From Cellulomonas sp. P24 (lineage in GTDB: Bacteria; Actinomycetota; Actinomycetes; Actinomycetales; Cellulomonadaceae), in contig NZ_JAJDFX010000002.1 in NCBI RefSeq assembly GCF_024704385.1, forward strand, positions 4,154,001 through 4,218,000: a stretch of 64,000 bases of DNA. Direction: 5' to 3'. This document shows, in pieces, positions 1-64,000 of this stretch; the stretch's first letter is position 1, and each line of letters opens with the position of its first letter. A program made the position numbers and the translations under genes. Below the pieces are notes generated by a model. It had not been told where the DNA came from. It searched no databases and was given only the letters and a program-made list of their open reading frames with translations.

Positions 1-177
1 CTGTTCGCCGGCACCATCGGTCGCACCGACCTGCCCGGTGGCGACGCCGGGCTGATGGCGCGCACGCTGCGCGACGTCGTGCCCCTCGTCGACGCGGACG
101 CGCGCGTGCTCCCTGGCCACGGCCCGGCGACGAGCATCGCCGCTGAACGTCGGTCCAACCCGTTCCTGGCAGGATGA
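1..177 (+). CDS. MBL-fold metallo-hydrolase, C-terminal fragment
   Basis: Only the last 58 codons are present, open from base 1 and ending in TGA at 175-177. The visible part contains FAGTIGRTDLPGGD and LPGHGPATSI, the late motifs of glyoxalase II-like metallo-beta-lactamase hydrolases (the GHG His is a metal ligand in that fold). The same kind of gene (Rv2581c-like) precedes hisS in many actinobacteria. The stop overlaps the hisS ATG by 4 bases, so the two are probably cotranscribed. The substrate cannot be told. Confidence 0.8.
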   Translation: MFAGTIGRTDLPGGDAGLMARTLRDVVPLVDADARVLPGHGPATSIAAERRSNPFLAG

Positions 178-1558
178 CGCCCATGGCCCGCCCCACCCCG
201 CTGTCCGGATTCCCCGAGTGGCTGCCCGCCGGCCGCCTCGTGGAGCACCACATCATCGAGACGCTCCGACGCACGTTCGAGCTGCACGGCTTCGCCGGCA
301 TCGAGACGCGCGCCGTCGAGCCGCTCGACCAGCTCCTGCGCAAGGGGGAGACCTCTAAGGAGGTCTACGTCCTGCGCCGGCTCCAGGAGGAGTCCGGTGC
401 TGCGGAGGAGCGCGCGGGTCAGCTCGCGCTGCACTTCGACCTCACGGTGCCGTTCGCGCGCTACGTGCTCGAGAACGCCGGCCACCTGTCCTTCCCGTTC
501 AAGCGCTACCAGATCCAGAAGGTCTGGCGGGGGAGCGACCGCAGGACGGCCGTTTCCGCGAGTTCGTGCAGGCGGACATCGACGTCGTGGGCGCAGGTGA
601 GCTGCCGTACCACTTCGAGGTCGAGCTGCCGCTCGTCATGGCCGAGGCCTTCGCGGCGCTCGCGCCCATCGGTATGCCGCCGGTGCGGATCCTCGTGAAC
701 AACCGCAAGGTCGTCGAGGGCTTCGCGCGGGGGCTGGGGCTCACGGATGTCGAGGCCGTGCTGCGATCGGTCGACAAGCTCGACAAGATCGGGCCTGCTG
801 CGGTAGCCGAGCTCCTGGTCACGGACGCCGGCGCGACCGACGCGCAGGCGTCGGCGGTGCTGGAGCTGGCGTCGGTGCACGGCGAGGACGTGACCGTCGT
901 CGACCGGGTGCGCGCGCTGGCGGTCGCGCACGGCGCGTCGACAGAGCTCCTGACGGCAGGGTTGGCGGAGCTCGGTGCGCTGATCGGCGCGGCGAGCGAG
1001 CGTGCCCCCGGGGTCGTCGTCGCGGACCTGAAGATCGCCCGCGGTCTCGACTACTACACGGGCTCGGTCTACGAGACGGTCCTGGTGGGCCACGAGCAGC
1101 TCGGGTCGATCTGCTCGGGCGGACGCTACGACACGCTCGCGTCGGACGGCTCGACGACGTACCCGGGCGTCGGCCTGTCCGTCGGGGTGTCGCGCCTGGT
1201 GTCCCGCCTGCTGTCCGTGCCGCTCGTCCGTGCCTCCCGGGCCGTGCCGAGCGCCGTGGTCGTCGCGGTGACCTCCGAGGACACCCGCGCGCAGAGCGAG
1301 CAGGTGGCGACCGCGCTGCGTGCCCGCGGCATCCCGGTCGAGGTCGCGCCGACGGCGGCGAAGTTCGGCAAGCAGATCCGGTACGCCGACCGCCGCGGCA
1401 TCCCGTTCGTCTGGTTCCCGGCCGCCGCGGCCGACGAGGCCGAACCCGACCAGGTCAAGGACATCCGCTCGGGCGAGCAGGTCCCGGCAGATGCCGCGAC
1501 GTGGGCGCCGCCGGGTGAGGACCTCTGGCCGCGCGTGCTCCCGGTGGCGTCGTCCTGA
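174..1558 (+). CDS. hisS: Histidyl-tRNA synthetase (HisRS), one-base frameshift in a G run
   Basis: Class II aminoacyl-tRNA synthetase charging tRNA-His in the cytoplasm. The N-terminal part runs from MTPMARPTPLSGFPEW through the motif 2 region RYQIQKVWRG; the second part, one frame back, has FREFVQADIDVVG, the histidine-A motif ARGLDYYTGSVYE, the SGGRYD box and GVGLSVGVSRL before a C-terminal anticodon-binding domain. The break is at the five-G run 529-533; a sixth G gives an unbroken protein of about 461 residues, the normal family length. The ATG at 174 overlaps the upstream stop; the in-frame ATG at 183 gives the more usual MARPTPLSGF start. Most likely a sequence error in a functional gene. 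Confidence 0.9.
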
Positions 1559-1625
1559 CGAACCGCGGTGACGGTACCGACGACGGCGCCGACACCGGGG
1601 CGCCCGGGCGTGCCACCATGCGCAC

Positions 1626-3359
1626 ATGGACACAGCTGCCCCCGATGACCACGACGTCGACGTCCTCGTCATCGGTTCCGGCTTCGGAGGGTCGGTCGCG
1701 GCCCTGCGCCTCACCGAGAAGGGCTATCGGGTCGCGGTCCTGGAGGCCGGACGACGCTTCGCCGACGACGAGTTCCGGACGTCGTGGCACCTTTGGACGT
1801 TCCTCTGGGCGCCGGCGATCGGGTGCTACGGCATCCAGCGGATCCAGCTGCTGCGCGACTCGCTGATCCTCGCCGGCGCGGGCGTCGGGGGTGGCTCCCT
1901 CGTGTACGCGAACACGCTCTACCGGCCGCTCGCGCCGTTCTTCGCCGACCCGCAGTGGGCGCACCTGACGGACTGGGAGGCCGAGCTGTCCCCGCACTAC
2001 GACCAGGCCCGTCGGATGCTGGGGGTGGTGCCGAACCCGTCGACGACCCCGGCCGACCGGCTCATGCTCACGGTGGCGACCCGGATGGGCTGCGCCGAGA
2101 CGTTCCGCACGGCCGACGTCGGGGTGTTCTTCGACGAGCCCGGCCGCACGGTGCCGGATCCGTTCTTCGGCGGCACGGGACCTGCGCGCACCGGGTGCAC
2201 CGAGTGCGGCGGGTGCATGACGGGATGTCGCGTCGGTGCGAAGAACACGTTGGTGAAGAACTACCTGCACCTCGCCGAGGCGGCGGGGGCTCGCGTCCAC
2301 CCCATGACGACGGCGACGGAGCTGCACGCGCAGGCGGACGGCAGCTGGATCGTGCGGAGCCGGGGGACCGGACCCGGTGGCGCGCGCCGGACCGCCGTGT
2401 GGCGGGCGCGTGAGGTCGTGCTCGCCGCCGGCGCGCTCGGGACCCAGACCTTGCTGCACCGCAACGTCCGGGCCGGCCGGCTCCCACGGCTGTCACGACG
2501 GCTCGGGGAGCTGACCCGGACGAACTCCGAGGCGCTGCTCGGCGCGAGCGCCCCGCGCGTCGACCCGGACCGGGACCTGTCGCACGGCGTCGCGATCACG
2601 TCGTCGTTCTTCACCGACCCGCACACGCACATCGAACCTGTCCGGTACGGACCCGGGTCCAACGCGATGGCGCTGCTGCAGACGGTCCTGACGCGGGGCG
2701 CGCCGCGCTGGCGGCGATGGACCTTGGTCGTGTCCGGGTACGCGCGTGAGCTCGCGCGGAGACCGGTGACCACGGTACGTGCGCTGTCCCCGTACCGGTG
2801 GAGCGAGCGGACGACGATCGCCCTGGTCATGCAGGCGCGGGACAACTCGCTGACGACGCGCTGGGTGCGGGGACCGTGGGGCGGCCACCTGTCGAGCCGC
2901 CAGGGGCCCGGCGAGCCGAACCCGACGTGGATCCCCGACGGTCACCGTGCCGCGACCCTCCTGGCGGAGGAGCTCGGCAGCGTTCCGGGCGGGAGCTGGG
3001 GTGATCTCGTCAACATGCCGATGACCGCGCACTTCCTCGGCGGGTGCCCGATCGGCGCGACCGCGGACGAGGGAGTGATCGACCCGTACCAGCGGGTGCA
3101 CGGCTACCCGACGTTGCACGTGCTGGACGGTGCCGCGGTGACGGCCAATCCCGGGGTGAACCCGTCCCTCACGATCACGGCACAGGCCGAACGGGCCTGC
3201 GCCCTCTGGCCGAACGCGTCCGACGTCGACCCGCGCCCGGCGCAGGGCCAGGCCTACGCCCGCCTCGCCCCTGTTGCACCGGTGCACCCGGTGGTCCCGG
3301 CCCAGGCGACCGGGGCGTTGCGGTGGGGGACGGACGGCCGAGGGAGCGGCGGCCACTAG
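1626..3359 (+). CDS. GMC-family FAD-dependent oxidoreductase (cholesterol-oxidase-like)
   Basis: 577 residues. The N-terminus has the FAD-binding Rossmann motif VLVIGSGFGGSVAALRLTEKG with the terminal acid in LEAGRR. A cysteine-rich stretch GCTECGGCMTGC lies near residue 200. The C-terminus has HFLGGCPIGA and the GMC signature region DGAAVTANPGVNPSLTITA. This arrangement matches the GMC group containing mycobacterial ChoD (Rv3409c), whose members act on alcohols or sterols; the substrate here is unknown. No signal peptide is visible. It stands alone between hisS and aspS with 67 bp before it. Its TAG stop forms part of a TAGGAT -10-like box for aspS. Confidence 0.85.
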   Translation: MDTAAPDDHDVDVLVIGSGFGGSVAALRLTEKGYRVAVLEAGRRFADDEFRTSWHLWTFLWAPAIGCYGIQRIQLLRDSLILAGAGVGGGSLVYANTLYRPLAPFFADPQWAHLTDWEAELSPHYDQARRMLGVVPNPSTTPADRLMLTVATRMGCAETFRTADVGVFFDEPGRTVPDPFFGGTGPARTGCTECGGCMTGCRVGAKNTLVKNYLHLAEAAGARVHPMTTATELHAQADGSWIVRSRGTGPGGARRTAVWRAREVVLAAGALGTQTLLHRNVRAGRLPRLSRRLGELTRTNSEALLGASAPRVDPDRDLSHGVAITSSFFTDPHTHIEPVRYGPGSNAMALLQTVLTRGAPRWRRWTLVVSGYARELARRPVTTVRALSPYRWSERTTIALVMQARDNSLTTRWVRGPWGGHLSSRQGPGEPNPTWIPDGHRAATLLAEELGSVPGGSWGDLVNMPMTAHFLGGCPIGATADEGVIDPYQRVHGYPTLHVLDGAAVTANPGVNPSLTITAQAERACALWPNASDVDPRPAQGQAYARLAPVAPVHPVVPAQATGALRWGTDGRGSGGH

Positions 3360-3362
3360 GAT
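3357..3362 (+). promoter_or_regulatory. -10-like box before aspS
   Basis: TAGGAT overlaps the stop codon of the preceding oxidoreductase gene and lies 48 bp before the aspS GTG, leaving a short leader with a ribosome-binding site (GGAAGG, about 10 nt before the start). No clear -35 element is seen. Confidence 0.35.
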
Positions 3363-3410
3363 CGACGGGGCGCCTCCCCGGCGTCGCACCGATCCCGGAA
3401 GGACTTCTCC

Positions 3411-5222
3411 GTGCTGCGCACCCACACGGCCGGCTCACTGCGAGCCGAGCACATCGGCCAGACCGTCACCCTCACGGGTTGGGTCGACCGGCGCCGTGAT
3501 CACGGCGGTGTCGCGTTCATCGACCTCCGTGACGCGTCGGGGATCGCACAGGTCGTCATCCGTGACGAGGCGGTCGCGCACGGGCTGCGCAACGAGTACG
3601 TCCTGCAGGTGACCGGCACGGTCGGAGCCCGTCCCGAGGGAAACGCGAACGAGCACCTCGCGACGGGTGCCGTCGAGCTCGTCGCGAGCGACGTGGTGGT
3701 GCTCAACGAGTCCGCCCCGCTCCCGTTCCAGGTCTCCTCGGCGCTCGACGAGCACGTCGGCGAGGAGGCGCGGCTGAAGTTCCGCTACCTGGACCTGCGC
3801 CGACCGGCGCCCGCGGCCGCACTGCGCCTGCGATCGAAGGCGAACGCGGCAGCTCGTCGGGTCCTCGACACGCACGAGTTCGTCGAGATCGAGACCCCGA
3901 CCTTGACGCACTCGACCCCCGAGGGTGCGCGCGACTTCGTCGTCCCTGCGCGCCTGTCGCCCGGCTCGTGGTACGCGCTCCCGCAGTCGCCCCAGCTGTT
4001 CAAGCAGCTGCTCATGGTGGCCGGGATGGAGAGGTACTACCAGATCGCCCGCTGCTACCGGGACGAGGACTTCCGTGCCGACCGGCAGCCGGAGTTCACC
4101 CAGCTCGACATCGAGATGAGCTTCGTCGAGCAGGACGACGTCATCCAGGTCGGCGAGGAGGTGCTCGTCGCTCTCTGGGAGCTGATCGGGTACACGATCC
4201 CGACGCCGATCCCACGGATGACGTTCGCCGACGCGATGGCGCGGTTCGGGTCCGACAAGCCGGACCTGCGGTTCGGTCTCGAGCTCGTCGACCTCACGGA
4301 GTACTTCGCCGACACGACGTTCCGGGTGTTCCAGGCGCCGTACGTCGGTGCTGTGGTGCAGCCGGGCGGCGCCGCGACCCCTCGTCGCGGCTTCGACGCG
4401 TGGCAGGAGTGGGCGAAGCAGCGGGGCGCGAAGGGCCTCGCCTACGTGACCGTCGGCGAGGACGGCACCCTCGGCGGACCGGTCGCGAAGAACCTGTCGG
4501 ACGCCGAGCGTGACGGGCTCGTCGCGGCGGTCGACGCCTCGCCGGGAGACGCGGTCTTCTTCGCCGCGGGCAAGACGAGCGACGCCCGCGCGCTGCTCGG
4601 TGCGGCGCGGCTCGAGATCGGCAAGCGTGGCGGGCTGATCGACGAGAGCCAGTGGTCCTTCGTGTGGATCGTCGACGCCCCGCTGTTCAAGCCGACCGGC
4701 GAGGACGACGACGTCGCGGTCGGCGGCGGGTCGTGGACCGCGGTGCACCACGCGTTCACCTCGCCGACCCCGGAGTGGATCGGTCGGTTCGAGGAGGACC
4801 CGGGCGCCGCACTCGCGTACGCGTACGACATCGTCTGCAACGGGAACGAGATCGGCGGTGGGTCCATCCGTATCCACCGTCGCGACGTCCAGGAGCGAGT
4901 CTTTGCCGTGATGGGCATCGGCGAGGAGGAGGCTCAGGAGAAGTTCGGGTTCCTCCTTGACGCCTTCGCGTTCGGTGCGCCGCCCCACGGCGGGATCGCC
5001 TTCGGCTGGGACCGCATCCTCACGCTGCTGACCGGCTCTGCGTCGATCCGCGACGTGATCGCCTTCCCGAAGTCGGGTGGCGGCTACGACCCGTTGACCG
5101 GGGCTCCGGCGCCGATCAGCGCGGCGCAGCGTCGCGAGGCCGGCGTCGATGCCGTGGTGAAGCCCGCTCCGTCCGGTGCCGACGCACCCGCCGCAAGCGG
5201 GTCGGCGCCGCACGGGGAGTGA
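3411..5222 (+). CDS. aspS: Aspartyl-tRNA synthetase
   Basis: 603-residue class IIb synthetase that charges tRNA-Asp. The N-terminal OB-fold anticodon domain reads [21 protein letters not shown]. The catalytic core has [51 protein letters not shown] (motif 2 region) and a C-terminal motif 3 region [16 protein letters not shown]. The bacterial GAD insertion lies between. A C-terminal tail of about 30 residues follows the usual end. The GTG at 3411 is preceded by GGAAGG, and homologues start at a similar MLRTHxAG. Whether the enzyme discriminates tRNA-Asp from tRNA-Asn was not determined. Confidence 0.96.
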
Positions 5223-6037
5223 GCCCGAAGCCCGGCTCGTGGTGGCACGCCGCCGCGACCCGGGTCGTCGACCTTCCTGCGCCGTGGCCGGGCGACCCGT
5301 ACCTGCTGGGCGAGCATGCTCTCGCCACGGTGGTCGTGGCGTGGGGGACCGGGACCGCCGTGGTTGCCGTCATGGAAGGGCTGGGTCGTGACCGGGGGGT
5401 GTTCGGCGTCGGGCGCGCCGAGGACGTCGCGGAGGTGCTCACCTCGATCGTGAAGCACGGTGAGCTCGCCGGGACCGGCGTCCGCTACGCGACCGTCTCG
5501 CGAGGTGCCGTCGAGCTGCTCGCTCCCGACGCTCGCGGTGCGCTCGGCCTCGAGGGGACCGGCTCGTCCTGGGACTGGATGTGGACTGACGCCCTGCTGC
5601 GCGTCGACGACCACTCCGCGGCGGAACGCCTTCCGCTCGGGCCACCGATCACCGACGAGGTCAGAGTGTTCCTGTCTCGCGGGCACCCGACCGCCAGCAC
5701 CGCCCCGGACGACCCGCGCCTGATCGGCTGGTGGGGCGTGCGCGAGGCAGGCAGCCTGCACGCGGCGGTCGGGGCCATCCAGCTCGCGCCAGGGATGGCC
5801 CCGCACCTCGTGTCCCTCGGCGTCGACCCGGGGGTACGCGGTCGAGGGCTCGCCGGCGTGGTGCTCGCCGCCGCGGTCGCGGACTGCTTGGAGGTCCGGC
5901 CGGTTCACGGCCCGCCGTCGGTCAGCCTCGGGCTCTACGCCGACAACGAGGTGGCTCGTCGGGTGTACCTCCGGCTGGGGTTCGAGCTGCACCGACGTTT
6001 CACGTCGTGGCGCCTCGACGGACCGTCGAGCGGGTAG
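5219..6037 (+). CDS. GNAT-family N-acetyltransferase
   Basis: 272 residues. The GTG start overlaps the aspS stop by 4 bases (GTGA), implying translational coupling. The acetyl-CoA-binding motif A is [17 protein letters not shown] (R/QxxGxG/A type) near residue 200, followed by [20 protein letters not shown], the typical GNAT C-terminal beta-strand and N-A-R/Y pattern. The first half matches nothing I recognise and may be a degenerate second GNAT-like domain. The acceptor substrate is unknown. The gene converges on the minus-strand FMN reductase gene with only 3 bp between them. Confidence 0.8.
6014..6030. terminator. Short palindrome at a convergent gene end
   Basis: CTCGACGG-A-CCGTCGAG is an 8-bp inverted repeat just inside the end of the GNAT gene and close to the end of the opposing reductase gene. 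It could fold in transcripts from both sides. There is no U-run, so termination is only a possibility. Confidence 0.25.
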
Positions 6038-6040
6038 CCG

Positions 6041-6660
6041 TCAGGGGGTGTTGTCGAGCAGGTCGGCGAAGGACGGGGAAGCGGCGAAGGGGTCGGCAGG
6101 CCCGGGGTTCGTCCGGGCTGAGATCTTCTCCGCCAGCTCGCTCGCGGCTCGCACGATGCGCGCCGGCAACGGGGTGACGGTGTCCGCACCGCCTGCCCAG
6201 TCGTCGGTGGCTGCGAAGACCGAGGTGGCCACGGTGTCCGCCCGCAGGTAGGCGAACAGCGGGCGGACCGAGTACTCGAGCGCGAGGGAGTGCCGGGGGT
6301 CCCCCCGGTGGCCCCGAGGAGCACCGGCATGCCGCTCAGCGCGTCCGTGTCGAGGATGTCGACGAACGACTTGAACAGGCCCGAGTACGTCGTCGTGAAC
6401 AGCGGCGTGACCGCGATGAGCCCGTCCGCACCGGTGACCGCGTCGAGGACCTTCCGCAGGGGGTCCGAGGGGAACCCGGTCAGCATCGCGTTGATCACGT
6501 CATGGGCGACGTCCCGCAGCTCGAACGTCTCGACCGTGGCCGTGATGCCGGCGTGGTCGAGCTCGTCGACGGTGGCCTGGGCGAGGCGGTCGGCGAGAAG
6601 TCGCGTCGAGGACGGCTTCCCGAGGCCCGCGGTGACGACGGCGATCCTGCGTGCGGTCAT
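6041..6660 (-). CDS. CE1759-family NADPH-dependent FMN reductase, one-base frameshift
   Basis: Flavodoxin-fold reductase supplying reduced FMN. The start reads MTARRIAVVTAGLGKPSSTRL, with the phosphate-binding loop GLGKPSSTR; PLFTTTYSGLFKSFVD and LLGATGGT are further FMN-reductase motifs. Coding then moves one frame to a C-terminal part containing ATSVFAATDDWAGG. The break is at the five-base run 6295-6299 (five C on the coding strand where six are needed); repair gives about 206 residues. Its ATG overlaps the stop of the LLM flavoenzyme gene upstream by 4 bases. This two-gene LLM plus reductase pair is the recognised CE1758/CE1759 duo, presumably a flavin-dependent monooxygenase system of unknown substrate. 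Confidence 0.8.
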
Positions 6661-7838
6661 GCCGACTCTCCGGACGCGGCGTCCGCCGCTGTGAGGTCGT
6701 CCTCGGCCGTCCGCCCGGTCCAGCGGTCCTGTGCGGGTGCGGCGTGCTCGGTGGCCGGACCGGTTGCCCGTGCAGCGGCGACCCGCGCGGCGTGCGTGGG
6801 GGCGTCCGGGACCGTGGCCGGCCGGTCGGAGGCCATCTCGGCACGGAGCGCCGGCACGACCTCGCCCCCGAGGATGTCGAGCTGTTCGAGGACGGTGCGC
6901 AGCGGCAACCCGGCATGATCCATGAGGAAGAGCTGACGCTGGTAGTGGCCGACCTCGTGGCGCATCGCGGCGTACCTGTCGATCACCTGCTGCGGGCTGC
7001 CCACAGTGAGTGGGGTCTGGGCGGTGAACTCCTCGAGGGACGGGCCGTGCCCGTACACGGGGGCCTCGTCGAAGTACGGACGGAACTCCCGCACCGCGTC
7101 CTGGGACCGAGGCCGCATGAAGACCTGACCGCCGAGGCCGACGATCGCCTGCTCGGCGGTGCCGTGCCCGTAGTGCTCGAACCGCTGGCGGTAGTAGCGC
7201 ACCATCGACCGGGTGTGCTCCATCGGCCAGAAGATGTTGTTGTGGAAGAAGCCGTCGCCGTAGTAGGCGGCCTGCTCGGCGATCTCGGGGCTCCGGATGG
7301 AGCCGTGCCACACGAACGGTGCGACGCCGTCGAGTGGGCGCGGGGTCGAGGTGAAGCCCTGCAACGGTGTGCGGAAGCGGCCCTCCCAGTCGACGATCTC
7401 CTCGTCCCACAGCCGGCGGAGCAGGGCGTAGTTCTCGACCGCGAGCGGGATCCCCTGACGGATGTCCTTGCCGAACCACGGGTAGACAGGTCCGGTGTTG
7501 CCTCGACCCATCATGAGGTCGACGCGGCCGTCGGCGATGATCTGGAGCATCGCGTAGTCCTCGGCGATCTTGACCGGGTCGTTGGTGGTGATGAGGGTGG
7601 TCGCGGTCGAGAGCTGGATCGTCGAGGTCGTCGCGGCGATGTAGCCGAGCATCGTCGTGGGGGAGGAGGGGACGAACGGCGGGTTGTGGTGCTCGCCGGT
7701 GGCGAAGACGTCGAGGCCGACGTCCTCCGCGTGCTTCGCGATCGTCAGCATGGCCTTGATCCGCTCGGCCTCGGTCGGGGTGCGACCGGTGGTCGGGTCG
7801 GTGGTGACGTCGCCGACGGTGAAGATGCCGAACTGCAT
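6657..7838 (-). CDS. LLM-class flavin-dependent oxidoreductase, CE1758 family
   Basis: 393-residue luciferase-like TIM-barrel monooxygenase. It starts MQFGIFTVGDVT, continues with DVFATGEHHNPPFVPSSPTT (the EHH typical of bacterial luciferase-like enzymes) and GRVDLMMGRGNTGPVYPW, and shows the late barrel region PLTVGSPQQVIDRY. A low-complexity Ala-rich tail of about 50 residues follows the barrel. It is the first gene of a two-gene unit with its partner reductase (ATGA overlap). The palindrome at 7861-7872 lies in its promoter region. Cofactor (FMN or F420) cannot be settled by eye; the adjacent FMN reductase favours FMN. Confidence 0.88.
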   Translation of the reverse strand: MQFGIFTVGDVTTDPTTGRTPTEAERIKAMLTIAKHAEDVGLDVFATGEHHNPPFVPSSPTTMLGYIAATTSTIQLSTATTLITTNDPVKIAEDYAMLQIIADGRVDLMMGRGNTGPVYPWFGKDIRQGIPLAVENYALLRRLWDEEIVDWEGRFRTPLQGFTSTPRPLDGVAPFVWHGSIRSPEIAEQAAYYGDGFFHNNIFWPMEHTRSMVRYYRQRFEHYGHGTAEQAIVGLGGQVFMRPRSQDAVREFRPYFDEAPVYGHGPSLEEFTAQTPLTVGSPQQVIDRYAAMRHEVGHYQRQLFLMDHAGLPLRTVLEQLDILGGEVVPALRAEMASDRPATVPDAPTHAARVAAARATGPATEHAAPAQDRWTGRTAEDDLTAADAASGESA

Positions 7839-7860
7839 GTCAGGTACCTCGTCCTAGTCG

Positions 7861-7872
7861 ATGCGTTTGCAT
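7861..7872 (-). promoter_or_regulatory. Operator-like palindrome upstream of the LLM/FMN-reductase pair
   Basis: ATGC-GTTT-GCAT is a 4+4 inverted repeat 22 bp upstream of the LLM start codon, in an otherwise non-coding 113-bp gap. The position suits a repressor site. No regulator gene is nearby, and the match is short. Confidence 0.25.
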
Positions 7873-7951
7873 GTACAGCCGCCCCAACAGACACCCCGGT
7901 CCGGCTATTCCCGGGGGACGGCGAGCATGCAGCGTCTGCGCGCGGGGCTCG

Positions 7952-8353
7952 TCACCACCGGGCCGGTGGGCCGATCTCCCCGGTCAGGCTCCGGTGCGGG
8001 CGCGGCGGTTGGTCGAGCTCCGGGACGCCGATCAGCGCCCCTGGACCGGCGTCGGCGGACAGCACCACCGGCCGTGCGGCGCGTGAGCGTCGCCACATGC
8101 CTCGAAGGGTCCACCAGGCGGTGACGCCGAGTCCGCAGAGCAGGAGGTACGGCACGATCGCCATGCGGGAGTCGGACAACCCGACCAGGACGACGAGCAC
8201 GTAGACGAGCCACGTGGCGACGAGCGCGAAGCCGAGCGAAGCCAACCGAGCCCGACGGCGCAAGCGCCGATAGGCGACGAAGTCGACAGGGACGCGGACG
8301 ACGACCTCCGGGACCGGTCCGGACGTACCGACGTGCTCCTGAGCGATGCTCAG
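7952..8353 (-). CDS. Small two-helix membrane protein, start codon unclear
   Basis: An open frame downstream of the MMPL gene encodes VPVDFVAYRRLRRRARLASL followed by two hydrophobic helices (FALVATWLVYVLVVLVGL and AIVPYLLLCGLGVTAWW) and a polar Pro-rich tail ending at 7952. Codon third positions are GC-rich well upstream of the first possible TTG (8263), so the true start is probably further up, but no ATG or GTG exists there. A CTG overlapping the MMPL stop (CTGA, 8353) is in frame and follows the overlap style common in this window; it would give 133 residues. Function unknown. Confidence 0.5.
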   Translation of the reverse strand: MSIAQEHVGTSGPVPEVVVRVPVDFVAYRRLRRRARLASLGFALVATWLVYVLVVLVGLSDSRMAIVPYLLLCGLGVTAWWTLRGMWRRSRAARPVVLSADAGPGALIGVPELDQPPRPHRSLTGEIGPPARW

Positions 8354-10596
8354 TGGGTGATCGCGAGCCTGTCGTAGATCCTGGTCAGGAACTTCGGGGC
8401 CCACCAGTTCCACCTCCCCAAGAGGGTCATCGTCGCCGGGACGAGCAGGAGCCGCACGAGGCTCGCATCGATCAAGACTGCCACCGCGAGAGCGAAACCG
8501 ACCTCCTTGATGACGAGCATCTTGCCGGCGACGAAGCCGGCGAACACCACGATGATGATGGCGGCCGCCGAGGTGATGATGCGCCCCGAACGCTGCAACC
8601 CGAGCCGCACGGCCTCGTCGTCCGCCACCCCGGCGTCGTGCAGCTCTTTGATCCGGGACAGCAGGAACACCTCGTAGTCCATCGCGAGGCCGAACGCGAA
8701 CGCGATGACCAGGGCGAGGACGTACGTCTCCACCCCGCCCGTCGAGATGAAGTCGAGGAGACCGGAGAGGTGACCGTCCTGGAACACCCAGACCAGGACG
8801 CCGAGCGCTGCGGACAAGGAGATCGCGTTGGCGAGGAGCGCCTTGAGCGGGATCACGACGGAACCGGTCATGAGGAACAGCAGCACGAAGGTCGCGAGGA
8901 CCACGATCCCGATCGCCCAGGGCGCACGATCCACCAGCGCGTTCGTGAAGTCGATCTGCACCGCCGCCTGACCGGCCACCCAGGTCGGGAAGGGGTGCGG
9001 GAGGGCGCGGAGCGCGTGCACGACGTCGCGGGCGACCGCGCCACCCGGGTCGGCCGTGTCTGCCCGCACGCCGATCACCACGTAGCCACCCTGCGCCGTC
9101 GGTGCGTCGACGGAGGTGACGTGCGGGACGCTCGCGAGCGTGGTCGCCCAGGTCTGTGCCTCGGCGAGCGAGGTCTGCGCCACGACGGTGACGGTCGGGG
9201 ACGACGAGGCAGGGTACTGGTCCGCCAGGGCCGACAGGTACGCGCGCTGGGTGCTCCCGGCGGGCAGGAGCTCGGTCATCGAGTTCCGGAGCTCCATCTG
9301 GCCGAGCGGGAGCGCGAGGACGGCGAGGACGACGAGCACGCCCCCGAGCACCCACCACGGTCGGCGCTGCACGCGACCCGCCAGCGCGGAGAACGCGCCC
9401 TCCTCCGACTGCACGTCGGCGGTCCGGGCGAGCGCGGCACGCAGCCCGGGGATCCTGCTGATGAGCCCCGGTCGTGCCAGGCGGCGCCCGGTCATCGTCA
9501 GGAGTGCCGGCACCAGCGTGAGCGCGGTGGCCACGGCGATGACGATCACGGTGACACCGGCGGCCCCGAAGGTGCGCAGGAGGTCGGGTCGGAACACCAT
9601 GAGCCCCGCGATGGAGACTCCGACGGTCACCGCCGAGAACGCGACCGTCCGGCCCGCGGTGGACATCGTGCGGACGATCGCCTCGGTGACGGCGCCGTCG
9701 CCGCGTCGACGGCGGGGTCGTCTCCCGGACTCTGCGTCCAGCGCCTTGTGCAGCTCCTCACGGTAGCGCGAGACGATCAGCAGCCCGTAGTCGATCGACA
9801 GCCCGAGTCCGAGGATCGTGACGACGTTGACGACGGACGCGTCCATGCTGATGACGTACGAGTAGAACAGGAGGCTGCCGAGCCCACCGCCGATCGACGC
9901 GATCGCCCCGACCATGGGCATCGAGGCGGCGAGGAAGCCGCCGAAGACCAGCACCATGATCGCGAGCGCCACGGGCAGGGCGATTGCCTCACCGGTGCGC
10001 AGGTCCTCCTCGACCTGGTGGGTGATCGCGGCGGTGATCAGGCTGGATCCGCCGACGATCCCGGTCGCCGCCGGTGCCGCGGCGGTGAGCTCGCCGGTCA
10101 CCTGGGTCAGGCGCGCCTCGACCTTGGTGAGGGCTTCCGTGTTGGCGTCCTTCGACAGCGACGGGTCGAGGTCGACGACGACGAGGAAGCCGTCCCCCGA
10201 GCGTCCGAGGAGCGGGGTCGCCGCAGCATTCGTCACCCCGCCAGGGACGACGTACGGGTCGAAGACCGACGTGACACCGGGGATGGCCGCGAGCTCGGTG
10301 TTGACCGTGGACATCGTCGTCGCGACGTCGGCGGACGCCGGGTCGAGACCCCGCACGAGCAACGAGAGAGAGGAACCCGAGGTCGACGTCCGGGCCAGGA
10401 TGTCCTGCGCGGTCTGGCTCTCGGACCCGGGAACCCCCGGTGCACCCGCGCTCAACCGGTCGAACAGCGACTGACCCTGCACCCCGAACGACGCCAGCGC
10501 GAAACCGAGGACGGTGATGACCACCCACACGAGGACGAACCAGCGCGGGTGACGCGCGACGCGGCGACCGAGGGATGCGAACACGCTGGTCAGCAT
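8350..10596 (-). CDS. MMPL-family RND transporter
   Basis: 748 residues with the duplicated RND topology: a first membrane helix near residues 14-36, a periplasmic-type loop of about 150 residues, a block of five or six helices (ALPVALAIMVLVFGG, VVNVVTILGLGLSIDYGLLI), then a second copy (helix, loop, helix block with YVLALVIAFAFGLAMDYEVFLL). The Asp-Tyr pairs in SIDYG and AMDYEVF are the MMPL proton-relay signature. The ATG at 10596 (MLTSVFASLGRRVARHPRW) gives the usual MMPL N-terminus. MMPL proteins export lipids or other hydrophobic compounds; the substrate here is unknown. Divergent from rarA with 51 bp between the starts. Confidence 0.9.
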   Translation of the reverse strand: MLTSVFASLGRRVARHPRWFVLVWVVITVLGFALASFGVQGQSLFDRLSAGAPGVPGSESQTAQDILARTSTSGSSLSLLVRGLDPASADVATTMSTVNTELAAIPGVTSVFDPYVVPGGVTNAAATPLLGRSGDGFLVVVDLDPSLSKDANTEALTKVEARLTQVTGELTAAAPAATGIVGGSSLITAAITHQVEEDLRTGEAIALPVALAIMVLVFGGFLAASMPMVGAIASIGGGLGSLLFYSYVISMDASVVNVVTILGLGLSIDYGLLIVSRYREELHKALDAESGRRPRRRRGDGAVTEAIVRTMSTAGRTVAFSAVTVGVSIAGLMVFRPDLLRTFGAAGVTVIVIAVATALTLVPALLTMTGRRLARPGLISRIPGLRAALARTADVQSEEGAFSALAGRVQRRPWWVLGGVLVVLAVLALPLGQMELRNSMTELLPAGSTQRAYLSALADQYPASSSPTVTVVAQTSLAEAQTWATTLASVPHVTSVDAPTAQGGYVVIGVRADTADPGGAVARDVVHALRALPHPFPTWVAGQAAVQIDFTNALVDRAPWAIGIVVLATFVLLFLMTGSVVIPLKALLANAISLSAALGVLVWVFQDGHLSGLLDFISTGGVETYVLALVIAFAFGLAMDYEVFLLSRIKELHDAGVADDEAVRLGLQRSGRIITSAAAIIIVVFAGFVAGKMLVIKEVGFALAVAVLIDASLVRLLLVPATMTLLGRWNWWAPKFLTRIYDRLAITH

Positions 10597-10635
10597 CGCA
10601 GGTTGCGGCCAGGGTTTCCACGCGGTCCCGGTGCG

Positions 10636-10641
10636 TAGGCT
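10636..10641 (+). promoter_or_regulatory. Leaderless-type -10 box of rarA
   Basis: TAGGCT followed by exactly 6 bp and the rarA ATG at 10648. Transcription would start at or within a base of the ATG. A weak -35 candidate (GTTTCC) lies about 16 bp upstream. Confidence 0.5.
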
Positions 10642-10647
10642 CAGGGC

Positions 10648-12030
10648 ATGGACCTGTTCGACTCCGTGACGTCGACCGCGCAGGGGACGGCGGTCGCCGG
10701 GCCGAATGCGCCGCTCGCCGTCCGGATGCGGCCGCGCACGCTGGAGGAGGTGGCCGGCCAGGGGCATCTGCTGGCCGCGGGCTCGCCGCTGCGTCGCCTG
10801 GTCGAACCGGCCGATGAGCGGTCGCGGCGTGCGGCACCGTCCTCGGTGATCCTCTGGGGACCGCCCGGCACCGGCAAGACCACACTGGCGTACCTCATCG
10901 CGGCGACCTCGGGTCGCCGGTTCGTCGAGCTCTCCGCGGTCACGGCGGGGGTCAAGGACGTACGGCTGGTCATCGACGACGCTCGCCGACGGCTCGCGAC
11001 CGGCGATGGCGAGACGGTGCTGTTCATCGACGAGGTCCACCGGTTCACCAAGGCCCAGCAGGACGCGCTGCTGCCGAGCGTCGAGAACCGATGGGTGACG
11101 CTGGTCGCCGCGACCACCGAGAACCCGAGCTTCTCCGTCAACTCACCTCTGCTGTCCCGGTCGCTGCTCCTCACGCTGCGGCCTCTCGAGACGGAGCACG
11201 TGCGTGAGCTGCTGCGGCGCGCCCTGACGGACGAGCGGGGGCTCGGGGGTGCGGTCGCCCTCGACGAGGACGCCGAGGAGCACGTGCTGCGCCTGGCGGG
11301 TGGTGACGCGCGCAAGGCGCTGACGATCCTCGAGGCGGCGGCGGGCGCCGCCCTGGACGACGGCGACCCGAGCAGCCGCAGTGGCGCGTCGGCGGTGGTC
11401 GACCTGGCGACCGTCGAGCACGCGATCGACGTGGCGGCGGTCCGGTACGACCGGGACGGCGACCAGCACTACGACGTCATCAGCGCCTTCATCAAGTCGG
11501 TCCGCGGGTCCGACGTCGACGCCGCACTGCACTACCTCGCGCGGATGATCGCGGCGGGCGAGGACCCGCGCTTCATCGCACGGCGGATCGTGATCTCCGC
11601 CGCCGAGGACATCGGCATGGCGGACCCGAGCGCGCTGCAGACCGCAGTGGCCGCGGCCCAGGCCGTCGCCCTGATCGGCATGCCCGAGGCGCGGATCATC
11701 CTCGCCGAGGCCGTCGTGCACCTGGCGACGGCACCGAAGTCGAACGCCGCCTATCTCGGGATCGACGCGGCGCTCGCCGATGTGCGCGCCGGCCGCATCG
11801 GCACGGTCCCGGCTCATCTGCGCGACGCGCACTACGCCGGTGCTCAAGGACTCGGCCACGGGTCGGGGTACCAGTACGCGCACGACGCGCCGCACGCCGT
11901 CGCCGCGCAGCAGTACCTCCCGGACGAGCTGGTCGGTACCCGGTACTACCAGCCGAACGATCGCGGGTTCGAGAGAGAGGTGGCTGCGCGCCTCGAGAGG
12001 ATCCAGGCGATCCTGCACCCGCGCACCTGA
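10648..12030 (+). CDS. rarA: Replication-associated recombination protein A (AAA+ ATPase)
   Basis: 460 residues, the RarA/MgsA/WRNIP1 family acting at stalled replication forks with SSB. Walker A is [16 protein letters not shown] near residue 72, Walker B is [20 protein letters not shown], sensor 1 is [11 protein letters not shown], and the Arg finger region is SPLLSRSLL. The C-terminal tetramerisation region has [21 protein letters not shown] and [16 protein letters not shown], both diagnostic of RarA. No ribosome-binding site precedes the ATG, which fits a leaderless start. Confidence 0.95.
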
Positions 12031-12095
12031 GCGGGCGGTGCCCGTCCGCGGCTCTGCTCGTCCACGCGCTGCTCGTCGGCACCGCGGCGGTGGGG

Positions 12096-12101
12096 TAGGA
12101 T
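12096..12101 (+). promoter_or_regulatory. -10-like box and long leader of rpsD
   Basis: TAGGAT lies about 170 nt before the rpsD GTG. The intervening leader is non-coding and can pair with itself, for example GGGGCC near 12161 with GGCCCC near 12208. S4 often controls its own synthesis by binding leader RNA; this leader is a candidate, without a match to a known S4 element. Confidence 0.35.
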
Positions 12102-12273
12102 CGACGGGTTCTGAAGGGTCTCGACCGATCAGGACGTATCGCACCACTCAGCAGAACCTGGGGCCTTAGCCGCCAGTCCGGACAGGTACGGACAGGCATC
12201 ATGGTCGGCCCCACGCCCGCCGGAACATCTCCGTCAGCGGGTGTGACGTCACCTCTACACGACAGGATGAACT

Positions 12274-12900
12274 GTGTCTTCAGTTACGCGCTCGCGCCGC
12301 CAGGTGCGGCTCTCGCGGGCCCTCGGCCTCGCGCTGACCCCCAAGGCCGTCAAGCACTTCGAGAAGCGCCCCTACCCGCCCGGCGAGCACGGCCGCGCCC
12401 GCCGTCGGACCGAGTCCGACTACGCGGTGCGCCTTCGCGAGAAGCAGCGTCTGCGCGCCCAGTACGGTCTGCGCGAGAAGCAGATGGCACGGGCGTTCGA
12501 GGAGGCCCGCAAGGACCAGGGTCTGACCGGTGAGGCGCTCGTCGAGCTCCTCGAGAGCCGTCTCGACGCCCTGGTGCTGCGCTCGGGCTTCGCCCGCACC
12601 ATCCTGCAGGCGCGCCAGACCGTCGTGCACCGCCACGTGCTCGTCGACGGCAAGATCGTCGACCGCCCGTCGTTCCGGGTGAAGCCCGGCCAGACCATCC
12701 AGATCAAGCCGAAGAGCCAGGCCACCGTGCCGTTCCAGGTCGCCGCCGCCGGCGCCCACCGGGACGTCCTGCCGGCTGTCCCGGGCTACCTGGACGTCCA
12801 GCTCGAGAAGCTCTCCGCGGTGCTCACCCGTCGGCCGAAGCGTGCCGAGGTCCCGGTGACCTGCGAGGTCCAGCTCGTCGTCGAGTTCTACGCCCGCTGA
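12274..12900 (+). CDS. rpsD: 30S ribosomal protein S4
   Basis: 208 residues; primary 16S rRNA-binding protein that nucleates 30S assembly. It has the conserved N-terminal region RRQVRLSRALGLALTPKAVK, PPGEHGRARRR, and the S4 RNA-binding domain LVLRSGFARTILQARQ and HRHVLVDGKIVDRPS. No cysteines are present in the first 60 residues, so this is the zinc-free (C-minus) form. The GTG at 12274 starts a typical N-terminus. It stands alone between rarA and DUF948 rather than in the alpha operon, as in other Micrococcales, and is followed by a perfect terminator hairpin. Confidence 0.96.
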   Translation: MSSVTRSRRQVRLSRALGLALTPKAVKHFEKRPYPPGEHGRARRRTESDYAVRLREKQRLRAQYGLREKQMARAFEEARKDQGLTGEALVELLESRLDALVLRSGFARTILQARQTVVHRHVLVDGKIVDRPSFRVKPGQTIQIKPKSQATVPFQVAAAGAHRDVLPAVPGYLDVQLEKLSAVLTRRPKRAEVPVTCEVQLVVEFYAR

Positions 12901-12920
12901 TCGTCCGGACCTCCACGGTC

Positions 12921-12969
12921 CGTCCGAAGGCCCTGCTCGCGCCCCTGGTGCGAGCAGGGCCTTCGGACG
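12921..12969 (+). terminator. Strong hairpin terminator after rpsD
   Basis: Arms 12921-12940 and 12950-12969 form a perfect 20-bp stem with a 9-nt loop, 20 bp after the rpsD stop. There is no U-tract, which is common for GC-rich actinobacterial terminators. Confidence 0.85.
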
Positions 12970-13049
12970 TTCCGGGTAAGGTTCGCTGCAGGGCTGCATC
13001 CGGGTGCAGCCCGACCGCACAGCACCGTCCGCACGGGGAGAGGAGCGCC

Positions 13050-13409
13050 ATGTCGCTCGGGGATGTCGCAGGACTCATCAGCGCGCTCGCCTTCGTCGCG
13101 CTCGTGATCCTGCTTGCGCGACCGCTGCTGCGGCTCGGCGGGGTGTTCGACGAGACCCGCGAGTCGGTGCGCCAGCTCACGGAGCACACGGTCCCCGTGC
13201 TCGACGAGACCGCCGCCACGGTCGCCTCCGCCAACGCCCAGCTCGCACGGGTGGACACGATCACGTCGTCGGTCGCCGACGTCACGCAGAACGTGTCCGC
13301 CCTCACCTCGTTGTTCGCGGCGACCGTCGGTTCGCCGTTGATCAAGGTGGCGGCCTTCTCCTACGGCGCCAGGCGTGCGCTGGCGGGGATCTTCCGGAGC
13401 CGACGGTGA
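13050..13409 (+). CDS. DUF948 family protein
   Basis: 119 residues from an ATG preceded by GGGGAGAGGAG. One N-terminal membrane helix (LISALAFVALVILLARPLL) is followed by an amphipathic region, VFDETRESVRQLTEHTVPVLDET and TVASANAQLARVDTITSSV, typical of DUF948. A short hydrophobic segment lies near the C-terminus. Its place between rpsD and alaS is conserved in Micrococcales. Function unknown; a membrane-anchored helical protein. Confidence 0.75.
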   Translation: MSLGDVAGLISALAFVALVILLARPLLRLGGVFDETRESVRQLTEHTVPVLDETAATVASANAQLARVDTITSSVADVTQNVSALTSLFAATVGSPLIKVAAFSYGARRALAGIFRSRR

Positions 13410-13663
13410 CGGGCAGTCGACCTGAGCATCGCCCGTGGTACACGTTCGTGCCGGGTCTGGCCCACGTGCGGTCCGACTTCCTCGAGGCGTACCACGAGCG
13501 GGAGGACCTGCTCCGTCGTGAGCTCGTCGGGGACGTGGACGTGGCCGAGCTGAGGGCCGACAGGGCCGCTCGAGCGGCGCGCGGTCCACGGTCGACCTCT
13601 CCCGGCCGTGAGTCGACGGCCGACCGGGACGACGACGGAGAGCTCCCGTACTCCTTCTACTGA
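13406..13663 (+). CDS. Small conserved-context protein of unknown function
   Basis: 85 residues starting at a GTG that overlaps the DUF948 stop by 4 bases. The sequence begins [20 protein letters not shown], then a charged helical segment ([19 protein letters not shown]) and a disordered acidic and Arg-rich tail ending GELPYSFY. No known domain is recognised. Tight coupling to the membrane-anchored DUF948 protein suggests the two work together. Confidence 0.6.
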
Positions 13664-13853
13664 CCAGGGGGTTCGTGTCCCCCGGAACACGTCGCCCGGT
13701 CGGCGTCGTTGTTCTGACCAGCACCACCCGAGCACAGAGCTGCGGTTCCGCACGGGCCGCATCGTGGAACTGATCGCCCCGAGGGCGTGCGCCACGGCCC
13801 AGCACTGTGCCGGACCCGTTCCCCATCACCGAGACAGGACTCCCGAGGACGAC

Positions 13854-16538
13854 ATGCGCACCGCCGAGATCCGCCAGCGTTGGCTCGACTTCTTCTCCGC
13901 ACGAGGTCACGCCGTCGTCCCGTCTGCCTCCCTGATCTCTCAGGACCCGACGTTGCTGTTCACCGTGGCCGGGATGGTGCCGTTCATCCCGTACATGCTC
14001 GGTGAGCAGACCCCACCGTGGCAGCGTGCGACGAGCGTGCAGAAGTGCGTGCGGACGCTCGACATCGACGAGGTCGGCAAGACCACGCGCCACGGGACGT
14101 TCTTCCAGATGAACGGCAACTTCTCCTTCGGCGACTACTTCAAGGAGGGGGCGATCACCTACGCGTGGGAGCTGATCACCGGCTCCGTCGCGGAGGGTGG
14201 CTACGGTTTCGACCCGGAGACGATCTGGGTCACGGTGTACCACGACGACGACGAGGCCGCTCTGCTGTGGAAGCGGATCGCCGGTCTCCCCGACGAGCGG
14301 ATCCAGCGTCGCGGGATGAAGGACAACTTCTGGTCCACCGGGCAGCCCGGCCCGGCCGGTCCGTGCTCGGAGATCTACGTCGACCGTGGGCCGGAGTTCG
14401 GCGCCGAAGGTGGTCCGGTCGTCGATGAGGACCGCTACCTGGAGATCTGGAACCTCGTCTTCATGCAGTACGAGCGCGGTGCCGGTGGCGGCAAGGAGAA
14501 CTTCCCGCTCCTCGGCGAGCTCAAGCAGAAGAACATCGACACCGGCATGGGTCTCGAGCGCGTGGCGTACCTGCTCCAGGGCAAGGACAACATGTACGAG
14601 ATCGACGAGGTCTTCCCGGTGATCGAGGCCGCGCAGGAGCTCTCGGGACGCCGCTACGGCGACGTGCACGAGGACGACGTACGGATGCGCGTCGTCGCCG
14701 ACCACGTGCGGTCCTCGCTCATGCTGATCGGTGACGGGGTCACCCCGTCGAACGAGGGCCGCGGTTACGTGCTGCGGCGCCTGCTGCGACGCAGCGTGCG
14801 CGCGATGCGCCTGCTGGGCGTCGACGGTCTGGCTCTGCCGTCCCTGCTGCCGGTGAGCAAGGACGCGATGGCCCCGTCCTACCCGTACCTCGAAGCGGAC
14901 TTCGAGCGGATCGCGCAGGTCGCCTATGCCGAGGAGGAGGCGTTCCGGCGCACGCTGGTCGCCGGGACGACGATCCTCGACACGGCGGTGCGCCAGGCGA
15001 AGGGCGCCGGGAACGGCACGACGCCGGTGATCTCCGGCGACCAGGCGTTCGCGCTGCACGACACGTACGGCTTCCCGATCGACCTCACCCTCGAGATGGC
15101 CGCCGAGCAGGGTGTCGAGGTCGACGAGACGGCGTTCCGCTCGCTCATGCAGGAGCAGCGGACCCGCGCCCGTGCCGATGCGCTCGCCAAGCGGGCCGGT
15201 CACGTCGACACCGGTGTCTACCAGCAGGTGCAGAGCGACCTCGGCGGGCCGGTGCAGTTCCTCGGCTACACCGAGCAGACCGCACGCGTGCAGGTGGCGG
15301 CGCTGCTGGTCGACGGCATCCCGCAGCCCGCCGCGACGGCGCCCGCGGACGTCGAGGTCATCCTGGACCGGACACCCTTCTACGCCGAGGCCGGCGGACA
15401 GCTCGCCGACCAGGGCACGATCGTCATGGAGAACGGCGCCACCGTCGAGGTCGACGACGTCCAGGCACCCACCAAGGGACTCTCGGTGCACCGGGGCCGT
15501 CTGGTGGACGGCACGGTGACGGTGGGCCAACCCGGCACCGCACGCATCGATGTCGAGCGCCGCAAGGCGATCAGTCGCGCGCACACGGCGACCCACATGG
15601 TGCACAAGGCGCTCCGCGAGTCCTTGGGCGAGACGGCGACCCAGGCCGGATCGGAGAACGCTCCGAGCCGGGTGCGGTTCGACTTCCGTCTCCCGTCCGC
15701 GATGCCGGGTGGTGCGCTGGCGGAGATCGAGGAGCGGGTCAACACGCAGCTCGCCGAGGACCTCGAGGTCACTGAGAAGATCATGCCCATCGATCAGGCC
15801 CGTGCGCTGGGTGCGATGGCACTGTTCGGTGAGAAGTACGGCAACGAGGTGCGGGTCGTCTCGATCGGAGGGGACTGGTCGCGCGAGCTGTGCGCGGGAA
15901 CCCACGTCAAGCGCTCCGGCCAGCTCGGTCTGGTGACCCTGCTGGGGGAGTCCTCGATCGGGTCCGGCGTCCGGCGCGTCGACGCCCTCGTCGGCGAGGG
16001 TGCGTTCGGGTTCCAGGCCAAGGAGCACGCGCTGGTCGGCCAGCTGACGGGACTGCTCGGAGCCCGACCGGACGAGCTCCACGACCGCGTCAGCACCCTG
16101 GTGACGCGCCTCCGCGACGCGGAGAAGGAGCTCGCGGCCGTCCGGCAGGCACAGGTGCTCGCCATGGCCGGGACTCTCGCATCGACGGCCTCCGACGTGG
16201 CCGGGGTGCGCGTCGTGGCCCACGACGCGGGCGAGGTCGCCTCGGCCGACGACCTGCGTGCACTGGCGCTGGACGTCCGTGGACGCCTCGGCGACGCGAC
16301 CCCCACCGTGGTCGCGGTCGGAGGCGTGTCGAAGGACCGACCGCTGGTCGTCGTGGTCACCAACGCGGGGGCGCGTGAGAAGGGCGTCCGCGCAGGTGCA
16401 CTCGTGCGGACCGCTTCGACGGTCCTCGGTGGCGGTGGCGGCGGCAAGGACGACATGGCGCAGGGCGGTGGCACCCGGGCCGACCAGCTCGACGCCGCAC
16501 TCGCGGCGATCGAGCGCCAGGTCGGCGACGCGGCGTGA
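13854..16538 (+). CDS. alaS: Alanyl-tRNA synthetase
   Basis: 894 residues. The ATG ([19 protein letters not shown]) is chosen by homology; the frame stays open upstream but without family similarity. The catalytic domain has [15 protein letters not shown] and [20 protein letters not shown]-type sequence. The editing domain metal site is HTATHMVH near residue 576 with CAGTH near residue 680. The C-terminal region ends in a [15 protein letters not shown] stretch, the DHHA1 signature. It charges tRNA-Ala and clears mischarged Ser/Gly. The 190 bp before it hold a GGGGG/CCCCC hairpin at about 13667-13683 but no recognisable riboswitch. Confidence 0.95.
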
Positions 16539-16539
16539 G

Positions 16540-17154
16540 GTGACAGGACAACCTGAGGTGACGGAGGGACCCGACGGCACGGCTGCCGATCGTGCGACGG
16601 TGTCGCTGCCGCGTGGTGTGCGCCTCGGGGTGGACGTCGGGACGGTGCGCGTCGGTCTCGCGGTGAGCGATCCGGACGGGGTGATCGCGACCCCGGTCGA
16701 GACGCTCGCCCGGGGGAACGTCCGGGGCAGCGAGGAGGGCCCGCCGTCCGATCTCCGACGGATCGCCGCAGAGGTCGCCGAACGTTCGGCGGGAGTGGTG
16801 TACGTCGGGCTGCCACGGCATCTCTCGGGCGCCGAGGGCGCGGCCGCCGCCGCGGTGCGCGCGTACGCTGGTGACCTGGCCGAGGTGGTCGCTCCGGTTC
16901 CGGTGAGGCTCGTTGACGAGCGGATGAGCACCGTGACGGCCCACCAGGCGCTGCATGCGTCGGGCAGAGCCGGCCGCCGCCATCGCAGCGTCGTCGACCA
17001 GGTCGCTGCCGTCGTGATCCTGCAGTCCGCTCTCGAGGCGGAACGCGCCCGGGGGAGGCGTGCGGGGGAGCGGGTGGCGGTTCCGGGTCTCGACCCGGCG
17101 TCGGGTACGGTCGTGGACGATGTCGGGGGGCACGAGGAAGGACGGCGAGAATGA
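16540..17154 (+). CDS. ruvX: Putative pre-16S rRNA nuclease (YqgF/RuvX)
   Basis: 204 residues with the RNase H-like YqgF fold. Visible motifs are LGVDVGTVRVGLAVSD (first catalytic Asp), VVYVGLPRHLSG, LVDERMSTVTA (catalytic Glu) and RRHRSVVDQVAAVVILQ (final Asp). The family trims pre-16S rRNA 5' ends or acts as a Holliday-junction resolvase-like enzyme. The GTG at 16540 is 1 bp past the alaS stop; a second in-frame GTG at 16558 is possible. The stop overlaps the mltG ATG by 4 bases. The alaS-ruvX-mltG-aroE order is conserved. Confidence 0.9.
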   Translation: MTGQPEVTEGPDGTAADRATVSLPRGVRLGVDVGTVRVGLAVSDPDGVIATPVETLARGNVRGSEEGPPSDLRRIAAEVAERSAGVVYVGLPRHLSGAEGAAAAAVRAYAGDLAEVVAPVPVRLVDERMSTVTAHQALHASGRAGRRHRSVVDQVAAVVILQSALEAERARGRRAGERVAVPGLDPASGTVVDDVGGHEEGRRE

Positions 17155-18296
17155 GTGACCTCTTTCTCGGTTCCCCCACCGGGACCGACGAGCAGCTCGA
17201 CCTGCCCGGCTCCGAGCGATCGCGTCGTCGGCCCGACCGACGAGGTGGCCGTCGTCGCCACCGCCGCCGCAGTACTGTCGCGCTCGTCGTGGCGTTCGTG
17301 CTCGTCGCGACTGCCGGGTACTTCCTCATGGAGACGGTCTGGCCGTCGCTGGTCGGCAGCACGTCGGCCTCGGTCAGCGACTACCCCGGACCCGGGCACG
17401 GGTCGGTGCAGATCGTCGTGAAGCCCGGGGACACCGGCGCGGCCATCGCCGCGACCCTCGTCGAGAACGGGGTCGTCGCGACCCGCTCGGCCTTCACGGA
17501 CGCGTTCAAGGCCAACCCGAAGGCCGGGTCGATCCAGCCGGGCACGTACACCCTCATGCTCGAGATGAAGGCGCAGGAGGCCGTCTCGAGCCTGCTCGAC
17601 CCCGCCAGCCGGGTCTCGTACAAGGTGACGATCCCCGAGGGGCTCACCGCGGCGCAGATCTACGACCGGATCTCCTCCGTCACGACCGTGCCCGTCGCGA
17701 CGATCGCGGCGGCAGCGGCCGACCCGGCGAGCATCGGACTGCCGGCCGAGGCGGGCGGGCACGTCGAAGGCTGGCTGTACCCGGCGACCTACGAGTTCGA
17801 GCCGGGCGCGACCGCCGCGCAGATGCTCGGCACCATGGTGAAGAAGACCATCTCGGTGCTCGACGGTCTGGGCGTCGCCGCGGATCAGCGCGAGTCGGTG
17901 CTGACCGTCGCGTCGATCGCCGAGAAGGAGGTCAAGTTCCCGGACCAGTACGCGAAGGTCACGCGGGTGATCGACAACAGGATCGCTCGGCAGATCCCGC
18001 TCGGGATGGACACGATCAACGCCTACGGACTGAACAAGGCGGCGATCGACCTGACGGCGTCCGACCTCAAGGCGGACAACCCGTACAACTCGCGCCTGCA
18101 CCTCGGTCTCCCGCCCACGCCGATCTCCAACCCGGGCCAGGCGACGATCGAGGCAGCCCTCAACCCGACGCCAGGCGACTGGATCTACTTCGTCACCGTC
18201 AACCTCGACACCGGGGAGACGATCTTCACCAACAACTATGACGAGTTCCTCGCCGGGTCGGCGCAGTACCAGCAGTGGCTGAAGTCGAAGGGCTGA
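17151..18296 (+). CDS. mltG: Endolytic murein transglycosylase MltG
   Basis: 381 residues. A basic cytoplasmic N-terminus (about 45 residues, Arg-rich) precedes one membrane helix (STVALVVAFVLVATAGYFLM). A LysM-like subdomain (VVKPGDTGAAIAATLVENGV) comes next, then the YceG domain with ASIAEKEVKFPDQYAKV, where the first Glu matches the catalytic residue, and NSRLHLGLPPTPISNPG. MltG cuts nascent glycan strands outside the membrane and sets their length. ATGA overlap with ruvX. Confidence 0.93.
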   Translation: MSDLFLGSPTGTDEQLDLPGSERSRRRPDRRGGRRRHRRRSTVALVVAFVLVATAGYFLMETVWPSLVGSTSASVSDYPGPGHGSVQIVVKPGDTGAAIAATLVENGVVATRSAFTDAFKANPKAGSIQPGTYTLMLEMKAQEAVSSLLDPASRVSYKVTIPEGLTAAQIYDRISSVTTVPVATIAAAAADPASIGLPAEAGGHVEGWLYPATYEFEPGATAAQMLGTMVKKTISVLDGLGVAADQRESVLTVASIAEKEVKFPDQYAKVTRVIDNRIARQIPLGMDTINAYGLNKAAIDLTASDLKADNPYNSRLHLGLPPTPISNPGQATIEAALNPTPGDWIYFVTVNLDTGETIFTNNYDEFLAGSAQYQQWLKSKG

Positions 18297-18298
18297 GT

Positions 18299-19282
18299 GT
18301 GCGGCGGGCGGCCGTGCTCGGTCACCCGATCGCGCACTCGCTGTCACCGGTGCTGCACAGCGCCGCCTACCGGGCGCTCGGCCTGGACGCCTGGCAGTAC
18401 GGGCTCCTGGACGTCCAGGAGTCGGAGCTTCCCGGGGTCATCGCGTCGCTGGACCACACCTGGGCCGGGCTGAGCCTGACGATGCCCCTCAAGCAGGCCG
18501 TCCTGCCGCTGCTCGACCACGTGGAGCCTCTCGCCGAGGTCGTGGGTGCGGTGAACACGGTGCTGGTCCAGGGGCGGCCGGCACGGCTGGGTGAGCCGGC
18601 GCCGACCGCGCGTCCGGCACTCGTGGGCGCGAACACCGACGTCTACGGCATCGTTGCCGCCGTGCAGGAGGCGGTCGGCGCGGTCGGCCGATCCTTGCCG
18701 GCGCACCCGCGAGCCGTCGTCCTCGGTGCCGGTGCGACAGCAGCGTCGGCGCTCGCCGCGCTGGGACAGCTGGGGTGCACGACCCCGACGGTGCACCTGC
18801 GGTCCGTCGGCCGTAGCGGAGCTCTGCTGCGGGCCGCACACCGCATGGGGGTCGAGCCGACCTACCTCGCCCTCGACGAGGCGGTCGCGAGCATGGTGCG
18901 TGCCGACGTCGTCATCTCGACGCTTCCGGCGCACGCGGCGGACGGCCTCGCCGCGACGCTCGCGGCGCTGCTCGGTGGTCCCGACGCCGAGGTGGTCGCG
19001 ATCCCCGGTGGGGAGGACCCGGGCTCCACGAGCGACTGGACGGCCACGAGCCCGAGAGTGCTCCTGGACGTCGTGTACGACCCGCGTCCGACGGCACTCT
19101 CGACGGCCTGGGCGCACGCCGGAGGGGTCGTGGCACACGGGGAGCGGATGCTCTTGCACCAGGCGGCCGAGCAGGTCAGGCTCATGACGGGTCGACCCGC
19201 CCCGCTCGCCGCGATGGATACGGCCCTCGCGGCGGCGCTCGACCGTGGCGAGGGCGCGCCCGAGCAGGAATCCGGTCGCTGA
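18299..19282 (+). CDS. aroE: Shikimate dehydrogenase
   Basis: 327 residues from the GTG at 18299, 2 bp after the mltG stop. An in-frame GTG at 18275 inside mltG is less likely because family members start just before the sequence RRAAVLGHPIAHSLSP. Conserved features: HSLSP, LTMPLK with the catalytic Lys, GANTD with the catalytic Asp, and an NADP-binding loop VLGAGATAAS. It reduces 3-dehydroshikimate in the aromatic amino acid pathway. In this genome it is separated from aroC-aroK-aroB-aroQ by the T4P locus. Confidence 0.9.
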   Translation: MRRAAVLGHPIAHSLSPVLHSAAYRALGLDAWQYGLLDVQESELPGVIASLDHTWAGLSLTMPLKQAVLPLLDHVEPLAEVVGAVNTVLVQGRPARLGEPAPTARPALVGANTDVYGIVAAVQEAVGAVGRSLPAHPRAVVLGAGATAASALAALGQLGCTTPTVHLRSVGRSGALLRAAHRMGVEPTYLALDEAVASMVRADVVISTLPAHAADGLAATLAALLGGPDAEVVAIPGGEDPGSTSDWTATSPRVLLDVVYDPRPTALSTAWAHAGGVVAHGERMLLHQAAEQVRLMTGRPAPLAAMDTALAAALDRGEGAPEQESGR

Positions 19283-19286
19283 CATC

Positions 19287-19314
19287 TCAGGTGCGCGGGT
19301 GCGTCTGCCGATGA
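19287..19314 (+). promoter_or_regulatory. Sigma-28-like promoter motif upstream of pilB
   Basis: TCAGGT-N15-CCGATGA, five bases after the aroE stop and 92 bp before the pilB GTG. It is the most degenerate of the three-base-perfect set (A to G in the upstream half, A to G in the downstream half), yet spacing equals that at pilT and pilM. Confidence 0.5.
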
Positions 19315-19406
19315 AGGTGGAGACGGTAGGTGTCGATCGCCGTGCGCGGGAACGTCGCCGCTCCTGAGGGGCGACGCGCGCAGCATCCATGACGAGGAGC
19401 GGGCCT

Positions 19407-21077
19407 GTGAAGCAGCTGGGAGAGATCCTTCTCGACGAAGGTCTCGTCACTGAGGGACAGCTCATGGCGGCGATCGACGAGCAGCTTGCGCGGGGACAGT
19501 CCCTGGGGCGCACGCTCGTCGAGAACGGCGTCCTCACGGAGGCGCAGCTGGTCGCCGCGCTGGCCCGCCAGGTCGGGATGGACTTCATCGACCTCGACGA
19601 CTACGCGGTCGACCGTCATGCGGTCTCGCTGGTGCCCGCCGCGCTGTGCCGGCGGTACGTGGTGCTGCCGATCGGGATCGAGAACGGTGTCCTGATCCTG
19701 GCGACGGCGGACCCCGGCAACGTGGTGGCGGTGGACGACGTCCGCACGATGTCCGGGCGCCAGGTGCGTCCCGTCGTGACGACCTACGACCACCTCATGC
19801 GGGCGATCGACCGCTTCTGTCGCGCAGACGGGGAGATGGAGGACCTGTCGTCGGCGTTCGAGGAGTCCTCGGAGCAGGAGGACGACCTCTCGCGGGTCGG
19901 TGACTTCGTCGACGACGACGCGCCGATCGTGCGATTCGTCAACCTTCTGGTGACGCAGGCGATCACCGACCGTGCGTCGGACATCCACATCGAGCCGGCG
20001 GAGAAGGACCTGCGCGTCAGGTATCGCATCGATGGGGTGCTGCACGAGACCCAGCGTGCGCCGAAGCAGATCCAAGGTGGTGTGATCTCGCGCGTGAAGA
20101 TCATGAGCGACATCGACATCGCCGAACGGCGCAAGCCGCAGGACGGGCGCATGTCCGTGACCCACCACGGACGCAAGATCGATCTTCGTGTCGCGACGCT
20201 GCCGACGGTGTGGGGCGAGAAGATCGTCATGAGAATCCTCGACAACTCCACGGCGAGCCTCGATCTGCGGGACCTGTCGTTCCTGGACGAGAACTACGAG
20301 ACGTACCGCGACTCGTACATGAAGCCGTACGGCATGATCCTCGTCACCGGCCCGACCGGCTCCGGCAAGTCGACGACGCTGTATGCGACGCTCAATGCCG
20401 TCTCGCGACCGGAGATCAACGTCATCACGGTCGAGGACCCGGTCGAGTACCGGCTCGCGGGCATCAACCAGGTGCAGGTGAACCCGAAGGCGGGGTTGAC
20501 CTTCGCCGGCGCTCTGCGGTCGATCCTTCGCTCTGACCCCGACGTGGTGCTGCTCGGCGAGATCCGCGACCACGAGACGGCACAGATCGCCATCGAAGCC
20601 GCCCTCACCGGGCACCTCGTCCTGTCCACCCTGCACACCAACGACGCCCCGAGCGCGATCACGCGTCTGATCGAGATGGGGATCGAGCCGTTCCTCGTCG
20701 GATCGGCACTCGACGCGGTCGTCGCCCAGCGGCTGGCGCGCAAGCTCTGCGACAAGTGCAAGGAGCCCTACGAGCCGAGCGACGTCGAGCTGCTCGGGGC
20801 CCGCTTCCCGTGGCTCGAGGGCGAGGAGGTCCCCGTCCTGTATCGAGCGGTCGGCTGCGCCGCGTGCTCCAAGACCGGGTACCACGGCCGTATCGCGCTT
20901 CACGAGGTCATGCGGGTCACGGAGGACATCGAGCGGCATGCTGTCGCCAACTCCTCTGCAGCCGACATCGGCAAGACCGCGAGATCACAGGGAATGATCC
21001 CGCTGCGGGACGACGGCTGGCGCAAGGTCGCACTCGGGCTGACGTCGATCGAGGAGATCCTGCGCGTCGTGGTGTAG
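19407..21077 (+). CDS. pilB: Type IV pilus extension ATPase PilB with MshEN-like N-terminus
   Basis: 556 residues. The GTG at 19407 is preferred because GAGGAG lies 7 nt upstream; an ATG at 19389 adds six residues. Residues 3-26 and 32-55 form two 24-residue copies of the MshEN pattern (LGxxLLxxGLVxxxxLxxxIxxQ type) with the canonical 5-residue spacer, but the leading Arg is Gln in copy 1 and Ser in copy 2. Walker A GPTGSGKS is at 315-322, then ITVEDPVEY (Asp box), Walker B VVLLGEIRD, and HTNDAPSAI (His box). Two CxxC pairs (CDKC and CAAC, about 35 residues apart) make the zinc site. The hexamer powers pilus assembly at the inner face of the membrane. Confidence 0.93.
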   Translation: MKQLGEILLDEGLVTEGQLMAAIDEQLARGQSLGRTLVENGVLTEAQLVAALARQVGMDFIDLDDYAVDRHAVSLVPAALCRRYVVLPIGIENGVLILATADPGNVVAVDDVRTMSGRQVRPVVTTYDHLMRAIDRFCRADGEMEDLSSAFEESSEQEDDLSRVGDFVDDDAPIVRFVNLLVTQAITDRASDIHIEPAEKDLRVRYRIDGVLHETQRAPKQIQGGVISRVKIMSDIDIAERRKPQDGRMSVTHHGRKIDLRVATLPTVWGEKIVMRILDNSTASLDLRDLSFLDENYETYRDSYMKPYGMILVTGPTGSGKSTTLYATLNAVSRPEINVITVEDPVEYRLAGINQVQVNPKAGLTFAGALRSILRSDPDVVLLGEIRDHETAQIAIEAALTGHLVLSTLHTNDAPSAITRLIEMGIEPFLVGSALDAVVAQRLARKLCDKCKEPYEPSDVELLGARFPWLEGEEVPVLYRAVGCAACSKTGYHGRIALHEVMRVTEDIERHAVANSSAADIGKTARSQGMIPLRDDGWRKVALGLTSIEEILRVVV

Positions 21078-21102
21078 CGCCGCGACGAGTCGCGGTCGCT
21101 GC

Positions 21103-21130
21103 TCAAGGGCGGCGGTTCGCAGGCCGATAG
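21103..21130 (+). promoter_or_regulatory. Sigma-28-like promoter motif upstream of pilT
   Basis: TCAAGG-N15-CCGATAG, 25 bp after the pilB stop. Transcription would begin near 21137, giving a leader of about 50 nt that contains the pilT ribosome-binding site. Confidence 0.6.
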
Positions 21131-21187
21131 GACCAGATGAGGGCTGCGCCTGGTGCGTCGCTCGACCCAGAACGTGGAGGCGATCCG

Positions 21188-22527
<1,340 letters not shown>

Positions 22528-22528
<1 letters not shown>

Positions 22529-23757
22529 TGGCCACGACGGCGAGAACCTACGAGTACGTCGTCCGGGATCACACCGGCAAGACGGTCAAGGCACGCATCG
22601 AGGCCCAGAACCAGGCTGCGGTGGCCAACCGTCTCAAGACGATGGGCATCGCACCGCTGTCGATCTCCGAGGTGCAGAACACGGGGCTCCATCGGGAGAT
22701 CTCGATCGCCGGATTCGGCGCCTCGGTCAAGACCAAGGACCTCGCGATCATGGCGCGCCAGCTCGCGACGATGATCTCCGCGGGGCTGAGCATCTTGCGT
22801 GCGCTGACGATCCTGGCAGAGCAGACAGAGAACCAGGCGCTGGCGAAGATCCTCGCGCAGGTGCGGGGTGACGTCGAGACCGGTATCGCGCTCTCCGACG
22901 CGATGGGTCGGCACAAAGAGGTCTTCCCGCCGATCATGCTCAACATGATCAAGGCCGGTGAGGTCGGCGGCTTCCTCGAAGGTGTCCTCATCTCGTTGGC
23001 CGACAACTTCGAGGCCGAGGTTCGGCTTCGCTCGAAGATCAAGTCGGCCATGACGTATCCGGTCGTGGTGTTCATCATTGCGATCATCGCGGTGATCGGG
23101 ATGCTGCTGTTCATCGTCCCGATCTTCGCGGGGATGTTCGCCAATCTCGGTGGACAGCTGCCGGCGCCGACTCGGTTCCTCGTGTTTCTCTCCACGGTCA
23201 TGAAGTGGATCGCTATTCCGCTCCTCGTGGTGGTGATCGGCGGCACGTTCTGGTGGGGCCGGCACAAGAACGACCTTGCGGTACGGGAGCGGATCGACCC
23301 CATGCGGCTGAAGCTTCCCATCTTCGGCACGCTGTTCCAGAAGGTTGCGATCGCGCGATTCACCCGGAACTTCGGCACCATGCTGCGTTCCGGCGTGCCG
23401 ATCCTTCAGGCCCTGGACATCGTCGGAGACACCAGCGGAAACGTGGTCGTGACCCACGCCGTGAAGGACGTCGAGGATGCTGTTCGGACGGGGCAGTCGC
23501 TCACCGGGCCCCTCGCGCGTCACAAGGTCTTCCCGTCGATGGTCGTGCAGATGATGGCCGTCGGTGAGGACACCGGGGCGCTCGACGAGATGCTCGACAA
23601 GATCGCCGAGTTCTACGACCAGGAGGTCGAGGCGACGACGGAGCAGCTGACGTCGCTCATCGAGCCGCTCATGATCGTCGTCCTCGGATCGATCATCGGC
23701 GGCATGATCGTCGCCCTGTACATGCCGATCTTCAGCATCTTCGACCTGATCAAGTAG
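22528..23757 (+). CDS. pilC: Type IV pilus inner-membrane platform protein PilC
   Basis: 409 residues; starts TGATG-coupled to pilT. Two T2SSF domains are visible: KTKDLAIMARQLATMISAGL with ALSDAMGRHKEVFPPIMLNM in the first, and IARFTRNFGTMLRSGVPILQ with VFPSMVVQMMAVGEDTGAL in the second. Membrane helices occur around VVVFIIAIIAVIGMLLFIVP, PLLVVVIGGTFWWG, and the C-terminal MIVVLGSIIGGMIVALYMPI. PilC couples the PilB/PilT motors to pilin insertion and extraction. Confidence 0.95.
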
Positions 23758-23822
23758 CCCCCGTCGTCTCCGCGCACCGACGGCTCGACACCTGTCGACA
23801 TGACCGAAAGGAGGAGCGTCCG

Positions 23823-24260
23823 ATGATTGCTCGTCTGCGCACGTTCAACGAAGAGAGAGACATGGGCTTCACGCTCATCGAGCTCCTCGTCGTCATGATC
23901 ATCATCGGTGTCCTCGCCGCGATCGCCATCCCGGCCTTCGTGAACCAGCGTGCCAAGGCGCACGACACCGCGACCAAGGCCGACCTTGCCACGCTGGGGA
24001 AGGAGGTCGCCTCGTACCACGTCGATGGCACCGGCACGCTCACCCTCACGGTGACGAAGGGGGTGAAGGCTGTCCTTGCGGATGATGGCGCCTTCACGAC
24101 CGACGTCAGGCTGAGCACGGGTACGGACGGGGGTGCTCCCGCCGCGAAGAACCTCAGCGATGCCACGTCGTGGTGCGTCGCGTTGACGAACGTGGAAGGC
24201 CTCGACAAGACCTTCCACTACTCGGCTGCAAATGGCTTGGAGAAGGGCGCGTGCGCGTGA
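23823..24260 (+). CDS. Type IV pilin PilA, first copy
   Basis: 145-residue prepilin with a 15-residue leader ending in Gly, cleaved before Phe16 (DMG/FTLIELLVVM), Glu at mature position 5, and a hydrophobic helix IIIGVLAAIAIPAF. A strong ribosome-binding site (AAAGGAGGA) precedes the ATG. The globular domain contains two Cys (SWCVAL and the C-terminal KGACA) that probably form the D-region disulfide. It is a paralogue of the next gene, with identical leader layout and C-terminal HYSA plan. No sigma-28-like motif is seen in the 65 bp upstream. Confidence 0.92.
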   Translation: MIARLRTFNEERDMGFTLIELLVVMIIIGVLAAIAIPAFVNQRAKAHDTATKADLATLGKEVASYHVDGTGTLTLTVTKGVKAVLADDGAFTTDVRLSTGTDGGAPAAKNLSDATSWCVALTNVEGLDKTFHYSAANGLEKGACA

Positions 24261-24301
24261 TCTCACCGCTGAACGGTCGAGGGTGGCGGCGCGATCTCCT
24301 G

Positions 24302-24333
24302 ACCCGGACCTGCGCGCCGGAGCCCGTCCGGGT
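24302..24333 (+). terminator. Hairpin between the two pilin genes
   Basis: ACCCGGAC (24302-24309) and GTCCGGGT (24326-24333) form a perfect 8-bp stem with a 16-nt loop, 41 bp after the first pilin stop. It may terminate or protect the first pilin mRNA. Confidence 0.4.
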
Positions 24334-24362
24334 GAAGATTCCGAACTCGCCGGACTCGCGCC

Positions 24363-24389
24363 TCAAGTTCTGTGCGACTCGGCCGATAG
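24363..24389 (+). promoter_or_regulatory. Sigma-28-like promoter motif upstream of the second pilin gene
   Basis: TCAAGT-N14-CCGATAG. Read as TCAAGTTC-N11-GCCGATAG it is close to the classical FliA consensus TAAAGTTT-N11-GCCGATAA. It lies 87 bp before the start codon, inside the 216-bp gap between the two pilin genes. Confidence 0.65.
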
Positions 24390-24476
24390 CACCTGTGTAG
24401 TAGTCGGGCCGGTTTGCGCCGGTCATTGAAGTCGAAGATTCAACCATCGTCCGCACGACCCGAAGGGGAGCATCTC

Positions 24477-24920
24477 ATGATTGCTCGTTTCCGCAAGTCC
24501 ATCGACGAGAAGGACAAGGGCTTCACGCTCATCGAGCTCCTCGTCGTCATGATCATCATCGGCATCCTTGCCGCGATCGCCATCCCGGTCTTCCTGAACC
24601 AGCGCGCGAAGGCGCGCGACACGTCCACCAAGGCCGACGTGTCCACCGTCGGCAAGGAGATCGCGACGTACTTCGTCGACGGCACGGGCACCCTGACGGT
24701 CACCAATGGGTCGGCCGGCTACGTTCTCGTCAAGGACGGGGCTGGCTACACGGCCAACATCAAGATCAGCGACGGCACGGCGATCCCGGTTTCGCCGGAC
24801 GTCCCCTCGGCCAACCTCGGCTCGTCGACCGGCTGGTGCGTCGCTCTCACGAACCCGGACGGCGTCCAGAAGATCTACCACTACTCCGCAGCAGACGGCC
24901 TCAAGGCTGGCGGCTGCTGA
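24477..24920 (+). CDS. Type IV pilin PilA, second copy
   Basis: 147-residue prepilin; leader of 15 residues (MIARFRKSIDEKDKG) then FTLIELLVVMIIIGILAAIA with Glu5. The ribosome-binding site GAAGGGGAG lies before the ATG at 24477. C-terminal cysteines in GWCVAL and the last residue likely pair. It has its own sigma-28-like promoter and is closed by a strong hairpin, so it can be made in excess over the genes that follow; it is the best candidate for the major pilin. The upstream paralogue could be a second major or an alternative subunit. Confidence 0.93.
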   Translation: MIARFRKSIDEKDKGFTLIELLVVMIIIGILAAIAIPVFLNQRAKARDTSTKADVSTVGKEIATYFVDGTGTLTVTNGSAGYVLVKDGAGYTANIKISDGTAIPVSPDVPSANLGSSTGWCVALTNPDGVQKIYHYSAADGLKAGGC

Positions 24921-24962
24921 GTAGTAGTCGCCTGCACTCCACAGCGACGCCGTGGGGTGACA

Positions 24963-25002
24963 CCGGTGGGGCGGAAGGGAGCAGTCTCCTCCGCCCCACC
25001 GG
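24963..25002 (+). terminator. Hairpin after the second pilin gene
   Basis: Perfect 13-bp stem (24963-24975 with 24990-25002) and an inner GGAG/CTCC pairing, 42 bp after the pilin stop and before the minor-pilin genes. It probably ends most pilin transcripts. Confidence 0.7.
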
Positions 25003-25056
25003 CACAGCACGTGAGGCAAGATGCGGTCCGGACCACATAGCGGCGGGTGGGTGAGC

Positions 25057-26922
25057 ATGAACGAGCGGAGCGGGTCGCGGCGCTCTCGGCCACGTGCGGG
25101 CGACGACCGTGGCATGAGCCTCATCGAGGTCGTCGTCGCCGCGGTCCTTCTGGGAATCCTCTCGTCCGCGGTGCTCGCGATCATCCTGCAGACCCAGACG
25201 GCCGGAGTCTCGAACCGTGCGCGGATCGCCGCCGCGAGCCTCGCTGCGCGTGAGATCGACATGGTGCGTGACCAGTTCACCCGCACCGACACCGCGCCGA
25301 TCGCCATCGCCGACGCCGGTACCGTGACGAATCCGGACCCACGCGCCGGACAGACCGCCGGAGACCCGTTCGTGATCGACGGCACCTCCTACACGGTGGT
25401 GCGATCGGTGCACTGGAACATCACCGGAGACGGGGCCTCGGCCTGCACCGGTGGATCGCTCGTGGTCTATCCGACTCTTGGCGTCACGGTGATCGTGACG
25501 TGGCCGAACATGGGATCGGTCCACCCGGTGGTCTCAACCGCCTCCTTCGCGCCCGCGAAGGGCAACGGGATCCCCGGCACGGCGTCGTTCGTGGCCGTGT
25601 CGGTCGTTGACGACAAAGGGAACCCGAATGTCGGACGTACGGTGACGGTGACCGGAGGCACGGAGACCAAGACCGGGCTCACGGACGCCTCAGGATGCGC
25701 CGTGATCCAGGTCAGCCCCGCTGCTGGTCTCGGCACGAGCTACACGGCGCAAGTGAGCGATCCCGGCTACGTCAACATTTCGGGGGACACCGCACCGAGC
25801 CTTCCGGTTGGCACCGTGACGCAGGGCCAGCTGAACAACAACGTGAAGTTCGCCTATGCGAAGGCCGCGCACCTCGTGCTCCGGCTGGTCGACGGCGCAG
25901 GCAATCCTCTCCCCGCCGGGCCGTTGGGAACCGGGGCCGGTACCGTCACGGTGGTCGCCTCCGAGTCGTCGACGGCGAGCAGCTCGTTCAGCGTTCCGGT
26001 CAGCGGCGTGCCGATCCCGACGATCGACAACCTGTGGCCGACGCAGTACGGCGCGTACTTCGGGACGACGGCACCGGCAGCGGGGTACACCTCGATCAGC
26101 ATCGGTGCAGGAGAGACCGGCACTCTTGACGTGCCACTCGAGATGGCGACGGGCTCGCTCTCCGGCGTGCCCGCCGGGACGACGTCGGTGAAGGCCATTC
26201 CGGTCGGCGCATCGGGGGACTGCTCCGCGACCGGCGCGATCACGGTCGATCCGTCGGCGCTGTCTCTGCTCCCGGGCGACTGGTCGTTCTTCGCCACGGG
26301 GCCGACCTTCACCTGCTCAGCAGGCCCGTCAGCATCTCTTCAGCCAGGGGCGAACGCGCCGGTGGTCTGGGGCGCCACGACACTCCAGGTGAATGACGCC
26401 CCCGCCGGGAAGCTGTGGGCGGTTGACGCGTCGAAGGTGTCGGGGACGCTGACGACCTGTCCCGGCTCGACCTATGCCGGGGTTGCCCTGAGCATCGATG
26501 GAGCGCTCGGCGCACCTCTGTCCATCCCCGCTGGTGACTGGTACGTGTACGTGACGTCCGGCGCGGCCGACGGGCCCTGCGTGGGGATCCCTGCGGGGAA
26601 CTACCCCAAGGCGGTCGCGTACGACGGGGCCAGCACCATCATCTGGAGCTACCCGGTCCCAGACGCGCGAGTCTCGGTGACGGCCGGCAACTACGTCAGT
26701 CTTGTCGCGTCTCCGTCGAGCTCGACCTGCCGCCCGACTGGTGCGGTGTATCTGAACGGGTGGCAGAGCCCCTACACAGCGACCTTGCCCGCAGGCACCT
26801 GGTACATCTGGTCCACCAGCTGGCGGGGCTGCGGGTCTCTGGGGGGCACGGTGATCGTGGGTGGGGCGACCTCGTACTCGCTGACCTTCAGCTCCTCGCA
26901 TCCGCCGGTGGTGGGACCGTGA
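25057..26922 (+). CDS. Large PilV-like minor pilin with repeated Cys-containing modules
   Basis: 621 residues from the ATG at 25057. A class III-type leader ends at Gly19 (GDDRG/MSLIEVVVAA), Glu24 is mature Glu5, and a pilin helix follows. After the pilin N-domain come two stretches resembling carboxypeptidase-regulatory/Ig-like folds (VVDDKGNPNVGRTVTVTGG; LRLVDGAGNPLPAG). The C-terminal third holds three modules, each Cys, then a [LI]P-x-[GD]-x-W core, then Cys (cysteine codons at 26221/26314, 26458/26578 and 26728/26830). About four times the size of the major pilin, so a tip adhesin or priming subunit is plausible. Head of the minor-pilin run through pilD. Confidence 0.8.
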   Translation: MNERSGSRRSRPRAGDDRGMSLIEVVVAAVLLGILSSAVLAIILQTQTAGVSNRARIAAASLAAREIDMVRDQFTRTDTAPIAIADAGTVTNPDPRAGQTAGDPFVIDGTSYTVVRSVHWNITGDGASACTGGSLVVYPTLGVTVIVTWPNMGSVHPVVSTASFAPAKGNGIPGTASFVAVSVVDDKGNPNVGRTVTVTGGTETKTGLTDASGCAVIQVSPAAGLGTSYTAQVSDPGYVNISGDTAPSLPVGTVTQGQLNNNVKFAYAKAAHLVLRLVDGAGNPLPAGPLGTGAGTVTVVASESSTASSSFSVPVSGVPIPTIDNLWPTQYGAYFGTTAPAAGYTSISIGAGETGTLDVPLEMATGSLSGVPAGTTSVKAIPVGASGDCSATGAITVDPSALSLLPGDWSFFATGPTFTCSAGPSASLQPGANAPVVWGATTLQVNDAPAGKLWAVDASKVSGTLTTCPGSTYAGVALSIDGALGAPLSIPAGDWYVYVTSGAADGPCVGIPAGNYPKAVAYDGASTIIWSYPVPDARVSVTAGNYVSLVASPSSSTCRPTGAVYLNGWQSPYTATLPAGTWYIWSTSWRGCGSLGGTVIVGGATSYSLTFSSSHPPVVGP

Positions 26923-27686
26923 TGCGGCGCCTGCTGGGCCGGCCCGGTGCCGACGAGCGTGGAACCACGTTGTCCGAGCTCGTCGTCGTCATGCTCATCC
27001 TCGGAATCGTCACGGCGGCGACGGCGGCACTGACGATCGGGTTCCAGCGGACCAACGCCCAGAACATCACCCGCCAGGACCAGATCGACGTGGCGCGGAC
27101 GGCGGTGGAGCGGATGAGCAAGACGATCCGGACGGCGGTCAAGCCCAGCCAGCTGCTGGCCAACTGCTCGGGCGGATGCTCGATCGATGCATTCGTGAGG
27201 GCAGAGGCCTTCTCGGTGCAGTTCTATGCGAACCTCGACAACCCGGGTAACTCGGTCGGGCCCAGCCGGATCGTCTACTCGGTTGCGGCAACCGGACCCG
27301 ACGCGGGTGTGCTCATCGAGAAGGTGCAGCGACCCGACACCAACCCGCCCGTCACCTCCGCGGGATATACCTACTGCGATGCCGAGGCTGCCGGTGCCAC
27401 GACGGAGTGCCAGAGCCGCCTGACCGTTCAGAGGCTCGCCGTCGGAGTGGTCACCTCCGCCGCGAGCCCGCTGTTCTCCTACTACGACTCGAACGGCTCA
27501 GTCATGACGCCTGTCAGCGGAGGAAGCCTGACCGCTTCCCAGCTGGAGAAGGTGCTGTCGATCGAGATCGACGTGAATGTCGAGACACCGAATGCCACAC
27601 GTGCCGCACCGACGCAGTACATCCAGCGTGTGACGCTGCCCAACTCGCAAGCAGTGCTCCGATCAGGACAGGATCCGACGCCATGA
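26922..27686 (+). CDS. PilW-like minor pilin
   Basis: 254 residues; the ATG overlaps the upstream stop by one base. Leader of 14 residues ending in Gly (DERG/TTLSELVVVMLIL), Glu19 is mature Glu5, then a hydrophobic helix and a coiled segment (QDQIDVARTAVERMSKTIRT) typical of PilW/PilJ-type pseudopilins. Cysteine pairs occur in CSGGC and in the YCDAEAAGATTEC region. Minor pilins of this kind prime pilus assembly. Confidence 0.8.
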   Translation: MRRLLGRPGADERGTTLSELVVVMLILGIVTAATAALTIGFQRTNAQNITRQDQIDVARTAVERMSKTIRTAVKPSQLLANCSGGCSIDAFVRAEAFSVQFYANLDNPGNSVGPSRIVYSVAATGPDAGVLIEKVQRPDTNPPVTSAGYTYCDAEAAGATTECQSRLTVQRLAVGVVTSAASPLFSYYDSNGSVMTPVSGGSLTASQLEKVLSIEIDVNVETPNATRAAPTQYIQRVTLPNSQAVLRSGQDPTP

Positions 27687-29572
27687 CCTCGTGGAGGAAG
27701 TCGCCGCGGGCCGCGAGCCCTCGTGGGTTGTTCATGTCCCGGCTCGGCCGTCCTGCGGGAGCTGACGACGGCGTGGCACTGGTCGTGGTGGTCGGTTCGA
27801 TGCTCGTGCTGGCGATGCTGGCGATGACGGCGCTCGCCTACACGTTGAGCAGCCAGAAGTTCGCCCGACACGACCAGGACTACCTTGCGGCGATGACCGC
27901 AGCGCAGTCCGGTGTCGAGGACGTGATCAGCCGGCTCAATCGCGACGACACCTTCGGCACCGTCCTCGACTGCAGCGACACAGCCTGGAAAGGCCCGACC
28001 ACAGAGACGAACACGTGCGGATGGACCACGAGTACCGCTCCAGGCTGGCTTCCGGTCAAGCCGGGGGAGACGGATCCCGCGGCGGCATGGTTCCACTACT
28101 CGATCGATGCGTCGACGGCCGGGACGCAAGGAACGATCACGGTGACCTCGACCGGACGGGTGAACGGGGTCTACCGCACCGTGCAGACGGCGGTCGGCAA
28201 GGGGGGCTCGACGGACTACGTCTACTACACCAACTTCGAAGATGCCGACCCGTCGAACGTCCAGGCGTACCCGCCGGACGGGGCGACCACGGCGGTGTGC
28301 GGAGGGGGTACCTCTCCCGCCCCGAAGTACTGGTACCAGGGGCGGAGCGGCTGCCAAGAGATCACCTTCATCTCGGGTGATGAGCTCGATGGCGCAGTGT
28401 TCACGAACGACTCGATCCTGAGTAGCGGGGCGAGCTTCCTCAAGGGGGTCGAGTCGGCCAACCCGGGCTGCTCGAGCGTCAATCCAGCAGACCCCACGAC
28501 GTGGAACAGCTGCTTGCGGCCTGGGAGCACGGCGAACTTCAACGGGATCGCGCCGAAGCTCGCGGACCCCAAGTACCTCGACGACAACTCGGCTGCTTTC
28601 GCCACGAACCCCGGGTGCCACTACTACGGATCGACGCGCGTCATCTTCTCGTCGAACGGCAAGATGACGGTCTGGAACAAGACGTCGAACAACGATGGCA
28701 GGCTGCCGACGTCGATCGCGCCGCCCGGGGGGACGGCGCCGAACTGCGGGACCAGCCTCAGCGACCTCGACAACGGTGTCACACTCGACGTGCCGGACAA
28801 CATGGTGATCTACGTGGCACCGTCGACCGTGTCCAAGCGCCAGTGCTTCGGCGGGGAGATCGGCGGGCCGAGCGGTCGCGAGCTCCCTCTCGGGGACTAC
28901 TCGTCTGCCGACCTCACTCCGACGAGCGGCACGAAGTACACCTTCGACACGAACATGACCGAGGTGGACAAGTTCTGTGGCGAGGGCAACCTCTATGTCG
29001 AAGGGACGCTCAAGGGGCGAGTGACGGTGTCGGCCGCGCAGTCGGTCATCGCCACCGGTGACATCGTGCTTGCCGGCGGGATGAACGGGTCCGACATGCT
29101 CGGCCTCGTCGCCACCAACTCGGTCGAGATCTTCCACCCGCGGCTGGAAGAGCTCACCTACACCTACAGCCACGGCGTCTACCGGTGGATCGTCAGTGCG
29201 GGTGAGTCAGAGGTGTCAGGGTGGCCCACTCGCTACACGGACCCGACGACGGGCACGAAGAACCCGAGCACGGGCATACAGATCGCCGGCTCGATCCAGA
29301 CTCTCCAGCACTCGTTCCTCGTGCAGAAGTACAACGTCGGCGGAGATGCGGGCACCCTCCTGGTCAACGGATCGATCGCGCAGAAGTGGCGTGGCATCGT
29401 CGGCCAAGGCAGCGGGTGGTACCAGAACGGCTACACCAAGCTGTACCGCTACGACACCCGTCTCCAGTACTCGACGCCGCCGTACTTCCCGCGGTGGGCC
29501 AACTCGCAGTGGTCGCTGAGATACAGCGGTGAGATCACGACCCCTGGCGGCGTGCGAAACTCGTCGCCGTGA
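27683..29572 (+). CDS. Large PilX-like pilus-associated protein
   Basis: 629 residues; ATGA overlap with the PilW-like gene. An N-terminal cytoplasmic stretch of about 30 residues precedes a membrane helix GVALVVVVGSMLVLAMLAMT of the PilX_N type (no Glu5). The long extracellular part is Gly/Ser/Asn-rich with several cysteines. A parallel-beta-like region (GEGNLYVEGTLKGRVTVSAA, then DMLGLVATNSVEIFHP) resembles the C-terminal domain of other large actinobacterial PilX proteins. It is much longer than PilX of Gram-negative bacteria (about 160-200 residues). Role inferred from position: minor subunit or surface-exposed tip partner. Confidence 0.7.
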   Translation: MTSWRKSPRAASPRGLFMSRLGRPAGADDGVALVVVVGSMLVLAMLAMTALAYTLSSQKFARHDQDYLAAMTAAQSGVEDVISRLNRDDTFGTVLDCSDTAWKGPTTETNTCGWTTSTAPGWLPVKPGETDPAAAWFHYSIDASTAGTQGTITVTSTGRVNGVYRTVQTAVGKGGSTDYVYYTNFEDADPSNVQAYPPDGATTAVCGGGTSPAPKYWYQGRSGCQEITFISGDELDGAVFTNDSILSSGASFLKGVESANPGCSSVNPADPTTWNSCLRPGSTANFNGIAPKLADPKYLDDNSAAFATNPGCHYYGSTRVIFSSNGKMTVWNKTSNNDGRLPTSIAPPGGTAPNCGTSLSDLDNGVTLDVPDNMVIYVAPSTVSKRQCFGGEIGGPSGRELPLGDYSSADLTPTSGTKYTFDTNMTEVDKFCGEGNLYVEGTLKGRVTVSAAQSVIATGDIVLAGGMNGSDMLGLVATNSVEIFHPRLEELTYTYSHGVYRWIVSAGESEVSGWPTRYTDPTTGTKNPSTGIQIAGSIQTLQHSFLVQKYNVGGDAGTLLVNGSIAQKWRGIVGQGSGWYQNGYTKLYRYDTRLQYSTPPYFPRWANSQWSLRYSGEITTPGGVRNSSP

Positions 29573-30360
29573 CCTGGTACCTCCTGTCCGTTGCGGGGGC
29601 TTTCGGCCTCGTCATCGGATCCTTCGTCAACGTGGTCGTCTGGCGGGTGCCACGGGGCGAGTCGGTGGTGCGACCGCCGAGCGCGTGCCCGGTGTGCCAC
29701 GCGTCGATCCGCGCGTGGGACAACGTGCCCGTGGTGTCGTGGGTGCTGCTGCGGGGCAGGTGCCGAGACTGCGGCACGCGGATCTCGCGGAGGTACCCGC
29801 TTGTCGAGGCGACCACAGGCGTGCTGTTCGTCCTGGTCGCGATTCGGTTCCTGGATGCGGGTGATCTGGCGTGGGCTGCTCCGGCTTACCTCTACCTTGC
29901 AGCAGTTGCCGTCGCCCTGGCGTTGATCGACATCGACACGCATCGACTCCCCAACGCGATCGTGCTGCCCTCGATCCCGGTGATGCTGCTGCTGCTCGGT
30001 GCCGCATCCGCAGTCACGGGAGACTGGTCCCGGCTCGGCACGTCGGTCCTCGGTGGCGTCGTGCTGTTCGCGCTCTATGCGGCCATGGTCGTGGCATATC
30101 CGCGAGGGATGGGCCTCGGTGACGTCAAGCTTGCCGCCGTGATCGGAGTGGCGCTCGGTTGGCTCGGATGGGGTCCGTTGGCGGTCGGAGCATTTGCGGC
30201 CTTCCTGCTCGGAGGCGGCTTCTCGGTCACCCTCCTCGCGCTTCGGCGCGCGAACCGCAAGACCGCGCTCCCATTCGGGCCGTGGATGCTGGCCGGCGCC
30301 GGGGTCGGCATCGCCGCGGGTGCGCCACTCTGGTCCGCGTATCTCGGCCTGTTCGCCTGA
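29569..30360 (+). CDS. pilD: Prepilin peptidase/N-methyltransferase PilD
   Basis: 263 residues; GTGA overlap with the PilX-like gene. The N-terminal methyltransferase domain has VIGSFVNVVVWRVPRGES and the zinc tetracysteine set CPVCHAS and CRDCGTR. The aspartic protease residues are in LALIDIDTHRLPN and MGLGDVKLAA (GD motif). Seven or eight membrane helices are evident. It cleaves and N-methylates the prepilins encoded upstream; all pilin leaders here end in Gly as it requires. Confidence 0.95.
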   Translation: MTWYLLSVAGAFGLVIGSFVNVVVWRVPRGESVVRPPSACPVCHASIRAWDNVPVVSWVLLRGRCRDCGTRISRRYPLVEATTGVLFVLVAIRFLDAGDLAWAAPAYLYLAAVAVALALIDIDTHRLPNAIVLPSIPVMLLLLGAASAVTGDWSRLGTSVLGGVVLFALYAAMVVAYPRGMGLGDVKLAAVIGVALGWLGWGPLAVGAFAAFLLGGGFSVTLLALRRANRKTALPFGPWMLAGAGVGIAAGAPLWSAYLGLFA

Positions 30361-30385
30361 CCGCTCGGCGTTCCCACGAGACTTC

Positions 30386-30413
30386 TCAAGTGTCGTGGCC
30401 TGTCACCCGATAG
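30386..30413 (+). promoter_or_regulatory. Sigma-28-like promoter motif upstream of pilM
   Basis: TCAAGT-N15-CCGATAG, 41 bp before the pilM GTG, in the 93-bp gap after pilD. It would drive pilM-pilN-pilO. Confidence 0.6.
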
Positions 30414-30453
30414 AGGTCACGGGAGAGTTTCGTAGGAGCCGAGAGGGGTTCAC

Positions 30454-31512
30454 GTGTCCAAGACCCGGGTCATCGGTCTCGACATCGGTACGACGCACGT
30501 GCGTGCGGCCGAGGTCGAGTTCGGAAGCGGAGGTCCGGCCGGGAAGGGCGTGCCGGAGCTCGTGCGGTTCGGTCAGATCCCGCTCCCGAGCGGGGCTGTC
30601 CGCGACGGTGAGGTCGCTGAACCGCAGACGGTCGCGTCAGCGTTGCGGCAGCTCTGGGCGCAGAACAAGTTCGGCTCGAAGGATGTGATCATCGGCGTCG
30701 GCAACCAACGGGTGCTCGTCCGAGATCTGGATCTCCCGGCGATGCCGCTGCCGGAGCTGCGCACCTCGCTCGCGTTCCAGGTCCAGGACCTGATCCCGGT
30801 CGCCGTCGATGACGCACTGCTGGACTACTACCCGTCGAGCACGGCAGACGGTCCGCACGGCCCCGTGTACCGCGGGCTCCTGGTGGCAGCGACCAAGGAG
30901 ACGGTCAAGGCCAACACGGCGGCGGTCGAGCTCGCCGGGCTCCGACCCATGATGGTCGATCTCAACGCCTTCGCCCTGGCCCGCGTGCAGGCACGTGGCG
31001 ATCTCTCGGAGGGCACGATCGCTCTCGTCGACATCGGCGCTCGGGTGACGAACGTCGTGATCGTCGCGTCCGGACGTCCACGGTTCGTACGCATCCTTCC
31101 GTCCGGCGGGCAGGACGTGACCGACGCGGTGGCGCACGCGTTGAACATCCCGATCGAGCAGGCTGAGGGGCTCAAGCGCGAGATCGGCGTCGGGTACGCC
31201 GTCGTACCCGAGCTCGAGCCTGCCAAGGAGGCCATCAACGACGTGACGGGATCGCTCATCGAGGCGATCCGCAACACGCTCGTGTACTACGCCAGCAGCA
31301 ACCCGGGCGGTGCGGTGACGCAGGTCTACATCTCCGGTGGTGGGACGTTCCTCCCGGGCCTCGGGCAGTTCCTCTCGAGCGCCAGCCGCGTGCCTGTCGC
31401 TCTCGGCCAGCCGTTGTCCACATTGCGTGTCGCCAGCAGCGCCGCAGGCCTCAGCGAGGTCCAGTCGGTCCTCGCGGTGTCCGTCGGCCTCGCGTTTGGA
31501 GTCGCAGCATGA
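30454..31512 (+). CDS. pilM: Type IV pilus assembly ATPase-like protein PilM
   Basis: 352 residues with an actin/FtsA-like fold. The first phosphate loop is VIGLDIGTTHVRAAEVE; later motifs are ALVDIGARVTNVVIV and VYISGGGTFLPGLGQFL (adenosine motif). PilM is a cytoplasmic ring protein that binds the N-terminal tail of PilN and links it to PilB/PilC. The GTG start is preceded by GAGAGGGG. Confidence 0.92.
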   Translation: MSKTRVIGLDIGTTHVRAAEVEFGSGGPAGKGVPELVRFGQIPLPSGAVRDGEVAEPQTVASALRQLWAQNKFGSKDVIIGVGNQRVLVRDLDLPAMPLPELRTSLAFQVQDLIPVAVDDALLDYYPSSTADGPHGPVYRGLLVAATKETVKANTAAVELAGLRPMMVDLNAFALARVQARGDLSEGTIALVDIGARVTNVVIVASGRPRFVRILPSGGQDVTDAVAHALNIPIEQAEGLKREIGVGYAVVPELEPAKEAINDVTGSLIEAIRNTLVYYASSNPGGAVTQVYISGGGTFLPGLGQFLSSASRVPVALGQPLSTLRVASSAAGLSEVQSVLAVSVGLAFGVAA

Positions 31513-32201
31513 CCGTCACGAACAGCGCACCCGCCGGTCCGGCGCTCGCGTTCACTCCGACAGGGTTGTGGCCGCAGGTCGACCTCATGCCGCCGGAGGT
31601 CCGGGCCGGTCGACGACTCAAGCACGTCAAGCGGATCCTTGCGCTCGTCCTGCTCGGCGTCGTCGCGGTGAGTGCGGTTGGCTACGCCGGTGCGCTCGTC
31701 GCGGCGAACTCGGCCGCGGCAGACCTCGAGAGCGTCCAGCAGGAGACTGCTCGGTTGACCGCTGAGCAAGCGAAGTACGCCGAGGTTCCGAAGGTCCTGG
31801 GGGACATCTCCCAGGTCGAGACCGCGCGACGCCTCGGCACCTCGACGGAGATTCTCTGGACGCCCTACGTGAACGCGCTCCGGGCTGTGACGCCCGCGGG
31901 AGTGAGCATCGACAACTTGGTCGCTGTGGGGTCCGACCCGCTGCGTCAGGCTCCGGCAGCGGCGAACGCGCTGGCGGGACCGAGCATCGGGTCCATCCAG
32001 TTCACCGCCAAGTCGCTGACCATGATCGACACCTCGGACTGGCTCGACGCGCTCGATGGTGTCCCCGGGCTCGGTGACGCATGGTTCTCGACAGAGACGA
32101 TCAGTGACGCCGGCGGCGTCACGTTCTACCAGGTGAGCGCGACCGTACAGATCACCACGACAGCGCTCGCCAACCGCTTCGCTTCGACGGAGGGCAACTG
32201 A
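31509..32201 (+). CDS. pilN: Type IV pilus alignment protein PilN
   Basis: 230 residues; ATGA overlap with pilM. The cytoplasmic N-terminus contains PQVDLMPPEVRAGRRLKHVK; the NLLP-like motif that binds PilM is here DLMPPEV. One helix (ILALVLLGVVAVSAVGYAGA) is followed by a coiled coil and a ferredoxin-like domain with TSTEILWTPYVNALRAVTPA and GVSIDNL. Confidence 0.88.
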   Translation: MTVTNSAPAGPALAFTPTGLWPQVDLMPPEVRAGRRLKHVKRILALVLLGVVAVSAVGYAGALVAANSAAADLESVQQETARLTAEQAKYAEVPKVLGDISQVETARRLGTSTEILWTPYVNALRAVTPAGVSIDNLVAVGSDPLRQAPAAANALAGPSIGSIQFTAKSLTMIDTSDWLDALDGVPGLGDAWFSTETISDAGGVTFYQVSATVQITTTALANRFASTEGN

Positions 32202-32989
32202 TGGGCACCACCCGGTCGACCCCCTGGATCGTCGCCGCGGCCTTTGGATCGCTGGTGATCCTCGCGCTCACCTGGCTCCTGGCGATCTCCCCTGAGCTGG
32301 CCGCGGCGGACGACTCGCGGAGTCAGGCGACGGCGCAGCAGTCCCAGAACGTGATCTTGAAGGCGAAGATCGTGAAGCTCGCGGATCAGTTCACCCACCT
32401 CGACGAGTACAAGGCGACCCTCGCGACACTCCGTGAGCAGATACCGGAGAAGATCGACCTCACCGCGGTCAACCGGGGTCTGTCGACGCTCGCCGCGACA
32501 TCGGGTGTGACGATCTTCTCGGTGACCACGACGACGCCTACAGGCTTCGCACCCGTGCAGGGCGCGGCGGCACCGACGGCTGCGCCGGCCACGGACTCGG
32601 CGGGCAGCGCGGCCAGCGGCGCTTCGGGGTCGTCTACCGCGACCTCGGCGACCCAGGCATCGGCCGTGCCGAAGGGCTTCTACGCAGTGCCGTTGACGAT
32701 CACGCTGGGCGGTACCTACGACCAGACAACGGCCTTCCTCTCGTCCTTCCAGACCGGCTCAGGACGGATCTTCCTCGCCACGGGAATCACGGCGACGTCC
32801 CAGCAGGCGGCCGGAGCGTCGAGTGGGCGCCCCGCCGTCGCCGCCGGTGATCTCTCGCTGACGATCACGGGATACGCCTATGTGCTCCTGGGTCCGACCG
32901 CGACGACCGCAACCCCGGCACCGTCGACCACCGCACCGACGCTCCCTGCGCCGTCGGGCCAGAAGAACCCGTTCCAGTCGGTCTCCTGA
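32201..32989 (+). CDS. pilO: Type IV pilus alignment protein PilO
   Basis: 262 residues; TGATG overlap with pilN. A single N-terminal helix (ILALTWLLAISPELAAADD), a coiled coil (QQSQNVILKAKIVKLADQF), then a ferredoxin-like domain interrupted by a Ser/Ala/Thr-rich linker of about 40 residues and ending in a Pro/Thr-rich tail. PilM-PilN-PilO form the alignment complex; no pilP or secretin pilQ follows, as expected for a single-membrane bacterium. Confidence 0.85.
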   Translation: MGTTRSTPWIVAAAFGSLVILALTWLLAISPELAAADDSRSQATAQQSQNVILKAKIVKLADQFTHLDEYKATLATLREQIPEKIDLTAVNRGLSTLAATSGVTIFSVTTTTPTGFAPVQGAAAPTAAPATDSAGSAASGASGSSTATSATQASAVPKGFYAVPLTITLGGTYDQTTAFLSSFQTGSGRIFLATGITATSQQAAGASSGRPAVAAGDLSLTITGYAYVLLGPTATTATPAPSTTAPTLPAPSGQKNPFQSVS

Positions 32990-33033
32990 TCTGACGAGCT
33001 GCGTGAGTGTTGGCGAGCACCTGCCTCTCAGTG

Positions 33034-33068
33034 GCTGCCGCCCCACCTCGTGCAGGTGGGGCGGCAGC
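33034..33068 (+). terminator. Terminator closing the T4P locus
   Basis: Perfect 15-bp stem (33034-33048 with 33054-33068), 5-nt loop, between pilO and aroC. Confidence 0.75.
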
Positions 33069-33127
33069 ATCGTTCCACGGACCGGTCGGGCCGAAGAACC
33101 CGTGGGCGAGCGTGGGAGGATCACGCC

Positions 33128-34318
33128 ATGCTGCGTTGGTTGACATCCGGTGAGTCGCACGGTGAGGCGTTGGTCGGGATCCTCGAGGGTCTGCCGGCCG
33201 GGGTCGAGGTCGGGACTGCGGATGTCCGCGCCGCCCTGGCGCGTCGCAGGCTCGGGTACGGGCGCGGGGCGCGGATGGCGTTCGAGCAGGACGAGGTGCG
33301 GATCCTCGGCGGTGTGCGCCTCGGCGTGAGCCAGGGTGGACCTGTCGCGATCGAGATCGGCAACACCGAGTGGCCCAAGTGGGTCGACGTGATGTCCGCC
33401 GACCCCGTGGACGACCCGGAGAAGCTCAACCGCGCTCGCAACGCGCCGTTGACGCGCCCGCGGCCCGGGCACGCGGATCTCGTCGGGATGCGCAAGTACG
33501 CGTTCGACGACGCCCGTCCGGTGCTCGAGCGTGCCTCGGCGCGGGAGACGGCGACCCGTGTCGCTCTCGGTACGGTCGCCGCGCGCTTCCTCGCGCAGGC
33601 CGCCGGCATCCGCCTCGTCTCGCACGTGGTGGCGATCGGGCCGGTTGCGGTTCCTGATGACGCGGGGCTCCCGACGCCCGACGACGTGGCGGCGCTCGAC
33701 GCCGACCCGGTTCGGTGCCACCACCCCGAGAGCTCCGCGGCCATGGTCGAGGAGATCGACGACTGCCATCGGGCCGGCGACACGCTCGGGGGAGTCGTCG
33801 AGGTCCTCGCCTACGGGTTGCCGTCCGGTCTCGGCTCCTACGTCCACGCGGATCGCAGGCTCGACGCCCGGCTCGCCGGTGCGCTCATGGGCATCCAGGC
33901 GATCAAGGGCGTCGAGGTCGGAGACGGGTTCCGGACCGCGACCCGTCGCGGCTCGCAGGCGCACGACGAGATGGAACGCAACGCCGACGGTGTCATCACG
34001 CGCCGCAGCAACCGTGCCGGTGGCCTCGAGGGCGGCATGACCAACGGCGAGACCCTTCGGGTGCGCGCGGCCATGAAGCCGATCTCGACGGTGCCCCGGG
34101 CGCTCGCCACCGTCGACACCGCGACCGGCGAGCCGGCGCAGGCCCAGCACCAACGCTCGGACGTCTGCGCTGTCCCTCCGGCGGCCGTCGTCGCCGAGGC
34201 GATGGTGGCGCTCGTGCTCGCCGATGCGCTGATCGAGAAGGTCGGCGGCGACTCGGTGAGCGAGGTTCGACGGAACCTCGCCGGCTACGTCGCGGCGATC
34301 CCGGAGCTGCAGCGCTGA
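33128..34318 (+). CDS. aroC: Chorismate synthase
   Basis: 396 residues from the ATG that begins [18 protein letters not shown], the family start (the GESHG motif). Other signatures are [41 protein letters not shown] and [16 protein letters not shown]. It makes chorismate from EPSP using reduced FMN. First of the aroC-aroK-aroB-aroQ cluster. Confidence 0.96.
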
Positions 34319-34381
34319 TGTCGGTGCGGTCGTGGCGTGCGCCGGTCCTGGACCGGCGGGCGGGCGATCGGTCCGGGCGGG

Positions 34382-34387
34382 TACGGT
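34382..34387 (+). promoter_or_regulatory. Leaderless-type -10 box of aroK
   Basis: TACGGT followed by 6 bp and the aroK GTG at 34394, suggesting a leaderless start inside the aro cluster. A GCCGGTC-CTG-GACCGGC hairpin (34341-34357) lies just upstream. Confidence 0.4.
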
Positions 34388-34393
34388 TCGGCT

Positions 34394-36154
<1,761 letters not shown>

Positions 36155-36167
36155 AAGGCGCGGCCGC

Positions 36168-36173
36168 TAGGCT
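36168..36173 (+). promoter_or_regulatory. Leaderless-type -10 box of aroQ
   Basis: TAGGCT followed by 6 bp and the aroQ ATG at 36180; no ribosome-binding site precedes the ATG. Confidence 0.5.
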
Positions 36174-36179
36174 CGTGGC

Positions 36180-36620
36180 ATGACGCGCGTGCTCGTTCTC
36201 AACGGCCCCAACCTTGGTCGCCTCGGCTCCCGTGAACCCGAGGTCTACGGGTCGGCGTCGTACGCGGACCTTGTCGACGCCGGGGCGCGATGGGGCGCAG
36301 AGCTGGGGCTCGAGGTCGAGGTTCGGCAGACGGACGATGAGTCCGTGCTGGTCTCGTGGCTTCACGAGGCGGTGGACGCACGGGTGCACGTGGTGCTCAA
36401 TCCGGCGGCGTTCACCCACTACTCCTATGCGCTGCGGGATGCCGCCGCTCAGGTGACGTCCGGCGGACTGACGCTCGTCGAGGTTCATCTGTCCAACCCG
36501 TACGCGCGTGAGGCGTTCCGGCGCACCTCGGTCATCGGTGCCGTCGCCACCGGGACCATCGCCGGGTTCGGGTTCGAGTCCTACGAGCTGGCTCTCCGCG
36601 CGGTGGCGTCACGTCGCTAG
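36180..36620 (+). CDS. aroQ: Type II 3-dehydroquinate dehydratase
   Basis: 146 residues. [20 protein letters not shown] contains the catalytic Arg and Tyr loop; [15 protein letters not shown] and [14 protein letters not shown] (catalytic His) complete the type II signature. Forms a dodecamer in the family and converts 3-dehydroquinate to 3-dehydroshikimate by the anti-elimination route. Confidence 0.95.
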
Positions 36621-36668
36621 GTGGACGGACCCGTTGCGTTGTTGACGCGGTCGATGGCCCCTTAGTCG

Positions 36669-36686
36669 ACAAGCCTATGGGCTTGT
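36669..36686 (+). promoter_or_regulatory. SatD operator 1 (ACAAG-N8-CTTGT)
   Basis: 18-bp inverted repeat in the 97-bp gap before the SatD-like gene; the arms here extend to ACAAGCC/GGCTTGT. It covers the probable -35 region (TTGTGT at 36683-36688). Confidence 0.6.
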
Positions 36687-36696
36687 GTGGATGGTT

Positions 36697-36714
36697 ACAA
36701 GAGTCTAGCCTTGT
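36697..36714 (+). promoter_or_regulatory. SatD operator 2 (ACAAG-N8-CTTGT), overlapping the -10
   Basis: Second 18-bp copy of the same inverted repeat, 28 bp centre-to-centre from the first. It overlaps TAGCCT (36706-36711), which is 6 bp before the ATG at 36718, so a bound protein would block a leaderless promoter. Confidence 0.6.
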
Positions 36715-36717
36715 CTT

Positions 36718-37366
36718 ATGTTCGTCCTGACGATCGACCAGCAGGGGAGTCGCGCGCACGGCGACCGCGTCCCTGACCTGCTGTCCACACTCGCCGCACA
36801 CCCGGCCCTCACGCGCCCCGGCCTGGTACGACCGTTCGAACGGACGGTCGGGGACGAGGTCCAGGCAGTGGCCGACTCATCGGGCGTGGTGCTCGAGATC
36901 GTGCTCGACATCCTCCGGTGGGGAGGGTGGAGCATCGGGATCGGCGCCGGTCCTGTCGACCTTCCGCTGCCCACGAGCACGCGGGCGGGAGCGGGACAGG
37001 CCTTCGTCCTGGCGCGTGACGCCGTCGAGGCCGCCAAGAGCCGTCAGCGTACGGTCCCGCTCGTCGTGCGAGGAACGGATCCGGACCGCGCCCGGGACGC
37101 AGAGAGCCTGCTGGTGCTGATCGCGACGCTACGCGGCCGGCGCACCGATGCGGGCTGGGTCGTGGTCGACGAGATGCGCGCGGGGGGGGACATCCGCACG
37201 GCAGGAGGCGCTCGCCGCACGCCTCGGGATCAGCCAGCAGGCGGTGAGCCAGCGGTTGCGGACCGCCCTGTGGTCCGAGGAGCAGGCCGTGCTCCCGCTG
37301 GCGGCACGCCTCCTCGACGAGGCGGACGCCGTCGGACACGATGGACCCGCACACGCGGAGAACTGA
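36718..37366 (+). CDS. SatD-family protein with C-terminal HTH, one-base frameshift
   Basis: The first part (MFVLTIDQQGSRAHGDRVPD, RPFERTVGDEVQAVADSS, GWSIGIGAGPVD) matches the SatD family, whose biochemical role is not established. After the eight-G run 37182-37189, coding moves one frame; removing one G joins VVVDEMRAGG to TSARQEALAARLGISQQAVS, a clear helix-turn-helix. Repaired length about 215 residues. The paired ACAAG-N8-CTTGT sites overlapping its own promoter make autoregulation a natural inference. It is followed 48 bp later by a membrane protein gene. Confidence 0.7.
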
Positions 37367-37414
37367 CGTTCCCCGCTACCTGGGCCGTTGCGCCCCCGAC
37401 GATCGAGGTGCTCG

Positions 37415-37828
37415 ATGACCACGGCCACGACCATCGCCGTCGGCGCGCTGTCGATGCTCGTCAGCATCATGCTCGGGTGGCCAGTCACCCGCGGCATCCT
37501 GCGACTCGCCTCCCGCTCGTCCGATGCCGGCGAGCGTGCTTCCGACACTGCCGATGCCGCGGTCTCCGACGGGCCGGACGGTGCCCGGGCCCGGGCCTCG
37601 CTGCGTGGCGGCGCCTGGATCGGAATCCTCGAGCGCGCCGCGATCACCGGCTCCGTCCTGACGGGGTTCCCGACCGCGATCGCCTTCGTGATCGCTGTCA
37701 AGGGCCTTGGCCGCTATCCCGAGCTCAAGGAGAACCCCGGCGCGTCGGAACGGTTCGTCATCGGGACGCTCGCCTCGATGCTCTGGGCCGCCGCCATCGG
37801 GCTGCTCGGTCGTGCCGTCCTGGGCTGA
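37415..37828 (+). CDS. Small integral membrane protein next to satD
   Basis: 137 residues with three hydrophobic segments (ATTIAVGALSMLVSIMLGW; ITGSVLTGFPTAIAFVIAVK; IGTLASMLWAAAIGLLGRAV) separated by an Ala/Ser/Asp-rich loop. The conserved-looking patch KGLGRYPELKENPGASERFV resembles membrane proteins paired with SatD in other actinobacteria. Function unknown. Likely in one transcript with the SatD-like gene. Confidence 0.6.
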   Translation: MTTATTIAVGALSMLVSIMLGWPVTRGILRLASRSSDAGERASDTADAAVSDGPDGARARASLRGGAWIGILERAAITGSVLTGFPTAIAFVIAVKGLGRYPELKENPGASERFVIGTLASMLWAAAIGLLGRAVLG

Positions 37829-37876
37829 TGTACCGGACGGCGGATCGCGCCGACAGTGCCAGGGGCACCGACGCGG

Positions 37877-37882
37877 TAGGAT
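37877..37882 (+). promoter_or_regulatory. -10-like box of efp
   Basis: TAGGAT, 77 bp before the efp GTG, with a non-coding leader. No clear -35. Confidence 0.35.
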
Positions 37883-37959
37883 CATCGCCGGTCTGTTGAC
37901 CGCCCGGACATCACGGCGGTCGGGACGGACATCCTCACCCTCGACAGGAAGCAGCAATC

Positions 37960-38523
37960 GTGGCGACCACGAACGACCTGAAGAACGGCATCGTGCTGAA
38001 GATCGACGGCCAGCTCTGGACCGTCATCGAGTTCCAGCACGTCAAGCCCGGAAAGGGCGGCGCGTTCGTCCGGACCAAGCTCAAGAGCGTGCTGTCGGGC
38101 AAGGTCGTCGACAAGACGTTCAACGCAGGTCTGAAGGTCGAGACGGCGAACGTCGACAAGCGTGACATGCAGTACCTGTACAAGGACGGCACCGACTTCA
38201 TCTTCATGGACACCTCGACGTTCGACCAGCTCCCGGTGCCCGAGGCGACGGTGGGCGACGCGGCGAACTTCCTGCTCGAGAACCAGAACGCGCTCGTCGC
38301 GACCAACGAGGGCGTGCCGCTGTACGTCGAGCTGCCGCCGTCGGTCGTCCTCGAGATCACGTACACCGAGCCCGGACTCCAGGGTGACCGCTCCACCGGC
38401 GGGACGAAGCCGGCCACCGTCGAGACGGGCTACGAGATCCAGGTGCCGTTGTTCATCGAGGCAGGCACGCGGGTCAAGGTCGACACCCGTGACGGCTCGT
38501 ACCTGGGCCGCGTGAACGACTGA
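37960..38523 (+). CDS. efp: Elongation factor P
   Basis: 187 residues from GTG with AGGAAG upstream. The three-domain EF-P order is visible: N-terminal KOW-like domain with the tip loop [15 protein letters not shown] (the Lys between Gly residues contacts the peptidyl-tRNA), central OB domain, and C-terminal signature [20 protein letters not shown]. Relieves ribosome stalling at polyproline. One base separates it from nusB. Confidence 0.96.
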
Positions 38524-38524
38524 C

Positions 38525-38941
38525 GTGGGTGCCCGGACCAAGGCTCGCAAACGCGCCCTCGACGTCCTGTTCGAGGCGGAGCAGCGGGACCTCGCGCCGC
38601 TGACGCTGCTCGCGGAGCGCGTGGTCACGTCGGGGTCCGAGGCGGCACTGCCGCAGTACTCGGTGGAGATCGTCGAGGGCGTCTTCGCTCACCTCGAGCG
38701 GATCGACGAGCTGATCGCGTCGCATGCGCACGGCTGGACGATCGGCCGGATGCCGGCTGTCGACCGCGCTCTGCTTCGTATCGGTACGTGGGAGATCCTC
38801 TTCAACGACGACGTGCCCGACGCGGTGGCCGTCGACGAGGCCGTCGACCTGGCGCGGAGCCTCTCGACCGACGAGTCGCCGACCTTCGTCAACGGTCTCC
38901 TCGGCCGGATCGTGGACCTCAAGCCGACGCTGCTGGCCTGA
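38525..38941 (+). CDS. nusB: Transcription antitermination factor NusB
   Basis: 138 residues, GTG start, all-helical NusB fold: RTKARKRALDVLFEAEQRD, the central HAHGWTIGRMPAVDRALLRI segment, and VDEAVDLARSLSTDESPTFV near the end. Binds boxA RNA with S10 (NusE) in rRNA antitermination. The efp-nusB pair is conserved in actinobacteria. Confidence 0.95.
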   Translation: MGARTKARKRALDVLFEAEQRDLAPLTLLAERVVTSGSEAALPQYSVEIVEGVFAHLERIDELIASHAHGWTIGRMPAVDRALLRIGTWEILFNDDVPDAVAVDEAVDLARSLSTDESPTFVNGLLGRIVDLKPTLLA

Positions 38942-38955
38942 GCGCGCCTCAGGCC
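38935..38955. terminator. Bidirectional hairpin made of two opposing stop codons
   Basis: GGCCTGA-GCGCGCC-TCAGGCC: a perfect 7-bp stem with a 7-nt loop. The left arm ends in the nusB TGA and the right arm begins with the antisense of the GGDEF-EAL gene TGA. The whole 7-bp intergenic space is the loop. It could serve both transcripts. Confidence 0.5.
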
Positions 38956-41156
38956 GACTCCTCGCACGCGTCGACCGGCGGCGCGGCCCTGCCCGTCAGG
39001 AATCCCTGGACCTCCATCCGGCCCAGGTCGGCGAGCGCAGCGAGCTCGTCCTCGGTCTCGACGCCCTCGGCGATGACGTCGAGGCCGTACGCGTCCGCGA
39101 GCGCGAGGATCGCACGGACGACCGCCCGACCGCGAGTCGTCCGCACCTCGGCCACGAACGCGCGATCGATCTTCAGGACGTCGATCGGCAGTCCGCCGAG
39201 TCGTGCGATCGAGCTGTAGCCGGTCCCGAAGTCGTCCAGCGCCACCCGGACGCCCAGCGCGCGCAGGTGGGTCAGTGCCTCCTCCGCCCGGCGGAGGTCG
39301 TCCACGAGGGCGCTCTCGGTGATCTCGAGGATCAGGCGGTCCCAGTCGTCGCACCCCCACGCGCGCATGACCTCGGCGACGAACTGGGGCTCCATGAGCT
39401 GCCTCGGGGCTACGTTCACCGCGACCGGGAGCCCGGTGACGTCGCTGTGCTGCCTGGCCTGCCGGATCATCTCGAGCCCGATCCGGACGATCAGTCCGCT
39501 CGACTCCGCGCGGGGCAGCCAGTCACCAGGCAGGCGCCACGTGTTCCCATGCCGCCAGCGCGCGAGTGCCTCGTAGCTCCTGATCTCGCGGGTGGTCATG
39601 TCGACCACGGGCTGGAAGTGGGCCTCGATCTCGTCGGCCTCGACACCTCGTGCGAGAGCGTCCTGGGCTTCGATCTCGGTCAGGAGGCTGTCCCGCAGCG
39701 ACTGGTCGAACATCAGCACCCCGTCACGGTCGGCCTTCGCGCCGTACATCGCAGTGTCCGCGTCGCGTAGCAGGCGATGTGGGTCCCGGTCCTCCCCAGG
39801 GCTCCAGAGGGCGATCCCGACGGAGAGCGCAGGGGCGTCCGTCGGTCGCGGCGTTCCCGACTCGAGGCTCAGGCGCAGCAGACGCGCGGTTCCGAGGATC
39901 TCCTCGTCGGTACCGGCGTCGGGGAGGACGACGACGAACTCGTCACCGCCGAACCTCGCGACGTACGCGCTCTCTCCGGCGATCTCGCGGAACCGGCCGG
40001 CGACCTCGACGAGGATGGCATCGCCTCGAGGGTGGCCGTGCTCGTCGTTGATCTTCTTGAAGTCGTCTATGTCGCAGAAGATCACGGCCACGCGAGACTG
40101 GCTCTCATCAGCCCGGGCAAGGGCGTCATACAGGTGGGCCTCGAGCGCGGACCGGTTCGGCAGCTTCGTGAGCCGGTCCGTCAGGGCGGCGTGCCGCATG
40201 TCGGCCGCGAGAGCGTGCTGATCTGCAGACGTCGTGACGATCCGGGTCAGCGCGTCGAGGTAGCCCGCGTCGAGCCCCACCACGGGAACCGTCGCGCTCG
40301 GGTACAGACCGACGACGTGGCTGCCTCGTGACAGGCGACGGATGCTGCCGGTCAGCCCGGGGTCGTCGAGCATCGTCTGTGCCATCGCGACGGCGAGGTC
40401 GAGCATCGCCTCTGGTCCTTGCTGGAACCACACCGCATTGCTCAGTGCGACCTGGTCGGCGCGCATCTTGGCCTCGCGGCGCTCCTTCTCCAGTCTCAGG
40501 CGGGTCTTCCGGAAGGCGAGGACGACGAGCAGCACGACCAGCGGGAGGGTCCAGATGATCGGTGCTGGTACCGCGCTGCCGTCACGCACGACGACGTGGA
40601 GGAGAAGGATCAGTGCCACGCTGCTCGACGCCGAGATCGCGAGAAGTGCACGGAAGCGCGAGCGCGGGGTGCGCGCCAAGGCCAGGGTCGTGTAGGACGC
40701 GACGACGGTCAGCGGCACGAGGAAGGTCGGGGCGTAGAGCGGCCCGTGGTTCGACACGTCCGTCGACGCGACCTGGTGGGTGACGACGAGATCCGAGCCG
40801 AGCCACAGTGCCGCGCGAGCAAGGAACAGGCCGCCGGCGGCGACCATCGCGATCCGGACGCGGGGCCCGTTCGTGAGCGCCCTGATGGCCGGGGCCGCGA
40901 TCAGCACAACGCCCGCGAGCCCCTGGGCACGCACGAACAGAAGGGCCTCGGTGACGCCCGAGGGTTCAGCCACCCCGAGCGCTGCGTTCACCGTCGCCAG
41001 TACCGCAAGGTTCGCGGACCACGCCGCGAGCCACCGGCTGCCGATGTCGCGGTCCTCGGCACGACTCCAGTTGGCGAAGAGCAGTGCCAACCCGACGAGG
41101 AGTCCAGCGACGACCCCTTGGGCGATCAGCACCCATGGATCTCCACCGTCGGTCAT
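38949..41156 (-). CDS. Membrane GGDEF-EAL c-di-GMP protein
   Basis: 735 residues. Seven or eight N-terminal helices (about residues 1-215, for example WVLIAQGVVAGLLVGLALLF) are followed by a linker and a GGDEF domain with intact RFGGDEF and SVGIALWSPG. The C-terminal EAL domain keeps SYEALARWRH, NVAPRQL, EITESALVDD, LDDFGTGYSS, LKIDRAFV and AEGVETE, so the metal and catalytic residues seen in active phosphodiesterases are there. Both synthesis and breakdown of c-di-GMP are possible. A sigma-28-like motif ends 7 bp before its ATG. Convergent with nusB. Confidence 0.92.
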   Translation of the reverse strand: MTDGGDPWVLIAQGVVAGLLVGLALLFANWSRAEDRDIGSRWLAAWSANLAVLATVNAALGVAEPSGVTEALLFVRAQGLAGVVLIAAPAIRALTNGPRVRIAMVAAGGLFLARAALWLGSDLVVTHQVASTDVSNHGPLYAPTFLVPLTVVASYTTLALARTPRSRFRALLAISASSSVALILLLHVVVRDGSAVPAPIIWTLPLVVLLVVLAFRKTRLRLEKERREAKMRADQVALSNAVWFQQGPEAMLDLAVAMAQTMLDDPGLTGSIRRLSRGSHVVGLYPSATVPVVGLDAGYLDALTRIVTTSADQHALAADMRHAALTDRLTKLPNRSALEAHLYDALARADESQSRVAVIFCDIDDFKKINDEHGHPRGDAILVEVAGRFREIAGESAYVARFGGDEFVVVLPDAGTDEEILGTARLLRLSLESGTPRPTDAPALSVGIALWSPGEDRDPHRLLRDADTAMYGAKADRDGVLMFDQSLRDSLLTEIEAQDALARGVEADEIEAHFQPVVDMTTREIRSYEALARWRHGNTWRLPGDWLPRAESSGLIVRIGLEMIRQARQHSDVTGLPVAVNVAPRQLMEPQFVAEVMRAWGCDDWDRLILEITESALVDDLRRAEEALTHLRALGVRVALDDFGTGYSSIARLGGLPIDVLKIDRAFVAEVRTTRGRAVVRAILALADAYGLDVIAEGVETEDELAALADLGRMEVQGFLTGRAAPPVDACEESA

Positions 41157-41163
41157 GCCGTGA

Positions 41164-41190
41164 GTATCGGCGGCAGGGTCGATGTCATGA
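41164..41190 (-). promoter_or_regulatory. Sigma-28-like promoter motif upstream of the GGDEF-EAL gene
   Basis: On the minus strand, TCATGA-N14-CCGATAC, then 7 bp and the ATG. The upstream half has one mismatch to TCAAGN. The position implies a leaderless transcript. Confidence 0.4.
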
Positions 41191-41228
41191 GTGCGTCGGC
41201 GTACCGGCGCGACAGTGGTGTGCTCACG

Positions 41229-43151
41229 TCACCGGCACGCCGTGACGTCGTACACGGCTGCCGATCCGCCACTGTCGACGAGGGCGACTCCCGCGGGAGG
41301 CGGCTCCAGGAAGCTCTGCGCCCCCGCGCCGAGCGGGCTCGGCCTGCTGTCGACGTAGAGGTAGCGGATGTTCTCGGAGCTGAGCGCCGCACACAGGTGC
41401 GGATCTGTGCCGAGGTCCGCGAGATGTGCGCTGATGTAGCGGATGGCCGCGTCGGGCTCGCTGTAGTGGTTGCGAAGCGACACCCGCTGCCCGATGAGTC
41501 CGTAGAGATGTGCCGCACCTGCGTACGTCGATCCAAGGACCGCCTTGGTTGGATCGATCTCCCGCGGCAGCCTGTCGATCATTCTCTGCTCGTCGGTGCT
41601 GATGTAGGGGCTGTCGGCAAGGGAGCCGGAGAGGGCATGAGCCGCGAGGCGTCTCGATCCGCTGAAGGTCGGGACGCCAACGGCGACGATGCAGACGGCG
41701 GCGACGAGCGGTACGGCAAGCTGAGGTCGGGATCCTGCGTCCATCCGCCCGGAGGCCACGAGCCGGCGCGTGCCCTCGGTGATCCCGTGGGACGCGAGGC
41801 TGACGATCAACGCCCACGCCACCGGGGCCAGACGCGAGATGTCCGAGTACCAGGGCCGAAGGAGCACCTCGGCGAAGCCGAGACGAGCATCGGCGACGAT
41901 GGGGAGCAGCAGAAGGATCGCGCCGCCGAGCACCACAGCGCGACGTCGACGATCGGCCCAGCCAAGGCGAATGCCTACCCCGGCCGCAACGACGACGACG
42001 ACGCCGCTCGAGACGGTCTCGCCCTGGGAGCCGTTGACGACGTCGAAGATGCTCCACGGCCATCCGGACGACGCTGCCCCACGCAGGCCCAGGACGAAGC
42101 CCAGGGCGGTGTGGCGGAGCGCAAGCACCAGAGCCGCAGCGGTCACAACGGCACCGACGGCTACGAGCACACGGCCGCGCGCGTGACGCATCTGGCGTCT
42201 CATGAACGCGAGCCCGGCAGGGCCGGACACCGGGATGCTCGCGACCGCGAGTGCGATCACGGGACCGGGGTGCGCGAGACCGAGCCCGATGACGCACGCC
42301 ACCGCGAGACCGGTGTCGAGAGGTGACCGGCTCCGCCAGGCCGTGATCACTGTCGCTGCCGCCGCGGGAGCCAGTGCAAGGGCCCAGGCGTTGGCGACCA
42401 CTCCGAGCGTCGACATCACGTAGACCGGGACTGCCCCCGTTGCAGCCAAGAGGGGGGCGAGCACCGCGGCAGACGGGTTCTCGGGGAAGACGGATCGGGT
42501 CAGGAGAGCGAGCCCGGCGGACCACGCCAGCGCGAGGGGGAGATAGGCGGCCACGGTGAAGACGACGGCTCTGGACGGCCACACCGGGATCAGCGCCGCG
42601 ATCGAGTGCCAACCGGTGGGGTACACCCCCTGATGGGGGCCGTTTCCCAACATGGCGAGGATGTCGAGCGGAGACGCACGCCCGGTCTCACGGATGTACT
42701 CGAGCGCGTCCAGGTGGAACGGCGCATCCCACGCGTTGAGGGATCGCTCGGGTGAGCCCATCCCGATCGCGAACGGCAGCAGGATCGTGAGGGCACCGGC
42801 CGTCACGGAGGCAACCACCCGCAGGCCCAGCCTGTGGCGTGACGCGTCGTTCGCGTCGTTCGCGGCGATCGCCGAGGTGGTGCGCGGAAGGTGGTTCTGC
42901 GACCGTCGCCATGCCAGTCGTGCGACGCCGATGGCAGCGACACAGGTGACGACCATGGACAGCAGGTTCCACCGCACATGGAGCATGCTGGTGACGACGG
43001 CGCCGATCCCGCACAGGAAGGTCGTCACCAACGGGGCGAGCGCGAAGCGACGCAGCCCGTCGATCCGGAGGACGCCGAGTCCCCACCAGCCCGGTAGCCA
43101 GAAGACCAGCAACGTGAGAGCGGCAGTCGCGGTCGTCGACACCCAGATCAC
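41229..43151 (-). CDS. Polytopic membrane protein, GT-C-like (DUF6541-like)
   Basis: 640 residues from GTG. At least twelve hydrophobic segments (start VLLVFWLPGWWGLGVL-type) end in a soluble C-terminal domain of about 130 residues that begins after SRRLAAHALSGSL. The loop after the fourth or fifth helix reads LNAWDAPFHLDALEYI, with acidic residues placed as in GT-C glycosyltransferases, and is followed by HQGVYPTGWHS. This layout matches uncharacterised actinobacterial DUF6541-type proteins, probably transferring a lipid-linked sugar. Has a sigma-28-like promoter motif and lies 72 bp upstream of the GGDEF-EAL gene. Confidence 0.65.
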   Translation of the reverse strand: MIWVSTTATAALTLLVFWLPGWWGLGVLRIDGLRRFALAPLVTTFLCGIGAVVTSMLHVRWNLLSMVVTCVAAIGVARLAWRRSQNHLPRTTSAIAANDANDASRHRLGLRVVASVTAGALTILLPFAIGMGSPERSLNAWDAPFHLDALEYIRETGRASPLDILAMLGNGPHQGVYPTGWHSIAALIPVWPSRAVVFTVAAYLPLALAWSAGLALLTRSVFPENPSAAVLAPLLAATGAVPVYVMSTLGVVANAWALALAPAAAATVITAWRSRSPLDTGLAVACVIGLGLAHPGPVIALAVASIPVSGPAGLAFMRRQMRHARGRVLVAVGAVVTAAALVLALRHTALGFVLGLRGAASSGWPWSIFDVVNGSQGETVSSGVVVVVAAGVGIRLGWADRRRRAVVLGGAILLLLPIVADARLGFAEVLLRPWYSDISRLAPVAWALIVSLASHGITEGTRRLVASGRMDAGSRPQLAVPLVAAVCIVAVGVPTFSGSRRLAAHALSGSLADSPYISTDEQRMIDRLPREIDPTKAVLGSTYAGAAHLYGLIGQRVSLRNHYSEPDAAIRYISAHLADLGTDPHLCAALSSENIRYLYVDSRPSPLGAGAQSFLEPPPAGVALVDSGGSAAVYDVTACR

Positions 43152-43158
43152 TCGATCC

Positions 43159-43186
43159 CCATCGACCCCGTTCGGCTTCTCCTTGA
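43159..43186 (-). promoter_or_regulatory. Sigma-28-like promoter motif upstream of the polytopic membrane gene
   Basis: On the minus strand, TCAAGG-N15-TCGATGG, then 7 bp and the GTG start. Same distance to the start codon as at the GGDEF-EAL gene. The downstream half has two mismatches to CCGATAG. Confidence 0.4.
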
Positions 43187-43226
43187 GCGACCGGGCCCTG
43201 GCACGCGAGCTCCCACGTCGTCGCGC

Positions 43227-43232
43227 TAGACT
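43227..43232 (+). promoter_or_regulatory. -10-like box of the pyr operon
   Basis: TAGACT, 59 bp before the pyrR ATG and just upstream of the PyrR-binding element. Confidence 0.4.
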
Positions 43233-43248
43233 CTGCCCCTGACAGAGA

Positions 43249-44897
<1,649 letters not shown>

Positions 44898-44901
<4 letters not shown>

Positions 44902-46205
44902 CCACGTACCTGATCCGCGGTGGACGGCTCTACGGCGAGGACGTCACCGACGTCCTGGTCCGCGACGGACTGGTGGCTGCCCTCGGCTCCGATGCCGCGG
45001 CGGCGGCCGACGAGGCGTTGGTCGTCGAGGCGGACGGTTGCGTCGTGCTGCCGGGGCTGGTCGACCTCCACACGCACCTGCGTGAACCCGGTCGTGAGGA
45101 CGCCGAGACGATCGAGACCGGGACGCGTGCGGCGGCGCTCGGCGGGTTCACGGCGGTCCACGCGATGGCCAACACCTCACCCGTGGCCGACACCGCCGGA
45201 GTGGTCGAGCAGGTCTGGCGGATCGGCCGGGACAGCGGCTGGGTCGACGTGCACCCGGTCGGTGCGGTGAGCGTCGGACTCGCGGGGGAGCACCTCGCCG
45301 AGCTCGGGGCGATGGCCGACTCCGCCGCGCACGTGCGGGTGTTCTCCGACGACGGCAAGTGCGTGCACGACCCGGTGCTCATGCGCCGCGCGCTCGAGTA
45401 CGTCAAGGCCTTCGACGGCGTCATCGCGCAGCACTCGCAGGACCCGCGGCTGACCGAGGGCTCACAGATGCACGAGGGCGAGGTCTCCGCGCAGCTCGGG
45501 CTGGCCGGCTGGCCGTCCGTGGCGGAGGAGGCGATCATCGCGCGCGACGTCCTGCTCGCCGACCACGTCGGGTCGCGGCTGCACGTGTGCCACCTCTCGA
45601 CGGCCGGCTCGGTCGAGATCATCCGGTGGGCGAAGGCGCGGGGCATCGACGTCACCGCCGAGGCGACACCGCACCACCTCGGCCTCACCGACGACCTCGT
45701 GCGCGGCTACGACCCGATCTTCAAGGTCAACCCTCCGCTGCGGACGTCCGCTGACGTCGAGGCGGTCCGGGCGGGTGTGGCCGACGGCACGATCGACATC
45801 GTCGCGACCGACCACGCCCCGCACACCGTCGAGGACAAGGACTGCGAGTGGGCTGCGGCGGCCTTCGGCATGACGGGTCTCGAGACGGCGCTGCCGGTGG
45901 TGCAGCTGACGCTCGTGGACACCGGCCGCCTGACCTGGCGCGACGTGGCCCGGACGATGTCCGAGGCTCCGGCGCGCATCGGGCGGGTTGCGGACCAGGG
46001 ACGACCGGTGGCCGTGGGGGAGCCGGCGAACCTCCTCGTCTGGGACCCGCGCAGCACCCGGGTGGTCGACCCGGCGGCACACGCGACGATGTCGACGAAC
46101 TCCCCGTTCCGCGGACGCGAGCTGCCCGGGCACACCGTCGCCACCTTCCTGCGCGGGCGGCCCACGGTCCTGGACGGTCGACTCGTCCCGGCAGCGGCCC
46201 ACTGA
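44898..46205 (+). CDS. pyrC: Dihydroorotase
   Basis: 435 residues, type I amidohydrolase fold. Metal-binding [10 protein letters not shown], later metal ligands in [11 protein letters not shown] and CHLSTAGS, and the catalytic Asp in [14 protein letters not shown]. The start is set by the ATGA overlap with pyrB. Cyclises carbamoyl aspartate to dihydroorotate. TGATG overlap with the next gene. Confidence 0.95.
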
Positions 46206-46772
46206 TGCCGCCGGCGATCAGCAGCGTCCTGGTCCTCGGGCTCGGGGCGCTCGGGCTGTGGGGGGATGTGGCGGGGGTGGCAGCACCGGACCCGACGCAC
46301 GGGCGCCCTCGTCCCCGCGTTGCCGACCGTGCCCGCTGACGGTTCTGCGGACCTCGGGCGGCCTCGCACCGACCCGGTCGAGGCGACGTACGTGTCCACG
46401 ACCGTGGCCGGTGACTGGCTCGACCGCGTCACCGCGCACGATCTCGGGCTCCGGGGACCGGCGGTCACCCAGGTGTTCGACGGCGGGGTGAGGATCCTGC
46501 GTCCAGGGGCGACCGACCTGTTCATCCCCGCCACGGCGCTCCGCGCAGCCGGCACCGCGCCCGGCATCGCCGGCAAGGTGGTCGGAGGGGACGGGATCGT
46601 CCTGCTGACCTGGCGAGCGCCGGGCGAGCCAGCCGGGGAGGGGATCCTCCTCGACACCGGGCTCCACACGCGGCACAGAGCCGACCGTCCGAGGCTCGTC
46701 GAGGCGATCGCGACACTGGCGCGGGCCGACGACCGAGCCGTCACGTCCCACCTGCAGGAAGAGGAATCATGA
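46205..46772 (+). CDS. Membrane-anchored PH-like protein of the pyr operon, one-base frameshift
   Basis: Starts [20 protein letters not shown] (one membrane helix), then breaks at the six-G run 46260-46265; removing one G joins it to [13 protein letters not shown] and a compact beta-rich domain ([59 protein letters not shown]). Repaired length about 188 residues. It matches the small export/membrane protein (Rv1382-like) found between pyrC and carA in many actinobacteria. Function unknown, although its place in the operon is conserved. ATGA overlap with carA. Confidence 0.75.
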
Positions 46773-48022
46773 GCACCGAGACCACCGGCCGGCCCGTCGC
46801 CGCCCTCTCGCACGGCGCGGCACTGCTGGTCCTCGAGGACGGACGGACGTTCACCGGCCGCGCCTACGGGGCACGCGGCGCGACGTTCGGCGAGATCGTC
46901 TTCAACACCGGGATGTCCGGGTACCAGGAGACGCTGACCGACCCGTCGTACCACCGTCAGATCGTCGTGATGACCGCCCCCCACATCGGCAACACCGGTG
47001 TCAACGACGAGGACGGCGAGTCGCGTCGCATCTGGGTGAGCGGCTACGTCGTGCGGGACCCCGCCCGGCGGGCGTCGAGCTGGCGGGCGGACGGTCCGCT
47101 CGACGAGGCCCTGGTCGACCAGGGGATCGTCGGGATCAGCGCGATCGACACGCGTGCGCTCACGCGCCACCTCCGGAACGCGGGTGTCATGCGTGCGGGG
47201 ATCTTCTCCGGGGACGCGCTCACGGACCGAGGAGAGCCGCGTCCCGTGGACGACCTCGTGGCGGACGTGCGCGCGGTTCCGCCGATGGCCGGCGCGGACC
47301 TCGCCGGCGAGGTGACGACGTCGGAGACGTACGTCGTCGAGCCGTGCGGTGAGTTCGCCGGTGCCGAGCCGACGGCGACGGTCGTCGCCCTCGACCTCGG
47401 GATCAAGTCCATGACGCCGCACCGGCTCGCCGAGCGCGGGATGCGGGTGCACGTGGTGCCGAGCAGCATCGGGATCGACGAGGTCCTCGCTCTCGAGCCG
47501 GACGGGGTGTTCTTCTCGAACGGCCCCGGCGACCCGGCCGCCTCGACGCACGAGGTCGACCTGCTCCGTGAGGTCCTCGATCGGAGGATCCCGTACTTCG
47601 GCATCTGCTACGGCAACCAGATCCTCGGACGGGCCCTGGGCTTCGGCACCTACAAGCTGGCCTTCGGGCATCGCGGCATCAACCAGCCGGTGATGGACCT
47701 CAGCACCAGACGGGTCGAGATCACCTCCCAGAACCACGGCTTCGCGGTCGACGCACCGCGTGGCGCGGAGACGACCGCGCCGTACGGTGACGGTCGCTAC
47801 GGTCGCGTCGTCGTCTCGCACGTCGGACTGAACGACGACGTCGTCGAGGGTCTTCGGTGCCTCGACATCCCGGCCTTCTCGGTCCAGTACCACCCGGAGG
47901 CCGCCGCCGGTCCGCACGACGCGGCCTACCTCTTCGACCGCTTCCTCGATCTCATGACCTCCGGCGACGGTACCGGGACGACCGAGTCGTCGACCGGGTC
48001 CGCGCCCAGCAAGGAGAACTGA
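46769..48022 (+). CDS. carA: Carbamoyl-phosphate synthase small subunit
   Basis: 417 residues. N-terminal CPSase domain ([37 protein letters not shown]), then a class I glutamine amidotransferase with [12 protein letters not shown], the nucleophile in [17 protein letters not shown], and His/Glu in [15 protein letters not shown]. Supplies ammonia to CarB. Confidence 0.96.
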
Positions 48023-48025
48023 CCC

Positions 48026-51369
<3,344 letters not shown>

Positions 51370-51373
<4 letters not shown>

Positions 51374-52281
51374 GCTCCGCGACCCGGTCTGCCGAGGCAC
51401 CGGACGGGCGTGCGCCGTTCGGCGCCCGCCTCGCAGCGGCGATGTCCGCCCATGGACCGCTGTGCGTGGGGATCGACCCGCATCCGGCGCTGCTGTCGGC
51501 CTGGGGCCTCGCGGACGACCCGGAGGGGCTGCGGCGGTTCGTGCTGACGGTGCTCGAGGCGGTCTCCGGGCACGTCGCCGCCGTCAAGCCGCAGTCGGCC
51601 CTCTTCGAGAGGCACGGCTCGCGTGGCGTGGCGGTTCTCGAGGAGATCGTCGCCGCAGGTCGGGAGTCCGGCACGCTCGTGATCGTCGACGCGAAGCGCG
51701 GGGACATCGGCTCGACGATGGACGGCTACGCCGACGCGTACCTGCGCGACGGCTCCTCGCTCGCGGGCGACGCGCTCACGGTGTCCCCGTTCCTCGGGTT
51801 CGGGTCGCTCGCGCCGGCTGTCGAGGCAGCGCGCGCGAGCGGGCGGGGCCTGTTCGTGCTGGCGCTCACGTCCAACCCCGAGGGCGCGCAGGTGCAGCAC
51901 GCGACCGAACCGGACGGGACGTCCGTCGCCGCGAGGATCGCCCACGAGGTCGGGCTGCTCAACGGCGCGGACCTGGTCGGCCGGGACGACGAGGACGCCA
52001 GCCGAGTGCTCGGGTCGTTCGGCCTCGTCGTCGGCGCGACGACGGGTGACGCCGCGCACCGGCTGGGCATCGACCTGTCGGCGGTGCGGGGTCCGCTCCT
52101 GGCGCCCGGTGTGGGCGCCCAGGGGGCCGGGGCGGCGGAGCTCGCGCAGGTCTTCGGGTCGGCGCGTGGGGCCGTGCTGGCGTCGTCGTCACGCGCGGTG
52201 CTCGGTGCCGGGCCCGCGGTCGCCGCGGTCCGGGACGCAGCCCGCCGGGCCGGGGACGACGCCGCGACGGCGCTGACCTGA
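51370..52281 (+). CDS. pyrF: Orotidine 5'-phosphate decarboxylase (long, type 2)
   Basis: 303 residues; ATGA overlap with car[18 protein letters not shown] at the start, [20 protein letters not shown], and the catalytic set in [20 protein letters not shown] (D-x-K-x-x-D). The ~300-residue length and these motifs define the mycobacterial/Micrococcales type. Last gene of the pyr operon. Confidence 0.95.
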
Positions 52282-52381
52282 CGGAAGGCGCGAATCGCCG
52301 GTTGCTGAGAGCATTGCTGTGAGCGCTGGACCTCGCTAGGTTCAGTGTCGATCCGACCTAGTGACGAGAAGGTGAACTCGC

Positions 52382-52693
52382 GTGGCTCTTCCTCCGTTGA
52401 CACCCGAACAACGCGCGGCCGCGCTCGAGAAGGCAGCCGCGGCTCGGCAGGCACGTGCCGAGATCAAGAACCGGTTGAAGTACTCCCAGGGCTCGCTCTC
52501 GGAGGTGATCGCGCAGGGGCAGCAGGACGACGTCATCGGCAAGCTGAAGGTCGTCGCGCTGCTCGAGTCCTTGCCGGGCGTCGGCAAGGTCAAGGCGCGC
52601 GCGATCATGTCCGAGGTGGGGATCTCGGAGACTCGGCGGGTCCGGGGTCTCGGCCCTCACCAGGTCAAGGCCCTGGTGGAGCGATTCGGCTGA
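52382..52693 (+). CDS. mihF: Integration host factor, actinobacterial type (mIHF)
   Basis: 103 residues from GTG with GAGAAGG upstream. Basic helical N-terminus (AALEKAAAARQARAEIKNRL) followed by the H2TH-like DNA-binding core VVALLESLPGVGKVKARAIM and RRVRGLGPHQVKALV. Nucleoid-associated protein unrelated to proteobacterial IHF. In the 100-bp gap before it, CTAGGT (52334-52339) and ACCTAG (52354-52359) form a short inverted repeat. Confidence 0.94.
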   Translation: MALPPLTPEQRAAALEKAAAARQARAEIKNRLKYSQGSLSEVIAQGQQDDVIGKLKVVALLESLPGVGKVKARAIMSEVGISETRRVRGLGPHQVKALVERFG

Positions 52694-52704
52694 ACGCGCC
52701 GCGT

Positions 52705-52724
52705 GCAGGAGAATGATCTCCTGC
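52705..52724 (+). terminator. Hairpin after mihF
   Basis: GCAGGAGA-ATGA-TCTCCTGC: perfect 8-bp stem with a 4-nt loop, 11 bp past the mihF stop. Confidence 0.6.
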
Positions 52725-52809
52725 GTGCAACGGTCGCGTCCTGCTGCCGTTCCCGTGGCGAACGCCTGCCCCGGCGCGGTCCACCGACCCACCCCAGGAG
52801 CCCGACCCC

Positions 52810-53376
52810 GTGACGACGCCAGCCCGGCTCACCGTTCTCGCCGGACCGACCGCCGTGGGGAAGGGCACCGTCTCGGCGGACATCCGCGCCCGGTACCCGG
52901 AGGTCTGGCTCTCGGTCTCGGCGACGACGCGTGCGCCACGACCCGGCGAGGTCGACGGTGTGCACTACCACTTCGTCACCGACGACGAGTTCGACCGCAT
53001 GGTTGCGGACGGGCAGCTCCTGGAGTGGGCCGTCGTCCACGGGCGGAACCGCTACGGCACGCCGCGAGCACCCGTCGAGGCTCGGCTCGCGAAGGGGGAG
53101 CCCGCCCTCCTGGAGATCGACCTCCAGGGCGCACGTCAGGTGCGCGCCTCCATGCCGGACGCGCGGTTCGTCTTCCTCGCGCCGCCGTCGTTCGAGGAGC
53201 TCGAGCGTCGGCTCGTGGGCCGGGGCACGGAGGGTCCGGAGGAGCGTGAGCGCCGGCTCGCGACGGCTCGGATCGAGCTGGCGGCGGAGGCGGAGTTCGA
53301 CCACGTGATCGTGAACGACGACGTCGCGCGGGCGACGGACGAGCTGATCGCGACCATGGGACTGCCGACCCGCTAG
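52810..53376 (+). CDS. gmk: Guanylate kinase
   Basis: 188 residues, GTG start. P-loop [22 protein letters not shown]-binding [31 protein letters not shown] and [20 protein letters not shown]. Converts GMP to GDP. Its TAG stop forms part of TAGACT (53374-53379), a possible -10 for rpoZ. Confidence 0.95.
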
Positions 53377-53478
53377 ACTCCAGGTAGTCCGGTGCTGGGC
53401 CTGCGTGATGCCACCTGCGTGACGCTCGCGGCCGCGGCACCCTCGATGCCCATCATTCGTCCCTGTGCAGGAGTGTCC

Positions 53479-53751
53479 GTGTCTGGAACCGTCGCCGCCC
53501 CCATCGGCATCACCGACCCGCCCATCGACCGGTTGCTCGACCGTGCCGACTCGAAGTACGCGCTGGTGACCTTCGCCGCCAAGCGTGCGCGTCAGATCAA
53601 CGCGTACTACTCGCAGCTCAACGAGGGGCTCCTCGAGTTCGTCGGCCCGCTCGTCGAGACGCGCCCGCAGGAGAAGCCGCTGTCGATCGCGATGCGGGAG
53701 ATCGACGCGGGGCTTCTGTCGCTGGAGACCGGCGAGCCCGCGGCCTCCTGA
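53479..53751 (+). CDS. rpoZ: RNA polymerase omega subunit
   Basis: 90 residues from the GTG at 53479, chosen because AGGAG lies 6 nt upstream; a GTG at 53473 is also in frame. [20 protein letters not shown] with [16 protein letters not shown] is the omega signature. Aids beta-prime folding and RNA polymerase assembly. The gmk-rpoZ-coaBC-metK-priA order is the standard actinobacterial one. Confidence 0.93.
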
Positions 53752-53773
53752 CCGACCACCATCGGGTCACGCC

Positions 53774-54967
53774 GTGCGTATCGTCCTCGGGGTCGCCGGA
53801 GGGATCGCGGCCTACAAGGCCGTCCTGCTGCTGCGGCTGCTGCGTGAGTCCGGGCACGACGTCCGGGTCGTGCCGACCCGGTCGGCGCTGCAGTTCGTGG
53901 GTCGTGCGACCTGGGAGGCGCTGTCCGGCGAGCCGGTGACGACGGACGTGTTCGACGACGTCGACGAGGTCGCGCACGTCGCTATCGGCCGCGCGGCCGA
54001 CCTCGTGGTGGTCGCTCCCGCGACGGCGGACCTGCTGGCGCGTGCGGCGTCGGGCCGGGCGGACGACCTCCTGACCGCGACGCTCCTGACCTGCGGCTGC
54101 CCGGTGCTCTTCGCACCGGCGATGCACACGGAGATGTGGTCGCACGCCGCGACCCGCGCGAACGTCGCGACCCTGCGATCGCGAGGTGTGCACGTGCTCG
54201 AGCCCGACTCGGGTCGTCTCACGGGCTCCGACAGCGGCCCGGGGCGGCTTCCCGAGCCCGAGTCGCTCCTGGCGGCCGCGCTCGCGCTCGTGCCGGCCCG
54301 TCCGGAGGACCTGAGTGGTCGCCGGGTGGTGATCTCGACGGGGGGGACCCGTGAACCGCTCGACCCCGTGCGCTACCTCGGGAACCGGTCCTCCGGTCGT
54401 CAGGGGTACGCCCTCGCGGCGGCAGCCGTGGCGCGCGGGGCGGAGGTGCTGGTCGTCGCGGCGAACGTGACGTTGCCGCCTCCGGCCGGGGTGCACCTCG
54501 TCGACGTCGAGACGGCTTCCGAGCTGCGCGACGCCGTGCGTCAGGCCGCCGGTGCGGCCGACGCCGTGGTCATGGCCGCCGCGGTCGCGGACTTCCGGCC
54601 GGCGCAGGCCGCGGCCGCCAAGATCAAAAAGAACGTCGGGATGCCGCAGCTGAGCGTCGACCTCGTCGAGACCGTCGACATCCTGGCCGAGCTCGTCGCC
54701 GAACGTCGCCCCGGACAGGTTGTCGTCGGCTTCGCGGCCGAGACGGGTGACGCGGACGCGGACGTCCTCGAGCACGGTCGGGCGAAGGCCCGGCGCAAGG
54801 GTGCCGACCTGCTGGCCGTGAACCCCGTCGGCCATGGACGAGGATTCGGGTCGCTCGACAACGACGTGACGCTCGTCGACGCCCACGGCGCGGTGGTCGG
54901 GACGGTGACCGGCTCGAAGCTCGATGTCGCGCACGCGGTCTGGGACGCCGTGCTGCGCGCGTGGTGA
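53774..54967 (+). CDS. coaBC: Phosphopantothenoylcysteine decarboxylase / synthetase (CoaBC)
   Basis: 397 residues from GTG. CoaC half (about 1-175): flavin-binding VLGVAGGIAAYKAVLLLRLL, catalytic His in EVAHVAIGRAADLVVVAP, and LFAPAMHTEMW in place of the PAMN form. The usual substrate-recognition cysteine loop here reads LTGSDSGPGRLPEPE without Cys. CoaB half: STGGTREPLDPVRYLGNRSS, AAAVADFRP and KIKKNVG. Two steps of coenzyme A synthesis. The next three genes follow in the same direction. Confidence 0.94.
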   Translation: MRIVLGVAGGIAAYKAVLLLRLLRESGHDVRVVPTRSALQFVGRATWEALSGEPVTTDVFDDVDEVAHVAIGRAADLVVVAPATADLLARAASGRADDLLTATLLTCGCPVLFAPAMHTEMWSHAATRANVATLRSRGVHVLEPDSGRLTGSDSGPGRLPEPESLLAAALALVPARPEDLSGRRVVISTGGTREPLDPVRYLGNRSSGRQGYALAAAAVARGAEVLVVAANVTLPPPAGVHLVDVETASELRDAVRQAAGAADAVVMAAAVADFRPAQAAAAKIKKNVGMPQLSVDLVETVDILAELVAERRPGQVVVGFAAETGDADADVLEHGRAKARRKGADLLAVNPVGHGRGFGSLDNDVTLVDAHGAVVGTVTGSKLDVAHAVWDAVLRAW

Positions 54968-55051
54968 GTGGCACCGGTCGAGGAACGGGCGGTGAGCGCA
55001 GCGGCATCAGTCGCACCTCGGACGGATTCCTGCTCCGCTGCCGTGACGCCC

Positions 55052-55057
55052 TAGGCT
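55052..55057 (+). promoter_or_regulatory. Leaderless-type -10 box of metK
   Basis: TAGGCT followed by 7 bp and the metK ATG at 55065; no ribosome-binding site is present. Confidence 0.5.
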
Positions 55058-55064
55058 GTGCCGC

Positions 55065-56273
55065 ATGACGTCGTCCGGGCTGCGCCTCTTCACATCCGAG
55101 TCGGTGACCGAAGGGCATCCCGACAAGATCTGCGACCAGATCTCCGACGCGATCCTGGACGCGATGCTCGAGCAGGATCCCGCTGCGCGCGTCGCGGTCG
55201 AGACGATGGTGACCACCGGCCTGGTGCACGTGGCCGGTGAGGTCAGCACGACGGCCTACGTCGAGATCCCGCAGGTGGTGCGTCAGGTCGTCCGGGGGAT
55301 CGGGTACACGTCGTCGAAGATCGGGTTCGACGGAGACTCGTGCGGGGTCTCGGTCTCGATCGGCCAGCAGTCTCCCGACATCGCGCAGGGCGTCGACAAG
55401 GCCTGGGAGGTCCGGAACGACGCCGCAGACGTCGACCCTCTCGACGCCCAGGGCGCCGGTGACCAGGGGCTCATGTTCGGGTACGCGAGCAACGACACGC
55501 CGTCGCTGCTTCCGCTCCCGATCTGGCTCGCGCACCGGCTCGCCGAGAGACTTGCGCTGGTCCGCAAGCAGGGCGTGATCTCCGGGCTCCGTCCCGACGG
55601 GAAGACGCAGGTGACGATCGGCTACGACGGCCATCGTGCGGTACGTCTGGACACGCTGGTGCTCTCGACCCAGCACGACCCGGACGTGCAGCTCGAGAGG
55701 CACCTCACCCCGGCCGTGCGGGAGCTCGTGGTCGCTCCGGTGCTGGACGAGCTCGGTCTCGACCTCGACATCAGCGACTACCAGCTGCTGGTCAACCCGA
55801 CGGGCACGTTCGTCGTGGGAGGGCCTCAGGGCGACGCCGGACTCACCGGCCGCAAGATCATCGTCGACACCTACGGCGGCATGGCCCGTCACGGTGGCGG
55901 GGCGTTCTCGGGCAAGGATCCGTCGAAGGTCGACCGCTCGGCGGCCTACGCGACCCGTTGGGTCGCGAAGAACGTCGTGGCTGCCGGTCTTGCCGAACGG
56001 TGCGAGGTGCAGGTCGCGTACGCGATCGGGAAGGCCCAGCCGGTCGGACTGTACGTCGAGACCTTCGGCACCGGCACGGTCCCGATCGACAGGTTGACGG
56101 GCGCGATCCGTGAGGTCTTCGACCTGCGTCCGGCGGCGATCATCCGTGACCTCGACCTGCTCCGGCCGATCTACCAGCGGACTGCGGCGTACGGGCACTT
56201 CGGGCGTGAGCTCGAGGATTTCACCTGGGAACGGACCGATCGGGTGGCCGACCTCCGGTCGGCGTTGTCCTGA
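55065..56273 (+). CDS. metK: S-adenosylmethionine synthase
   Basis: 402 residues. [20 protein letters not shown] (ATP-binding His and Asp), [14 protein letters not shown] (hexapeptide-like signature), and the P-loop-like [19 protein letters not shown] are all intact. Makes SAM from methionine and ATP. Confidence 0.97.
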
Positions 56274-56336
56274 GGCGATCCCCAGCCCGGCTGCGGCGGC
56301 ACGGCGGGAGTCGGTCGTCGGTGGTGGGATGGTTCC

Positions 56337-58480
56337 GTGACAGATGAGGCAACCGGCGAGCAGCTGACCCTCGCCGGCATGCCGACGGCCCGCCGGCGCC
56401 GGTCCACGTCGGCCATCGGCGAGGTGGCTGACGATCGTCCGGTCGCGCAGGTCTACGTGGACCTGCCCCCGCTGCATCTGGACCACACGTTCGAGTACGT
56501 GGTACCGGCCTCGATGGCTGTCGCTGCGCAACCCGGGACGCGGGTCAAGGTGCGCTTCGGCGCGCAGGACGTCGACGGCTTCCTGGTCGCCCGGACGCAG
56601 GAGGCCGAGTACGACGGGAAGCTCACCCCGTTGCGTCGGGTGGTGTCGCCCGTCCCCGTGCTCACGCCGGGCGTGCTGCGTCTCGCGCGCCGGCTCGCCG
56701 ACAGGTACGCGGGATCGCTGGTCGACGTGCTACGGCTCGCGATCCCGCCCCGGCATGCGCGGGTCGAGGCGGAGGTCGTGTCACGTGCCTCGTCCGACGA
56801 GGGCGTGAGTGCGGCGGATCGCGAGACCCGGGTGGCGGCGGGTGGCGTGGCGTTGTCCTCGTCGGCGTGGGCGGACTACCGCGGGGGAGCTGCGTTCCTC
56901 CAGCATCTCGTCGCGGGGCGCTCACCCCGTGCCGTGTGGACGGCGCTGCCCGGCACCGGCACCGATCGGTGGGCGTCGGCGATCGCTCAGGCGGTGGCCG
57001 CCGCAGTCGTCGGAGGGCGAGGTGCGCTCGTCGTGCTCCCGTCGGCTCGCGACGTGGACGAGATGGCAGGTGCGCTGGCCGAGGTCGGCATCGCGCCGTG
57101 GTCGGCGTCGGCGTCGCCCGACGTGCCGGGTCACGTCCGACTGGTCGCGGACGACGGCCCGGCTCCCCGGTACCGGGCGTTCCTCGCGGCGCTTCGGGGA
57201 GACGCCCGCGTGGTGATCGGGACGCGGGCGGCGGCGTTCGCACCGGTGCAGGACCTCGGCCTTGCCGTCTGCTGGGACGACCGGGACGAGCTCCATCAGG
57301 AGCCGCGAGCGCCCTACGTGCATGCCCGCGAGGTCGTCGTCGGGCGCGGTGAGGTCGATGGCTGCGCCGTCCTTCTCGGTTCGGTGACCCGCTCGACGGC
57401 TGCCCAGCAGCTCGTCGAGCGCGGGTGGGCCCACGCTGTCGAGGCAGACCGGGACAAGGTCCGCCGACGCACCCCTCGGGTACGGGCACTGACCTCCGTC
57501 GAGCTCGCGCGGGAGGGACCGGCGGCGGCCGCACGCCTTCCTGGCGAGGTGTGGCGCACGCTGCGGAGCGGGTTGGAGCATGGTCCTGTCCTCGTTCAGG
57601 TGCCGCGTGCCGGGTATCTGCCCGTGGTCGCCTGCGGCACGTGTCGCACGGTCGCGCGCTGCTCGACGTGTCATGGCCCGCTCGGGGTCCGGCGGACGCG
57701 GGGTGGAGTTCCCGAGTGCCGGTGGTGCGGCCGTCTGGCCTCGGCGTGGCGATGCGCCGCGTGCGGTTCTGGTGCGCTGCGTGCCGTCACGGTCGGCTCC
57801 GAGCGCACCGCCGAGGAGCTCGGTCGCGCGTTCCCCGGGGTACCGGTGCGGCTGTCCGGGGCAGGTGCTCCGGGGGAGTCCTCGCCGAGGTGCCCGACCG
57901 ACCGGCGCTGGTCGTGGCCACGATCGGCGCCGAGCCGCGCTGTGCGTCCGGGTACCACGTCGCGGCACTCCTGGACGCGGCGATCTCGACGTCACGTCCG
58001 TCGCTGCAGGTCGGGGAGCAGGCTCTGCACCGGTGGCTGTCGGCCGCCTCGCTCGTGCGGCCGGCGAGCGACGGGGGAGTCGTCGTCCTCGTCGGTGATG
58101 CAGCCCCGGGGCCCACCCAGGCGCTCGTGCGGTGGGACCCGGCGGGCTTCGCCGCACGTGAGCTCGTCGAGCGCCGAGAGCTCGGGCTCCCGCCTGCGGT
58201 ACGCGTCGCTGCGCTCACGGGTTCGCGCGATGCGGTCGAGGCGGTCGTGGCCCGGATCGATCTCCCCGACGGTGCGGAGGTCCTCGGTCCGGTCGCCGTC
58301 GACGGGCCGGCGACGATGGAGCTGAGCCCCCTCGCGCAGGAGGTCCGCGCGGTCGTCCGCGCCCCGCTCGCCGTCGCGGACGCGTTGTCGAGAGCCGTCA
58401 AGGTGTCGATGGCGACCCGTAGCGCGCGGCGCGAGGGGGGCACGGTCCGGGTCCAGATCGACCCCGTGGAGCTGTTGTAG
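56337..58480 (+). CDS. priA: Primosomal protein N' (PriA), helicase-inactive actinobacterial form, one-base frameshift
   Basis: About 714 residues after repair. The N-terminal 3'-binding domain has VYVDLPPLHLDHTFEYVVP and GTRVKVRFGAQDVDGFLV. The Walker A position reads ALPGTGTDRWASAIAQAV with no GKT, and the DEAH position reads CWDDRDELHQE, so ATP hydrolysis is unlikely, as noted for actinobacterial PriA in general. The zinc region has CGTCRTVARCSTCHGPLG and CRWCGR...CAACGS. The frame breaks at the five-G run 57872-57876; a sixth G joins SGAGAPG to GVLAEVPDRPALVVAT. The C-terminal region ends in TVRVQIDPVELL. Confidence 0.9.
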
Positions 58481-58529
58481 CGACATCGTTCGGTGGCGCA
58501 CAGGGTGATCGAGAGGATGGGGCGACCGC

Positions 58530-59213
58530 ATGGCGGATGCAGCGGCAGGACGACGGATCGACACGGTCGTGTTCGACCTCGGGAACGTGCTGATCAGATG
58601 GGATCCCCGTGCACCTTTCGTCGGCCGGATGGACCCGGTCGACGTGACGCGCTTCTTCACCGAGGTGGACTTCGCGTCGTTCAACCACGAGCAGGACCGC
58701 GGACGGTCCTGGGCCGATGCCCGGGAGTGGCTGGCGGCCAGGCATCCGGGACACCTGCGGGCACTCGACCTGTACATCACGCACTTCCGTGACTCGCTGC
58801 GCGGCCCCGTCCCGGGCTCGGACGACCTCGTGCGCGATGTCCGCGCCGCCGGTCGTCGTGTGCTCGGGCTGACGAACTGGTCGGCCGAGACGTTTCCTCT
58901 TGCGGAGACCGTCGCGCCGGCGATCTCGCTCCTCGAGGGGGTGCTCGTGTCGGGCGAGGTGGGCGTCGCGAAGCCTGACCCCACGATCTTCGCGCTGCTC
59001 GGCGACCGGTTCGGGCTCGACCCCGCCAGGACGGTGGTCGCCGACGACTCCCTCGCCAACGTCGAGGCGGCGCGGACGGCTGGGTACGTGGGCCTGCTGT
59101 TCGAGGACGCCGACACGCTCCGGCGCGACCTCGTGGCCGTGGGGGGTCCTCCCGTGACGGTCAGACGTCGGCGTCCCCGGTCGACGGCGAGGGACGAGCC
59201 GTCCGGCGCCTAG
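58530..59213 (+). CDS. HAD-superfamily hydrolase (YihX-like)
   Basis: 227 residues. Motif [15 protein letters not shown] (nucleophile Asp; the second Asp is Gly-Asn as in YihX-type members), motif [13 protein letters not shown], motif III Lys in [10 protein letters not shown], motif [16 protein letters not shown]. The alpha-helical cap lies between motifs I and II. Probably a sugar-phosphate or related phosphatase; the substrate is unknown. It has a disordered Arg-rich C-terminus. Confidence 0.82.
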
Positions 59214-59216
59214 GAT
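59211..59216 (+). promoter_or_regulatory. Leaderless-type -10 box of fmt
   Basis: TAGGAT, overlapping the preceding TAG stop, then 7 bp and the fmt ATG at 59224. Confidence 0.5.
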
Positions 59217-59223
59217 CGACGCC

Positions 59224-60171
59224 ATGCGTCTGCTCTTCGCCGGCACCCCCGCGGTCGCCGTTCCCGTCCTCGAGGCCCTGCTCGACTCGGAGCACGAGGT
59301 CGTGGCGGTGCTCACCCGTCCCGATGCGGCGAGCGGTCGTGGCCGCACGGTCTCGGCGAGCCCCGTGAAGCAGCGCGCGCTCGAGGCCGGGATCGAGGTG
59401 CTGACCCCCACGTCGCTGCGCGCCCCCGAGGTCCGCGAGCGACTGGTGGCCCTCGACCTGGACTGTGCACCGGTCGTCGCGTACGGCGCCCTCCTCCCCG
59501 CTGACCTTCTCGACGTCCCCCGGTTCGGGTGGGTCAACCTGCACTTCTCGGTCCTCCCGGCCTGGCGGGGCGCGGCGCCGGTGCAGCACGCGGTGATCGC
59601 CGGCGACGAGGTGACCGGCGCGACGACCTTCCGGATCGAGAAGGGCCTCGACACCGGTCCGGTGTTCGGGATGCTCACGGAGCTGATCCGCCCGCGTGAC
59701 ACGACGGGCGACCTGTTGGCGCGCTTGTCCACCGCCGGCGCCGGACTCATGGTGGCGACCCTCGACGCGATCGCGGACGGAAGCGCCCAGCCGGTCCCGC
59801 AGACCTCGGACGGGTTGTCCTTCGCCCCGCGGCTCGAGGTGGAGGACGCGCGCGTGCGCTGGTCGCACCCGGCCTACGCAGTCGACCGACGCGTGCGCGG
59901 CTGCACGCCGAACCCGGGCGCCTGGACGACGACCCCGGACGGCGCACGCTTCAAGCTCGCCCCCGTCCTGCCGCGGCCGGACGTCACCGACCTCGCACCC
60001 GGAGAGATCAGGGTCACGAAGGAGGCCGTCCTGGTGGGCACTGGCAGCCATGCGGTCGAGCTCACCGAGGTCGCACCGGCAGGGCGTCGCCTCATGGCGG
60101 CGACCGCCTGGGCCCGTGGTGCCCGGCCGACGGAGGGAACGGTTCTCGGCGAGAGGCTGTCGCAGTCGTGA
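59224..60171 (+). CDS. fmt: Methionyl-tRNA formyltransferase
   Basis: 315 residues. N-terminal [20 protein letters not shown]; the formyltransferase signature [20 protein letters not shown] with the catalytic Asn/His, and [19 protein letters not shown]-type sequence with the catalytic Asp. The C-terminal OB domain starts near [14 protein letters not shown]. Formylates initiator Met-tRNA. Overlaps rsmB by 4 bases (GTGA). Confidence 0.95.
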
Positions 60172-61705
60172 GGCGCGAGGGCTCGTCGGGCGCAGGTCAG
60201 GACGGCGGCGGCGCCGGGCGCCGCGACCGGGCCGGGCACGAGCGCGGACGTGCGCGTGCCGCCGGGACGTCGACGCGATCGTCCACGGCGCCTGCCGAGC
60301 GTCGGCGCTCCGCCGACGCGTCGCGCACCGTCGCCTTCGACGTCCTGCGGGCTGTGGACGGCAGCGACTCGTACGCCAACCTGGTGCTCCCTCCGTTGCT
60401 GCGCGAGCGGGGATCCGCGGGCGGGACGCCGGGTTCGCGACCGAGCTCACCTACGGAACCCTCCGGATGCGGGGGCGCTACGACGCGATCCTCGCGCAGT
60501 GCACGCAGGATCGGCCCCTGGACCGCATCGACCCGCCGGTGCTCGACCTGCTGCGGCTCGGCGCACATCAGCTGCTCGGGATGCGGGTCCCGGCCCACGC
60601 GGCAGTCTCGGAAACCGTCGGACTGGCGCGTTCGCGGGTGGGTGCGGGCAGCGCGCAGTTCGTGAACGCCGTGCTTCGTGCGGTGTCGGCCATCCCGCTC
60701 GAGGACTGGCTGGTGCGGATCGGGGATGCCGCTGACCCGAGCGGGGACGACGTCGTCTCACGACTGTCGGCCACGGAGAGTCATCCGGCTTGGATCACGC
60801 GGGCGCTGCGCGAGGCGTTGGTCGGGAACGGGCGGTCGGTGACCGAGCTGACCGAGCTCCTCACGGCGGACAACGCGGCCCCACTGGTCACGGTCGTCGC
60901 ACGGCCCGGTCTCGTGGACGTCGCGACGGTGCTCGACCAGGCGCGTGGAGGTGCCGAGCCCGGTCGCTGGACGCCGACGGCAGTGGTGCTGCCGAGCGGG
61001 GACCCGGGCGCGCTCGAGGCGGTCCGCGACGGACGCGCCGGAGTCCAGGACGAGGGCAGCCAGCTGGTCGCCCAGGCGCTGGCCGCGGTCCCGCTCGAGG
61101 GCCGCGACGAGCGCTGGCTGGACCTGTGCGCAGGCCCGGGCGGGAAGGCCGCCCTGCTCGGAGCTCTCGCGGTCGGGCGTGGTGCGCGCATCGTCGCCAA
61201 CGAGGTCGCACCGCACCGCGCCCGACTCGTGCGTGGCGCCCTCGGCACGTTGCCCCCGGGCGCCGTCGAGGAGGTGCGCACCGGCGACGGCCGGGCGGTC
61301 GGGGAGCATGAGCCCGGTTCGTACGACCGCGTTCTCGTGGACGCGCCGTGCACCGGGCTCGGCGCGCTGCGGCGGCGACCCGAGGCACGGTGGCGTCGCA
61401 CCCCGGCGGATCTCGCCCCGCTCGGCGGGCTCCAGCGGGAGCTCCTCGCCTCGGCGCTCGACGCGGTGCGCCCGGGTGGGGTGGTCGCCTACGTGACGTG
61501 CTCGCCGCACCTCGCGGAGACACAGCTCGTGGTGACCGACGTGCTGCGCAAGCGCGACGACGTCGAGGTGCTTGACGCCCGGGTCGCGGTGCGGGCGGTT
61601 GCCGGCGCCGACATCCCCCTCGCGGACCGGTTCGACGTCCAGCTCTGGCCGCACGTGCACGGCACGGACGCGATGCACCTGACGCTGCTGCGTCGCCGCG
61701 CCTGA
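60168..61705 (+). CDS. rsmB: 16S rRNA m5C967 methyltransferase (RsmB/Sun), one-base frameshift
   Basis: A Gly/Arg-rich extension of about 55 residues precedes the NusB-like domain ([20 protein letters not shown]). The frame breaks in the four-G run 60409-60412; a fifth G joins PPLLRERG to [18 protein letters not shown]. The methyltransferase domain has [19 protein letters not shown] (SAM loop), [19 protein letters not shown] (first catalytic Cys) and [16 protein letters not shown] (second Cys). Repaired length about 512 residues. The fmt-rsmB-rpe order is standard. Confidence 0.93.
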
Positions 61706-61728
61706 CCGGGACGCGCGGCATGCCTGAC

Positions 61729-61734
61729 TAGGCT
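61729..61734 (+). promoter_or_regulatory. Leaderless-type -10 box of rpe
   Basis: TAGGCT followed by 6 bp and the rpe GTG at 61741. Confidence 0.5.
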
Positions 61735-61740
61735 GGCCGG

Positions 61741-62409
61741 GTGGGCATCCTGATCAACCCGAGCATCCTGTCTGCCGACTTCGCGAACCTCGAGAGAGAT
61801 CTCGGCGCGATCGCCCGGGCGGACTACGCCCACGTGGACGTCATGGACAACCACTTCGTCCCGAACCTCACGATCGGTCTACCGGTCGTCACGCGGCTCG
61901 CCGAGGTCTCGCCGGTGCCGCTGGACGTGCATCTGATGATCGACGACGCGGACCGCTGGGCCCCGGCGTTCGCCGAGGCCGGGGCCGCGTCGGTGACGTT
62001 CCACCTCGAGGCCGCGAGCGCCCCGGTGCGGTTGGCGCGCGAGCTGCGCCGGATCGGCGTGAAGGTCGGGGTGGCGCTGCGTCCCGGCACGGCGGTCGAG
62101 CCGCTCGTCGACCTCCTCCCCGAGTTCGACATGGTGCTCGTCATGACGGTCGAACCGGGGTTCGGCGGGCAGTCGTTCATCGAGGGGACGCTGCCGAAGA
62201 TCCGCCGCACGCGCGCGGCGATCACGGCCTCCGGGGCCCCGGTGCGGGTCCAGGTGGACGGAGGGGTCTCGCGCGCGACGATCGGGACGATCGCGGCGGC
62301 GGGTGCGGACGTCTTCGTCGCCGGGTCGGCGGTGTACGGGGCCCCGGACATCCCGGCCGAGATCGACGCGCTCCGGGCGCTGGCCGAGGCGGCGAGCCGG
62401 TCGTCCTGA
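61741..62409 (+). CDS. rpe: Ribulose-phosphate 3-epimerase
   Basis: 222-residue TIM barrel. [39 protein letters not shown] (metal His, catalytic Asp), [26 protein letters not shown] and [13 protein letters not shown] (second catalytic Asp). Interconverts ribulose-5-P and xylulose-5-P. Confidence 0.96.
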
Positions 62410-62557
62410 TCCGGGCGATGACGTCGTCGTGACCCGAGTGGCGACCTCGTCAGATCCTGGCCGTGATCGCGAGACCGACGGGTGCCGTGTCGGCACGGAC
62501 TGCGGTGTCGGTGGGGGAATGCCAGGTGTGGCATCATCGTTGGCGAGAACACATACA
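62410..62557 (+). other. Non-coding stretch before the FMN riboswitch
   Basis: 148 bp with no open frame of family character. It holds one short perfect palindrome, GTGCCG-TGT-CGGCAC (62482-62496), which may end rpe transcripts, and presumably the promoter for the riboswitch RNA, which I cannot place. Confidence 0.4.
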
Positions 62558-62716
62558 CGTGCTCCGGGGTCGGTGCAATTCCGAGCCGGCGGTGACAGTC
62601 CGCGACCCGAGTCGTGACGGTGTCCGCACCTGACGGTGCGGAGGCGGTCGCGGCGCGGTTGACCTGGTGGAACTCCAGGACCGACGGTGAAAGTCCGGAT
62701 GGGAGGCAGTACGTGG
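62558..62716 (+). ncRNA. FMN riboswitch (RFN element)
   Basis: All conserved segments are present in order: GGGGTCGGTGCAATTCCGA, GCCGGCGGTGACAGTCCGCG, a variable P4 arm (GTCCGCACC...GGTGCGGA), TTGACCTGGTGGAACTCCAG, GACCGACGGTGAAAGTCCGG and ATGGGAGGCAGTACG. It binds FMN and controls the rib operon that follows. Between the aptamer and ribD, CCTCACC (62780-62786) can pair with GGTGGGG (62811-62817), which overlaps the ribD ribosome-binding site; no U-rich terminator is seen, so translational control is favoured. Confidence 0.95.
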
Positions 62717-62817
62717 CGGTGCGTTCGGCGTGAGCCGGACGGGCCGTGGTTCGCGACGCGGCAGATGCGGCGTTGCCGACCTCACCCCGGAGCGCGACGG
62801 CTGCCCGGGAGGTGGGG

Positions 62818-63965
62818 ATGATGACGCGCGGAGATGCGGTGACGCCGGTCGAGTCGGCGGCGATGCACCGCGCGCTGTCGTTGGCCGCCCAGGGGCCGTC
62901 CCACGGGCCCAACCCGCAGGTCGGCTGCGTTCTCCTGAGTACCTCCGGGACCGTGGTCGGCGAAGGGTGGCACCGGGGCGCCGGGACGGCGCATGCCGAG
63001 GTCGCTGCCCTGGACGACGCTCGTGCGCGGGGGCTCGACGTGCGTGGAGGCACGGCCGTGGTCACCCTGGAACCCTGCAACCACACCGGGCGCACGGGTC
63101 CGTGCGCGGTCGCCCTCGCCGACGCAGGGGTCTCGCGTGTCGTCTACGCCGTTCCCGACCCGAACGGTGCCGCGGCGGGAGGCGCCGCCTCGCTCCGTGC
63201 GCGGGGGTCGACGTGGTCGGCGGCTACCTTCGCACCGACGGTGAGCAGCTCCTGCGTGTCTGGCTGCATGCTGTCAGGTCCGGGCGACCGTTCGTCACGC
63301 TGAAGCTCGCCAGCAGCCTGGACGGTCGGGTCGCGGCGGCCGACGGATCCAGCCGGTGGATCACGTCGGAGGAGGCGCGTGCGCACGCCCACGCGGTTCG
63401 GGAGCGCGTCGACGCGATCGCCGTCGGGACCGGCACGGCGCTCGAGGACGACCCGTCGCTGACCGCACGGGCACCGTCGGGTGCGCTCCTCGAGCACCAG
63501 CCGCTGCGCGTGGTCGTCGGGCACCGCGACGTCGCGGGTGCGGCGCGGCTCCATGGCCCCGGTGGAGAGCTCGTCGTCCTGCGCACCCACGACGTGGCGG
63601 AGGTCATGGCGTCCCTGGCGGCGCGCGAGGTGCGTCACCTCCTGGTCGAGGGAGGTCCGACCCTGGCCACCGCGTTCCTGCGCTCGGGCGTCGTCGACGA
63701 GCTCCACGCGTACGTCGCGCCGGTGCTGCTGGGTGCCGGCGCAACCAGCGTGCTCGATCTCGGGATCGGCACGATCGCCGAGGCGATCCGGTTGAGCCCG
63801 CAGCACCTGATGTCGCTCGGGCCCGACGTGCTGATCGTCGCCACGCCCACGTCATCGGCCACGCCCGGATCGACGGCGACCGGCGCATCGGTCACGTCGC
63901 TCGCGGCCGGATCGTCACCGGCAACCATGTCGTCCGCCACCACCGTCCACCAGGAGGAGCACTGA
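62818..63965 (+). CDS. ribD: Bifunctional riboflavin biosynthesis protein RibD, one-base frameshift
   Basis: Deaminase half: HRALSLAAQGPSHGPNPQVG, the zinc site TAHAEVAALDDA and TLEPCNHTGRTGPCAVAL. After the five-G run 63203-63207 coding continues one frame over as GVDVVGGYLRTDGEQLLRVW, and the reductase half has PFVTLKLASSLDGRVAAADG, GTGTALEDDPSLTAR and LLVEGGPTLATAFLRSG. Adding one G gives about 382 residues. The ATG pair at 62818/62821 follows GGGAGG. Two early steps of riboflavin synthesis. TGATG overlap with ribE. Confidence 0.93.
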
Positions 63966-64000
63966 TGTTCACCGGGATCGTCGAAGAGGTCGGAGAGGTC
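63965..64000 (+). CDS. ribE: Riboflavin synthase alpha subunit, N-terminal fragment
   Basis: The first 12 codons, MFTGIVEEVGEV, are the invariant start of riboflavin synthase; the gene runs off the window. Coupled to ribD by a one-base overlap and under the same FMN riboswitch. Confidence 0.9.
   Translation, partial: MFTGIVEEVGEV

Follow-up and report, generated by a model that had tools for sequence, protein, structure and literature searches.

The closest described counterparts of the locus analysed here are the members of the SatD family (PF16264), which takes its name from the sat operon of Streptococcus mutans. The family has the same two-part layout, with a Pfam profile that covers the helix-turn-helix (HTH) region, and there too a membrane partner is encoded alongside, in several lineages with a DUF3307 domain. 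The branch described below is divergent, its nearest intact copy (L036) scoring 22.4 bits against the PF16264 gathering score of 29. SatD can be likened to autorepressors of the lambda Cro/CI type, in which an HTH dimer with a recognition-helix code binds palindromic operators over the -35 and -10 elements. In contrast to Cro and CI, it carries another sensor domain, and its operators serve one leaderless promoter. Class III cyclases (for example mycobacterial Rv1264 and Rv1900c) have in common with SatD the predicted palm fold, both metal-binding Asp residues (D7 and D46) and the transition-state Arg. However, SatD has mostly Arg at the Lys position, an aromatic residue or Leu at the Asn position, and a fused HTH. 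The DUF2652 cyclase-like proteins are likewise an uncharacterised bacterial family with a class III fold assigned by computation, but they form a separate family, described as single-domain, and the available text of PMC4886424 does not mention SatD.

SatD has so far been a name without a biochemical role. The papers searched yielded no study of the protein as a regulator or as cyclase-like, and nowhere in them were operators or a fold assigned to the family. According to passages of PMC11323703, only one accessory gene of Streptococcus pyogenes ranks in the top quarter by essentiality score, namely satD (present in 178/249 genomes), and transposon data make it essential in the strains tested. 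In S. suis, satD is labelled 'DNA-binding protein' in one table of PMC12005413. The initial annotation had likewise credited SatD with no established role, but it missed a cyclase-like palm domain, covariation in operator specificity and a probable assembly error. The best reading of the present locus, which comparative evidence makes highly probable, is autorepression by SatD of an operon formed by satD and a membrane-protein gene.

The predicted palm domain and the membrane partner

In the window, the whole 64-kb stretch of DNA analysed here, the N-terminal domain and linker of the satD-like gene occupy positions 36718..37188 (+ strand) in the frame of the start codon. Relatives of its first 157 residues are present in 141/199 related genomes. 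A scan of genome contigs kept 80 of the 179 loci that encode a relative, and the final set, after class- and phylum-level searches and with stretches taken from genomes, consists of 222 loci, or 206 distinct proteins. The SatD relationship claimed initially is supported by Pfam matches among the relatives: 59/78 match PF16264 at E up to 1 (best 5.4e-10), and two of the same branch, L137 and L138, lie above the cut-off (30.3 and 30.1 bits). The N-terminal part in the window gave no PF16264 hit. An NCBIfam search was uninformative, and a sequence search of solved structures gave DNA-binding HTH-type proteins only, among the matches listed. On our reading of the alignments, the marks of the family would be the C-terminal HTH and a GDExQ motif (G45 in 204, D46 in 205, E47 in 205 and Q49 in 202 of 206 proteins). 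L267 (Fusobacterium), L126, L133 and L136 encode longer SatD proteins of about 265-290 aa, which contain an additional region and are paired with a partner of DUF3307 type.

The N-terminal domain is predicted to adopt the palm fold of class III nucleotidyl cyclases and GGDEF-type proteins. In the AlphaFold2 model (78 aligned sequences, pLDDT 95, pTM 0.90), the invariant GDE sits between strands 36-42 and 47-52. In Foldseek, the PDB entry that matches best is the Rv1900c adenylyl cyclase domain, at an E-value of only 0.01 (probability 1.00), and the 50 matches listed by VIA-align all represent class III cyclases, GGDEF domains or GTP cyclohydrolase III. The top one, 1y10_D (Z 9.3, rmsd 2.2, 109 aligned), places the palm over residues 1-132. 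A search of the viral fold library gave nothing at E up to 0.001. When 28 actinobacterial cyclase domains are combined in a profile, their KTIGD motif lines up with the RTVGD of SatD, though only in a local alignment of 31 columns (E 5e-4, probability 31%). In the structural alignment, residue 216 of Rv1264 pairs with model residue 1, and the metal-binding Asp 222, which we take from the catalytic numbering of Rv1264, would fall on D7. Both metal-binding positions are kept (D7 in 201/206, D46 in 205/206), as is the Arg at the transition-state position (R100 in 200/206). The purine-selecting Lys is not: position 42 is Arg in 180/206 and otherwise F, Q, I, P or T. Nor is the transition-state Asn, since position 96 is F, L, Y, W or V (aromatic or Leu in 205/206). 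Because the domain retains the predicted fold and the metal site but has other residues at the purine-handling positions, it is called cyclase-like rather than a cyclase.

The downstream gene (37415..37828, + strand) encodes a membrane protein of 137 aa and is presumably co-transcribed with satD. It had been proposed as a co-regulated partner, and the gene linkage is indeed conserved: a membrane-protein gene comes next after satD in 72/78 homologues, a count that drops L038 and L090 (no stop). By our own tally, 33 of the 72 linked pairs have a 4-base overlap. The misses are L040, L051, L055, L070, L098 and L108, among them three short loci that end soon after satD (L040, L051, L098) and one with unread bases (L108). 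The linkage recurs in haloarchaea, Sphingomonas and Tsukamurella. DUF3307 (PF11750) finds no match in the partner in the window, nor does it figure among the matches of the 27 A2 members. What the partner has in common with the longer partner proteins is their C-terminal module, in which the partners encoded next to distant satD genes are homologous (HHalign probability 99%, E 2e-18). BLASTP aligns it to residues 168-250 of L133 (40% over 83 aa), in which the DUF3307 match covers residues 8-117, and in several lineages DUF3307 stands ahead of the shared module. The model of the L036 partner is helical (pLDDT 89), and a fold search with the partner retrieved no solved structure at E up to 0.001.

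Linkage of this kind, with its overlaps and its recurrence in these lineages, would also suit a conflict module or one of toxin-antitoxin-like type: SatD would then also neutralise the membrane protein by direct action, or produce a nucleotide signal for it (Pycsar-like). Such a reading does not compete with autorepression but extends it. Retention of both metal-binding Asp residues points in the same direction, as does the accessory but essential state of satD in S. pyogenes given in passages of PMC11323703. However, the purine-binding and transition-state Asn positions are not kept, and PADLOC (2023 library) returned 0 matches for 6 proteins. L036 matches 2 of 72,556 plasmids, so the locus is not notably mobile, and a phage collection searched with L119 gave no match. 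The conflict function is a possible, still tentative, addition to autorepression.

The broken reading frame

The product of the gene had been described as ending in an HTH. The HTH is present at 37184..37366 (+ strand), as judged from HTH profiles and alignment with L036, the intact relative used for this purpose. However, it lies in a different frame from the first 157 residues, with its stop at 37364-37366. The break falls within 37182..37189 (+ strand), the sole G8 tract of the window. Two neighbouring genes, named aroK and aroB from their ORF translations (broken region 34440-35480), are also out of frame with respect to L036, near 34476 and 35446, by single-base differences in the length of G/C tracts. 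Since aroK and aroB are broken alike, and two of the three breaks in 3 kb affect core biosynthetic genes, the break in satD is likely an assembly error. The aroK and aroB breaks relative to L036 suggest homopolymer errors in the assembly. The position of the break in the only G8 tract might instead mark a true pseudogene or a phase-variable switch. The similar one-base breaks in aroK and aroB, at most 3 kb away, and the intact relative in the same genus argue against both, and a biological frameshift or phase switch, being improbable, was rejected as the likely case.

Twin operators and the promoter of satD

Two ACAAG-N8-CTTGT palindromes precede the gene, operator 1 at 36669..36686 and operator 2 at 36697..36714 (both unstranded). 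As first described, these are inverted repeats of 18 bp; both are exact matches and lie 28 bp apart, start to start, in the conserved registers -49 and -21. With up to one mismatch, the window contains 3 such sites (2 of them exact) vs 0.27 expected. The genome holds 5 exact single sites, vs 9 for a reversed-pattern control, and single sites therefore carry little meaning. The pair with 28-bp spacing occurs once in the 4.42-Mb genome even with 3 mismatches, and the control 0 times.

A lack of conservation of the repeats upstream of satD homologues had been set beforehand as a refuting outcome, but the repeats are conserved. Upstream regions were scored, blind to the letters, by the agreement of the four half-sites in two 18-bp palindromes 28 bp apart, with a cut at 7. 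Within -62 to -40, scores of at least 7 are reached in 138/206 distinct homologues, vs 10, 10, 6, 4 and 3 of 206 in five control intervals of equal width. Anywhere in the upstream 100 bases they are reached in 157/206, vs 2.2% of shuffled upstreams. The mean score by offset is highest at -49, with smaller peaks at -63, -35 and -77, which an array of palindromes with a 28-bp period must yield. A strong pair in the fixed register is absent from 68/206 homologues. Where the third helix residue is not Gln, only 11/39 reach the cut, and several of these homologues have palindromes with other half-sites. A second actinobacterial group combines TGAAG-N7-CTTCA palindromes with a different recognition helix, and Halorientalis has paired GTTCGG palindromes before satD. 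Some species carry one more palindrome copy further upstream; L046, L075 and L036 have additional palindrome or half-site copies 5' of the usual two. No clear pair was found upstream of satD in Fusobacterium, Agrobacterium or an Arthrobacter plasmid copy. The Arthrobacter plasmid locus (L269) encodes a divergent SatD whose GDE motif has E instead of the conserved G; neither a twin operator nor a nearby partner was found, and this copy is perhaps decaying.

The twin operators occupy the predicted -35 and -10 elements of a leaderless promoter. The right arm of operator 1 is the source of the TTG of the -35 (TTGTGT, 36683..36688, + strand), and the core of operator 2 is the -10 (TAGCCT, 36706..36711, + strand), with 17 bp between the two elements. 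Between TAGCCT and the ATG at 36718 lie 6 bases, which puts the element at -12 to -7 of a leaderless start with +1 on the ATG. A generic sigma-70 scan found no promoter, and the assignment comes from a comparative logo of homologue upstreams. Of 95 upstreams aligned in the -49 register, 98-99% have TTG at -35 to -33, 77% T at -12, 98% A at -11 and 100% T at -7, with the start codon at +1; columns -12 and -11 played no part in the choice of register. This logo bears out the original suggestion that the repeats lie over the -35 and -10 of a leaderless gene. In L202, L204 and L192, the palindromes are of ATTAGG or ATCAGG type, in some cases further upstream; this group has a purine-rich ribosome site and is apparently not leaderless.

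Many one-component regulators both repress and activate, and SatD might be an activator of its own promoter. However, the -35 is part of operator 1 and the -10 part of operator 2, and a protein bound over these elements excludes polymerase. Because of this coverage repression is preferred, and activation must be considered quite unlikely.

The recognition helix and the proposed mechanism

The half-site differs between lineages: most Cellulomonas have ACAAG, several other Micrococcales have TCAAG, one family of the class (f107) has GCAAG, and ACAAC or TCAACC occurs elsewhere. Base 1 of the half-site tracks residue 2 of the recognition helix (h2, within ...SQQAVSQRL). Excluding L168 (the copy in the window), L090 (no HTH) and rows that score <7 or contain an ambiguous letter, the pairs of h2 and base 1 are Q-A in 52/52, E-T in 25/25, R-G in 16/16, K-T in 6/6, P-T in 22/23, S-G in 2/2, A-T in 4/5 and D-T in 1/1. 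Of all protein columns tested, h2 is the most informative about base 1 (1.27 bits, runner-up 1.03). On a tree of the N-terminal part, built without the HTH, 6/7 changes of base 1 fall on branches where h2 changes (hypergeometric 4.7e-7, with branches treated as exchangeable). Of the seven, one falls on the root split, another (L080) is not accompanied by a change in h2, and two are lone tips whose operators are weakly called; about three appear to be robust independent switches.

At base 5, the residue with the highest mutual information is h7 (Q-G 91/95, K-C 6/7, R-C 4/5, A-C 2/6), which suggests that h7 may contact this base. The contact stays a suggestion because the tree test failed, with 1/9 changes coinciding (p 0.37). 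Two loci outside the fitted set agree with the code. A Tsukamurella plasmid has R at h2 and twin GCAAG-N8-CTTGC palindromes, and the haloarchaeon Natronosalvus has Q at h2, K at h7 and twin ACAACC-N6-GGTTGT palindromes 29 bp apart. The Natronosalvus locus (L265) is on a haloarchaeal plasmid, where the actinobacterial helix code is obeyed in another domain of life.

Conservation of the half-sites, together with letters that track the helix of SatD itself, provides strong comparative evidence that satD would be autoregulated. It is very improbable that the palindromes are sites of another, global regulator that happens to control satD: three more single sites do exist in the genome, but all lie within long ORFs, single sites are no commoner than the control, the spaced pair is unique, and the covariation is with SatD, on which grounds this reading was rejected. 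Autorepression, as had been predicted from the layout, is supported by operators in register and by half-sites that follow the SatD helix.

The proposed mechanism builds on four comparative results, namely operator conservation, promoter register, helix-operator covariation and partner linkage. We infer dimerisation, the sign of the regulation, the nucleotide ligand and the effector role of the membrane protein. SatD would thus be a two-domain autorepressor that binds as a dimer, via its C-terminal HTH, to two 18-bp palindromes 28 bp apart over the -35 and -10 of a leaderless promoter. Bound SatD would silence both its own gene and the membrane gene that follows. The palm domain probably binds or converts a nucleotide, which would relieve or tighten repression, and the change in repression may release the membrane protein as the effector.

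On a broader scale, SatD and its membrane partner could conceivably belong to a nucleotide-signalling module widespread in bacteria and haloarchaea: the palm-domain protein would make or sense a nucleotide and repress its own gene through the twin operators, and stress would release a membrane effector that does harm when unrestrained, although this extension is doubtful. Restraint of a harmful partner may be what makes satD essential in S. pyogenes even though it is an accessory gene there. If this restraint model is true, deletion of the partner gene should rescue the loss of satD. The recognition code predicts the outcome of swaps, and the fold points to nucleotides with Mg or Mn as ligands to try. 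A protein that was a name without a biochemical role is now given a testable DNA target.
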